From Owenia fusiformis (Eukaryota; Annelida; Polychaeta; Sabellida; Oweniidae): 64,000 bases of DNA. The DNA is taken from contig CAIIXF020000001.1 in assembly GCA_903813345.2 (NCBI GenBank), positions 24,541,915 to 24,605,914 on the forward strand, in the 5' to 3' direction. Below, one piece after another: positions 1-64,000 of the stretch (its first letter is position 1; every line of letters starts with the position of its first letter). Position numbers and translations under genes: made by a program. The notes below the pieces were generated by a model, which was given only the letters and a program-made list of their open reading frames with translations, was not told where the DNA came from and searched no databases.

Positions 1-1850
1 AGTTACATTAAGCATGTTAAGTCCTGCATGAGGCTAAGAACCTCAGTACAAGTTCATAATGTTCTTCTAAGGAAACCTATTAATGCCATGACAATAACTG
101 GCTTAATTTTTCATTTCTCAGTTTAATATTTCAATCAACATTTGTTTCAAACCATAGGACATTTTTAAGCACATGGCACTAATAAGTGAAAGTGAGCGAA
201 GAAAATGAGCGAAGCACCGTCCAACCAAATACAGAACACCCCTCATTTAACCCCAATGTCTGCAACGTATTTTTCATACCCTAATGTGTACAGGGTATGA
301 CCTGACCCCCTCCGGATTTTCCCCCGCTACTTCTCTACCAAGGAGGTGTATATTTATATAATCGTAGTAGCTATAGCTACAGATAAAATACCATTTTTGG
401 TGCAAAAATCGAGGTGACCTACTTTGGCTGAGTTAGGATACAATAAATATATCAGCTGGTTCTATTTCCTTTCTTTTGAATATAGACCATATAGAATAGT
501 GACACTTTCTAACAAGCCATATTACAATGTAATATTTTTTTGAGAAAAAATTCTGTCATCTCGAGTGGCTTTATTTATTTTAAAATATTGATTGTATACA
601 AGTGATTCTATGTAATATTTTGATTATGTACCAGTTTTTACGTTTTCGCGACCCGAGATGAACTAAAAACAAATTTTCTCAGCCAATGCTCAACCAATAT
701 TCACATTTTTACACTATATTATAGCTATGGGTATATAGGAGGTTAATTTAAAAAAATATTATCTCTTAGGTATTTTATGCCTAGGCTGCGATTTGTCTCC
801 CATCCCCCCATTTTTCGATATTTCATGTCGTCAAATTTTCGACCAAATTACCTCCAGATCTCCGGATCTAGGAAAAGTATTTACCCACGTTTTTGCCCTA
901 AAAAGGTAGATACTATAAACATCTATCACATGTAGTACCCCTTTCTGTCTAAAAAACATTATTTGCTGTTTTTAACTGAAAAAGTACAATTTACGCGAAA
1001 AATGCCCACCCTTATGTTACTTTGACCTCTCTTGACCAAATTTGACCTACTTTCTTTGAGATTTTAATACACCTCCCTCGATAGTTTGACCTATAATATA
1101 ATAAAATCTTGAAACTGTCAAAAACCCTGTCAATTAGTTTTATAAAAATAGGTTGTACACATAAAGGCTAAGTCGCAAGGGGAAGGGGGGGGGGGGCATT
1201 TGAACACTCTCGGTGACTTTTTTTATCACCTGTTTTGATTTCAATAATATTGGTATAGTTGTCAACTTTATTCAATTGCCCCTTCAGCAAAGAAAATTTT
1301 CTGGTGCTAAAAATGCTATATTTTCTAAAATAATAGTCTATTATCTTCCAAAAAGAACTAAAAGCAAGGAAATTAAAGCTTCACTACAACTGATTTTATG
1401 TTCTTTCAAAGAAAGCAGGTATCGCGAAAACCATTGAAATCAATGGAACACGCAATTGTAAATACTGTAATCAACATTTTCAATTCAACTTATTTTTGTC
1501 TTTAGCATTGATATTCCAAGTTCAAGATGTATCATAAATAGCAGTCAGTGGTTTGTAAGAAAATGAAAGAAAGAAAAATAATTGACTTGATATTGTTCCA
1601 ATTTAAATATTTTGGTTCATGATCTTTGCCCCTCCACTCGCAATCACTGATTTTTACGCCAAAATGTATCGTTTATCTGTGGCTCGAGCTAGAAAAAATA
1701 ACGGGAATAAAATCTTGCAAAAAGTAATCACAAAAGGGGAGGTCTATTTAGTAAGTGAGGTGGATCATGCAAGATGATTAATACTACGATTTTTAAGGAA
1801 AATGGTTTTGTATTTTTATCATAGTATACATAGCCATACATTGGCGAGTC
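1..1850. other. gene-free AT-rich stretch
   Basis: No open frame here has a convincing domain, signal peptide or splice context. The longest is a 74-codon plus-strand frame near 1213-1437 with no recognisable motif. The stretch contains a G homopolymer run at about 1183-1196 and many short A/T runs. I see nothing further that can be supported. Confidence 0.6.
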
Positions 1851-2642
1851 CTAGCTGTGTTCCTCGCATCGTCGATGTGAAGTAGTGGGCGGGGTGTCGT
1901 CCAGCTTTTTACTACAGGCTAATCTCATAATACACAATATAACAAAGACAACTCCAATGAATCCACCTACAATGATGGCAGCTATGATGTATATGCCCCA
2001 ATCACGTCCAGTTCTGATGGTAATACAACGTCTATCAAGCGAGCTAAAATCTTCGACTATCATGTGACTAACTTCTCCATTATATGCGACACACAAACGG
2101 TACTCTCCCAAGCTCTGGAGACCGTCTATCATCACGTTTGATTTACAGCCTATCTCTACTTGTTGTATTGGGATGGAAGCATTTGTTATATTCTCAAAAC
2201 TGAACATTTGCAACACTAAAACCGTGTAGTTGGAGAGGCAGTGTGGGTCAATAAAGGATACTTTCACATTATAATATATACTTTCAGTGTCTATTTCGGT
2301 GGTTACTTGTAACATATCAACGCTCGTACAAGTGTCGCCGTAAAGGTATTCATAAAAGCACTGACATCTATTTAAAGACGCGTTATTATTCTTGTCAATT
2401 GTACAATTTGTTCTTGTCCCAAGACAGCTGGTATCACAGTTAGATGCAACTTGTTGAATGCATACCAATAACATTGCAAATGTGAATAATGACTGCAACG
2501 ACCACGAGGGGCCTCTAAAAAATGTATTGCACAGACCACCATTTCCTTTATTTTGTGTTGGATATATTCCAATTGATAGTTCACACCTGATCTCGTCTAT
2601 TGCCTTTGACATCTCCTGAAAGTGTAATCCGTAGAATGACAT
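1851..2642 (-). CDS. single-pass membrane protein exon with EGF-like module
   Basis: The open frame has 263 codons. After a hydrophobic stretch at about residues 50-67 (LFTFAMLLVCIQQVAS), which looks like a signal peptide, comes a six-cysteine EGF-like segment at about 69-105. A region of about 100 residues with several N-glycosylation sequons follows and could be FN3-like. A strong transmembrane helix lies at about 216-238, then a short cytoplasmic tail beginning with basic residues. It is most likely a cell-surface receptor or adhesion protein, or the 3' exon of one. The first 42 codons may be intron: a good acceptor (pyrimidine-rich, ending tttttag) sits at 2515 on the minus strand, so the exon may begin at 2514 with its true start in an upstream exon. 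The family was not identified. The topology is well supported and the function is not. Confidence 0.6.
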   Translation of the reverse strand: MSFYGLHFQEMSKAIDEIRCELSIGIYPTQNKGNGGLCNTFFRGPSWSLQSLFTFAMLLVCIQQVASNCDTSCLGTRTNCTIDKNNNASLNRCQCFYEYLYGDTCTSVDMLQVTTEIDTESIYYNVKVSFIDPHCLSNYTVLVLQMFSFENITNASIPIQQVEIGCKSNVMIDGLQSLGEYRLCVAYNGEVSHMIVEDFSSLDRRCITIRTGRDWGIYIIAAIIVGGFIGVVFVILCIMRLACSKKLDDTPPTTSHRRCEEHS

Positions 2643-2964
2643 GTAATGGCATGTGACATCACTTGGTAAAAATGTTAAAATAATATAGAATAAAATGTTT
2701 AATATACTGCAAAATAAGTTGCATTAAGAGAGAATCATAGAGAATATTTTTTCCTGTATAATAGGCAGTTATTTTTTGTATTATAGCGGAAAAAAAATAT
2801 AATACGTATTTTGAAGAATTATTTTTGATTTAATAATATTATTTGTGTATTATTTAAAGGGAACAACATATAATACCATATAATATAGAATAATATTTTT
2901 GTCAGGAGCAAATAATATGTTGGCATCTGCAATCAAAAACCGATTATACGCGTTTATTTTCGAG

Positions 2965-5450
2965 CCGTTAATCCCTAATTATTCAATTTCTATGAAATGA
3001 GTTTCATTCATACTTATACTTAAGTAATTAATCCGTTTGTTATGGTTAATGGATTAATCTCTACAGCTGATGGCTCTAAAAAATTCCACAAAAATAATTT
3101 GCAGAATAAGTTTTTACATATATATTTGATTGTATAATGTCCCTCATGTTATGATTAACATTGTGTTAAATTTTTGATTCAATCAATTAATTCATTGTAA
3201 AGTTAATTTTTGAATTTTTAATTAATTGGTTTTCCTCACATTTTTATTCCATTGTTTCTCTGTCACATTAGGTTTTTGGCAAACAACTCTTAAATCCCCC
3301 TCTTACACAGATACAAACAACCACCTGTATTCACATTGCCAACAAAAAACGGTCATGACACAGACTGCTCAATAATTAATAAACACATCACGCATTTTAT
3401 ACAGAACCATACTTAAGGACCCCCCTCCCCGTGGCCAACGATTCTTTCAAATTCATATAGTTTTTCAACATTCACATACATGTATTGACATTCCAGAGCA
3501 ATATAATAAGTCAAACTTTAATCCCTAATTATTCAATTTCTATGATTTGAGTTTTGTTCACACCGATAAATAATCTGTTTGTTAGAGTTAATGGATTAAT
3601 TTCTACAGCCGATGGTTCTAATTTCAACCAAAAAATAATTTGCAAATTTAGTTTTTCATATTTATTTGATCGTATAATGTCCCTTATGTTATAATTAAAA
3701 TTGTGTTAAAATTTGGATTTAATTGATTGACTCAATGGAAAGTTAATTTTTAATCAATGGCTTTCCTCACACTTTTACTCCATTTGGTTTCCTCACAATT
3801 TAAAACAATAGTTTCTCTGTCAAATTAAGCTTACAACAAACAAGACTTAAAGCCCTCTCTCACACAGACACAAACACCTTTATTCACTTCACAAACAACA
3901 CAAAACATTGATGACACGAAACTGCTATATATCAATACATTACAAATTTGATACAGGTCCATGGCAAGGAAGGGGGGGGGGGGGGTCGTTGGGTTCGATT
4001 AAATCACCCTCCCCTTGCCAAAATTCTTTCAAAATCCTATTATCAATTGTGAACCCTTGGTATGTTTTGAAAATTGATCCGCTTGGCTAAAACTTATTAC
4101 AAGCCTGTAATATATTGTATGTTTTGCTCCGATTTTTCTGACAAATCACTGATAATAAATAAGGAAACGTCCATTAGGTTAACCGATACAAGTGGTGTTA
4201 ATCCATGCTAAAACAAAATAAGAACTTGTATTCTCTCACATTTCACAATTCGTGTGTTTTCTGTTATCCATATAATATCTGAGATATAAACCGGGGATAT
4301 CCCGGGAGGGGGGATATAAACATCAGATTAGTACATGATGTTGTACATTTGTTTCTACTAGAATTGGATCATTTCTTTTTATTACAACTTTCTTTGTTTT
4401 CCATTTCCAAATATATATATTCAAAAGGTGCGAGATTCGGTATGTTTAGTTGTTTGATAATGAAAATAAATAAGTGGGCACAATTTAATGTTTCATCTGA
4501 CAAAGCAATGATTACGCTTTTGAGCAAATTGGTGCATGGTAGAACAAACTGATGTAAATAACATATTGACATACAGCATGTCAGAGCAATATGATAAGTA
4601 AAATGTTAATCCCTAATTATTTAATTTTTTTTAATATGAGCTTCATTAACACTGACAACTAATCTGTTTGTTGGAGGCAATGGATTAATTTCCTACAGCC
4701 AACAGTTCTGAGTTCCACAAAAAAATTATTTGAAAATTAAGTTTTTCATATTTATTTGATTGTATAATGCCCCTTATGTTATGATTAACATTGTGTTAAA
4801 ATTTGGATTTAATTGATTGACTCAACGGAAAGTTAAGTTTTAATCAATGGGTTTCCACTCCATTGTTTCTCTGCCACATTAAGTTTACAACAAACAACAT
4901 TTAAGGCCCCTTCTTACACAGAGTGAGACACAAACAACCACCTGTATTCACTTTGCCAACCACACTTTGCCTCTGACACAGAACTGCTCAATTTTCAGTT
5001 AAATACAAGTACATTACGCATTTTATACAGGCCCGTACCTATAGAGTAACGATCCCCTCCCCTTGCCAACAATTCTTTCAAAATCATGCAGATTTTCACC
5101 ATTCACATACATGTATTGATTGAGCAATATAAGTAATACCTTAATCCCTAAGTTTTTTCAATTTCTATGAAATGAGTTTTGTTCACTGATAACTAATCCG
5201 TTTGTTAGAGTTAATGGATTAATATCTAGAACTGATTCTTCTAATTTCCACAAAAAATAATAATTTGCAAATTAAGTTTTTCATATTTATTTGATGGTAT
5301 AGTGTCCCTCTTTCTATGATTAACATTGTGTTAAAATTTGGATTGAATTGATTAACTCATCGGAAAGTTAATTTTTTGATTTCTAATTGATGACTTTTCT
5401 TCACATGTTTACTCCATTGTTAACATTAATTTTAATCAAATTAAATTTAT
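2965..5450. repeat. tandem repeat, about 545 bp unit, four copies
   Basis: The phrase aatccctaattattcaat and a long following tract recur at about 2970, 3520, 4605 and 5145. Each copy has the same order: 'ggttaatggattaat', then 'ttgattgtataatg', then 'acattgtgttaaa', then a C-rich tract (cccctcccc...gccaa), then 'attcacatacatgtattga'. Spacing is about 550, 1085 and 540 bp. The wide middle step is explained by extra sequence of roughly 500 bp (about 4040-4555) inside unit 2. The units are clearly diverged, so this is not a young satellite. A G-homopolymer lies at about 3970-3984. Confidence 0.75.
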
Positions 5451-5639
5451 TAATTTCTTCTAAATATTTATTTTGTAAATATGTTTCAAATAGAAATAGA
5501 ACAATCAAAATAAAATGTATGTGTGACATTTGTAAGTAATGGAGATGAGAAGGCCAGTAGAACGGTTAATCCTATTAACTGCCATGCTGTGCATTCTTTG
5601 TTTTGTTTGGTTAAGTAATTAACCAGATGGATTGTACAT

Positions 5640-6965
5640 CAAGTTGGGCGAGAATAATAATTGGGAAACCTTTATAACTCCACACTTTCTGCTGAAGTTA
5701 AAGTCTACAAGGCGTGTCAAACTTTACGCTCGAGTTTTGCCAGTTTAGTAGGTGTTGGTGTACACCCCCGTGGACTAAACCCCTTAACAGGAGCTAAACT
5801 CGCTCGATGCATTTGTATTCCCACAGCCTTATATGGTGCCGAGCTTTGGTATGAAATGACAAAAACACAAACCCTCCAGCTTGAAAAAGGTCTCAGATTC
5901 ATCGCTAAAACGCTGCAAGACCAATCCAAATGGACAAGAACAGACTTAACCTTAGGAATGCTCGGTTTAAACAACATTGAATCAATGATAGATAGTAAAA
6001 AATTACTCTTTTTAGGACGCCTTATACATCTGAAGCACACTCATTTGGCGAAACGTGTGTTTCTTACCAGACTACATTTAAATGAGACGTCCCCTTCCCA
6101 GAAGGGGTTTATTCCTGATATTCACAGAATATTAAATAAATACAGTCTAGATTCATTACGCGAATACTTAGTTAGTGGGTATTTTCCGCCACAAAGAATT
6201 TGGAAAAACATTGTAAAACATACAATAAATTCAGTACAAAACTCCGAATGGCAAGATAGAACTTCTAATGATGTTAGTTTTAGTCGACTGAGACAAATAC
6301 AAGATTCAATAGAACCGTGTCCACTTTGGAAACACTCAAAGGTCGTCCCTGGTCTGCTAAAGTTTGCCACTGTAGCCTCAAAACTGTTAACAATCCCATT
6401 AAGTAATGATGAAAACCTGTGTGAGCACTGTGGCGTGCTAACTCCGGATTCGGTTTCACATGGACTGTTGGATTGTTCCAAAACTGAAGATGCTCGCAAT
6501 GAAATGCTACACAACTTAAGCGATGTCTTGAACCTTAACAGAATTGGGCTTAAGATAGAGTCGTTAAAAAAGGATTTTCGAGAAAACCCCTTTTGTGTGT
6601 CAGTGAAAGGCCTCTCCAGCTTATATTTTACAGACAATTCAAAAGTCTTGGCAATTCTCCTACCTTTCTTGTGTACTGTTGTAGAACTTTTAAATATTGA
6701 TCTTACCACTCCATTTTAGAGTGATGCAAATATTTTTTAGAAATGTGACTTTCCACCACTGTTTGTGATTTTTTAATATATACTTTATTACTTGTCATTG
6801 ACATTTTAGATGTGGATTGTTCTTGTTGTTTTGTGTGTTTTTTGTTATTGTCTTAAATTTTTAGATGTGTTTTTATGTCGTTGTTTTTGGTTAATTTTCA
6901 CTGTTGTGTTAAATGTTTAAATTTTTGTACTCCATGCTAAATGGGAAATAAAGAGATATAATATA
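5640..6965 (+). mobile_element. non-LTR retrotransposon (LINE), 5'-truncated 3' part
   Basis: A 352-codon frame at 5661-6719 carries the region downstream of the reverse transcriptase palm. It has the segment GVGVHPRGLNPLT, then LYGAELW, then a C-terminal knuckle (CEHC, then H-x4-C, at about residues 256-274). This arrangement is common at the 3' end of invertebrate LINE ORF2 proteins of the CR1/Rex-like groups. The RT catalytic motif and the endonuclease are absent, so the copy is 5'-truncated. After the stop comes a short AT-rich 3' UTR ending near 6965 in 'gaaataaagagatataatata'. The 352 codons are uninterrupted, which suggests a fairly recent copy. The clade assignment is uncertain. Confidence 0.75.
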
Positions 6966-9560
6966 ATAATCTCTATATAATAGAGTATATTTTGCTGATT
7001 ATATTTTTTTCCTTCATAATATAATATAATAATTACAATACTGAATGGAAATACTGTATTATTACGCATCTTTTTACACAAATATCCGAAAATGAAACAT
7101 CTTTTTATATATTATTTTATTGATTTCACCAAGTGCATGTATCTCAGATAAGTCTCAACATTTATTGCTGGCACTGTTGCAAAAGTTATGTAAAAAGTAT
7201 TAACAATTTTGAGACGGACATTTTTCATCACATTCTCAAAACACCTTTTTCAACTTTTCATCGGAAAAAATATGGCTTCAACAAAGTGAGGACAAAAAAG
7301 CTTAAAGGTGAGGGTTTTTGAAAATGTACTAAATAAACGTTGAACATTTAAACATAGAATATAACGTTTGAAAGATAATACAGTATACATGTTTCTTATG
7401 TTTCTTGACAAGATGTTTTCCTAAGATCAGTGAATTTTTACCATTAATTTCAAAAACGAGTCGCAATGAGTGTAGGTTTTGTTGAAATTTGAACAACAAT
7501 ATAAAAGTTTAACTTCATTCTATAATTCGTTTTGTTATGGAGCAGCATAACTCCTTAATTAAAAACTTTGGGAATATTGGTAATTTTAGAAGACCCATGA
7601 AGTGTACACACTATATTTCATATGACTAATTTGGGAGGTTGTGAGGTTTTGCTGCATTACATTTGAATAATGACTGTCATAGTCATTCAACTACAAGTAA
7701 ATGAATTGTTTACAAATTAGAACCAAAAGTACAAATGTATTCCAAAAGGCACGGCAAGTTGTATTGAATTTGTTGGAGCACATTAAAAATAGAACCAACT
7801 TAAAGATCTGTAACATATTTAGACGACAGGGAAGTCATGGAAGACGAATATCAGTTCTCGGGCAAGGTATTGAATTTGTTGTTTCGATGATGAGACTTTT
7901 CCCAATAAATGTGTAAGACGCACAAAACTTGAACCTGTGTTTTGATCATTGATTTATAAAGAATAATAGAAACGTACCTGATTTTGAGCTCATTTATCTT
8001 GTTCTTCGGTCAGTCGTAGCAGAAACTTTCGTTCAGAAGACTCAAGTCTCAGAGATATTAATATTGGCCGATGGAGACAATCAATATACAAACCTGAATA
8101 TGGCATTAAATCAAATTATTTATTGTCTTATCGTCCCAGACGAAATAAACTCAAAGGTCTGTTATATTCATAAATCGTGTATATCCATTGCCAAATAAAT
8201 GCACATTGTCGTCGTATCCCTCATCTTACAATGTGTATAGATTACACAAGGCTGAGATCGACTTGTTCTGAGATATTTCAATTTATTCCGTGTTTATCAT
8301 ACTGATACAATGGACATATTTACACTGAAACTTAAGCACTATCAAACGTTTTGTTGATTTTCCACTTATTTTATCTATTGTACACTGGTCCAAAGCAGGG
8401 TAATATTAACTGGAGTTTGTATCATCCAAGATTGTGGACTATATTAGTTTAATATCATAAATCTACGATACCTACTAAACCAAGTAAAACCTGAATACCA
8501 AATATTTCATCATGCAAACGATTAGGCATAAGGTCCCGATTGGAAACGAGAACAAACAATGATCGCGTAATGATAATAACTCAAATGGATGATGATTCTG
8601 ACTGATACAATATTAATTTCACCATTGATGAAAACACGTAACTCAAACAGTTGAGATTTTTAACATATTTTTCCCACAGTCAGTATCATCACCCGTTTCA
8701 GTTGGTATCATCACTGCCAAAAATGACATGACGAAATAATTACTTAGAATCAAGGATTCACTTGGTTTGTCTGAAATCGAAGGTTGACCTATACCGAACG
8801 AATTTAGTTTTTTATCTTGCATCATGCTCTTTGCTGTTCATCTTGCTGTTGACCAGTAGTGTTGATTAGCTAACTAAACACTGGAGGTTATTTTACCGGG
8901 AGGGATTGAATATGGGTTTTTATTCCATGATTGTGAAATTCCCTACAATCTGATTGGTGCACGTGACTTAAATATATCCTTATTTACACGCACATTCCAC
9001 TAAGCGTTGGATACAGAGTGAAAAAGACGTCAGCGTTGGGATACGGTCTAGTATCTCAACGCCCCAGATTTCCATCCAGGATATGACTATTACCGAAAAA
9101 AATCAATGGTGATCAGTTTACACCAACGCATGCTAATATTTGCATTTTGCTAGAAATACCTGATTTGAATATCAGGAAATGATACGGTGATCATCACAAT
9201 TTATAATTTTAAAATAAAAAACACACATCTGTGAATATAAAAAGATCAATATAAAGCATGCACATTGTTTTCATGAACTAGTAAAAAATTTTAAAATCCA
9301 ATATGGCAGACGAAAGTCGAAAAAACGTTTCGCTACACTGCACTTCCAGCTGATGAAATTGAAGAAAAAAGAAAGAAAATCAAATGTCTCGTATAATACA
9401 ATTAAAAGCAAACAACAAGGCCATAAAGGTTTTGAAGGAATATCGATGTAAAATATCTCTGAGGTAACTATTTTTAATAGGCCACCAGAAGTCATAACTC
9501 GAAGTTTAAACTTTTTCATTCCTGTGGTCACTATAGAAGCTTACTAGCCAAACTAGACAA
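6966..9560. other. gene-free AT-rich stretch
   Basis: No coding frame with recognisable domains was found on either strand. Short frames at 7133-7321, 7701-7916 and 8643-8825 have no motifs and no convincing splice context. I see no clear repeats longer than a few tens of bases. Confidence 0.5.
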
Positions 9561-9563
9561 ACC

Positions 9564-9782
9564 GTGCGAAAGCCCCAAGGAGGACGTACGGTTGACTTGC
9601 GACTGTCCTTGGTTTTAGTCAAGAAAATTGAACTCGCCGGGCCGCCCTACTCTGGTCGTGCGTCGTCTTTTATCAGCCGTGAGAATGTCAATACATTCAT
9701 AGAAGAACAGGCAAATGGGAACAAAGCAAGGAAAACAAGACTCGACGTCAACATATTCACAGATGTTTTGAAAATAAAATGA
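9564..9782 (+). pseudogene. fragment resembling the N-terminal (core-binding) segment of a Crypton/QRICH1-type tyrosine recombinase family
   Basis: The last 30 codons before the stop read FIEEQANGNKARKTRLDV and continue into NIFTDVLK. This matches from memory the pattern 'F-x3-[QE]-x-N-x-[NA]-x-[RK]-K-T-x-x-D-[VL]-x-x-F', which precedes the catalytic part in Crypton-derived and DUF3504-linked proteins. No catalytic Arg/His/Tyr region follows in any frame, so it is either an isolated first exon or a relic. The upstream part of the frame shows no similarity I recognise. The recognition rests on one short motif. Confidence 0.35.
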
Positions 9783-10329
9783 AATGTTTTTTTTGAAATG
9801 GTTGGTTGATTGGCACTTAAGATAGTTTAATGAGCGAACTTCGGAGAAAATAGAACATCAAATGTTTTTTCGTTACATTTTCATCCACTCATTATCAATA
9901 TCTGTACTCATTCGTTACGCTCACTCATACATAGATATAATTACTCGTGGAAAAAGGATATCACTCAAAATCATAGGATATCCTATATAAACACTCATTA
10001 TGCCTATCAAAAAATGGTAAAAAAAGGTAAAAAGATCAAGATATCCAGATATAATCCTTTAAATCTATGGTAGACATTTAAACACATATCGACTGAAGTA
10101 CGGCCATCGTGGAACCTTTATGCGGTTTAGCTACGGCTTGCATTTGTACGGGCTGTAAAAAGTGAATACGCCGCACGGAGACTTCAAGACAGCCGTAGTT
10201 TTCCTACGGTCGCTGTAGAAATTTACCGATTTCAGGGAACTGCGACCGACGTGTGATCGTCACAGAGCAAATGTACTGACGGATGTTTTAAAGGATACAA
10301 TAATCAGGATACATAATATACTGACAACC
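9783..10329. other. non-coding stretch with a short repeat-like segment
   Basis: About 9885-10005 is rich in 'cactcat' words (cattcgttacgctcactcat), similar in style to 54590-54625. About 10095-10250 is a GC-richer island with several 'tacggc/ccgtag' words in both orientations, which suggests a small decayed inverted-repeat element. Neither has a clean boundary. Confidence 0.3.
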
Positions 10330-10640
10330 TAAAATGAAAAATTTGCGGGAGATTTTTTGAAAAATTGCGGTACTTTTACGGAAGGCTTTTTTAAAATCCG
10401 GTAGATTTTGCGGGAGTTTTTTTTAATAAGGCGGGAGCTTTAACGGGAAAAAACTAGTTTTACGGTAGATTTTGATAAAAACGGTAGTTTTACGGTAGAT
10501 TTTGAATTGCGGTAGTTTTTTACGTTAGCTATTTTAAAAAGGGTAGTTTTCGCAGTAGATTCTAAAAAACGTGAGATTTTCAAAAAACGGGAGTCTTTGA
10601 GGTAGATTTAAAAACAGGAGTTTTTCCGGTAGGTTCTGAA
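10330..10640. repeat. degenerate short-unit repeat, block 1 (consensus near acgg[gt]agattttt)
   Basis: The word 'cgg[tg]ag[a]tttt' occurs more than a dozen times at irregular 15-35 bp spacing, all in the same orientation. Examples are gcgggagattttttga, acggtagttttacgg and gcgggagcttt. It has no coding potential. The same word set returns at about 11100-11365, so the two blocks are probably parts of one decayed array split by 450 bp. Confidence 0.6.
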
Positions 10641-11099
10641 AATTTAATGCGAATGCGCAAAAACCAAACCTAATAAAAATGGAACCTTGCCCAAATTGCC
10701 CCTAGGGCCAAATCGAGTAGGGATCAGGTCCGGGAATCGGGTTGTGCCCGATTGTGTTCAGTGATTGCATTTGGTGTAATCTCAAGTTGGAGAAAGTTAG
10801 TGGTGTATATTGGTATTTCATTTTGGAAGTGTTTTATAGATTGTGCCTGGATTTGTGTTTTATTGGTTTGTTGTATCAGGTTATGCGTCCTTCACTGATC
10901 ATAACAAACTCATTAACCCAATCACGAAAACTATAAACGCTATAAAAAGTAGTTCTAATCATTATTGTCATCAGGTTTTCACTAGTTTTGTATCATATAA
11001 TCACGTGAACAATCATGAGCACGTGTGCTTTCCTGCGAAACTGAGAGTAAAAGAAAGAAGTGTGACTCCAATAATCACGGTCACTTTGAAAATACAGTA

Positions 11100-11365
11100 G
11101 ATTTCGACAGCATAAACGGGAGATTTTACGGGAGCTTAACCAAGAATACGAGAGATTTCGCGGGAGATTTCAGAAAAAATACGGGAGATTTTACGGCCAT
11201 TTTCACAGGAAAAAACGAGTTGAGAAAAAATAAATTACGGGAGATTTTAGTAGATATACGGTACGGGAGTTTTTACGTGGGTGATAACAATACGGGAGTT
11301 TGTTATGTTTTACGGAAAAACAAAAAATTACGGGAGATTCCAGTAAAAAATGGGAGGTTGACAGG
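11100..11365. repeat. degenerate short-unit repeat, block 2
   Basis: The same 'acgggagatttt' word family as at 10330-10640 recurs in the same orientation. It includes acgggagattttacgggag, cgggagatttcag, acgggagattttacggcc and acgggagtttgttatg. The 115-codon frame over this block is a by-product of the repeat and is not called a gene. Confidence 0.6.
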
Positions 11366-11615
11366 TCTGTAATATAGTACTTCTATTACTGACCACACTT
11401 TAGATTAGATATTAAATACAACTGCAGAACTGACTCAAATTAGTCCCATGATCAAGAGTAATAATATCCTTCTATTGATTACTGTACATTCCTTCCACAA
11501 ATGGCAACCGAAAGGCCCTATATTGGGTAGCGTATAAAAGCTTACTTATATTTAAATCTTAATTTTGTCTTGTTGAAAAATGACATAAGATGAATTTTCA
11601 AACATCTTCATATAA

Positions 11616-11758
11616 GGCCTCGGTCATATTTGCTCTATGGCGGCCGTAGCTTCACAAAATTGATATAGAAAATCTCTATCATACGCAATGCGTATATTTT
11701 ATGCTGTATATTTCTCCCGATAAGCAACGGCTGACGAAGATCAAATGTGACTGAGGCA
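11616..11758. mobile_element. Harbinger-like MITE, 143 bp
   Basis: Terminal inverted repeats of about 20 bp are present: left ggcctcggtcatatttgctc, right (reverse complement) tgcctcagtcacatttgatc. They are flanked by TAA on the left and TTA on the right, the 3-bp target class used by PIF/Harbinger elements. It has no coding capacity. Related terminal sequence (gcctgggtcacatttgc) occurs in the element at 54381-54476, so a family is present in the window. Confidence 0.6.
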
Positions 11759-11761
11759 TTA

Positions 11762-12600
11762 GGGACCTTACTTTAACACACGATCAGAGTGGGGACTTCA
11801 GGATGCTAAACTTTTGTGGGAGAATATTTTTAATTTACAAACAATGTCATATATAGATTTAGTGACTGTGAAATATATTTCTGATCCAATTGTGAAATTT
11901 GTACAAGTGAACACTTTTAAAGTAGAGCGAAAGTGAAAATCGTAATCATTTTTGTTATTGACATTTAAAACCGGAACATTGCTCTTCACTTTGCCATTCA
12001 ATGCGTGATCCCCGAATTACTCACTTATAAGACAATGGGTATTTAGATAAAAGTTCGGCTAATAGGTGCTTGTATCGAAAGTTCTTTCAATAAATGTAAA
12101 AGGTTATACATCTATAACGATGGAGCCTTATATTAACAAAGTCCATTATTTATGAAACAAACTATATCTTAATGTTTTTCGTGGCCTAAAGAATCGTGCA
12201 TGCAAAATAATTGTGGATGTGGTTTCTATACATAAATGATGACTGGGAAGCAATGGCTTTCATTTAAAGTGTCGTTTTCGAGACCGATAAATCAAGTAGT
12301 ATCTCAATTCAAACAGAAACGAAACAGAAAATTAAAACAACTGGCCTGGTTCACACAATTCTTTTCTCGTTGCGATCAAATGATCATGTGTGGTTCTCAT
12401 TCACATGTTCGACAGGCCGAAGAACGAAACTCATGATCTCGTGTGAGGCAGATATCTGCACCCGTAACATGCAGTTACTGTTTTTGCGTGTCTCAAGCAT
12501 TTCTTTTTTCAAAATGGGTACCATATTTCTTCCTCCAAAGTAAGATAAGGTATAGTCGATTAGAATCGTACATATAAATTCGTGATTGTAATGGTCTCAT
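11762..12600. other. gene-free stretch downstream of the GFGD precursor
   Basis: No frame with domain content was found. On the minus strand this lies 3' of the neuropeptide-type gene, so part of it may be 3' UTR or terminal intergenic sequence. I saw no convincing AATAAA close to the stop on that strand. Confidence 0.4.
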
Positions 12601-12654
12601 TTATCTTACTATTCTTTGCAAAAAACAAACAAACATATTTTTGCCGCAATATTT

Positions 12655-13647
12655 TCATTTTTCATACTTGTCAGAATAATCCAAACCCAACGCTCCTTGG
12701 TTACGTAACGCCCTTTTATCACCAAAACCTCGTTTGTCTCCAAAACCGCGTTTGTCTCCAAAACCCCTTTTGTCTCCAAAACCCCTCTTCTGTGATGCTG
12801 GAGTTTGCCCATCATCAGATTCCAAAGATTCTTCATAAAATGTTTCAGCAAGATGTTGATCTTTATTTGATGCAAGTGATTCTTTTAAGGTAGGTGTATT
12901 GAACAGATTTGCTTCTAGTTTGTGGAGTAATGTTATAATTTTCTGGTCCATAGATCTATATCTAGGTGCGGTAAACAAGTTACGCTTATCCCCGAATCCC
13001 CTCTTATCTCCAAATCCCCTTTTATCACCGAATCCCCTTTTATCACCAAATCCACGTCTCTCAATCATGGATGACAAATATGTGGTATAGGCGTTCGAAA
13101 ATGGCACACCGTCCCGTTTGTGATTGATTGAATTTTTCGTCTCATCGTAAAGTTGTTCTTCTTTAAGCAATAATCTTGTTAACATTCTCAAATAGTCTAA
13201 ATCATCCGATGTTACGCCAAATATGTGTTCATTGTCACCTGCTCGTTTGTCACCAAATCCACGTTTATCTCCAAACCCCCTCTTGTCACCAAATCCCCGT
13301 TTATCTCCAAAACCTCTTTTGTCTCCAAAACCACGTTTATCTCCAAACCCCCTCTTGTCACCAAACCCCCGTTTATCTCCAAAACCTCTTTTGTCTCCGA
13401 ATCCCCGTTTATCACCGAAACCTCTTTTTTCGTCATTCGCAAGCTGGAATTCGTTCAAGTAATCATTTGTATGATGTCCTTCCAATTTACTGAGATTCTC
13501 CGCAATTTGGGTCTTCAGAAAGTGTTCTATGGTGCCTTCGAGTTTAACCTCCTTCGAGGTAACTTTTTGTTGTTCTTGTAATGTCCTTGCTCGTACATTG
13601 GTCAGCTCCGCTATCAATGTGACACAGAGCAGACAGATCGTCTTCAT
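12655..13647 (-). CDS. multi-copy neuropeptide precursor: 18 x GFGD-Lys-Arg
   Basis: The CDS encodes a 330-residue secretory precursor. The chosen start is the ATG at 13647, because it opens directly with a signal peptide (MKTICLLCVTLIAEL, about residues 1-20). An acceptor site (cag) at 13702 places the upstream in-frame codons in the 5' UTR. The order is: signal peptide, 55-residue acidic/basic spacer, 10 tandem GFGDKR units (residues 76-135, DNA 13243-13422), a spacer, 4 units (DNA 12982-13053), a second spacer, 4 units (DNA 12712-12783), and a short C-terminal tail. Each unit is bounded by Lys-Arg, so prohormone convertase cutting would release the tetrapeptide GFGD 18 times. No Gly precedes the KR, so C-terminal amidation is not predicted. 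All 18 peptides are identical in sequence while codons vary, which argues for selection on the peptide. I do not recognise a named family for GFGD. Confidence 0.88.
   Translation of the reverse strand: MKTICLLCVTLIAELTNVRARTLQEQQKVTSKEVKLEGTIEHFLKTQIAENLSKLEGHHTNDYLNEFQLANDEKRGFGDKRGFGDKRGFGDKRGFGDKRGFGDKRGFGDKRGFGDKRGFGDKRGFGDKRGFGDKRAGDNEHIFGVTSDDLDYLRMLTRLLLKEEQLYDETKNSINHKRDGVPFSNAYTTYLSSMIERRGFGDKRGFGDKRGFGDKRGFGDKRNLFTAPRYRSMDQKIITLLHKLEANLFNTPTLKESLASNKDQHLAETFYEESLESDDGQTPASQKRGFGDKRGFGDKRGFGDKRGFGDKRALRNQGALGLDYSDKYEK
13243..13422 (-). repeat. 18-bp codon repeat with 72-bp higher-order duplication
   Basis: There are ten 18-bp units inside the GFGD precursor. Counting along the plus strand, units 2-5 and units 6-9 match as 72-bp blocks: units 2 and 6 are identical, units 4 and 8 are identical, units 3 and 7 differ at one base, and units 5 and 9 differ more. 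The array therefore grew by duplicating four peptides at a time. Confidence 0.75.
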
Positions 13648-13701
13648 GATTGACCGCGCTTTGGCTCGACCCCTCGGCTCACGACTGGTGCTACAAATCA
13701 C

Positions 13702-16700
13702 CTGGAATCAAATGGAAATGAAAGGATACAACAAAGAATTTGATCAAGTGAATATCAATTCCTCGAGAGGAAATATTTGGGATAAAGCAGAGAAACATAT
13801 ATTAAGTATTTATTTTCAATAATTTCTCAATGGCCTCGAAAATCATTTGTTGTACATGGTTGTACATAGGTCGCATGATAATCCTAACTACCCATTTTTG
13901 AATCATGGGTTTATATTTCAATAGTTTTATGAGATTATAATAGAGAACGTTAGTATTTCGTATTGCTGTCTATAAATAAGCATTGATAAAGCATTTCACA
14001 TCGTTGAAGTAATCCAGTAATCTGCTATGATGTAGTCACACGTTAATTAGACTGCAAGAATTAACGTCAAATGTCATTAATCAATGTTTTAGATTATAAA
14101 CAGACATAATCATTAATTGTAGCAAACGCATACTAATCCTATATCTATATTGTCTTATTATCACGTTTTCAATATTAGTGTACATGTAGTAAGTCACTGT
14201 GTGTCTAAGCCGTCAAAGAAGACGAACTTGGTACATAACAAATGCATTTGAAAATACAGTATTTTGAAAATAGACGAATCATACCACCCGCATTGTATCT
14301 ACCCCCTTTACTATACCACTTAATAGATGAAAAGTGATAAATAAGAATACATTAAAACTATGCAAGCTACCGTCATCTCGTCTTTAGAAACTACACATAT
14401 TGCATATATTATAAAATAATCATTTTGTTTAATTTTGGCCTTTTACTTCAATACTGATGATTGCCAGCTTATTCCAGTAATTTTTGGTAATGGGGAAATG
14501 TTAAGTTAAAACTGATCAGAAGCCGTTTAATGAGATCAATTTCGCGTTTAAGAATCTCACAAAAAATTGCAAGAAAACGGTCTTACCTTGTGGCCAAACG
14601 GCTCCGTAGCCCAATTGATGGAACAAGTCTTGTTAGCTTCCCTTCACTTCTCTGCGTTACCTTTTCGTGCAATCATTCAGTCCCTGTCTGTTATATACCA
14701 ACATGTGATGTCATGAATATTTCAGAGAGTCAACAAAGAATCCCGCCGCGTAATGAGGACGCTCTCTTGACGCAACTAATTTAATTAATTCTGCTTTCTT
14801 CACTTATTAATGTCTTAAAGTGTGGGCTAAGTAATCACCACAATTTATTGTTCTATAATACTTATCATAAATTAAATATGTAGTCATTGTGTAGATTATT
14901 AAAACAGCCCCTAAGGGTGAAGTAGATCTATAGAAGGGATAAATAACGCTAATTGAACACAACGGAAAATTAATCAAAACCCTGGTTACATCCATAACAG
15001 ACTACAGAGCATTAAAAAGACAATAACTTACAAAATATTACTTTCTAGGATTTCTACTAGAGATCAATTCCTAATCCGGTAGATGTTGATTTTCAATCAA
15101 ACGCGGATAAAAGTAGGCCTGTGCTCTAATCCTTGAACGTCATAAAGTTGCAAAGAATAGTCTGATAATAAATATAAAGATTATCATTCTATCGCATTTT
15201 AAATCTTTCTACGGATGCATTTTACTCGGACGTAATAAAATACATAGCGTTCTTCTTTTACTACTCAATAACTATTTCATGAAATGTAAAATACAAATCT
15301 GCCAAACAAAGCTTCGACTGTTCGCCCAGGAAGTTTTTCAAGAGGACTTTTAGAAATTGTTTCAAATCTGAAAACTGAAACTTTTTCTTTGAATATGGAT
15401 ACTTTATTTAATGTTCTGTTTTTTGGGATGGATATGAATTCACTATTTATTTCGGTCATATTTTATTCATTTATTTGAATCGCCTTTGAAAAAGCAGAAC
15501 ACAAATACAATTGTAAATGGTTCTTCCAGACATCTAAATTAACAATACATTTAAAGAATCAGTTTAAAGGCATAATAACTAAAATATCTTATCGGGTCTG
15601 GGGGTTAATTACACATTTATTAATAGCTTCTACTTGTCCCAACTGGACTGCATGCTGGATTGCATTTTTGTATTACCATATGATGGGATTGTCTACCGTG
15701 GGTAGCATGCTATTTTTCATCAAGACACTGAGAAAACTTCAAAAATTATTATTAAACTCACGTTTCTAAAATATAACAACAATAAATTATCTACTCCATG
15801 CAATGGGTATATCATTTTCGGGTATCTTTATTCTTATTAATCATCAAATATTCATTTATTCCAAAAGTAAATTGGACAAACTAAATGGTTACCTTTGATT
15901 ATAACATTAGCAGCAATTTTGAAAATAATGAGGAAAGGGAACACGTTAACAAAACATACTGTTTGTCATTGTTCTGTTATGTTGTTACACGATTTATCAT
16001 GTTCATTATGATGCTCAGTCATTGAATAGTTCACCTTGACCAGAGGTGTGTCTATAGGTTAAATTGTTTGCAAGGCTATGATGGATAGGAGATCTAGATG
16101 TATTGAGTCTTTTCAATTTTTGTTATTAAAATCAATGTTTCAATTTTTTGTCCACCGGAGCAGTTCCAAATGTGAAATGCATTAAGATTACTAATATTTC
16201 TTTTGCAACTACACTTTACAAAGGGGTTTGACACATGTATGAGTTTAATTTGTGAAGTTTTCTTGGGTTTATATGAAAAAGGTATGCTCTCCGGTGTGCA
16301 AATCTTTCGATCGCATCCCGTGATAACATTTTTATAAAAGTATTTCTATCTTTACCAAAGAAATGGCACACAATCGGTCAGACAAAAGCCTATGTTAGTT
16401 CGTGTCTCACATTTTGATCATATAGAGTGCATATTCCATAATTTTTACTTTTTAATCAAAAACAACCTGATCAAGTTTTGAACTTAAGCTTTTGCCCAGG
16501 TAGGGCTTTTTGGTCAGGTAGTTTTTAAGAAGTTCTAAAAATATCCGGGAATAAATAGCGGACCTCTAAATAAATTCATATAGACATCTAAATAAAATCA
16601 ACAGCGAGACACCTGAACATTCCGAATCTCATCAGAAAACAATCATCGATTATTAGAACGATTCAACATTGGAACATTCTTGGATATATATCCTATATTT

Positions 16701-17030
16701 GGAGTTATACTAGATTTCTCAACTGCAAATAAGTAAATCCATTTTGTAAAAAAGTTGCAAAAACAAAACGCCTACAGTGCTACTCGCCAATCTTTGACCT
16801 TTTCACTAGATGAGAGGGGAGTGGAAAGAGCTTTACGTTTTTCGAAAGTTTCTTAAGGGCATTTCAAAGCTTTTATAATAATAGACCCTCTCCCATTTGC
16901 ATGTGACCCCGTATTTTTCACTAAAGTAGTGGATTATGTAATTAAGGCACAATTTAGCAGTTCTTCCATAAAACTATGGATATGCTTACATAACCAGAAC
17001 AACGGCAACGCCAAAGCGTAGCGAATCCCA
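13702..17030. other. intron/upstream region of the GFGD gene and gene-free DNA
   Basis: The acceptor at 13702 shows that the GFGD gene has at least one 5' exon further to the right on the minus strand. I could not place it. Frames at 14530-14784, 14807-14995 and 15277-15459 show no domain or compositional support. The rest is AT-rich and non-coding as far as I can see. Confidence 0.45.
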
Positions 17031-17034
17031 TCGA

Positions 17035-17770
17035 ACATTTTTCAAAAGGGAATATTCTACCAAAAGTGTCATTAGACAGTGTGCCATGCTTATAATATTC
17101 ACATACCAAATATGAACAAAATCACTCCACTTCTTTTCGAGTTATAGTAAAATACGTTAAAATGGTGGCCATTTTGAAAAATGGCCGCCTTCTACCAAAA
17201 GTGTCATTAGACAGTGTGCCATGCTTATACGTATTCACGTACCAAATATGAACAAAATCGCTCCACTACTTTTCGAGTTATAGTAAAATAAGTTAAAATG
17301 GCAGCCATTTTTCAAAATGTCCGCCATTTTTCAAAATGGCCGCCTTCTACCAAAAGTGTCATTAGACAGTGTGCCATGCTTACAGTATTCACATACCAAA
17401 TATGAACAAAATCGCTCCACTACTTTTCGAGTTATAGTAAAATACGTTAAAATGGCGGCCATTTTGAAAAATGACCGCCCTCTACCAAAAGTGTCATTAG
17501 ACATTGTTCCATGCTTATACGTATTCGCATACCAAATATGAACCAAATCGCTCCACTACTTTTCGAGTTTTAGTAAAATAAGTTAAAATGGCAGCCATTT
17601 TTCGAAATGTCCGCCATTTTTCAAAATGGCCGCCTTCTACCAAAAGTGTCATTAGACAGTGTGCCATGCTTATAGTATTCACATACCAAATATGAACAAA
17701 ATCGCTTCACTACTTTTCGAGTTACAGCAAAAATCGTAAAATAACGAGTAAAGGCCGCCATTTTTCAAGA
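17035..17770. repeat. tandem repeat with alternating 134/155 bp spacing, 5 units
   Basis: The phrase ctaccaaaagtgtcattag starts at about 17057, 17191, 17346, 17481 and 17637, giving steps of 134, 155, 135 and 156 bp. Each unit holds a long shared tract (accaaatatgaacaaaatcg, then ttttcgagttatagtaaaat). Alternate units have an extra 20 bp stretch in the 'atggcggccatttt' block. The true period is therefore a dimer of about 290 bp. Confidence 0.75.
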
Positions 17771-17879
17771 TGGCTGCCATGTGCTTTTTTAATATCTACA
17801 TTTCTAGCTTTATTAATGTCCTATATAATTTTTTTTACATTTAAAACATATTGCTATTACAGTTTTACATATTGCACCT

Positions 17880-18160
17880 AAATTACTGTAAAATCGGCAC
17901 TAAAATGGCCGCCATTTTTAAATGAGCGGACATTTTGAAAATCGGCTTTCGAGCAGAACTTCTACCCCCATAGGGTATATATGTACAAAATATGAATAAA
18001 ATCAGGCCAACGGTATTTGAGTTATTGCCCGGACGGACGGACGTACGTACGGACGGACGGACGGACGGACGTACGGACGGACGGACGGACGTACAGATGG
18101 ACGGACGGACGGACGGAGGCGTTCCCTATATCCCTCCGAACTTCGTTCGATGGGATAAAA
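17880..18160. repeat. related repeat end with GGAC/GTAC microsatellite
   Basis: Another 'aaaatggccgccattttt' block is followed by acaaaatatgaataaaatca and 'gagttattgcc', the same grammar as the tandem units at 17035-17770 but diverged. A (cggacggacgta)n microsatellite follows at 18029-18118, then a conserved-looking tail (ccctccgaacttcgttcg, ending in 'gggataaaa'). Segments of this kind are common dispersed repeats in marine invertebrate genomes. The open frame over the microsatellite is not a gene. Confidence 0.55.
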
Positions 18161-18189
18161 AGCCAAAATAATAGTGAAATTAATACTAT

Positions 18190-18270
18190 ATCAAGTCATT
18201 TGGGAATCGAACCCAGCCCAAGGAATGATAAGTTCCATGGTGTTAGCCTACACAACTTGCTGGATATTTG
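18190..18270 (-). repeat. possible tRNA-derived SINE remnant (B-box only)
   Basis: The reverse complement contains gggttcgattcccaaat, a good RNA polymerase III B box with the flanking T-arm stem. An A box at the right distance is not convincing and the fold is not a complete tRNA. It is best read as a tRNA-derived repeat remnant. Confidence 0.3.
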
Positions 18271-18570
18271 TATAATCACATCACATTATTTTTGACTTTT
18301 TACCAAAGAATTGCCCTCTGCTTTCACAATGACAGACTCTCATTGAGCTGAGTAGCATTAAATGTTTGTTGATGTACACTAAACTTTCAGGTTGGTGCAT
18401 CATCAGAAATCATAGTCTGGTGGAAAGTTCCTGAGTCATACAACATCATTTTCCCTCATTATTATGCTAAGTGGGATTGCCAGAAAGCATAGTCAGGTTG
18501 GATATCCAAGTGTTCAAAATCAAAACACTATTATATTATCAGTATAATTAGTTTAGTGGATACAAACATA

Positions 18571-19511
18571 CAGGGTGGTCCAAAAAGTGAACCCATGCAA
18601 CGGGCCATATTTCCCTTATTATCTTCAGGAATCCTTTCATATTTTCACATGTTGTAGAGGAAGGTCTAAAATTTTTGTTGGTACCATACATTTTTCTTAG
18701 TCTTAAAATTTGCAGAAATTATATGCCCTAACCAAATATTACTGAAAATGGATAAAATTTGATTTTCAACATCCGCGATTCTTTAACCCTACAACAACCT
18801 TCCCCTGACAATTGCTTTAGCTGCAGTCTTAAGAACGAACATTTTCTGATTTTGTTTTGTTTTGAATCATGTAGCATCCAACCTCTGCTAGTTGCAAAGA
18901 TATTGTGATCAAAAGAAATGTTCTAAGTTTCCTTAGACGAAAATTTTTCCCGGTGAAATCGCAACATGCCCTCCCTATATGATCTTGAAAAGTCAATATC
19001 TTCATTAATCATTGACGAATTCTAGTGAATTATGGCTCAAAACATTGAATAGATTTTCTAAAGATTTTTGATGAAGAGCTTCTCAGAATACTGGTCACAG
19101 GGGGCAACGTTGCCCCTCTCTATCCATTTGTGTAGGTAACATGCCCCTTAACTGTTGAACAATTAAAACTGCTTTGAAATGATCAATGCAAGTGTGAAAT
19201 GAGTTTTCTGCTCAAAAAGTATCCCATTTGTCACATGGTCATATTTATCTCTAACTGAAAGCTGTTTTAAGAATACCTAACATGTTTCAACAATTTCCAT
19301 GAATTGCACTGGTAAAATTTTGCACAATCTAATTTTCAGGCATGTTTGTTTAAGTCTTGTAATTTCTTCAAAATTTAGGACTGAGAATAAACTTTCGCAT
19401 CAATAAAATGTTTAGACCTTTCTCTACAACATGTGATAATATGAGGCAATTGATGCAAGTATTAAGAAAAATATAGCCTATTGCAGGGGTTCACTTTTTT
19501 GGACCACCCGG
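18571..19511. mobile_element. non-autonomous DNA transposon, 941 bp, long TIRs, TA target
   Basis: The left end reads cagggtggtccaaaaagtga and the right end, reverse complemented, reads ccgggtggtccaaaaaagtg. Similarity between the ends continues inward for about 190 bp (for example cacatgttgtagaggaaggt against cacatgttgtagagaaaggt). TA lies on both sides (18569-18570 and 19512-19513), as for Tc1/mariner-type insertion. No transposase frame lies inside. A shorter element with a similar tip (cagggtggaccaaaa) is at 42846-43054. Confidence 0.75.
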
Positions 19512-19800
19512 TATATCAGAGACCAAACCCATACCCATGTTGTCAATTTACTATGACATATTGGACTGCAAATCTCCATAATTTGTTTTGTGAACCAGGA
19601 TATCTCATTTCTTGGAGGAATAGCTATCCAATATATTGAAGTAGCTGAGAGCCATTTAGAGAGAATCTAGACAGAAAATTGCTGAAATCCATATGCTCAC
19701 CACAAATAAGCATAGACATTTTACAAGAGGAGGTACAACGTTTCAGAACTGTAATATGTAAGTTAATCTACAAATCTAAAGGAACGCTATGTCTTATAGT

Positions 19801-20070
19801 GTTATATTGGGCCTTCCTACGTTATGGGATGTTGTTATATAAAATCCAACATAAAATGTTAAATGATGTTCCAATATTTATTAATGTTCAGGATAAATCC
19901 TACGCTAGTTGTAAAAGTTACATGTTGATAATATTGTTATATTGGGCCTTCCTACGTTATGAGATGTTGTTATATAAAATCCAACATAAAATGTTAAATG
20001 ATGTTCCAATATTTATTAATGTTCAGGATAAATCCTACGCTAGTTGTAAAAGTTACATGTTGATAATATC
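19801..20070 (+). repeat. near-perfect 135 bp tandem duplication
   Basis: The block beginning gttatattgggccttcctac at 19801 is repeated from 19936 with very few changes, so the duplication is young. An open frame runs through both copies (19679-20125). The repeated piece contains LLYKIQHKMLND, a phrase reminiscent of the C-terminal part of LINE ORF2 proteins, so it may be a LINE scrap. It is not a supported gene. Confidence 0.65.
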
Positions 20071-20504
20071 ATGTTTGTTAGCTCAAAAGCTAACGGTTTT
20101 AAGTGTTAATTTAGAATTTCGATAGCAAGTTATGTATTTTTGAAGTCTATATCTAAATGAAATGTTAATGTTGCTTAAACCAAAAATATCCGAAAAGAGA
20201 TTCTATACTGAAAAGATGCTATCTTAACCAGATTCAAAAGAATGTTAAGACCGCCTCTTTTCCATATAAGGAATGCTAACGAAAGTAACACTCTTAAAAT
20301 TTGAACCATACAAGAATAGTTATATAAAGCACTAATTGATTAATTTATTTTCATAGTACAGGGTGGTTAATTTAATTTAATTTGGTATTTCATAAGTTAA
20401 AAGTTATTATAAAGCCTATCAACCAGGGTCCACAATACAAACGATGTCATTTTCGTTTCAAAACATTTTTTTCAAAAACTTACAACATACACATATCACC
20501 CCTT

Positions 20505-23500
20505 GGCATTAGACGGATAGGAAGACAGGGTTCCCATGCACCCGAAAGATGTATTTTTTTAATGTACATTTTTGTGATCCTAAAGGTCCATACTCAAGAA
20601 TATTGTCCCATGGTATCTATTGGCGGCCATCTTTTCGGCCATCTTGAATTTTTAAAGATTTGATGTTAATTCTCTAAAAGTAGAGTAACTTCCACAGTTT
20701 TGGGAATTGAAAGCTGTAAGTGGTACCAAAATGAAGCTATGACAGTATCCTAAAATATAAGATGCAATGATTATGCAAATCACCTCATTTGCATAAAATG
20801 TGACATCATCAATCATAAGGTTTGCCTATTTTCAACGTTAACGCACATTACCTTTCCTTCCGAGTGACCAGTCTTGGTTATTCATGACCATAAATGATGT
20901 TTAACAAATAGATACATTAATTTTGAACATATTTGCAATCGAAAGTTTTCGGAAAACATTGTCAGAAATTAAATTATGACCTTTCACATGACTTTATCAC
21001 TGAAAGGGGGCGTGGCACTTCTTATTCAAAATTTTAAGTCCTATTAAACACTAATGTTGTATCCAAGCAGAAGCTGCTATAGCAGACTTACAAGTAACCA
21101 TAGCATGTAGATAGAGCCCAATGCTGCTTGCTTATTGTTAAACTGTAGGCCAAAGCTTGCATCTTGTATTCATATATTTTTTATTTTATATATTTTTCAT
21201 ATTTTATATGTTTATATATTTTTGATACAGTCTGATATTAATGATTGTAGGCCAACATAGTTTCAGTAACTGAAAGTGTACTGGTTGCAAATACATGTAG
21301 TGGTCATAATGAAATTGTAATTCTAATATGACATCACAATACAAGTCAGGGTATTCAATAGTCACATATGCAGAAACTCACACATGAAGATCTAATGATA
21401 CATGTTACAAGTAGTTAATCATGCCTAAATCAAGGAAACGCAAGATGGATTTTGAAGATAAGCCGGGATCAAACTATGGCCATCCTCAGCCAAATTGTAT
21501 TTTGCATGTGAATAACATTCAACATGGCAATTTCACAATGTTCGGTAATGTCAAGGGATCTGCCAAGGATAAACTGGATTATATTCTTAGTGTGCGTGAC
21601 AAAATACACTGTGAACCCAATGACTCACCTTTTCGCATGGAGGAAGTGTGCAATTTAATTCCAGAGAGTCTTGCTGATGCTGATTTGGAAACTCTTGGTT
21701 ATCACAGAGGGTGCTACCAACTCTTTACTAAAAATCGAGATAGACTGAAGTGTAATACAAGCGTTGCATCTAATGAAGCCTCAACATCACGCCCACACTC
21801 ACCTCGTAGACGATCCTCAGATCAAATGCATCCATTCCCACAAGAATGCATATTTTGCCAAAAACTTGAAATAAAAATTTCTGGAAAGACAGAGAAGTGC
21901 ACTAAATTTCCCTTATTCAAGAACAAGGATGGGTCCTTCAGAGAACCTTCTTGGAAAAAGATTGAACATCAAGCATTAGAACTAGGATACAATCACTTAC
22001 ATCGATTGGTGCAGGGAGAAGACCTGTTTGCAAGAGAGGCCCAAAGTCATGAGTCCTGTCGCAATAGATTCAGTCTGAAATATAACACATACAAACGTAA
22101 ACTATGTAGCACTACCATTGATACAGAGCAGGATCAAAAGGCCAATGCACATATGAAGGCTTTTACTGCTGTCCTCAGTTCAATTCAAAATAAAGTGATT
22201 GAAGAGAATGAAGTTGTTCAGCTTGTATCACTACGTCGCCTTTATATTCAAGAGTTGCAGAAAAACGGTTTCCCAAATTCAGATTACAGGGGCGAGAAGC
22301 TTAAGGCTCGCATTGAAGACCACGAGATATATCAAAAGATAAGCTTTGCAAATGTGAGTCCAGGTGACAAAGGATGCATCAACTACAATGTTATCTACAA
22401 GAGCAGCCTCACAGTGGTTGATGCCCTTGACAAGGCATATAAGCTCGGATCTGAGGATGAATATAAGGACGTTGCCCTGCTTATTCGTGGCATCATTCAG
22501 CAAGCTTACAAAGATTCAAAGTCATTAGCTTGGCCTCCTTCTGCTGAAGAACTCATTAAGGCTTCAGAAGATATCCTACCACCTAACCTCATTAGATTTC
22601 TAAATTTTGTTATCGTTGGTGATGGAGATAAAGACCAAATGCACGAAAAGACTAAGCGTATTGTTCTATCCATAGGCCAGGTATGATTTTTATCTTAAAT
22701 TTCTAACAAGGCATTAACATGCAAAAATCACTTCCTGCCATTTGGTACAGACACAATTTGTTACAGACGCCGATCACTTACTGCCATTCACAAAAAATTT
22801 TAAAAATATGTCACCACCAAGTGGTGACATAAAGAGTAAATGAGTCAAATTGATAATTTATACCATGCAGTCTTGTACTTTTTCATATATGTCTTTCTTT
22901 CGGGATATTTGCCGTGCTGTGACACAAGGGGAATGGAAAATGCCAAAACATATCCTTCTGTGTACTACAATACGGCATCTTTATCGCAGTAGACAGCTGA
23001 CCACTATTCTAAGTAGGTTAGGTCATTGTGAGACCTATGATTTTGGCTTAGAACTTGAGACTGCATTGGCAAAAGCTCTTGATGAAGTATCCTCTTCACT
23101 CACTCCCCAGATTATTACTGGCGAAAGTAATAAAGTGTTTCATGTTGAATGGGACAACTTAAACAAAATAACAACTAACATCCATGGTTCAAATGTTGTG
23201 AACAGCACTGGGGGAATCATGATACAGGAACTAAAACCTGGTGTAGATACAACTAACCAACAAAGGACACTTCCTCTCTCCAAGCAGGCAAGGCACATTC
23301 CTTGAAAATTAATACACCAGAGACTCTAGCTCCTGTCCACATTTATGGTAGAGTGGGACCTAAATTTCCCGAAGGGTCTGAATTTACACCACCCGAGTTG
23401 AACAATGAAATCTATGCAAAATGCATTCAAGATTATCGTGTCTGGTCACTTGCGCGAGTGGTTGAGAGTGGTGGTGAGAAGCAACTTGTACCAGGTTTTG

Positions 23501-26500
23501 GTGGCTTTGTCTCAGCTACAGGTGTAACACCTCCTAGAAAGTCAGCTATTGATTATTTCACCCCAATTCACCAATCCTTCACTGACTATTCAGTCATCAA
23601 AGAGCTACTGAAGCAGTCAGAGGATGCTACGACTGAGGTAGGCCAGGAGTTTGTTCTTAGTACATTCGACCTTGGTGGCTGCATGAAGGCCCTCCCTCTC
23701 ATTTGGAAGTTTCCAGAGCAATATAAGAAGCATGTTGTTACCCCTGGGCCATTTCACACTGGGATGAACTATATTAACATGGTAACCGGTCACAAATGCA
23801 TGGGGTCTGGTTATTCTGAAATACTCATGGAAGCAGAACTTGTCACCAGTGGTTCCCTGAATAGTGTACTGAAAGGGAAGGCATATGCCAAGGCCATTTT
23901 CTGCTTAAAAACAGTTTGTGAAGCTATGGAGCGATTGCTAATAGAGAGATTTAGTGAAGACGAAAGTGTTGATGTTATCAACCCCATGGCTCTTTTTGAA
24001 CTTGTTCAAACCTGTAGCCGTGAGCATCTTGACTTTGCATTGAAAGACCCATCCACTCTGACCATCCTTGAAAAGTATGTCAGCTATGAAGACAAAGTGC
24101 GTGATGGGCACCTTGGGAAAACTGCCACTTTCTGGATGAGTGTCATAGACCATATCCGCCTCCTTCTAATGCTGCAGTATGCTGTAAAGACTAACAACCT
24201 AGCCTTGTTTCACAAGTGTAATGGTGAAATGGCAGACCTCTTCTTTGCATTTGATGGACCAAATTATTCACGGTAATTTAAATATACATAAGTAATTTAC
24301 AGTTGAAGTAAACCAAAGTATAATTGAATTCATAATATGATCATAAATTAGGTACATGCGTTAACTCATATTTCTCACTAGGTACTTAGTGTGGCTTGAT
24401 GTCTTCTTGACAAATATCGACAGGACTCATCCTGGAGCCAAAGAACTACTCAGGAATGGTGGTATTGCAGTGGCACGGTCTCTCATTCCAGGATCTCTGA
24501 GTGGTGTAGACAAGACAATGGCAGAGACTTTCATTAAATTTGCCAAGTCTACAGGTAAAAAAATAGACCTTGCTTTTTAAAAATATCGCAAACTTTCTTT
24601 GAGGAATCACAAGTGTATGTGACCACTTGTAACATCGGCATATGCTCTACCACTGAAGCTGCACTTGAGTCCTATCACTACAATATATATGTATTTGCTA
24701 GGTGGATTTGTGGGGCTTTTCTCCATGTTTGGTGCTTATGAGTGATGGTGTCGTACAACATCAACCAGGACTCAGTACTTCGAGAAAATGCTGTGTGTGG
24801 CTTAATTGATGATCCAGATTGTCCAAAGGGAGGGCGACATCGTGAATTGGAGCGTTCTGAAATCAAAAAGTCTGAGGAGGCAGTTCAACGTACTATTAGT
24901 GCCATTCTTAGCTTCACAAATCCTTTTACTTTGACTGACAAACACCATCTGTACTGTCTGGCTTCTGGTGCTTACGTTTCTCCGGAAGTGGAATTTGATG
25001 TACTCATTGCTGAAGCAGCTGGAAAGGCAGCAAAGGATGCATTTATTCGTGATCGATTTGTGAATGGTTCTTCGGAGGCACAGTTCTTTGAGCCAATCAA
25101 GAAGCTGAAACTCAAGACAATGGAGGCATCTAGTAAGACAGTCAAGCTTACTGCCCCACAGGGAAAGGTACATTCTCAAATAGCTTTTAATTAAATATAA
25201 TCTTCAGATCTTAGCATCTTTACATTAGAGTTAAATATAAGTCTACAACATTCCTATATTATTTCATAGGTAATCCAATACCGTGAGCAAAGTGACCTCG
25301 CCTTCCTACTTCTCATCAAGTCACAGCAGCTAGATGACCCTCTTAACTTTGACAAGTTAATGCAGTATCCCCTAACACCTGTTCCACACAGCCTTGGTAC
25401 CACAGATGGCTTCTTCAATAAGACCAACAAGGCTGCAATACTTCATTGCCTAATGGATGATGCTTCTTCTGATGATGTACAATACCCAAAGGATGCTATC
25501 CATATCCAGGACGGAAATGCTCTCTTCCATGAGCTTACTAACCTTCCCCCAACTTTTGGTGCAATTTGTCTTAAAATGCTTGATCAGATGGTGGCCAAGA
25601 AAGATTTTGTATTTTCAACTGACACATACTATGCTGAATCAATCAAAGCTCAGGAGAGACAGCGTCGTGGCTCATCTCAGAAGTATATTCTAGATGGTTC
25701 AGCAACTAGGAAACCTAGTGACTTCAAGGTGTTCTTGGCAAATGAAGACAATAAGACACAGCTCAGTGAACTACTATTACGAGTTTGCGGAAGCAAGGAA
25801 GCAGCATCTCGAGTCGGAAAAAGTAGGAAAGCGGTCATAGTGGTTGGTGGCAAGGCATATGAGCTGAAGTCTTCAGATGGTGAGGTTAGTGTTTATAAAC
25901 TTGTGAAATCTAGATATTGTAAGTCATTCTTACAAATGATAACAACAAAGTTTTCAACACTGCTATATTTCAGGTCAACACTTGTGAAATCAAAGAACTG
26001 GCATCAAATCAGGAAGAGACAGATACCCGGGTTGTTATCTACCTCAAGTATGCTATCAAACTAGGGTACAAGTCCGCGGTCGTCAGAACCCCAGACACTG
26101 ATATTTCTTCATACTCTTACACCATGCATCCTCCATTGCAATCACCATCTTCCTTGATATTGGAAATGGAAAAAATCGAAAAATTATTAACATTACTGAA
26201 ATAGCAAGTGAACTTGGATCGGATTACTGCACAACGCTTCTCGGTTTATATGTATTCACAGGTGAAGATGTGACAAGCGCCTTTAAGGGTAAAGGCATGG
26301 TTGGACCTCTGAAGAAGCTACAGAGTCACCCAACTTACCACACAGCCTTTAGGTGAGGGCACTTCCTTCATTTAACAATGAAAAATAAAACATAACCATT
26401 GTTATTTCAATAGGTAGAATTCAGAATGATCTTATAATTATTTTTTCAGGAAACTTGGAAACGAATGGTCTGTATCACAAGACGTTATGAAAGATATTGT

Positions 26501-27603
26501 GGTATTCACATGTCTCATGTATGGATACCCAAGGGAAAGATCTGTAAATGCTGTACGCAGTCTAATGCTCACTAAGATGGTGGGTGATGATCAGTGCCTC
26601 ACGACAAAATCAAACGTTGACCTATCAAGGCTGCCACCATGCAGAGATAATCTGATACCACATATTGGCCGTGTAAACCACCGTATTGCCATATACAAAC
26701 GTGCTGGCAAACCAAACATTGTTTGCCCTCATCCAGATGATCCTGGACAAGGCTGGGTGAAAAGCAATGGAATCTTGGAGCCACTGTGGTCATGTGGACC
26801 CATCCTCCCCCCATCTCTTATCGAACTGATTGAGGAGACCATAGTGGAAGTAGAGCAACATGAAGAAAAAGGAGAAGATGAATTTGATGAGATGCTTGAT
26901 GAGATGCTTGATGATATGCTGGATGATGACTAGATAACATTTGATATATGCCAAAGGAAAGAATTTGTTTGAAATGATTATAATAAGCTACTTTCCAAAT
27001 GTCAAAAGCTATATTTTACAGATGATACATTGATTGTATAATAACATGACTGATTTTCAACAAGAAGTGCCACGCCCCCTTTTCAGTAGCTTACCATCTG
27101 AGGGGTTATAACTTAATTTCTGACAATATTTTTTTATAACTTTCAATTGCAAATATGTTCAAAATTAATATATATTTAGAATCATTTATGTTCACGAATG
27201 ACCAAGACTGGTCACTCTGAGGGAAGGGTAATGTGTGTTACCGTATAAAAAAGGCAAAACCTATGATTGATGATGTCACATTTTATGCAAATGAGGTAAT
27301 TTGTATAATTATTGTATCTAATAATGTAGGGTATAGTTATAGCTTCATTTTGGTACCATTTACAGCTTTCAATTCTCAAAACTGTGGAAGTTATTCTACT
27401 TTGATAGAATTAATATCAACTCTGCAAATTCAAGATGGCCGACAAGATGGCCGACAAGATGGCCGCCAATGGATACCATGGGACAAGATTTCATTCTGGG
27501 AACATGCAAAAATCTTTAGTATGGACCTTTAGGATTACAAAAAAGTATAAAAAAATACATCTTTCGGGTGCATGGGAACAATACCTTCCTACTAGACTAC
27601 ATG
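20505..27603 (+). mobile_element. about 7.1 kb element with long terminal inverted repeats enclosing an 8-exon gene
   Basis: The left arm (about 20505-21030) and the right arm (about 27062-27603) are inverted copies. Collinear landmarks from outside in are: cccatgcacccgaaagatgt; 'cctaaaggtccatact'; 'ggcggccatctt'; 'cttccacagtttt'; 'ggtaccaaaatgaagctat'; cataaaatgtgacatcatca; 'gaccagtcttggt'; 'gggggcgtggcacttctt'. Divergence is moderate, so the copy is not new. The right arm has extra tandem 'gacaagatggcc' units. The outer ends are indistinct and I could not find a target duplication. The left flank starts with cagggtggttaattt at 20360, which could be a lost outer end. The single gene inside lies in the plus orientation about 390 bp from the left arm and 130 bp from the right one. 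I do not recognise a named superfamily. Confidence 0.7.
21421..26933 (+). pseudogene. 8-exon gene of a large multi-copy invertebrate family with C-terminal PIN/FEN1-like motif; degraded copy
   Basis: Exons by GT/AG ends and conserved reading are: 21421-22680, about 22907-23300, 23302-24272, 24382-24554, 24702-25167, 25270-25884, 25974-26352 and 26450-26933. The N-terminal part has paired Cys/His motifs (HRGCYQLFTKN; CIFCQKLE; SHESCRNRF). The centre has the family phrases GFGGFVSATG, RKSAIDYFTPIH and GKAYAKAIFCLKTV. Exon 7 reads EETDTRVVIYLKYA, then VVRTPDTDI. This acidic pattern resembles the metal-binding core of PIN/FEN1-like nucleases, and that reading is inference. The C-terminus is a Glu/Asp-rich tail. 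Damage: the exon 2 acceptor reads cgg instead of cag; a 1-base shift lies near 23270-23300; an in-frame TGA follows GAYE in exon 5 with a shift shortly after; a 1-base loss follows DTDI in exon 7. Related proteins occur in many copies in corals and other invertebrates. The long TIRs around it suggest it is the element's own gene. Confidence 0.7.
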
Positions 27604-27773
27604 AGTGTGGACAATTTCTTAAAGCAATGATGAAATGTGTGGACATAGCCCGGCAAAATGGAGGTCTTGGAGGGAAAGTATATTCATATTTCGTATTTGA
27701 ACACTTTGTAATACCGAAATTCGGTAAAATTTTTTGAAGGTGTGTCAATGAACACCTTTAGCTTCAATATTGT

Positions 27774-28100
27774 AATGCATTTTGTTTACCACCAATGAAG
27801 GTGAGCAATACCTCTTGGGTATATCCCGTATATATACGGTCATTATTAACATAATTAGCTTGGAAGATAGAGTCGGAAACCCCTCCTCAAAGGAGCCCTG
27901 TGTTCTTTTATGTGCACCTATACATAGATATCCAAATACACACCACAGCCTTTTGTGCTAGTTGTGGACCACTTAGTAAAACACCGTGAAGTACTCTACA
28001 CAAACAAGCAAATTAAGTCTTGCCTGAACAAAGATTGAATCTGGGACCTATTGCGCAAGAGGTACATTGTACCTGTGCTACCACTGAGCTATACGGATGG
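27774..28100 (-). mobile_element. tRNA-derived SINE, copy 1
   Basis: On the minus strand the head begins near 28100 with 'gtatagctcagtggtagc', an A box. The matching B-box region is decayed (gattcaatctttgttca). About 250 bp of unique body follows, then a conserved tail (ggtattgctcaccttcattg, then tggtaaacaaaat). It matches copy 2 at 28990-29304 along its whole length and is the more diverged of the two. Confidence 0.75.
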
Positions 28101-28989
28101 ACTGTGAATAAAACTCCCAAAATGGTCAACTCATAGTGTAATTGTTATGAAAATGAAAGTTGAATTCTCCTTCTTTTCTAGTGTTTTAGGCAAATACAAA
28201 ACTCCCAGGAACATCCTATGATATACCTGTAATAACTCATCCCTTGTATTCCCAAATTAATGTTACTGTTACAATTTATGAGTGATTTATTGATATTTTT
28301 CGTGTTGTGATGTAAACATGTGCTAGTGCATCCATATATAAATCATATACATCTCAGCAGCAGTGATTCTACGAACCTCAAATCGAGTGGTAGTATTTTG
28401 ACACACAATTAGGATACAAGTTTTGATTTTGAATTTTCTGGAGAGGTTTTCGGAACATTTGTCTTAACCTTTTTGATTCCTCTCATGAAAATCTGATCAC
28501 TAAGACCAGAATCTTTGTTTCCCACTTTCCTTGTTATAATTCATATTTCCTACATCTGGAATAGTTAAGTTATTACATGAGAATTTATTTTACAGTTTCA
28601 TGTAGAATATATTCTATATTTACTCATTTTTCTTTAGTCAATTATGTGAAAATAAATGTATTTAACAATGTTAAAAATTTTGCATTCCTGATTTGTATTA
28701 CCTGATTAGAATGTGTGTCATTTAAGTTTTTCATCTACAGGTTAGTTGGATATGAATGTTACCACTAGTAATTGATCAGCTGATTACAAACCAGTAACAA
28801 TGTAATTAAAATCAAATGGAAAAATAAGAAATAAGGGCAACTGGAAAAAGCATTAAAATTGACAATGAAGAACATCCCAGTCTCACAGAATCAAATAAAT
28901 CAGAAGATAAAGTAAAATTGCTGACCCAAAATAAATGTGAAAATGAAATGGCCATGAAAAATACACAGGAATGTAATTTTTGTTTTGTA

Positions 28990-29304
28990 TTGTATTTTGT
29001 TTACCACCAATGAAGGTGAGCAATACCTCTTGGGTATGTCCCGTATATATACGGTCGTAATTTACGTAATTAACATGGAAGATAGACCCAACCTCCTTGA
29101 AGGAGCCCTGTGTTCTTTTATGTGCACTTATACATAGACATACAAGTACACACCATAGCCTTTTGTACGAGTTGCGGACCACTCAGTCAAATACCCTGAA
29201 GTACTTCACGCAAACAAGCAAATTTAGTCTTGCCTGAACCGGGGATCGAATCCGGGACCTATTGCGTAAGAGGTACCTGCGCTACCGCTGAGCTACACGG
29301 GTGG
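28990..29304 (-). mobile_element. tRNA-derived SINE, copy 2 (well preserved)
   Basis: The minus-strand head reads 'gtgtagctcagcggtagcgc' (A box) and, about 40 bp on, ggattcgatccccggttc (B box with T-arm). It is therefore a recognisable tRNA-like promoter whose CCA-side end is replaced by 'aggcaagac' and a roughly 240 bp body. The tail is identical in kind to copy 1. The body also contains 'ccgtatatatacgg', a perfect small palindrome. The two copies define a family in this genome. Confidence 0.8.
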
Positions 29305-30113
29305 AGACACATGATTTTGATGATGTACCTCTACCAATGAAATCAAAAATAAAACGAGCTCAAAAAATGAAAACAATGATGATTACACTGATCTAAATCC
29401 AACAAATGGGACTGACAATGGAATAAACAACAAAAACAACAATGATTATGTATATTTAAATCCTACAATTTGAAATACATGACAACTGCAACAACTACAC
29501 AGATGATAGAGATGATGCCATCAGAAAAATTTCCGAATCTGGCTGCTTGTCAACCTTCAGGACATTTATTACTTTAGTCAAAGTGTGCATTGCCAATGGG
29601 TAGTGGAGTGGTTTTCATATGATGCTACGCAACAGTTCCTATATAAATATCCAGGTACCGTTACATTTAGGAGGATTGGGTATCGACTATTCAAATTGAA
29701 ATGTTTAAAATCATTGCTATTCATACGTTCTTTCACAAGATTCAACTGTCAACGATGTAATAATGCATCACTACATTGTCCACACAAGTAAATGTGTTAA
29801 AAAATTATATTAGTTGGACTAAACACTGTTTGAAGGGATATTAAGTAATAATTTAAAATGTTAGTGATGTATGATGATAAACAATACATCTAACTAATAT
29901 TTAATTAAAAATAATGTGAGATAACCCTACAAGCAGTGAAAACAATCTGAATTTTCAAAAAACTCACATGGTTTTGCAACTTTAACTTACAAGATCTCAA
30001 CAGTTAATATAATGCTCAATATTCTTGTTCTAACTTATAGTTTAACAGGGTTTTACAGGGTGTCGGTTTTGGTGAGAAATTTTTATTTCTCGATTTACAT
30101 GTACTTATAATTG
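29305..30113. other. gene-free stretch
   Basis: Short frames only. The frame at 29585-29791 has no recognisable motif. The segment 29340-29520 is Asn/Asp/Thr-codon rich and looks like low-complexity coding debris, but it has stops in all frames. Confidence 0.4.
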
Positions 30114-30761
30114 CTTCCTAGTCAACTCGTACCCAAGACAACTCGTACCCAAGACAACTTGTACCCAAGACAACTCGTACCCAAGACAACTCGTACCCAA
30201 GATTATTTTCAGTATTATGGGTGCATATTAGAGAAAAATTCAGTTTGTAATGCTTTCATGTTATAATGTGAATCAAATAAGCCTCAATATTTTTTTGAAT
30301 TTAGAAGAGATTTTTTCTCAATGGATCAGTAAAGCATTTTTTTATTAAATAAAAGAAGTGCTTGAAGCGCTTGTTCTCAACATTTTTTTGTCAAACATAT
30401 ATATAAATAAATATAATTACAACATTAGATCTGACACTTGTTCCAAACACTCATAAACATACAATATTTTGAAAAATGATTATGAATATGTGGAATAAAC
30501 ATATGTCTCTTCACTCGGACATCCTGAATCTGTGACCAATATAAAATAAAAGTCAATATAAATTGACACTCAGCTCAAAATATCACAAAATTAAATCAAT
30601 TTCTTCCAAAAAATTTTCTTCAAACTTTAAACTATTCTGAACAGTCTCGTATGTTACAATTATAATATGTATATCTATTCACATTCCCAGTCCATTGCTT
30701 GATTCAAAACAAAATATATACTTGGGTACGAGTTGTCTTGGGTATGAGTTGACCAGTTACC
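30114..30761. mobile_element. MULE-like MITE, 648 bp, 10-bp target duplication, tandem 16-mers in its end
   Basis: CTTATAATTG flanks both sides (30104-30113 and 30762-30771). Terminal inverted repeats read gtcaactcgtacccaagaca on the left and, reverse complemented, gtcaactcatacccaagaca on the right. The left end holds five tandem 16-bp copies of 'caactcgtacccaaga'. The right end holds two. The interior is AT-rich with no gene. A 9-10 bp target duplication is characteristic of Mutator-like elements. Confidence 0.65.
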
Positions 30762-30771
30762 CTTATAATTG

Positions 30772-31672
30772 ACATTGTGGATAATAATTAATGGCCCAAA
30801 GTTTGAGGAAGATATTAAATGCTCTCCCCTCCAAACCATTCCCTTGAAGAATCATCTCGCTATCTCACCAAGCCTTCTGTCAGTGTCGCAAGGGCCCAGG
30901 ACCCTAAACCCCCAATATTAAAACCAGTTAAATCCAGCAAAAAGCACAGGACAAAGAGTGAAGAACTGAAGTTCAAAATGAAAGTTAAAAAAATCTGAAA
31001 ACATGGGATAAGATTCTAGGAAAAGCAACTAAGGTAAACTCAAATGAAAGTCTGGAGGAAGAGTTAGACCAAACAGTAGTTGAGGTTCCTATAATGGGTG
31101 ATCAGGCTATCCCATCTACCTCTTGTGCTTCAAATGACCAAAGTGATAACAAAAACTAAGCTCTTTCAGGTAGAGATAACAACCAAGATGTACTGCTGGA
31201 CCTATCTATGACACTGGACCTGTATATGACAATTCCAGGAAACAAAGAAACAGACACTAGAACAGTTGTGTATATATCTGTCAAGGAGCTATCCATGACC
31301 ACTTAACCATGCTCCTTTAACACAGACATTTATTAAGGATCAGTGACTCTGCAAGCAGTGTTATGTGAACATTCAACTTTATAGCAGTATTATGTGAACA
31401 TTCATTTATAGACACTTGCTGCTATACTAGTACAGTACATGTATATTAAAGTATTTTTGTATCAATGACTGATACAGTATAACAGTATTGACATTTAACA
31501 TGTAAACACTACTGCTATGTAAAGCATTTTTGTAAATAAGTTCAAATAGCTAGTCTTTAGTATAGTCAACTTTGTTTTTTATACTTTTATAAGAAATGAG
31601 TCATGTAATTCAAAGAAAAGTTATGTAAGTAATACTTCAATTTTTTCTTGAATTTTATATATGACTTATTAA
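30772..31672 (+). other. non-coding stretch with a possible decayed coding tract
   Basis: Between about 30820 and 31300 the plus strand has coding-like composition (Lys/Ser/Glu-rich) spread over several frames with stops, for example NSNESLEEELDQTVVEVP. It could be a LINE ORF1 remnant or an old gene fragment. I cannot name it. The rest shows nothing supportable. Confidence 0.3.
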
Positions 31673-31674
31673 TA

Positions 31675-32385
31675 CGAGGGTTGTCCCAGAAGTAATGCAC
31701 TATATGCTCTAACTTTCTTCAATATTCTTTAATTCAGCTGAAATTTGGTGTATATACCAATTGAAGTTTTATTTGTTATATCTTGAAGTTTCAGCATCAC
31801 ACATTAAAATAAGTCTTAAAATTGTTGCTATTAGCAACACGGTGGTAGGGGTGGGCGGGGTAAGTACCAATTTTCTAATTATTAAAAGCTCCAAAATGTT
31901 ATTTATTATTTCTTTCTTTTAAATGATAAAAATGTTTTGGAAATTACTAAATTTGTTCAGCATTATGTTCATCAAGTACAAATAATAACATTTAGCACTG
32001 TGAAGTCATGATACAACAGCTCAATAGTCACAAATTCAAATTCAGTCACAGTCAATAAGTTGCAAAAATGGCTGCAATTCTCACCTGATTACAGAAGGCC
32101 TTGTGTTTGGTGGCCCAATTTCATGCTTCACTTGGACTCACGGCCACACAACTTTATGCTACCATGAAGAAAGTATAAAAGGAGTATACAACAGATAGAA
32201 CTACAATTGTTGGGTGGCAGAAAAGATTTAAAAGTGATGACTGGACCCTGGATGACACCTCCAAGTCATGGTTGAAGAAATTGCTAAGAGTGTTCGACCT
32301 GACAGGCATCAAAAGTACAGAACATGCAAAGGCCAATAATTTGAGAAAATATGAAATGGGACACTGTGCAAAATGCATCCATTAA
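31675..32385 (+). mobile_element. mariner element, 5' portion with transposase relic
   Basis: It begins after TA with cgagggttgtcccagaagta, a typical mariner inverted-repeat tip. From about 32125 the plus strand encodes DRTTIVGWQKRFKSDDWTL, then a helix-turn-helix-like linker, matching the N-terminal DNA-binding part of mariner transposases (after a frame break). Similarity to the second copy at 46300-47118 runs to about 32385 (ggacactgtgcaaaatgcatcc) and then stops where LINE sequence begins. The DDD catalytic part and the 3' inverted repeat are missing. Confidence 0.7.
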
Positions 32386-32910
32386 GACATTCGCTTTTAA
32401 ACATTAATGATATTGATATATGTGCAATATCTGAACATAAACTATTTAATGATAACATGTTCTTTGCTGACAGCATTAACAGAGATTATGACTCTTTTCC
32501 CGATCAGATGATTCATTGAATCCGTACTATTCTCACAGAAGGGGAAGGTATCAATGATTTGGAAATGCAAATTGCAACTTCAGGTGAAAAAAAAAAATAA
32601 CATAACAATTGACAGGATAGTAGGTATAGAGGTTACTGTTTACAGAAATAAACGTATCTATATATTTTCTGTATACTTACCAGCAAGCAATTATTCCCTT
32701 AACACTTATATTGAGTACCTAGAAAACCTACGAGACATATTATTCATCATCAGGGGGTGTTTTTATTCTCGGAGATTATAATGCTCATATCAATGGCCCA
32801 AGACTTGTTAAGAATAGACTCAACGAGCATTTTGCTCAATGATTATTTAACTGAATTATGCATGCAATCGATAATTGTAGACTCAAAATGCAAAGGCCCA
32901 GCCTTCACAT
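32386..32910 (+). mobile_element. LINE relic, endonuclease domain, left part
   Basis: Translated in pieces it gives ICAISEHKLF, then YIFSVYLPAS, then LGDYNAHING: the apurinic-type endonuclease landmarks of non-LTR retrotransposons (catalytic Glu; Gly-Asp-x-Asn). Stops and shifts are present. The ORF is interrupted at 32910 by the DNA transposon 32911-38727 and continues at 38732. If that insertion is removed, the frame reads FTCRPRNHANLTTIDH, the expected endonuclease sequence. Confidence 0.75.
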
Positions 32911-33167
32911 CGTCGCATGAGAATAACTTTGTACTAACTGCCATTTTTATAAAAAATGAGATGAACATGGAATTTTACCATTCAGAACATGGGCTTTCAT
33001 CTCAGGTACATGCCCCATGACAACTCTCTTTAAATTAGCTAGAATTCAGTCCTAAATTGTACTATCTCCAGGAAAATCTCTAAAATGTAGTTTAGAATTG
33101 TCATATCTGAGTAGACTGTTTCAACCAATCAAGTCTCTTAGAACTAGTCATGTTACACAAGGACAAA

Positions 33168-34444
33168 ATGGTGGATTCATGTGGTTTTGGTAAGTTTTGT
33201 TCAGTTTAGTTTGATTATATATTCATTTATTAGACAGGTTTTGTCAAGAATTAAACTATTACATATTCATCTACTTGTCTTCCCAAATGAGTATAAACAT
33301 TGCTGAACTTTCCATATTTCTTAAGTTTTCTTCATAAAATAGATAAATTTGGAGATGATACAATTTCATACTAAAACACAATATTCCAATGTGCATGTTA
33401 TTTGTATCTAAAAAAATGAAAAGAAACATTTTTGTTTGCACTAAAATATTTCTGCACATTTCAGATGATGTCCCTGATGAGATAATTCATCAAATTTCCA
33501 GCTATCTAGATCTACCAACTCTAACTACAACCATCTCACTTGTGAACAAAAGATGGAACTATATTGTGGAAAATAACAATAAGCTGTGGGAAACATTTTC
33601 ATTCTCATATCCTATTAATCTTGATGAAAGAGCCCTCCAGAAGATCTACAAACATTGCAATTTCTTCACAACATTTCTAGGCGGAAATGCAGAGATAACA
33701 ATAAATGCACCGCTTCAAGACTTGTACTTCAACAATATATTTAGTTGCGCAAAAAACATTGTATATTTAGAACTTGACAATACTGAAGTATCCTCATTGT
33801 TTGCATTGAAGTATCTTAAGTCGCTGGAAATACTATCACTTAACCATTGCATCAACATTCAGAACTGTGATATTGAGGTACTAGAACAATTACAGAATAT
33901 AGAGCAACTTTATATAATGCACACAAGTATCTCGGCACGTGCAATCTGTGACGTGTTTAAGGAAGGAAGAAGTAAACTATTTGTGTTAGATCTCCAAGGC
34001 ACAGAGTTCATTTACTCGGAGATATTAACAGTATTGAGGATACTACCAAATCTCAACTTCTTTGGATTATCACTGTTTGAAACAATAAGCTTGGCAAATT
34101 TTGACTCGACTTTCAGACCAAAGTAAAATACTTTTTAGTATTATTCTTGTTATATTGCAATGCTCCCAATGTCAGGTTTAATCACAATTAGTATATCAGC
34201 AAGATCATCTAATAATATGCATGTTAATTGAGCTTTAGGTCAACCTAATCTAAAATATTGGATAATTCAAGAAATTAAGTGACTTTTGTCAGTTTTCTCT
34301 GTATAATCCTATGGTATTTAGCATAATCATACTAATGCTGCAATCTTTTTTATTTATCTATTAAGCAAATGGTTAATTTAAAATAAATATGGTTTTGCTG
34401 TTCTTAATTGCAGATACTGTGACTGCGAGTTTAAACTCTTCTGA
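33168..34444 (+). CDS. F-box protein with leucine-rich repeats, inside a DNA transposon
   Basis: Exon 1 is 33168-33189 (MVDSCGF plus one base, donor ggtaagt). Exon 2 starts at 33465 after tttcag and joins in phase to give DDVPDEIIHQISSYLD, an F-box (about residues 8-50, ending NKLWETF). LRR-like repeats follow (LYFNNIFSCAKNIVYLEL; LKSLEILSLNHC; LQNIEQLYIMHT; RSKLFVLDLQGT; LPNLNFFGLSLF). The protein ends either at the TAA at 34124 (227 aa) or, if the gt at 34123 is used as donor to the acceptor at 34413, in exon 3 after KYCDCEFKLF (stop 34442-34444, 236 aa). F-box/LRR proteins are substrate adaptors of SCF ubiquitin ligases. The frame is intact over the whole exon, unlike its neighbours, which suggests function or recent mobility. 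It is unusual cargo for a transposon. Confidence 0.75.
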
Positions 34445-34519
34445 ACAACAGACAATGGATATGCAAGACTGTAGCTACAGTAGCTTTGTACTTGCCATAA
34501 ATAGGGCTGTGGAGTGTGT

Positions 34520-34925
34520 AAATGATGTGACTGAACAAGAGGCACCAGTCATGCCAGAACCAGTGCCAAATATACATGATATGCAGTATGTTAATGGTTT
34601 GATTGAACAAGAGGCACCAGTCATGCAAGAATCAGTGCCAAATATACAAGATATGCAGTATGTTAATGGTGTGATTGAACAAGAGGCACCAGTCATGCAA
34701 GAACCAGTGCCAAATATACATGATATGCAGTGTGTTAATGGTGTGATTGAACAAGAGGCACCAGTCATGCAAGAATCAGTGCCAAATATACATGATATGC
34801 AGTGTGTTTATGGTGTGATTGAACAAGAGGCATCAGTCATGCCAGAACCAGTGCCAAATATACATGATATGCAGTATGTTAATGGTGCGATTGAAGAAAA
34901 TCTACCAGTCACACCAGAACCAGTA
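34520..34925 (+). repeat. 72-bp minisatellite, about 6 units, coding-compatible
   Basis: The unit encodes 24 residues of the type EQEAPVMPEPVPNIHDMQ followed by a short linker. Six copies lie in a 205-codon frame at 34389-35006 that is out of register with the conserved DUF7869 reading downstream. An acceptor (attgcag) at 34413 precedes the frame. It may be the N-terminal exon of the DUF7869-type protein or a 3' UTR/exon of the F-box gene. All length differences are multiples of 3. Confidence 0.65.
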
Positions 34926-34959
34926 CCAAATATTGAAGTATCAAGTTCTGAAAAGAAAA

Positions 34960-37921
34960 AGAAAACGTACGATAAACAAGAGCAGCTGGAAATGCAACAT
35001 AGCTAAGGACAGAAGAGAGCATGGGCTGCTTTATAGGCCAAGAAATTCCTGAAAGAAAGATTACATCAATTAAAGACTGTCGGGGCAAGTGTAAATACAA
35101 ATGTGCTCTGAACATATCTGACACAGACAGAAAAAAGATAAATGACCACTTTTGGAACATTAGTAGAGCTGAAAAGCATGAATACATTGCAAAAACTACA
35201 ACCCGTCACATCAAGGCAAGAGAACGAGCAGGGAAAAAATCACGGAGAAAATTTACCATTAACTATTTCTGTGATCTAGGTGGAGACAGGATTAGGGTAT
35301 GCAAGGAATACTACCTTTCAACTCTGTGTATATCGTCCAGGATGATATCATATTATTACTCAACAATTCTCGATCAGAATACAGGTGTACCAAAGAGACC
35401 AAATAAAGGGAACAGATGGAAAAAATCTGAAAAAGAAAGAAATATTTTTATAAGGGCGCATATCAATTCGTTTCCTCGAATTGAAAGTCACTATTGTAGA
35501 TCAGGGACACACAGAGAATACTTGGAGGGTTATTTAAATGTCAATAAGATGTATGATTTATATGTTGACCATTGCAGAAAGAAAAAGGAGAACCCTTTAA
35601 AAAAACATTTGTATAGAACCATTTTCAATACAGAATTTAACATCTCGTTTAATGTCCCCAAAAAAGATCTCTGTGATAAATGTTCAATAGAAAATCTTGA
35701 AAATATAACGAAAGAGGTGAAAGAGAAATTGTCAATTCACAAAAGGGCGAAAGATGAGACACGCACAGAAAGGAATCAAGATAGAAAGCAATTAGGAAAA
35801 GACACAGTGCTGGTGTCCTTTGATATGGAAAATGTATTGACAATTCCTAAATGTGAAATAGGATCATTTTTCTACATGCGCAAATTGAATTTCTTTAATT
35901 TGACAGCATTGGCTGAGAAAGACAATAAAAAGGAACCTCATTGCATTGTCTGGCCTGAAAGCACTGCTGGGAGAGGTGCAAGTGAGATAGCAAGTGCGCT
36001 GTATAGAGTACTGAACATAGTAAAGGAGGACAAAACTGTTAAAAAAATAATCTTGTGGTCAGACTCGTGTGTTCCCCAAAATCGAAATAAGATGATGACT
36101 AGTGCCTTAAAACTGTTTGTACATGAAAACCCATCAATTGAAGTCATCATACACAAGTATGGCGAGGCAGGGCATAGTTATTTACAGGAAATTGACAATT
36201 TGTTTATCTATGCAGATGATACTTCAATTTTTAGCCCCTATCCAAAAGATCAGCCACAAAATTGTCTTGACTTACAACAAGATCTTAACAAAATATATTA
36301 CTGGGCCCAAACATGGCAAATGAACTTTAAAGCCTCAAAATCCGTTGACTTGACTTTCACTTCACCAACAACTGTTATTCAAAATGAACCAATTTTATTT
36401 TTGGGAACTAACCCAATAGATAAACAAAATACCCATAAGCACCTGGGTATCATTTTAGATCAAAAACTAACCTTTAAAGAGCATATTAACGAATTAATAA
36501 AACAGTCTCAAGCTTTGCTAAACCCTTTTAAAAGGTTGACTCATGTTTTAAGATCTAAACACTTAGAAACCATTTATAATGCCTTCATTTTGAGTCGAAT
36601 TGACTATGGTGATATCTTATATTCTAGTGCTCCTGAATTATCTTTGATTAAGTTAGACAGATTTCAATATAATGCAGCTTGTTTGATAACTGGCGCTCTG
36701 CATGGCTCTAGCACTCAGAAGGTGTTAGATATTTTAAATTGGACAAAGTTACCAGATGGAAGAAAATCTCATTTATGTACTTTTCTTTTCAAAAGCAGAC
36801 ATAATTTAATAGCACCATATGTAAGTCAAGTTTTCAATGGTTGCAGAAATATTCCAACTCGAACTCTAAGAGCTTTCAGAGAATACAATATTCCTTTAGA
36901 TATAAGTAAAAGGTTTGAGAAATCTACTTTCTATGCAGCAATTGAAACTTGGAATACTTTACCTGATGATATAAGAAATTGTGAGCGAATTTCAATTTTT
37001 AAACGCAGGATCAAGGCACATTTTGAAAATTTCAATGGTACAAATTTCATAACTTATAGTAATGTTAAAAGGAAAAATGAAGTGTCATTTAATAGACTCA
37101 GAGTAGATCTTTATTTGAAAAGCCAGCTTTTTGCACATAATTTTAACAACGTGCCTTCACCAGAGTGTGCCTGTGGTCATCGCTCTGAAACACCAAAGCA
37201 CTTTTTTCTACAGTGCCCTCTATACACGAACCCAAGATGTCAACTCCTTAGAGATCTCCATATGGCGGATTGCTTAAGGGCATTTTTAGATTGTAATTCT
37301 TCTGATAAAATAGACATGCTTTTATTTGGTCACCCTGATTTTGATCATAATACTAATATTTTAATAATCAAAGCAAGTGTATCATTTTTGCAATCCACCA
37401 AAGACCTACTGGGCCCGTAACCAAACTCTACACATTAAGCACACAACTTGACCATTTTAAATAAAATAATGAATCTTTCTTTGTAAAGTAAAAATTTATG
37501 AATGTAACTACATTAAGGTTTTTAGTTTGACAATAATGTTACTTGTAACCTAGTCAAACGTTATAATTGTATTATTGTATGTATAGTATATATTTGAAAT
37601 AAATGATTATTAAAAAAAAAAAAAATTGACAATTTACATTCTCAGATTGAGAAAGAATTGAGAGTATGTGATTACTTTAGTCCAAATGGACTTATCCGAG
37701 CCCTGAAGCGTGTTAAAAGAAAAGCAAATTTTCGAGTAACAGAAGAGTGAAGACTTCTTTGACTTCCATAAGTTAGCACAGGCATTTGACACAAGCAGTA
37801 TACCATTTTTATCGATAAAGCAAATTACTTACTCACCTGAAAGGTACACACTGAAGTACAAAAAGCGTTTCAAGGAAGAAGAAATTGAGGCAAACATACA
37901 AAAAAGGCGTAGAAAAAAGTA
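34960..37921 (+). pseudogene. DUF7869-type RNase H-like (transposase-like) gene, split by a LINE
   Basis: The conserved order is: a basic N-terminal motif (SSWKCNIAKDRREHG, then a shift), CRGKCKYKC, ESHYCRSGTHREYLEG, FNVPKKDLCDKCS, LVSFDMENVL, WPESTAGRGASEIASA and LWSDSCVPQNRNK, ending at GEAGHSY. The Asp in SFDMEN and the Asp in WSDSC with the following Asn-Arg-Asn look like an RNase H-fold catalytic core, and the family is known from many-copy invertebrate proteins (DUF7869). At 36201 the gene is broken by a LINE and resumes at 37636 with HSQIEKELRVCDYFSPNGL. A TGA at 37747-37749 with a frame change breaks the last part, which ends KRRRKK at 37921. It is probably the transposase gene of the surrounding 5.8 kb element. 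Confidence 0.7.
36202..37622 (+). mobile_element. 5'-truncated LINE inserted in the DUF7869-type gene
   Basis: The target duplication AAATTGACAATTT is exact on both sides (36189-36201 and 37623-37635), and a poly(A) tail precedes the right copy. The open frame starts inside the reverse transcriptase palm at YADDTSIF (the catalytic FADD/YADD motif) and continues through the thumb region (HLGIILDQKLTF; FILSRIDYGDILYSS) to a C-terminal knuckle (CACGH, then H-x4-C). It ends GP-stop at 37420 and has a 200 bp 3' UTR. By chance it joins the host frame without a stop, giving a 799-codon chimera. The uninterrupted frame and perfect duplication indicate a young insertion. Confidence 0.9.
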
Positions 37922-38731
37922 ACTCAGTGCATTTTAAATTCATATTCTTAATATGTAAGATTTTACATGGATCTTTATCTTTAACACATGGTTGTGCTAA
38001 ATAAAAGTAAGACAACAAAAAAGAGATGAAAGGCCATGCATGTTTGATAGCATTGTATTGTGTAATTTCTGCTCAGAATATTTTTCTAGTCTTTATATAC
38101 TATCATGTACATTAATTTATATGTACAGTAATTTATTTTTGTATTATAGTTCACACAATATGGACATTCCAGAGTGTAAAATATTACATGTTATCATGTT
38201 ACATGATGTAACATGGTGCTGTGTTAAAATATGATAACTTATCAATTTGAAAGGCCATACATGCATGATGGCATACTATTGTGTAATTTTGCTCAGAACT
38301 ATATATTTTCTTCATATGTATCATTTACAGTTATTTTGACTTATATAATGAATACATTTTAGTTTTGAAGTCATTCATTTTAATATTTAGTTATGTTGTT
38401 TTGTTAGAATATTATAAGAAATTCCACTTCATAAAGATCAATTGTATTATCTCCACAAATTAGTCATAGAATCTTTTCAAATTTAAAATTAGGTTTTATC
38501 TCGGCGCTTAATTGTACTATCTCCATTTTCATAGTTTTAAAAAACGATCTTACAAATAATTTCAAAATACCATATTTCATATGATAAAAGGATGAGACTA
38601 AGTGACTTACAAAAATTCAAGTTCTATATAGCAATAGTAAGTAAGTTACAGACCACTATAACTTTCAAACCTTGATTTCTCAGTTTCAGAAAAATGTGAG
38701 ATAGTACAAAGTTATTCTCATGCGACGACAT

Positions 38732-39462
38732 GTAGACCAAGGAATCATGCAAATCTGACCACAATTGACCATCATTATCATTCCTACACAAAAGAAGGAA
38801 GGGTAACTTACTGCATGGTAATCATGGAAAATTACCATTGCTCAGATCATTTGCCAATCATGGCCACGTTACTAATTCACCATGTTGCTATGTGAATCTA
38901 CATCATATTCTAAATATACAAGTCCTTCTCTTGCATGTGATAAAGTGTCACTTGGTCACATTAAAGGAACACATACTTCTTGTCTGGCAGTTGAACTTCA
39001 ACAAGTAATATCAGATGTTGAAGAGGGACGCACTCATAGCACTGATGTTGTGAATGACAAGATTCTTATGCATTAAAGTCATCCAGTTGTAAGTCGCTTC
39101 TGCATAGAAAGTTCTGTCCTTTCCTCAAACTATACTGGAAACTAGGAAAAGTAAAGGAATTACATCACAAACAAAGAGAAGCCCGGAAAGACTGGATACG
39201 GGATGGACAACCACGTGGAATGCTGAATACATCAAATTGTAACTACAAGAATGCCAAACGACAGTTTCGACACACTCAGAAATAGCCATTGAATAATGGA
39301 CAGCATCCATTTATACGGAAATTGACAATTCAGCTGAAACAGACCAGAAATTAATGTGGTCAATCATGAAAAGTCAAAAAGGCAAAATGATTCCAACATG
39401 CAAGGAACTTAAAATTGGAGATGAAATAATTCGTAACCCTATAGCAATCACCAAATATTATT
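38732..39462 (+). mobile_element. LINE relic, endonuclease right part and linker
   Basis: This continues 32386-32910. It encodes NHANLTTIDHHYHSYTKE, then YHCSDHLPIMA (the conserved Ser-Asp-His of the endonuclease), then a linker region with KLGKVKELHHKQREARKDW and LMWSIMKSQKGKMIP, in several frames. The reverse transcriptase is absent. It runs out in an A-rich tract near 39460. It is the host of the 5.8 kb DNA transposon insertion and therefore older. Confidence 0.65.
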
Positions 39463-39489
39463 AAAAAAAAATAAAAAAAATAAGATGAA

Positions 39490-39705
39490 ATTGCATTAAT
39501 GACCATGATGAGCATGACAAGGAAGCAGATAGAGAGACAGCAGATGAGCCTGAAGGTAACAAAACTCATGACCATGATGAGCATAACAAGGAAGCAGACA
39601 GACAGCGGATGAGCCTGAGGGTAACAAGACTCATGACCATGATTAGCATGAGAAGGAAGCAGATAGAGAGGCAGCAGAAGAGCCTGGGAGTAACAAGATC
39701 TGCAA
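39490..39705 (+). repeat. three-unit tandem repeat, about 67 bp
   Basis: The phrase gaccatgatgagcatgacaa recurs at about 39501, 39570 and 39634 with small changes. One frame reads as acidic low-complexity peptide (HDHDEHDKEADRETADEP). The units differ in length by 3-5 bases, so the frame does not hold through all three. Confidence 0.65.
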
Positions 39706-40439
39706 GATTAGGTTTTTGGATCTATTGGTGTGAAAGGTATGATACTGATATTGACATTGGAAAAGGTCTATGGATGTTTGAAATAGGGGTTCTAAATTTT
39801 TTTTATCTGAGTCCTCTATATAAATAACCTGTAGGTCAAACATTAGTGAATGGATTATTTAAGATACTATCCTTCCCCAGAGAAGATGTGATATCTATTT
39901 TTGAAAAAAATTAAAGTCCTATATACTAGAGATCTGCAGTTAACTTCAGCATATCCAATTCAATTTATTGTATTAACTGAATATTATTTCTTAAGCCATA
40001 TTATTGATTGTCAAATGTTTTAGGTAATGTAGAAAAAGAAACTCTCATGTACACCATAATCGAAGAGAAAAAAGAGGGATATATTTGAAGTGAAGAGCTA
40101 CAATCTTCATGTTGAAGCTCTAGATTTGATAAGGCAAGTGTTCACCAGAGAGATTAAATGGTTGAGGATGCTAATTGATGCATATATGGTTCTGAATGTT
40201 CTCAAAATATGTTCCCTTATGCAATAAATGGCCTCTTTGTTCGAATGTTTCCCATGTCATTACCTGTATCTTTGTATTATCTTTTCATGGGAGAAAGTTT
40301 TCTATCTTTTAAGAAAAAGCATTTTATATATAATTATGTAATCAATAAATTATTTCAGATTACCCCAGTTGGATGTCAATTTTATGTACCATTATAAAGA
40401 TATTGGTTTTGCAAGACATTTAATGAGAAAAAGGTATGT
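39706..40439. other. gene-free stretch
   Basis: Only short frames without recognisable motifs. I see no boundaries or repeats. Confidence 0.4.
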
Positions 40440-40440
40440 A

Positions 40441-40960
40441 CGAGGGGGGATTCATAAGAAGTGGGACTTTTCTGAGGTAGAAAGTCCCTGTGTACATATC
40501 TCAACCAAATTTAGCAAATGAACGGAGTAGGATATAAGGCATTGTTTGGTGAAATTTCAACATAAATATGCTCATAAACATTTCAAAATGACAGTTATTT
40601 TCAATTATTTTGGTTTCATAGCCTTGTAATCCATTGTAACATATATTACATCATCATGCTATTGTGATGTCACACAAAACAGTGACACCAGGACACTGCC
40701 ATTTTCAGTCCTTCTTGGATGGAGCAAAATTTGATTAAAATAGTAATGAAAGCAAGAATCGTGTATATACATGTGCTGTGGTTAAATTTAATGCTTTGAA
40801 GAGGTTTTCATCATTAGAGACCTATAGAGGTTTGTTGGAAGTCTATTGGAAAGAAGAAGTAAAAAATCAGTATATAGGTGGTATTTTGTATATGTATTCT
40901 GAATATGCTGTGAGAGCCGAGAAGACCAATCTTAATAGGAGCCAAGATGACCTATCTTAA
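40441..40960 (+). mobile_element. second mariner-like element, 5' end only
   Basis: It begins after TA with cgaggggggattcataagaa, then 'gtgggacttt', the usual tip of a different mariner lineage from that at 31675. The following 300 bp resembles a mariner 5' UTR, and a 60-codon frame at 40778-40960 could be the start of a decayed transposase. No right inverted repeat was found within the next kilobase, so the right boundary is uncertain. Confidence 0.45.
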
Positions 40961-42845
40961 TAGGATGCCTTATTCCTACATTGTATTTTATGTTCAACCT
41001 TATGTGAGATATCGATGTCATTACCTGATATATTTGCATCACCTTGTTTTCCACAATTCTTGGTATTACAGTTTGTAAAGAAGAAGAGACCAGAATGTAT
41101 CTGTACGACTGTGATTTAAAGAGTTCTAGGATTATGCAAGTTGTTGTTGTTGGGTGATAAGGGTCGAATATGAGGACCCCAATAACCTGGAGTGGTAGAA
41201 CTGTACATCAGATTTCACAGTGTATAGAAAATAAGAAAGAAAATATCATTATCTAGTAAAAAGACTCTTCCATAGATTTTAATCTTAAAGATCTAATAGC
41301 AAAGGTTTTGCAAAAATGAATCAATGTAGTATAAAACAAATGTATATATAATGAAGAAATAAATATATAATGAAAAAAATAGATATGTGTTTGTAATATT
41401 GGTATTAACTTAAGATTAAAAAGTGTAACTATCTCTTTCATTTTTCAACAAATATAGGCTCACGTGACATGTGACGCGGGGCAGGCAATTTTGATTTATC
41501 GTAGACCTTATCAGTATCAAATTGCTGATATTTCAACCTTGTCTTGCGAGGCCATTTTGATTTGAAACATCTTGAATTTGGTGTCAAAATAAAGCTGGTC
41601 ACACCCACTTTCAGAGTTATCAATGAATTATTTACTACGACTACTATATTCATTTAGGAGGCGTGTAAAGTTAACCAATCAGAAAGACAATTGTTCCATA
41701 TATGGTAGTCCATTAACATATTCAGTGTTTACTACTGCTTTTCGCGTCATGACAACACGAGTAGTAACCAATCAAGATGCCGTATTTTATCACGCCAGTT
41801 CAGAGTGACATGCACACGGCATGTAGTCTGAGCTGGTCGCGATGTTGAACTAATTTCTTCTCAGAATTTATCCAGAGAAATCAGCGATTTTAAATTAAGG
41901 TAGGATCTGCCATTTATTCCTGTACAAGTTATAACTAATCTCTATCGAATCCTAAAGTTTTGGCTGCAGATATGAAGCATACGTTTTAAAACGAAACGAT
42001 TAATTTGACGATCTGATTTTGCAATTTGCAATGGCCAATTTACTGCAAGTCTGCGTGCATTTGACAAGAGATAGCGCCAAGTCTTGTATCTAAATGCTTG
42101 TTAAGCCACTATAAAACAAGATCCATATTTTCTAAATTTCATAACTTTGCAGAAAACCTGTTTTCATAACCTGTTTTACGCGTCTAAATTCAAACTGAGT
42201 AGGATAATAGGATCGCTGGGATCCTCAGTCAACAACGGATCTTCATTCCAGAACTCACATTTTTAGTTGATTCTCCATCATAGTACTTGTCTAAAGTCCC
42301 CATATCTGCTCTCTTACTGGCATACTTGGACACATTTCTTCTCCTTAAATATTGTCCTCAGTCAAATTACACCCTCTTGCCGATTTATATTTCCCAGAAT
42401 GGTCGGGAACCAGAATCGCTGATGTTTGCCATATTGACCATGTTGAAATATGTACTAGTACTGTAATATCTGTAATACTGGACATTGCCTGCTACGCATA
42501 ATGGTCACGTGACTAACGCGATACAGGAAAAATGGGAAATTTCAAAACAACAATTTTTGGGCACTTTTATTGCAAATTTCAGGTATTTATAAGTGTTTGT
42601 GGTATAAAATATAATCCACAGACATAAATGAACATCCAAACTACATATTTTATTAAGTTTTGGAGCCTTTTTTGCTCTTAAATGAACATCTTTAAAAAGA
42701 ATTATGATCAGGTAAAACGTAATCTTTTCATACATAACCTAAGAAAAGTACAATTGTTTACAGGAGTCCCATTCCTTTGCTCCTTGTAAGTGCTTGGTAT
42801 ATGAGTTATATATTTATGCTTGGCCTCTACTAATAACATTTAATA

Positions 42846-43054
42846 CAGGGTGGACCAAAAACTTGGGATACTAAAATTTAATTGTTATAGAATTTCAATT
42901 GTTGAGTGACTGTACAATGTATTTTTTATTCATTACACATATTTAAATGTACCTAATCACTTATTGAATACAATTCACATAAGTGGTACATTTAGTCTGA
43001 TGAATTTTTATATAATGGAATATTCTTGTTTTTCACATCTTTTGGCCCACCCTG
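42846..43054. mobile_element. 209 bp MITE in the palindrome spacer
   Basis: The tips cagggtggaccaaaa and (reverse complement) cagggtgggccaaaa form terminal inverted repeats of about 15 bp. The left flank is TA and the right flank TTA, compatible with a TA-target Tc1/mariner-type insertion but not a clean duplication. It is similar at the tips to the 941 bp element at 18571-19511. Confidence 0.55.
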
Positions 43055-43929
43055 TTATGCATTGTTATCTCATCAAACAAAATTTGGTATTGATATACAA
43101 AAATCATTTGTCCATCCATTCATACATCCACTTTCTGTCCAGGCATTACACCCAAATACTAGTGGTAAGCCAGGTAAGGTTTAGTTCAAAGGATGAGTCA
43201 GGATATGGGCCCCTTTGGTCCCTCACTTTGAAGGACCACAAGTTGTTTGTAGAATGAATCAATTCATATTGAAATATCTTCAAAAAATCAGATGGCCAGC
43301 AGATCATCTGAGCAATTGAAGGAACAATCATCATAATAACATCATTTTCTTGAGTATTTCTACACAGGTTTATCCCCATTTGTTAATTATTAAATATTCT
43401 CTCATAGCTCAAAATATTATGTGATTGAGTTGGTTTTCTGACATTAGCATTTTTCATAATTTGTAAGGGTATCCAGGGGTCTATGAACAGGAACTTTGTA
43501 AAGTTAAGAATTCATAAAATCCTGTGGTGTCATTATATCCATGGTTACAACAATTGATTTACTAATTTGTAGCTTATGAAGTTTATGTTGATGACCTCCA
43601 GACTCATTCCCTGACTTATTCTTTTATAGGCTTATGATGAAATACCAGTTATTGAATTAGGTGCCCGGAGTGTTTTGGATTAATAAATGTGGGTAAAGCA
43701 AACCTGATAACAAGAGCTTGATTAGGCAGTTTCATGGCTGTCCTATGGGGCTTAATATGTTTGCAAGTCTTGTGGTATTTTTCAGCTCAACAAGGATCCC
43801 CAATGCCCATCTCATCTTTGCTTTTCCCAATGAAATGTTTATTGTTTTGATGGATTTGACACTCCAAAGAGTTTGTTTATCTTCATGTTGCGTTATATAA
43901 TGAATTGTTATTTTACTGGGTCAGAGTAT

Positions 43930-44165
43930 CTCCTCAACCAGTTAAGCATACAACAAACCAACCATAAAACCAATCAACAATCTCAGCAATTTCCATACAA
44001 CCAACCAATCAGCAATACAACCATACAAATGATCAACCAACCATCTTACCAAAAACACCATTGTACCCACCAGCCAACCAACCATCCATTCATCCAACCC
44101 AAGCATACAATGATACAACCAACCAACCATCTTACCAATTAACCAAATGACAATACAACCAACAC
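43930..44165. repeat. low-complexity CCAA/ACCA-rich tract
   Basis: Imperfect repeats of 'caaccaaccatc' and 'caatcaac'. Frames through it are compositional by-products. Confidence 0.6.
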
Positions 44166-46299
44166 ACCATAAACCTACTAGCAGGGATAATATTTAGTCC
44201 CAGTATTTCACCTAAACATATTAAACAATGTGTCATTTCTGAAAGAATGATCTTTGCATCTTTGTCTCAACAATCAGAATCATGTCTCAGAAAATTCAAA
44301 ATGAGACTTAAAAGCCCATATTGAACCTAATTTAGAGATCTTTTTAAAAGGATGGTTACATTAATATATTATACTACATTATAGATCGCAAATATTGTCT
44401 CACATATTGTCTTAATTTTGTCCTCTTAAATATGTTAATTTAAGAGCAAAAAAGGCTCCAAAACTTAATGAAATATGTAGTTTGGATGTTCATTTATGTC
44501 TGTGGATTATATTTTATACCACAAACACTTCATAAATACCTGAAATTTGCAATAAAAGTGCCCAAAAATTGTTGTTTCGAAATTCCCCATTTTTCCTGTA
44601 TCGCGCTAGTCACGTGACCATTACGCGTAGCAGGCAATGTACAGATATTACAGTACATATAATATGTTCAATATGGCAAACATCAGCGATTCTGATTCCC
44701 GGGTTCTGGGAAATGGCTATATAAATCGGCGAGAGGGTGTAATTTGAATGAAGACAATTTAAGGAGGGGAAATGTGTGCAAGTATGGCAGTAAGAGAGCA
44801 GATATGGGGACTTTAGACAAGAACTATGACGGAGAATCAACTAAAAATGTGAGTTCTGGAATGAAGACCCGTTGCCATTGACTGAAGATTCCAGCGATCC
44901 TATTATCATACTCAGTTTGAATCTAGACGCGGAAAACAGATTATGAAAACAGGTTTTCTGCAAAGTTATCAAATTTAGAAAATATGGATCTTGTTTTTGA
45001 GTGGCTTAACAAGCATTTAGATACAAGACTTGGCGCTATCTCTTGTCAAATACATGCACTGGACTTGCAGTAAATTGGCCATTGCAAAATCAGATCGTCA
45101 AATTAATCGCTTCGTTTTTAAACCTACGCTTCATATCTTCTTCCAAAACTTTAGGATTCGATAGAGATAAGTTATAACTTGTACAGGAAAAAATGGCAGA
45201 TCCTACCTTAATTTAGAATCGCTGATTTCTCTGGACAAATCCCGAGAAGAAATTGTTCAACATCGCGATCACCTCAGACAACATGTTGCGTGTGTGTCAC
45301 TCTGAACTCACGTGATAAAATACGGCATCTTGATTAGTTACTACTCTTGTTGTCATGACGCGAAAAGCAGTAGCAAACACTGAATATGTTAATGATCTGC
45401 CATATATGGAACAATTGTCTTTCTGATTGGTTAACTTTACACGCGTCCTAAATGAATATAGTAGTCGTAGTAAATGATTCATTGATAACTCTGAAAGTGG
45501 GCGTGACCAGCTTCATTTTGACACCGAATTCAAGATGTTTCAAATCAAAATGGCCTCGCAAGACGAGGTTGAAATATTAGCAATTTGATACTGATATGGT
45601 CTACGATAGATCAAAATTGCCTGCCCCGCGTCACATGTCACGTGAGCCTATATTTGTTGAAAAGTGAAAGAGATAGTGACACTTTTTAATCTTAAGTTTA
45701 TACCAATATTACAAACAGATATCTATTTTTTTCATTATATATTTATTTCTTCATTATACATACATTTGTTTTATACTACATTGATTTATTTTTGCAAAAC
45801 CTTTGCTATTAGATCTTTAACAAATGTTTAGGTGGAATAGTGGGATTTTCATACTAGTTGTGCGTTTATACTTTGGATGTTACATCAATTGCTCATATGT
45901 GATTGCTTTACAGAACTTTGGAATCACCAGGAATGAGTATACATTATACTTAATTTAAATTGTACAAGAACCATCAGATTAGTCAGATAAGTATACACTA
46001 TAATTTAACATTGAAGATTTTAAATGGATCTTAAGTTATAACCAATTTAGATTAATCATCCATCTTGAATGTATCTTTAATAGTATATTCTTCATTATTG
46101 TAATTGATTCATTATTTATGAGCTAAATGTATGTAAATGAGGTATATGCATTAACTTTTTGATTTTAAAATCAGTTCTTAGCTTGTGGTAAAATTATATT
46201 TTCAGGTCCTCCAAGCCTTCATTTTCGAGTTGAAGGAAGAATTCATACCGAATCGACAGGAAAAAGAAGGCATACTGCCGAGTTGTTTCAAGAAATATA

Positions 46300-47118
46300 C
46301 GAGGGTTGTCCCAGAAGTAATGCACTATATGCTCTTTTTATCAATAATTGATATTTTTCCATGTAATTTTCACTAAATGTTCCTTAGAGACATCTTGATT
46401 ATTCTACAAATGTTCATGTTGACTAATAAAACTATATTGATGTTATAATAAAATCAAGTTGGTGTGTTTGGGTAGGGCAGGTTATACAGTCACGTCAAAA
46501 GGAATAATAAAAATTGAAAATATGAAATAATTAATCAACAAATACCATTTTGTGTAGCTATAAGAAGTATGCTCAAAAATACATTATAAGATTCTATATT
46601 ACTATGAGCACATCCTAGATTTTAATGGATGTATACTGCACAGTGTCCCATTTCACATTTTCTCAAAATATTGCCCTTTGCATGTTATGTACTTTTGATG
46701 CCTGTCAGGTCAAACACTCTTAGCAATTTCTTCCACTGTGACTTGTGGAGTTTTTGCCTCCCATGTTTGGAGTTGTTATCCAGGGTCCAGACATCTCTTT
46801 TTAATCTCTTCTGCAACCTCATAATTGTAGTTCTATCTGGTATTTACTCCTTATATAATTTCTTCATGGTAGCATAAGTTTTGCATGGCTGTGAGTCCAA
46901 GTGTATACATAATTAGAAAAATTGGTACCAGCCCCACCCACCCCTACCCCCATGTTGCTATAGCAACCATATTAAGACCTAATATTAATGTTTGATGCTG
47001 AAACTTCAGGATATAACAGATAAAACTTTAATTGTAATATGCACAAAATTTCAGCTGAATTGAAGCATTTTAAAGAAAGTTAGAGCATATAAGTGCATTA
47101 CTTCTGGGACAACCCTCG
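46300..47118 (-). mobile_element. internally deleted mariner, 819 bp, with both inverted repeats and TA target
   Basis: The tips cgagggttgtcccagaagta are inverted at both ends, flanked by TA (46298-46299 and 47119-47120). The minus strand carries the same transposase N-terminal relic as 31675-32385, with the rest deleted. The empty site is visible in the neighbouring duplicate: caataaatatagagatct (copy 2) against caagaaata-TA-element-TA-gagatct. The insertion therefore happened after the duplication. Confidence 0.85.
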
Positions 47119-47392
47119 TAGAGATCTACCAAAACATATAAGACAGGTCCACAGGAAAGACGCAAATTATAAAATACCTGAAGACTATAAAGAATTGTAC
47201 AAACACGAGTATTCAAGACGAAGTAAAAATAAATATTGAGGCTGTGTTTATAAGTACAAAGAATGCAAGAAATGTGGAAAAAATGTTCAGAGATTAGACA
47301 AGCATGAATGTTATTCTAATGTACTCTTAAATGAAAGAAAAAGATAACAAATTAGACAAAAAATTAGATTCAGATTTTATCGATTGGCTCAC

Positions 47393-47738
47393 ATCTCCAT
47401 CTGGTCGAAACAAAGCTGAAGAAACAGCAAAAAGGATCAGCCAAAATGTGAAATTTGTACTGGGCCTGCATGAAGATGTTGGTGGATTTCAGCCACAGGA
47501 CCACAATTTAATTTATTCAAAATTCATTGAACCTGCCATGAATGGAAAATTTATACTTATACCTAAAGTTATACTTAAGTCTCCATCTGGTCGAAACAAA
47601 GCTGAAGAAACAGCAAAAAGGATCAGCCAAAATGTGAAATTTGTACTGGGCCTGCATGAAGATGTTGGTGGATTTCAGCCACAGGACCACAATTTAATTT
47701 ATTCAAAATTCATTGAACCTGCCATAAATGGAAAATGT
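47393..47738 (+). repeat. 186 bp internal tandem duplication, nearly identical
   Basis: Two copies of a segment that starts tctccatctggtcgaaacaa (47393 and 47579) and includes 'gcctgcatgaagatgttgg' are almost identical over about 160 bp and stay in the same reading frame. The duplication is very recent relative to other repeats here. Confidence 0.75.
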
Positions 47739-48038
47739 ATACTTAAAGTTATACTTAAATTACATTGTACAAGAACCATCAGATTAGCCAGATAAGTATA
47801 CACTTTCCTAAATACTACATGTATAATAAATATAAATTAACATAAGAATTTAAATGAATCTTAAGTAATACCTAATTTAGATTTATCATCCATCTTGAAT
47901 GTATCTTTTATAGTATATTCTTTATGATGTTGTAATTGATTCATTATTTATGAGCTATATGTATGTAAATGAGGTATATGTATGTAACTTTTTGATTTTA
48001 AAATCAGTTCTTAGCTTGTGGTAAAATTATATTTTCAG

Positions 48039-48364
48039 GTCCTCCAAGCCTTCATTTTCGAGTTGAAGGAAGAATTCATACTGAATCGACGGGAAAAAGA
48101 AGGCATACTTGCCCGAGTTGTTTCAATAAATATAGAGATCTACCAAAACATATAAGACAGGTCCACAGCAAAGACGCAAATTACAAAATACCTGAAAACT
48201 ATAAAGAATTGTACAAACACAAGTATTCAAGACGAAGTAAAAATAAATATTGAGGCTGTGTTTATAAGTACAAAGAATGCAGGAAATGTGGAAAAAATGT
48301 TCAGAGATTAGACAAGCATGAATGTAATTCTAATGTACTCTTAAATGAAATCAAACTAAACTAG
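48039..48364 (+). pseudogene. C2H2 zinc-finger protein relic, copy 2
   Basis: The exon starts after attttcag at 48038. It encodes HTCPSCFNKYRDLPKHIRQ and then VH: a C2H2 finger (C-x2-C-x11-H-x4-H). After KYSRRSKNKY comes an in-frame TGA at 48251, shared with copy 1, then GCVYKYKECRKCGKNV and a Cys/His knuckle, ending at TAG 48362-48364. The shared stop means the gene was already interrupted before duplication, or that the true exon ends earlier. The MITE found in copy 1 is absent here. Confidence 0.55.
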
Positions 48365-48417
48365 ACTTTGGAAATTGAACAAGTTCAATTTCAGACTCCA
48401 GATGACAGATTCGTTTA

Positions 48418-49285
48418 CGCTGAGTCATCTAGAATAAGCCGAGTCATCCAGAATAAGCTGAGTCATCCAGAATAAGCTGAGTCATCCAGAAGAAGCCGAG
48501 TCATCCAGAATAAGCCGATGGATGGATGAATGGATGGATTGATAGGATGGAAGGATAGGACAGAATAGGAAGGAAGGATAGGATAGAATAGGAAGAAAGG
48601 ATAGGAAAGGATAGGAAGGATGGGAAAGAAGGATAGGATTGGATAGGATACGTGGGATGGATATAGCCGAGTCATCCAGAATAAGCCAAGTCATCCAGTC
48701 ATATCCCTCTTTCCTATCCTTCTTATCCTATCCTTCCTATCCTATCCTATCCTTCCTATTCTGGATAGGATAGAATAGGAAGAAAGGATGGGATAGGATA
48801 GGATAGGAAGGAAGGATAGGATAGGAAGGATAGTAAAGAAGGATAGGATTGGATAGGATAGGCTAGGTGTGATGGATATAGCCTAGTCATCCAGAATAAG
48901 CCGAGTCATCCAGAATAAGCCAAGTCATCCAGAATAAGCTGAGTCATCCAGAATAAGCCGAGTCATCCATAATAAGCGGACGGATGGATGGATGAATGGA
49001 TGGATTGATAGGAAGGATAGGACAGAATAGGAAGGACAGAATAGGAAGGAAGGATAGGATAGAATAGGAAGGAAGGATAGGATAGAATAGGAAGAAAGGA
49101 TAGGATAGGAAGGATAGGATAGAATAGGAAGAAAGGATAGGATAGGAAGGATAGGATACGATAGAATAGGAAGAAAGAATAAGATAGGACAGAATAGGAA
49201 GGATAGGATAGGATAAGAAGGAAGGATAGGATAGGAAGGATAGGAAAGAAGGATAGGATAGGATAGGATGGATGGATATGATAGA
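48418..49285. repeat. alternating 19-bp satellite and GGATA-type microsatellite blocks
   Basis: The 19-mer gagtcatccagaataagcc is tandem at 48421-48515, about 48668-48698 and 48885-48975. Between and after these lie blocks of 'ggataggatagaataggaag' on one strand (48530-48650, 48765-48865, 49005-49275), with a short opposite-strand block at 48700-48760. The pattern suggests repeated co-amplification of a composite unit. All open frames in it are by-products. Confidence 0.75.
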
Positions 49286-49329
49286 TGGATGGATTTTTCA
49301 ATATTGTCTGCACTACTCTTGACTTTCTA

Positions 49330-50260
49330 TGAGGCTACTATCATATTGATTTTTTGGAAAATTCAAAACGTCATAACTTTTGAACCGGAAGTCGGATCGA
49401 AATTTGGTTTGCAGATTCGGATTCCTGAGAAAATTCTACCCTTAGTTCATATGTCATACATTGAATTTGGAGAACTTTTTGTCGTGACCTACTTTCTGGA
49501 CGCCATATTTAAAAATCGGTAAGAGTAATCAAAAATCTCTTTCAGATCCAGATTCCTGAGGAAATTCTACCCCTAATTCATAACTCATACTTTAAAATTG
49601 GAGAACTTTTTATTTTGACCTATATTTCGGACACCATATCTCAAAAGTAGGTCAAAAAACTTATTGACGGCAAAATGTTAACATTATTAGCACACTCTTT
49701 GCTACAAGTTTACAAAATTTCGGAGAATATCATTGAAGTGTAGTGTCAGAATCGCAAAATAAAAAAAACTATGAATTTGACCTAGATTTTGAACTAGGTA
49801 TTTTGGTGTCCAAACTTTGAAGGAAAGTAGCTTTTGAGGTCCCCTTCTTCTATGGGCTTTCATTATGTTTAGCTTTACTCATTCTATATCTCGTATTTTT
49901 ATACTTCAAAAAATTATTCGGTCCCATTGATTTAACATGGGGCACCAAATTTAGCGATTTTTTAGATTTCAAAACGCCATAACTTCAAAACAAGTAGTCG
50001 GATCGAAATTTGGTTTGCAGATCTAGATTTCTGAGAAAATTCTACCCTTAATTCATAACTCATACGTTAAATTTGGAAAACTTTTAACTTTGGCCTACTT
50101 TTCGGACACCATATCTCAAAAGTGGGTCAAAATACTTTCTGACGGCAAAACGCTAACACTATTAGCATACTCTTTGCTACCTGTATACAAAATTTTAAAG
50201 CAAATCATTTAAATATAGTGTCAGAATCGCAAAAATAAGGGAAAACTATAAAAGAGAACC
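49330..50260. repeat. degenerate tandem repeat with about 480 and 610 bp spacing
   Basis: The phrase gtcggatcgaaatttggttt occurs at about 49390 and 49998. The phrase gacaccatatctcaaaagt, followed by 'gacggcaaaa' and 'agtgtcagaatcgcaaaa', occurs at about 49628-49760 and 50106-50232. The phrase 'ctgagaaaattctaccc' occurs three times, once as a variant. Non-coding. Confidence 0.6.
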
Positions 50261-51050
50261 CCCGATAAGGAGAGCTTTTTAGAAGGACATTGCTTTTTTA
50301 TTCTGGAAGTGATCATCATGGAAATTTGACACCTTTTTAGAAATGAGGTGAATTTTGACATACTGAAATATTATATTTCAATGATTAAAACTTCCGTTTC
50401 TAGAACGTTTTTTGTAAAGCGATGAAATTCAATGTTCTATTTTGACCGTTACTTTTCGATAAAGCACAATAAGTTTCCTTCAACTGTACATGCGAAATAA
50501 AATATGTCTTGGCTAGATTGTGAAGCAAAGTCTTATTTTCGTAAAGCAATTGAGGGGCGCAGTACTAGAAGTATGTTTAAAGAATTTTCTAAGAAGTTGT
50601 TCCACTTTGCTCCTCATTTTCATTAGAAGAGTTTCGGAATTATATACCAGTCATAGATAGAGGGCGTTTCACAGATCAAATAAGTTCATCTTTGGATAAA
50701 ACTTGGTCATTTTTGAAAATCATTCAGATGACCAAAATTAGATGTCTCTCCTGGACAATCAGTAATGATTATCCTGTGCTATTTTGGTTTCAGGTACATA
50801 ACAGCTGGATATAGAACTGATGTCTTAGAGGAGTGGGACACATATATCTCCCGCTGTATATTTCCCGCTCCAATATTCCCCGGAAATGTTTTTTGTTCAG
50901 TGTTGAAATAGTAAAAACTGTCCGAATATCTTGCTATAGAATGAATGCAGCAGACGTAGAATATTTTATTGACAAATGTTTATGAATTTTTCGAAAATAA
51001 TGAAAATGAGAACACTGAAATCTTCACTTATGAAACCGCATGCTCGTTTT
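50261..51050. other. gene-free stretch
   Basis: AT-rich sequence without a supported gene or clear repeat boundary. Confidence 0.4.
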
Positions 51051-51054
51051 TGAA

Positions 51055-51116
51055 TATGGGGTATACCCCTAGGGAAATATGATATCCTTTATCATATTTC
51101 CCGAGGGATATACCCC
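51055..51116. repeat. 60 bp hairpin
   Basis: The arms 'ggggtatacccctagggaaatatgat' and its inverted partner 'atcatatttcccgagggatatacccc' pair with one or two mismatches around a short loop (atccttt). It may be the end of the SINE-like unit that follows on its right. Confidence 0.7.
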
Positions 51117-51164
51117 ATATACAAAACCTCCCATGACATAACCCTTATGCATTGTGGTTAAAAA

Positions 51165-51270
51165 ATAAATAATGATAGTCAGCGTCGGGATTTGAACACG
51201 AACCTTTCAGAAAATTAAAGGGATACAAATTCCAACGCGCTATCAAATGCGCCAAACGATCATTGTATTA
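51165..51270 (-). repeat. tRNA-derived SINE head or tRNA pseudogene
   Basis: The minus strand reads 'tttggcgcatttgatagcgcgttggaa' (D-arm with A-box spacing) and then ggttcgtgttcaaatcccga (T-arm, B box). This is a recognisable but imperfect tRNA: the anticodon arm is enlarged and there is no matched acceptor stem, so it is not called a tRNA gene. It belongs to a different family from the SINEs at 27774 and 28990. Confidence 0.55.
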
Positions 51271-51796
51271 TGATACATGTCTTTAACTATTCACGTTTGA
51301 ATTAAGCACACGATTGAAAAGCGTATGAAGTCTACATTTTTCGAATCAAAGAATTCGAGCGTTCCTGGTTTAACCTCAAGACTGTTGGCATCAGGCTTCT
51401 TATCTTAGCAATTCAACCAGTTGTTAGAGTAGATAGTCCAGGGTGTAAAGCAAAACTAGAGCGTCCTCAAATCTAGTAGAAACATATAGTTATTCAATAC
51501 ATACAAACATCGATTGGAAGTTGTATCTTTCTTCTTTGAAAAAGTATATTTCAAGATAAATTAATTATTTATTTTGATATATTTATTTGCCAAAAATTAA
51601 CGTTGGCACATGTTTTATTATCCAATGCGTCGACATGCATTGTATAAAATATGAATGAAATAAAAAAAATCATAAATAAGTTCTTGAAAACAATGTTACA
51701 TACAAATAATCATAATCATGAATTTCGGGGCTGGTACAATTTGGTTAAAAAGCGTTTCAAATAATATAAAATAGTCTTGCCCCATTATCACTCGGG
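51271..51796. other. gene-free stretch
   Basis: AT-rich sequence without a supported gene. Confidence 0.4.
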
Positions 51797-52256
51797 ATCA
51801 GCTCGATTACGCTGATGACCGTTTCGGTTACATAATGTCGGAACCTCGAAGGAACGATTTTTCTTTTTTCCTTATTCCACGCGTTGTTGGCAAAATTCCC
51901 ATGATATTTTTATAAAAAACATGCGTCAGTATCATATGTTTAAAAAAATGTACATGTTTGCGAACAGATAGTTAGTTCAGAGGACAACAGAACCATGATT
52001 CAATACCTGATTTAAGTTACTTAAACGGGATGGGTTAGATATGCAGATCCGTTTACGTAACTTAAGTGGTGTTTTTTTAAATCGACGATTCTGTAGTCTT
52101 CTGAACTAATTGTTCGCAAAGGTGTACATTTTCTTAAAGACACACATTTTTTATAAAAATATCATGGGAATTTTGCCTACAACGCCTGGAATAGGAAAAA
52201 AGAAAACTCGACCTTTGAGCATGCGATATTTTGTTGCAAGCGTAATCGAGCGGATC
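51797..52256. mobile_element. foldback MITE, copy 1 (about 460 bp)
   Basis: The left arm 'ctcgattacgctgatgaccg' is matched inverted near 52243-52250 ('gcgtaatcgag'). Paired inner landmarks: 'aaattcccatgatatttttataaaa'; 'tgtacat...tttgcgaac'; 'gttcagaggacaacagaa'; 'aagttact...aaacgg'. Nearly the whole element can fold. It is non-coding and related to copy 2 at 53708-54225. Confidence 0.75.
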
Positions 52257-53530
52257 ACCAGTTATATGAAAAAATCTCATCGCGAGCATTAATGTCAAGC
52301 CATCAGTTAGATTAATAGAAATAGAACGTTGAGAACATTAAACGCATCGTTGAGAAATCAAACATATACATGTATACTTCAATAATAATTGACGATTTAT
52401 AAATAACATTGCAAACAAATGTAGATTATAACTTACATGATGTATAAAGTCATACAACGATTTCCATAAAACAAAAGAATAGATAAAATAACCTATACTT
52501 TGGCTTGAGGCGCGTATGATGCTTATCATACATATTGTAGAAAGTGGTATTCGAAGCCATCCCTGGGGGGGGGGGGTATCTCACATATGTACACGTGGTT
52601 CTGATAAGACAGACGAATGAGCCAAGTAGCCTCCTTGATAGAAAAGGGTTGATGAAGCAACGGACTCCCAACCAATCGACCATACTTGGACTAATAGCGA
52701 AAAGCTTGACTCCAAGACGAACATTTTGGTTGTGGAACATTTAAATCTAAAATATCTCAAGTGCTCCACTGTTGAATGCATGTTAGCATACATGTATATA
52801 TAAGAAAAAACTATGAGCTTTGTTTAGAGCACTAGGAGCAGACGCTCATATTGTATTAACATTTTTGAATCTTAGACGGATAGCTTTCGCGAATTCAACT
52901 ACCAGCCGCTGCTGATCAACCTCCTATTGTATGACTCATTTGACATATTCAAATGAGTCGAAATAGTTTGTTACGCCGTCATCTGATAGGTAGCATTTTA
53001 CTGTGACATGCTAGTGCTAGGTAAAATATGGATTCAAAGTGATTCACAATTCTCCTTTAAATATTTGGAAAGAGGGTTAGCATATGATAACTTGATCAGA
53101 GAAGTTAAAAAAGAATATTCATTTTACATATAAAGTTTTAAGTTAACCTGTTCATAATGGTGCAGAATTATGGTCCACCAAGTAATGGTTGTAACATACG
53201 TCGTATTTATTTGTCAGATGCAGTGTAAAGGTAACAGATATGTAATTAGGTCCCTATCAAAACCAAGAGAGGGAGGACCCTTAGGGTTATTATATTACAC
53301 GATCCTGTACAAGTTCCCTTTAAATACGTGAACTTGATAATAAGGCAGCTTTATGGTAATACTCTTTATCGTATGATCTGTAGAATGAAGCCTTCTGATT
53401 GGTCAGTTTTTGTGCTGTACCAATCTGTATTGTTACTGAGATTGTCAGCATTGATCATCTCCGTCGCAATACAGAAAATATTGGTACGGAGGGGACATTC
53501 TCAGATGCAATACAGATGATCACACGATAA
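52257..53530. other. gene-free stretch
   Basis: Contains a G homopolymer at 52565-52576. The frames at 52450-52793 on both strands have no recognisable content. The sequence 52920-52960 (tgactcatttgacatattcaaatgagtcg) is a small palindrome. Confidence 0.4.
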
Positions 53531-53535
53531 AAACG

Positions 53536-53668
53536 TTATAGAATGATTTGAAGTGCAATACAGGATATATTCTGTCTCGATATTCTGTATTGGCACTCGA
53601 CTTCGTCTCGTTCCAATACGGAATTTCTCGAGCAGAATATATCCTGTATTGCACTTCAAATCATATGA
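53536..53668. repeat. 130 bp hairpin MITE
   Basis: The arm 'atgatttgaagtgcaatacaggatatattctg' is repeated inverted at 53637-53668, and inner segments (tattctgtattgg against ccaatacggaa) also pair. Non-coding. Confidence 0.7.
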
Positions 53669-53707
53669 TAACTTATAGTATTTGTACGTATTACTAAAAC
53701 ACTGGTG

Positions 53708-54225
53708 ATCCACTCGATTACGCTGGTTACCGAAACGGTTCGTTTTGGTAACAAAATGTCGGAACGTCGAAGGTACGATTTTTCTCTTTTTCTTATTTCA
53801 CACGTTGTAGGCAGAATTCCCACGACATTTTTAACACAAACGTGTATCAATATCATATGTTTAAGAAAATGTACATATGTGCGAACAAATAGTTCAGAAG
53901 ACAACAGAATCGTCGATTTATTTCTTCACTTAAGTTACATAAACGGTTTTTTGAAAAACAGTTAAGATCTGCACTTTTAACCCAAATCGTTCATGTAACT
54001 TAAGTGAGGAATTAAATCGACGATTCTGTTGTCTCCTGAGCTATTTTTTCGCAAAAATGAACTTTTTCTAAAATATATGATACTGATACACGTTTGTGAG
54101 AAAAAACGTCGTGGGGATTCTGCCTACAACGCGTGAAATAAGGAAATAAGAAAAATCGTACCTTCGACGTTCCGACATTTTGTTACCAAAACAAACCGTT
54201 TCGGTAACTAGCGTAATCGAGTGGA
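53708..54225. mobile_element. foldback MITE, copy 2 (about 520 bp)
   Basis: The tips atccactcgattacgct are inverted at both ends. Paired inner landmarks: 'accgaaacggtt'; 'ttggtaacaaaatgtcggaac'; 'ggcagaattcccacgac'; 'aatcgtcgattta'; 'cacttaagttac'. It is better preserved than copy 1 and shares the arm order with it. Confidence 0.8.
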
Positions 54226-54380
54226 TTACGCATTCCCATTTAATGGTACCAACTACATGATGCTATGTTATTTATGAGTCATGGGATGCACAATGTATTT
54301 GCAAATTCAGAATTGCATAAATATGTTTCAAAAAGTACAGGATATTCTGAAGCGTATCGCATCTTTATGTACTGCAATAA

Positions 54381-54476
54381 TGCCTGGGTCACATTTGCAC
54401 ATTGTATTCAATTCTGAACAAATTACTCAATCGGCCGGGCGCCGTAGCGAAAATCGGAGCAAATGTGACCAGGGCA
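54381..54476. mobile_element. Harbinger-like MITE, 96 bp, perfect TAA duplication
   Basis: It starts tgcctgggtcacatttgc and ends with the inverted copy gcaaatgtgaccagggca, flanked by TAA on both sides (54378-54380 and 54477-54479). The interior contains 'atcggccgggcgccg'. A half copy of the same element lies at 57590-57656. Confidence 0.75.
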
Positions 54477-54539
54477 TAAGTAAACGATAGTACACTACAA
54501 TGTTATATGGGTCAATGTCCTCAATGGTTCATTCTGTAT

Positions 54540-54665
54540 ATTGTGCATTTTATACTCTCGTGAGAATATAATATATTCACTCATTCGCTACGCTCACTTC
54601 TGAATATATCATATACTCACTCGAATATAAACACGATATACAGAAAGACCCATTATATAACCTCA
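54540..54665. repeat. small inverted-repeat element
   Basis: The pairs 'ttctgtatattgtg' and 'cacgatatacagaa', with inner 'gtgagaatataatatattcact' and 'gaatatatcatatactcactc', give a foldable segment of about 120 bp. No target duplication was identified. Confidence 0.45.
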
Positions 54666-55095
54666 TAATATACAATATGGACACACCTTTTTTAAAACTC
54701 GTAATTGAACGTGTACAATAATGGTCCTCTGTGGATAATTTGTACTGTTAATTTGGCCAACTGAGTTTAACGGTTTATGGGAAATGATTTTTATAAGGTC
54801 CCTTAAAAAGTTTATTCAGTGAGAGGCAGTAATTACTAATCACGTAGGCCGAAATGTTTCACGTAAAGGTTCTCAAAACGTGTAACTAAACTTCTGTAAT
54901 ATCCTCGAGAATCGTAAAGATTGCCATGAGGTTTTATTTTATTTTTATCATTGGCTAGGCAAAGGTTGACTTTTTGACCCGGCTTTGAACTGCAACACGC
55001 ATTAGTGAATACGTGTCTTTATATAATTCATTACATAATAAAACTTAGAGTAATCCCCAGAGTGAATAATGAATGTGAAAGCGTAGGTACAGGTT

Positions 55096-56258
55096 CACGG
55101 TGTTATAGCATGACGGTTATGCCACCTCTGAAAACGATGTTGGACAGCTACGTTCACTGATTTATCCAATAAAATGGCCGCGATGGAAGAGAAAAGTAAG
55201 GTTGGTGCATTATTTTCTACTACTGTGTATCAATGAAAGGAAGAACGATTTATGTAAGCATCGCATTCGGTGATACATTCGGTAATGTATATTTTGAATG
55301 TAGTCTTTGCAAATTCATGCCCGGGGATAACATGAAATAGGAGGAAAACTGTCGAGTTTGAAATTCAAAACTACACAAAATTTTAGTAATTTGTTTATTT
55401 TTGTTGTTAGGGCATGGTCTACACTGCCTAAAAACCCTATGGTATATATGTTGATGTACGGTTACGCGAACCTGATTCAAATATGAAACCCCGATTCATT
55501 GTTGTTAATTTTGTCATCTTGATCCTAAATCTTCTTTTGCCTCTTCATTGCTATCTTTTACACTTTCATCGGTTTTATAAATAAAGCAAGCAACAGTTTT
55601 TTCCTTGCCATATAGAGGCTGAAACAAGAGCGTTTCTTGCGAGTCCTGAGAACAAATATTGAAAATTCAATATTCTATTTCTAACCCATTATAACAATAA
55701 CATGGATATAGGCTATCAGATCTAGCAACCTTGACTTGACAGATGTGCATGCACGTAACCGTCCGCTAAATATCTTATGTACAACTAATACAATACGTTA
55801 CCGTCCATAGAATTCGATAGAAGTCATACGTAGTCATGTAACGACATTGCGTTTGAAACCTTATTATTTACGTTATACACCACATTCCCGTTCTGGATTT
55901 GTCATTTTATGCCTTGTTTATACACAGTTTACCTACAGTTAATATTCAGTGGCTCTGAGGCACATGTACTGAGAAAACACGAGAATGGACCAAAAATTAT
56001 AAACTTGGATATCTCAGTCGGTAGGTTTACAGCTTATATTCTGTTCCTTGTAGACCACCTGGCAGATTTGACCCAGTCTTTATAACCATCCATATATACG
56101 TCACCGAATGGAACTAGTTTAAAAGGAAATCTTATCTGTGAATATTGCCTACAGGCGAGAAAGAGTACATGCTGCCTTTCCAATACGCCATTTTTTGTTA
56201 TCGTTACCGCAAAATTTTGCAAATCGCCTTGACGTAACCGTCATGCTATAACACCGTG
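55096..56258. mobile_element. TIR-bounded segment, 1.16 kb
   Basis: The ends cacggtgttatagcatgacg (left) and cgtcatgctataacaccgtg (right) are perfect inverted repeats of about 24 bp including 'gtta'. The flanks aggtt and aggta suggest a short, imperfect target duplication. No transposase lies inside. A possible first exon (55174-55200) lies within it. Confidence 0.55.
55174..55200 (+). CDS. possible first coding exon (MAAMEEKSK)
   Basis: The 27-base stretch starts at an ATG in a favourable context (caataaaATGGCCGCG) and ends AAG before gttggt, an acceptable donor, in phase 0. The exon-like segment at 60173-60301 is also phase 0 and could follow. It is very short, unproven, and lies inside the TIR-bounded segment 55096-56258, so this is a suggestion only. 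Confidence 0.2.
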
Positions 56259-57589
56259 AGGTAGAGGTATTCAACGCTTTTGCGAGGATCATTTGTACCG
56301 TTGGGTTTGGTGAATATACACTGACAGAAACTAGAATGCAGTGCGCCAGGTGTGATTGTTCGTTGAAGAAAGTGGCAAGAAACAAAGTCATTGCTTTGAG
56401 ATTTGACCTTCGATGACTTTCTCAAGATAAAAAAGTCAAAAAGGTATTTTTCAACTTGCTTCAAAAAGAGCATCTTTCAAAATCTTCTACAAGTTCTCAG
56501 AAGTTCAAATACAATAGTCCATGGTATGACTTCCGAATATGAGGGATCCGTGGCACACTATAGCGCAGCAACATTTGAAGCAATATTTATGAAGATGTAT
56601 ATGTCTTAATTCTTATGAAATAACATTTGCTGAAAAATCTTCCGGCTTTCGGGTCGAAACATGTCTCATAACAAACGTAAAAAAATTGATTCTAACTTTT
56701 ATACATCTTATAAGACACAGACTGTTATTCTAAGCATACGAACAAAAATAGACTATCATAATGTTAAAATATACTATAATTTTACTCTAATTGTCGGTGC
56801 TTAATAATTGTTAATTACATAAGTGTGTTTTTCAGATTCTGTTTGATTTTTCAAATATGAGCCAAGCCAATTCAACAAAATTGTGTGTATCTCAAAACGT
56901 ATTGAGACCCATTTTGGGAAAAACTAGCATAATTTAAGCATTTGTCATTCTAATATAAAAGTGATTCATTTGTAGCATTTATCTTTTTAATACCTGAGAA
57001 ACAATACAAAACGTCGATACACTGATTACATAATTTTTGGGCATTGATAATAACCTCAAACTCATGGCCTAGAAACCTAAAATCATATATTTAAAATCAT
57101 TTTGTATTATTTTCCGTTGCATTGTGTACTCCAAATTGTGAAAATTGTAATTTTATTTTTCAGTAATTTTTGACCTCTGTTAATGGCAGGCATAATTCAG
57201 CCTAAAAGCCGGAAGTATATTAAACGGTTATAATAACAATTATTCGGGAACATATGTAGGTGTGTCAATGTTAGGTCAAGTATCGCTGCGCAAAAGTGTG
57301 CTACCAGCTCCTTTATTAGACGTCCTAGAGATTTCATACCATGGATTATACAAGCGGTTTAACCTGAGAAATAACAAATCTAGAGGTGCATACCAATGAC
57401 ATTTCGTCCAATTATTTCCACATTGTTACAATTGCATTTTCGCTGATATTAAGAAATCAGAGGTTGAAGTTTAGGTCTTCATAACTTTTGAGTAGTAATT
57501 TTTAAAAACTCATTTTTTCGTACAGGTAATCATGTGTATATGAACGCCTTACAGAGCAAAAATCACTAATTAACAATAAATAATTTTGA
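56259..57589. other. gene-free stretch
   Basis: No supported gene. The short frames at 56149-56609 have no recognisable motif. Confidence 0.4.
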
Positions 57590-57656
57590 ACAAAATACTC
57601 AATCGGCCGGGCGCCGTAGAGAAAATCAGAGCAAATGTGACCAGGGCATAAGTAAA
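57590..57656. mobile_element. half copy of the 54381-54476 MITE
   Basis: It shares actcaatcggccgggcgccg and the end gcaaatgtgaccagggca with the full copy, but lacks the left inverted repeat. Confidence 0.7.
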
Positions 57657-57689
57657 AATATATATGATTGATGATGCTGACTTGGCATG

Positions 57690-59690
57690 AAAAGCATTTG
57701 CAAAGATAAAAACAGAATCATAACATGAGAGTGGAGATATTTTATTAGCATGGACAAGGAGTGAAAATTAACATCTATAGAAACCTATTACTTCAAAAGG
57801 ACCATGACATGAAGGTGGAATAAGCATTTGAAGAAAATGAGGAATAAATTAAATGTATCATTATGATTTGTGAATTAGCATTTGTAGAAAGTAAAGATTT
57901 AGCAATTTGGCATGAAGGGGAAACAAGGAAATATATATCATCAAATACACAAGAAATAAACATTAAAATAAGCAGTAAAAGGGGATTAGCATTTGTAAAA
58001 AATAAGTAATAAACGAAATATGCTATGAAATAAAGTTGAAAAGAGCTTTTTTAGAAGTAAAAAGTAAATCAAAAATATGTAAATCATGCTTTCCACTAGA
58101 TGTTATTCGCATTTGTAAAAGGAAATGAATGAAAAATGCCATGACACGACGCTTAAGGAGGGTCAACATTTGTTGAAAATCAGACATGAACAAAGTATAC
58201 CAATGCATTTGTAAAAACTGGGGTATGAAAAAATAAGCAAAAAATGAAGAAGGAATTGGCTTTTTTATAAAATGAAATTAACAAAATATATCCTCCATAA
58301 CATTTGAGAGGAATTAGCATTTGTAGAAATTAAGGAATGAAAAATACCATTTATAAGATGAAGGAATAAACAAAATATATCATGTATAACATTTGAGTGT
58401 AATTGGCACTTGTAGAAAATAAGGATTGAAAAATACTATTTATAAAATGAAGGAATTAACGAAATAAATCATGTACAACGTTTGAGTGGAATTAGCATTT
58501 GTAGAAAATAAGGAATGAAAAATACCTTTTATAAAATGGAGGCCGGAATAAACAAAACATACCATGTATAACATTTGAGTGGAATTAGCATTTGTAGAAA
58601 ATAAGGAATCAAAATTATAATTTATGAAATGGAGGAATAAACAAAATATATATTGTATATCATTTGAATGGAATAAGCGTTTGTCGAAAAACAGGAATTA
58701 AAAATACCATTTACAAAATAAAGGAATAAACAAAATACATCATGTATAACATGTGACTGGAATTAGCATTTGTAAAAAAGGAATGAAAAATACCATATAT
58801 AAAATGAAGGAATAACAAAATACATCATGTAAAACATTTGAGTGGAATTAGCATTTGTAGAAAAAAGGAATAGAAATACCATTTATAAAATGAAGGAACA
58901 AACAAAATATATAATGTACAACATTTGAGTGGAATTAGCATTTGTAGAAAATAAGGAATGAAAATACCATTTATAAAATGAAGGAATAATCAAAATATAT
59001 CATGTGTAACATTTGATTGGAATTAGCACTTGTAGAAAATGAGGAATGAAAAATACCATTTATAAAATGAAGGAATAAACAAAATATATCATGTAGAACA
59101 TTTGAGTGGAATAAGCATTTTTATAAAATAAGGAATGAAAAATACCATTCATAAAATGAAGGAATAATCAAAATATATCATGTGTAACATTTGATTGGAA
59201 TTAGCACTTGTAGAAAATGAGGAATGAAAAATACCATTTATAAAATGAAGGAATAAACAAAACATATCATGTATAACATTTAAGTGGGATTAGCTTTTGT
59301 AGAAATAAGGAATGAAAAATACCATTCATAAAATGAAGAAATAAACAAAATATATCATGTAGAACATTTGAGTGGAATAAGCATTTTTATAAAATAAGGA
59401 ATGAAAAATATCATTCATAAAATGAAGAAATAAACAAAATATATCATGTATAACATTTGAGTGGAATTAGCACTTATAGAAAATAAGGAATGAAAATACC
59501 ATTTATAAAATGAAGGAATAAACAAAATATAACATGTACAACATTTGAGTGGAATTAGCATTTGTAGAAAATTAGGATAAAAAAAACCATTCATTGAATG
59601 AAGGAATAAACAAAATATATCATGTATAACATTTAAGTGGAATTAGCATTCGTAGAAAATAATGATTAAAAAATAATGTAGAATACCAAA
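57690..59690. repeat. satellite array, unit about 90 bp, left part
   Basis: The unit runs approximately 'ggaattagcatttgtagaaa', 'ataaggaatgaaaaatacca', 'tttataaaatgaaggaataa', 'acaaaatatatcatgtataacatttgagt'. From about 58300 the copies are regular (about 15). From 57690 to 58300 they are strongly diverged in sequence and length, as expected at the edge of an array. Units are all in one orientation. Confidence 0.85.
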
Positions 59691-60172
59691 TTACTGGGAT
59701 TAGCATAAGTAGAATATAAGCGTTGTTAAAAGTAGTATGTGAAGTGTATATATGAAAACTGTTGGATCTACTGTAAAAAAGTTTGCCCGAAAGTAAGTAT
59801 GAATTTTATGACATGTTAAATATCTAGTTTGATCCTGTCAATTTGATCCAAAAATATCTTCATGTGATTGGAACTTGTATGTTTCGTGTGTCCTACAATG
59901 AAGAAAGATCAGTATTTAAATTCATATATTAATCAGTATGCTCAGAATTAAGATAATGTGATTATAAGTTTTGATTGTGCATCACAATTTGCAGTACAAG
60001 TTCAATGTCTTGAGATACATTTTGTTTTACTGATATGCAATTTCTAAAAAGATAATAGGAAATCCTTTCAAGGATAATATACTGGTAACATCAATGGTGT
60101 CAGAGTCTTCTATTGTATGTTAATAAAATAAGGAGAGCGAATTAAATCATGTATTATTGACAATTTTGACAG

Positions 60173-60301
60173 ATCAACACTGGTGTAATCACTGATAGTG
60201 ATAGTGATGGGGATAACGATGACAATACGCTGCCACCAATAGACATGGACGCACTCGGTGAATCCAGCAGTAGTGGCAGTAACCAAGACGACTCGTTCGA
60301 G
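60173..60301 (+). CDS. exon-like acidic segment within the satellite
   Basis: A good acceptor (caattttgacag) precedes 129 bases, exactly 43 codons in phase 0, followed by a donor (gag/gtgtgt). The reading is INTGVITDSDSDGDNDD followed by a Ser/Asp-rich stretch ending DDSFE. It is much more GC-rich than the surrounding satellite, and the non-satellite island 59690-60320 contains it. It probably belongs with the exon at 62503, also phase 0. Acidic regions of this type are common in nuclear proteins; no domain can be named. Confidence 0.45.
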
Positions 60302-60309
60302 GTGTGTAG

Positions 60310-61295
60310 ACTTAGCATAAGCATTTAATATGAAGGAATACACAAAATATTATATCATGTATAACATTTGAGTGGAATTAGCATTTGTAGAAAATAAGAA
60401 ATGAAAAATACCATCTATAAAATGAAGGAATAGACAAAATATATATCATGTATAACATTTAAGTGGAATTAGCATTTGTAGAAAATAAGGAATGAAAAAT
60501 ACCATTCATAAAATGAAGGAATAAACAAAATATATCATGTATAACATTTGAGTGGAATTAGCATTTGTAGAAAATAAGGAATGAAAAATACCATTTATAA
60601 AATGAAGGAATAAACAAAACATATCATATATAACATTTAAGTGGGATTAGCATTTGTAGATAATAAGGAATGAAAAATACCATTTATAAAATGAAGGAAT
60701 AAACAAAATATTTCATGTAGAACGATTAAGTGGAATTAGCCCTTGTAGAAAATAAAGAATGGAAAAATGGGAGAATAAACAAGATATACCATGTATAACA
60801 TTTGAGTGGAATTAGCATTTGTAGAAACTAAGGAATGAAAAATACCATTTATAAAATGAAGGAATAAACAAAACATAATCATGTATATCATTTAAGTGGA
60901 ATTAGCATTTGTAGGAGATAAGGAATGTAAAATACCACTTATAAAATGAAGGAATAAACAAAATATATCATGTATAACAGTTGAGTGGAATTAGCACTTA
61001 TAGAAAATAAGGAATGAAAAATACCATTTATAAAATGAAGGAATAAACAAATATTTCATGTAGAACAATTGAGTGGAATTAGCACTTGTAGAAAATAAGG
61101 AACGGAAAATACCATTTATAAAATGAAGGAATAAACAAAATATATCATGTAGAACAATTAAGTGGAATTAGCACTTGTATATAATAAGGAATGAAAATAC
61201 CATTTATAAAATGAAGGAATAAACAAAATATATCATGAAGAACAAATAAGTGGAATTAGCACTTGTAGAAAATAAAGAAAAAAAACATTTATAAA
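60310..61295. repeat. satellite array, unit about 90 bp, right part
   Basis: The same unit and orientation as 57690-59690, about 11 copies. It ends at about 61295, where the sequence changes to 'ggaacgctagaccacttggt'. Some units are shortened. Confidence 0.85.
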
Positions 61296-62190
61296 ATGTT
61301 GGAACGCTAGACCACTTGGTTGAGGAGGAACCACACACGGTGAGTCAAAGTAAACCCAAATCTGTGAGAATACATAATCCCCAAAAGGGGATTAATTAGA
61401 TCCGAATTAGATTAACGATTTGTGATATAATACTTTAATATGACACATATGTCCATATTTTCGTATTTTCAACTGAGAAACAGATTGTACATAAATATAT
61501 TATCTAATGACACAGAACAGAAGATTCCACAATTACAAATATTTTCATTAGATAGGAATCCAATCAATCCATGTGCTTAAGCTCGTATAATAAATATAAA
61601 TCGAAATGTGGACCTAATTATTCTATCCAAAAAAGCGTCAGTCTATGCATCAATCCATTTATCCAAATCCTTTTATTCGGGAAGTAGTATAAAAAGAGGA
61701 CACATGGGTTCATCCAAAAGTGATTGGAATTTCGACATTCAAAACTGCTACATCACAACCTATCCAAGTGATCCGTAGCATCCTGTTTTTATATTACTAC
61801 AGAATAACACTGATTAACCTGAACTTACCGCAAAGAAATGGAGATAATGTTTCACAGATAGTTTGGCAGAGACCGCCCTAATTGCAAGAGAAATTCTTGC
61901 ACAACAATGGCAATGTTAAGATCTTAACTATAATATTGTATTATTTATTCTTTCTCGGCTATTTTCTGCCACAACCGCGGGAATTAAGTTTTATCAATAT
62001 CTTGCTTTTACACAGTTTATATAATACTCATCATTGTCTCTTCAACCGCAGATAATACAGCTATATTTAGTACGCTGTTTTTATTCAACTTGACTTTCAC
62101 ACCCAATCGTTTTCAATGTTTATGTTACGATACTGCGAAGCACTATTGGATTATGTTATAAGTTAAGTTTTGCATTAATTTTTTCAAGAT
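61296..62190. other. gene-free stretch
   Basis: No supported gene or repeat. Probably intronic if the exons at 60173 and 62503 belong to one gene. Confidence 0.35.
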
Positions 62191-62475
62191 ACAGACTATC
62201 ACACAGACACTCGCACAGACATTCACACAAATACTCACATAGATAATCACACAGACACTCACATATACACACACACGCACATACTCACTCTTACAGACAC
62301 TCATACATACACACACGCACACAGAAACGCACACAGATACTCGCATGGGCACTTCTACTCAGAGACGCACTTAGACACTCGCACAGACACTCACACTGAC
62401 ATTCACACAGATACTCACACAGACTCTCACACATACACAGAAACGCAAACAAACACTCTCATATACACAGAAAAT
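62190..62475. repeat. CACA/CAGACACT microsatellite
   Basis: Imperfect repeats of 'cacacagacactca'. The minus-strand frame at 62143-62352 rich in Val/Cys/Ser is a by-product. Confidence 0.8.
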
Positions 62476-62502
62476 ATAAATATTACTCATTATATCTTCC
62501 AG

Positions 62503-62673
62503 ATTGGACCCGAGTATCTTGGGCCGAGGTGCGGCATATGTGGACGGACCAGACGAACGGGGGATCCAATGGTCAAACTGGCGTGTGAGGTCCAGTTGAA
62601 CATGGCACGACTTCGTTCATCATATCATACTGGATCCACGTGTCAAGATTTGCCAGTCACACCTTTTAAATAA
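62503..62673 (+). CDS. exon with CxxC motif upstream of a DDE_Tnp_4-like region
   Basis: An acceptor (atatcttccag) precedes an open reading of 56 codons: IGPEYLGPRCGICGRTRRT, then a basic stretch and CQDLPVTPFK-stop. The CGICGR pair may be half of a zinc-binding motif. In phase it can follow the acidic exon at 60173-60301. Whether it is part of the transposase gene just downstream or of an independent host gene is open. Confidence 0.4.
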   Translation: MGPEYLGPRCGICGRTRRTGDPMVKLACEVQLNMARLRSSYHTGSTCQDLPVTPFK

Positions 62674-62793
62674 TGGGGACCTTAAGCATGACACTGTTCC
62701 AATGAAACACTTCAATTTTGCCACAGGTGGAATTGAAGTTCTTCCTCAAAGCAAGGCAACCCCGATAATCAATGAGTTGTGTGGCGTTGTTAT

Positions 62794-63306
62794 ATGACAT
62801 TGCTAGGTAACAGAGCCCCGTTTAACTTCCCTAGAATGTCTGACAACACTTGTCTTATACAGACGGGTTTTGACAAGGTCACCCTGTCCATCATGTCGAA
62901 ATACCTACCACATGTTAGGAACACAAAAAAACGTTCCAAAATGAACGCTTTGTTAATATTCTGGATGAAGGTGAAAAGTAACGACCCCTACCCCAATATT
63001 GCAAGTTTATTTAACATTAACGAGAAGTTGCTAAGCAGAACAGAAAATTCAGTAATGGATGACCTTTTCAAATACTTTGTACCTAACTACCTTGGGTTTA
63101 ACCATCTTTCAAGGAATGGCGCCAAAATCCATATGACAGACTTTGGCACAACTTTTTTCGGAAATGATTCAATAGCGTTAATTTTAGGCCTAGCGTATCT
63201 CTTCCTTGCAACGATATGTCATCCATTCGCATGGGATAATGCTTGGTCGAATGATCATATTTTGCAAAGTGGGCAAAATCGACAATCGCCTCGCGGACAA
63301 CTTTAA
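62794..63306 (+). pseudogene. DDE_Tnp_4 transposase relic (Harbinger/ISL2EU-like)
   Basis: The open frame has the family's helix-turn-helix region (TGFDKVTLSIMSKYLPHV; NALLIFWMKVKSNDPYPN; ASLFNINEKLLSRTENSV) and then the hallmark FVPNYLGFNHLSRNGAK. At the first catalytic position the expected hydrophobic stretch plus Asp-Gly-Thr-Tyr is replaced by ALILGLAYLF, so the first Asp is lost. The following part (HPFAWDNAWSN) is shifted from the usual Tyr-Ser-x-His-Lys block and the frame ends at 63306 without the second Asp. The copy is catalytically dead by inspection. The assignment rests on the conserved phrase order. Confidence 0.65.
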
Positions 63307-64000
63307 AAATCACTGAAGTCGGTGCATGGGACCAGCTGCTATTGAAAGAAAGTTTTGATACCATGCTCAACATGCAAGATTGCATCCCATGCATTCAATT
63401 ATCCATATGACCACCATTTCTATACTGCTTCACTCTTGTGGAGTAAACTTTTTTACTTTTCGTGGAATATTTCTTGTGATAATTCATAGTATATCATCTC
63501 CATCATCCAGAAATGATCAACATCCAAAAATTATTTGACAATTCATTCATACTAAAGCGTTGAGAATAAATTGAATTCATAACTGATTATACTTGCCATC
63601 AAAAATGGTTGCAGTGTATCGACACACGATTCAAGTGCATTTAGTCCCAAATTATGTTGAACAGTCCGATCCCAAACTCCATTATACAGCATTTACTTGC
63701 GAGACAATAATATCAATAGCTCGTATTTTGCATATTTTCACCTGGTGATTCCAGATTGAAACAGACATGTAATCATTTTAATGTTTTATTTTCGTCATTA
63801 AAACCTATAAAATAAGATACCAAAAGACAACTATGCTGTATTTTATGAAAAATGTATCTACACTATACTCGAATGACATTTGTATATAGCTGGTTGCATT
63901 TGTTTTGGATAATCAAATGTGTAGGCTCTTATTTTTCTGCCATGTTATTTTCCAAAAAATAACATGGTTGGAACATGACGTCACAGGTTTATTGAACATT
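63307..64000. other. gene-free end of window with a terminal hairpin
   Basis: No supported gene. A short perfect palindrome 'ccatgttatttt...aaaataacatgg' lies at 63940-63966. Confidence 0.45.

Follow-up and report, generated by a model that had tools for sequence, protein, structure and literature searches.

The question raised by this locus of Owenia fusiformis is why a DNA transposon should hold a gene for an F-box protein with leucine-rich repeats (LRR) beside a gene of the DUF7869 type. The reading that we consider very probable is that of a two-gene cut-and-paste DNA transposon, composed of a DUF7869 DDE transposase and a standing F-box/LRR accessory gene. The window element would be one copy of such a transposon that is now non-autonomous.

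The element spans positions 32911-38727 of the window, i.e. the whole stretch of 64,000 nucleotides that was analysed, and is bounded exactly at both ends (Table 1). With up to 3 mismatches allowed, the 26-mer end was present in the window only at the two element ends, and it was found in 0 of 100 shuffles. A related site without the element, at C12:16471298-16471433, matches the joined flanks (79% across the join) and covers 17 bases to the left of the join and 119 to the right. The perfect inverted repeats, ACAT duplication and exact boundaries described in an earlier note on this DNA are borne out.

Table 1. Features of the transposon in the window
Feature	Position	Strand	Basis or remark
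Left target-site duplication, ACAT	32907..32910	.	sequence and empty-site relative
Left terminal inverted repeat, 26 bp perfect, 38 bp imperfect	32911..32948	+	
F-box gene, exon 1 (MVDSCGF), donor GTAAGT	33168..33189	+	in-silico splice only
F-box gene, exon 2, F-box motif and leucine-rich repeats	33465..34122	+	no stop or frame change
F-box gene, exon 3 (YCDCEFKLF, stop)	34414..34444	+	inferred from C-termini of relatives
DUF7869-type gene, probable N-terminal part	34456..35003	+	inferred assignment; frame changes follow
DUF7869-type transposase gene, first conserved part, 398 aa	35009..36202	+	
Nested 5'-truncated non-LTR retrotransposon with poly-A	36202..37624	+	interrupts the transposase gene
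DUF7869-type gene, 3' part	37625..37922	+	frame change near 37740
Right terminal inverted repeat	38690..38727	-	
Right target-site duplication, ACAT	38728..38731	.	

Spliced in silico, the three exons of the F-box gene give a protein of 236 aa with no internal stop, in agreement with the earlier description of an intact, correctly spliced gene. Judged by eye, the C-terminal end encoded by exon 3 is similar to those of P0123, P0124 and P0125. Two Pfam models matched the protein above cut-off, F-box-like with E 2.5e-9 (37.2 bits, cut-off 24.3) and F-box with E 8e-8 (32.3 bits, cut-off 20.5). The Pfam LRR models remained below cut-off in this copy, and an LRR fold appears in the predicted model. 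The protein is probably an SCF adaptor, belonging to a class that tags proteins for degradation; it differs from the FBXL adaptors SKP2, FBXL2, FBXL5 and FBXL17 in being short, having few LRRs and being encoded by a transposon. A single-sequence search with it returned only the query itself, and a profile made from nine copies was needed to find relatives. Kinship with internalins and other LRR proteins was rejected, as the matches were taken to reflect the shared repeat.

The DUF7869-type gene does lie next to the F-box gene, as had been noted, but its breakage in the window copy had been missed. It is disrupted by the nested retrotransposon, and its reading frame also changes around 35000-35060 and around 37740. 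The retrotransposon is flanked by the target duplication ATTGACAATTT (36191-36201 and 37625-37635), and matches Pfam RVT_1 weakly and below cut-off (E 0.0012); the best seven of its other copies are 98-99% alike. The probable N-terminal part of the gene contains 5.8 copies of a 24-aa (72-bp) repeat, and repeat-rich N-termini were also seen in relatives. The first conserved part contains the motifs FDMENV, WSDSC and QEID. WSDSCVPQNRNK is present, and a search with the window piece at E<=1e-3 yielded a large family of 262 proteins. The piece itself does not match Pfam DUF7869 (PF25273) at E<=1. Among the relatives P0005 passes the Pfam cut-off (26.9 bits against 26), as does L064, while P0002 and P0007 fall below it.

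Pfam PF25273 gives no function, whereas we place the family as the DDE-type transposase of bounded elements. A predicted model together with the conserved residues indicates an RNase H-like core with D, D and E/D, as in DDE transposases, and with the bounded elements this supports the earlier proposal that the family supplies the transposase of this element class. In VIA-align comparisons of the model, mariner transposases and retroviral integrases rank first. Foldseek put a herpesvirus terminase nuclease on top, with 0 matches at E<=1e-3. When the DUF7869 profile was searched against PDB sequences, a single row came up with E 1.3, regarded as chance. Scans of IMG/VR and GTDB contigs revealed no DUF7869 relatives, and the literature search found no paper naming DUF7869.

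F-box relatives occur at 16 further loci of the same genome; two protein searches at E<=1e-3 gave identical loci and no further ones, though their first look scored only 32 and 21 candidates. Over the matched stretches, identity is 25-44% at 15 loci, and one fragment reaches 71%. The earlier note had proposed looking for the F-box frame beside the DUF7869 frame in other copies, and 11 of the 16 loci indeed have a DUF7869 gene with a nearly full-length match downstream of the F-box gene and in the same orientation. Of these 11 loci, 9 fall into four young families whose members are 94-99% alike. Wherever both ends of an element were found (6/6), they consist of CG... inverted repeats with a matching 4-bp duplication (ACAT, AGAT, ATAT and AACT across the bounded elements), which is in line with the 4-bp duplications of Sola-type transposons invoked before. 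The ends were not located at 6 of the 12 paired loci. Short copies numbered 38, and the right end was found in L012 only; the other short-copy rows with equal target duplications were dropped because of 9-11 mismatches in 20.

The pairing bears on where the F-box gene came from. Host-gene capture occurs among DNA transposons, and at the DNA level the coding part of the window element has no other copy apart from a fragment (82%) at C4:27949266, as would be expected if this single element had recently captured a host F-box gene as a mere passenger. The 16 other F-box loci, 11 of them with a transposase gene, largely refute such a capture, which we regard as very improbable; among the unpaired loci, an open full frame is present at C11 alone. 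The earlier note had offered both origins; the standing accessory gene is upheld by the paired loci and the recent capture is not. The five F-box loci at which no DUF7869 gene was found could also be explained if the two genes belonged to different mobile elements prone to insert close together. However, order and strand of the genes are identical at all 11 paired loci, and every one of the six fully bounded elements holds both genes inside a single pair of ends, which refutes this explanation for those six and leaves it a negligible chance overall.

Two further alternatives concern what the F-box protein does. It could destroy or modify its own transposase, thereby limiting or timing transposition; self-limitation is common among transposons, and the constant order and strand of the two genes is compatible with such a role. 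Against it, one pair of F-box proteins is 72% alike while the partner transposases are 43% alike, and F-box and transposase identities are weakly correlated over 21 lineage pairs that are not independent (Spearman 0.39, p 0.08), so that we consider it unlikely, though the least so of these alternatives. Less likely still is that the LRR protein works independently of ubiquitin, for example as a transposase partner or nuclear carrier, with a vestigial F-box. The F-box part is less conserved than the LRR part (31% versus 46%) and family-A frames lack the F-box start, but all nine members of A2 match Pfam F-box and F-box-like at E<=1, and P0125 and P0126, from other sources, match F-box-like above cut-off.

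In a comparison of the dN/dS kind proposed earlier, two diverged F-box genes differ by 0.78 at silent sites and 0.165 at replacement sites; selection therefore preserves these two genes. Since the transposases paired with them are far less alike than the F-box genes, one F-box gene was apparently exchanged between element lineages. In the best tree the seven F-box-linked transposases that were included lie on one side of a branch, with a support of only 58/98; in the printed tree the same seven stand around an unresolved node. Comparison of the copies shows that the two genes are paired in a constant arrangement, that they move together within one pair of ends, that the F-box gene is under selection and that an F-box gene apparently passed once from one lineage to another.

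In the mechanism that we propose for the two-gene transposon, the DUF7869-type RNase H-like DDE transposase would recognize the CG... inverted ends and make the 4-bp duplications. Judged from fold and family, the F-box would bind SKP1 and the LRR part would bring a target protein to the host SCF ubiquitin ligase. Conservation is highest in the LRR part, and F-box proteins that resemble each other accompany very different transposases; the target may therefore be not the transposase but a protein of the host, perhaps one that represses transposition. The retention of the pairing in many separate copies suggests that the transposon uses the host protein-disposal system. The family thus lends itself to testing whether a transposon can act via the host ubiquitin system, with a transposon-owned F-box gene under selection across deeply diverged lineages, and the orphan family DUF7869 gains a likely function.

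Sola elements, Sola2 especially, have 4-bp A...T-rich target duplications and short inverted repeats like the window family, a likeness that concerns ends and duplications. Sola2 families of Dictyostelium fasciculatum have AWWT duplications, 12-13-bp inverted repeats, a transposase of 888 aa and Fanzor as the accessory gene, where the window family has an F-box gene (PMC3627910). Similarly, the Kolobok lineages KolobokE, H, P, D and Kolobok0 are DDD/E transposons, several of them each tied to one accessory protein; these are nucleases, a helicase or KolX instead of an F-box protein, and the word F-box is absent from the main text of the paper (PMC9587614). F-box and transposon parts are also combined in Caenorhabditis F-box A2 genes with a Tc1/mariner HTH, but in that case a domain of transposon origin was taken up by an F-box gene of the host (PMC12062965), whereas in the window family the F-box gene is the transposon's own. 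No F-box gene inside a DNA transposon was recognized among literature titles and abstract starts, a survey that covered few subscription journals and had Repbase Reports outside its scope.

A more distant DUF7869 element has an OTU-like region in place of the F-box gene. We tentatively entertain, with more doubt than conviction, that DUF7869 transposons form a large animal group that repeatedly took up host ubiquitin tools, namely an exchangeable F-box/LRR adaptor in one branch and a transposase-fused OTU-like deubiquitinase in another. If so, selfish DNA would direct or reverse the attachment of ubiquitin to a factor of host defence. P0122-P0124, deposited for Owenia fusiformis and in two cases named F-box domain-containing, are by eye the same as F-box frames of element copies, an example of how an entry listed as an F-box gene of an invertebrate can belong to a transposon.

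The earlier note had described a DNA transposon in which an F-box/LRR gene adjoins a DUF7869-type gene; the ends, the target-site duplication and an element-free relative all agree with the boundaries given there. DUF7869 (Pfam PF25273) proteins are predicted here to be RNase H-like, DDE-type transposases. The inverted repeats are perfect over 26 bp and imperfect up to 38 bp, and ACAT occurs on both flanks. Allowing up to three mismatches, the 26-mer was found at no further place in the window and in 0 of 100 shuffles. The genome (498,259,871 bases, 525 contigs) was searched for an empty site using the flanks joined with a single ACAT. The sole match besides the element's own flanks, 79% alike, spans the join, covering 17 bases to its left and 119 to its right. 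Since the ends, the duplication and this relative reading across the join are in accord, the boundaries are fixed.

The predicted F-box protein scored above the Pfam cut-off as F-box, and its third exon is similar to the C-termini of relatives. The transposase gene is split by a nested retrotransposon, whose seven best other genome copies are 98-99% alike; the gene also switches frame around 35000-35060 and again around 37740. The window copy is therefore unable to make its own transposase.

Positions of features; plain numbers refer to the window, Cn:number to contigs of the same genome
Feature	Position	Strand	4-bp duplication	Remarks
Window element	32911-38727		ACAT	
F-box gene exons	33168-33189, 33465-34122, 34414-34444			236 aa, without stop; putative splicing
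Repeat array in the transposase gene (N-terminal part) or just before it	34513-34933			72-bp units
Nested retrotransposon	36202-37624			truncated; poly-A, own target duplication
Other tandem arrays	58264-61298, 48422-49284			long; 89/177-bp units, GATAG-type repeats
Element-free relative	C12:16471298-16471433			
Paired loci	C9:18728040, C9:8275314		AGAT, ATAT	
Paired loci	C12:16714355, C5:5440528		ATAT, ATAT	
Paired locus	C2:2114359		AACT	
Paired loci	C8:25918326, C1:35810975, C4:29316885, C2:30961927, C10:31312920, C1:37179108			
More distant DUF7869 element (L064)	C3:13186000-13194000	reverse		equal-scoring copy at C1:37273737

Searched at the protein level with the window F-box frame, the genome yielded 19 matches, which fall at 17 distinct loci including the window; the surrounding DNA was examined at all 16 others. 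At 11 of the 16 the F-box frame is followed downstream, on the same strand, by a nearly full-length DUF7869 match. At seven of these paired loci the DUF7869 frame is open along most of the matched length; at C8, C1:35810975, C4 and C5 it is interrupted or shortened. In the DNA surrounding the remaining five F-box loci no DUF7869 gene was found; the F-box frame is partial or decayed at C4:27949263, C3, C10:14245382 and C6, and open at C11. A right terminus of the C9 type about 2 kb downstream at C11 and a stretch at C6 that is 84% alike to the C2:2114359 element make both look like deleted copies, while nothing of an element apart from the F-box part was seen at C4:27949263, C3 and C10:14245382. 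Repeating the search with the C12 copy's F-box, which is very different, gave 13 matches and added no locus.

The reverse search, using the window DUF7869 piece, returned 38 rows. Apart from the window, long matches (41-46% identity) occurred at 11 loci, and these are the F-box-linked ones; the C8 locus takes up two rows. The matches at C135, C134, C10:29418682 and C9:21648505 are shorter (70-221 aa, 42-47%); neither these four nor the remaining rows, at or below 37%, had an F-box match of their own in either F-box search. One of the latter rows, C1:37177181, sits upstream of the F-box of the C1:37179108 pair, at a distance of about 1.3 kb.

Four families (C8/C1, C4/C2, C9/C9 and C12/C5/C10) take in nine of the 11 pairs; their members, on different chromosomes or at distant sites, are 94-99% alike in the longest pieces. 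At six of the 12 paired loci, counting the window, both ends could be located, and all six have inverted ends starting with CG and a matching 4-bp duplication. In the C9, C12 and C5 copies the loss of family likeness set the ends, and the duplication was read only then; in C2:2114359 detection of the inverted repeat came first. The C12, C5 and window elements share the first 11 bp of the left end (CGTCGCATGAG). The DNA read at the other six loci did not reveal both ends; C10 gave a left end only, and part of the C1:35810975 locus reads N. The earlier note had weighed a standing accessory gene against a recently captured host gene, and the paired loci speak strongly for the former. The element anatomy is well supported, and so is the reading of the F-box gene as a standing one.

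The window element's left end (32911-33156) also has high-copy relatives at 38 listed places, including loci L012-L029, without F-box or DUF7869 matches. They are 81-82% alike to the window and about 95-99% to one another in compared pieces. L012 is a 746-bp relative with the duplication ATAT, and the four bases preceding the tip start with A in all 18 left-end loci read.

The F-box proteins of C9:18728040 and C1:37179108 are 72% alike, whereas their transposase cores are 43% alike; C9 and C2:2114359 show the reverse pattern (F-box 45%, core 60%). The DNA likeness of the former two is 72% over about 950 bp, a stretch that also includes about 200 bp preceding the F-box frame. The simplest reading of this one clear case is that the F-box part would have passed between transposase lineages. 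Such exchange would point to a target that the elements have in common, most simply some protein of the host, and not to the transposase of each element itself. Family and fold strongly predict a role as adaptor of the SCF ubiquitin ligase. At loci L051 and L053, the C4 and the C2 copy, the transposase frame (or match) begins just 108-132 bp after the F-box frame (or match) ends, suggestive of a joint transcript in this family.

The C3 element (L064) is the one unlinked DUF7869 locus at which the DNA was read. Its 42-bp ends, 95% alike, start with TTAA, which stands on both sides; they may be read as a TTAA duplication beside CG ends. A single 1005-aa frame fuses an OTU-like N-terminal region to the transposase, and the DUF7869 part is above the Pfam cut-off. 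The N-terminal part matched OTU domain-containing protein 2, which we take to be the yeast protein, with E 1.8e-5, and Pfam OTU weakly, below the cut-off (E 0.026). If the match is real, the ubiquitin system would be used from opposite sides by two branches of a single transposon group.

Judged by their given names, DUF7869-type proteins are present in Hydra, molluscs and insects, which makes the transposase group a wide one. The contigs that carry the F-box relatives P0125 and P0126, both from other sources, measure 1.9 Mb and 3.1 kb. That DNA transposons can carry accessory genes is known, going by the available text of two papers (PMC9587614, PMC3627910); no description of an F-box accessory gene was found in the available text of the literature searched for F-box genes inside DNA transposons.

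Three proteins deposited for Owenia fusiformis and found with the F-box profile (P0122, P0123 and P0124) look by eye the same as F-box frames of element copies, two being deposited as F-box domain-containing; some annotated F-box genes are therefore transposon genes. Repeat arrays occupy the transposase gene's N-terminal part, or the DNA shortly before it, in the window, locus L055, the C9 copies and L064, with other units in the relatives and letters otherwise unrelated.
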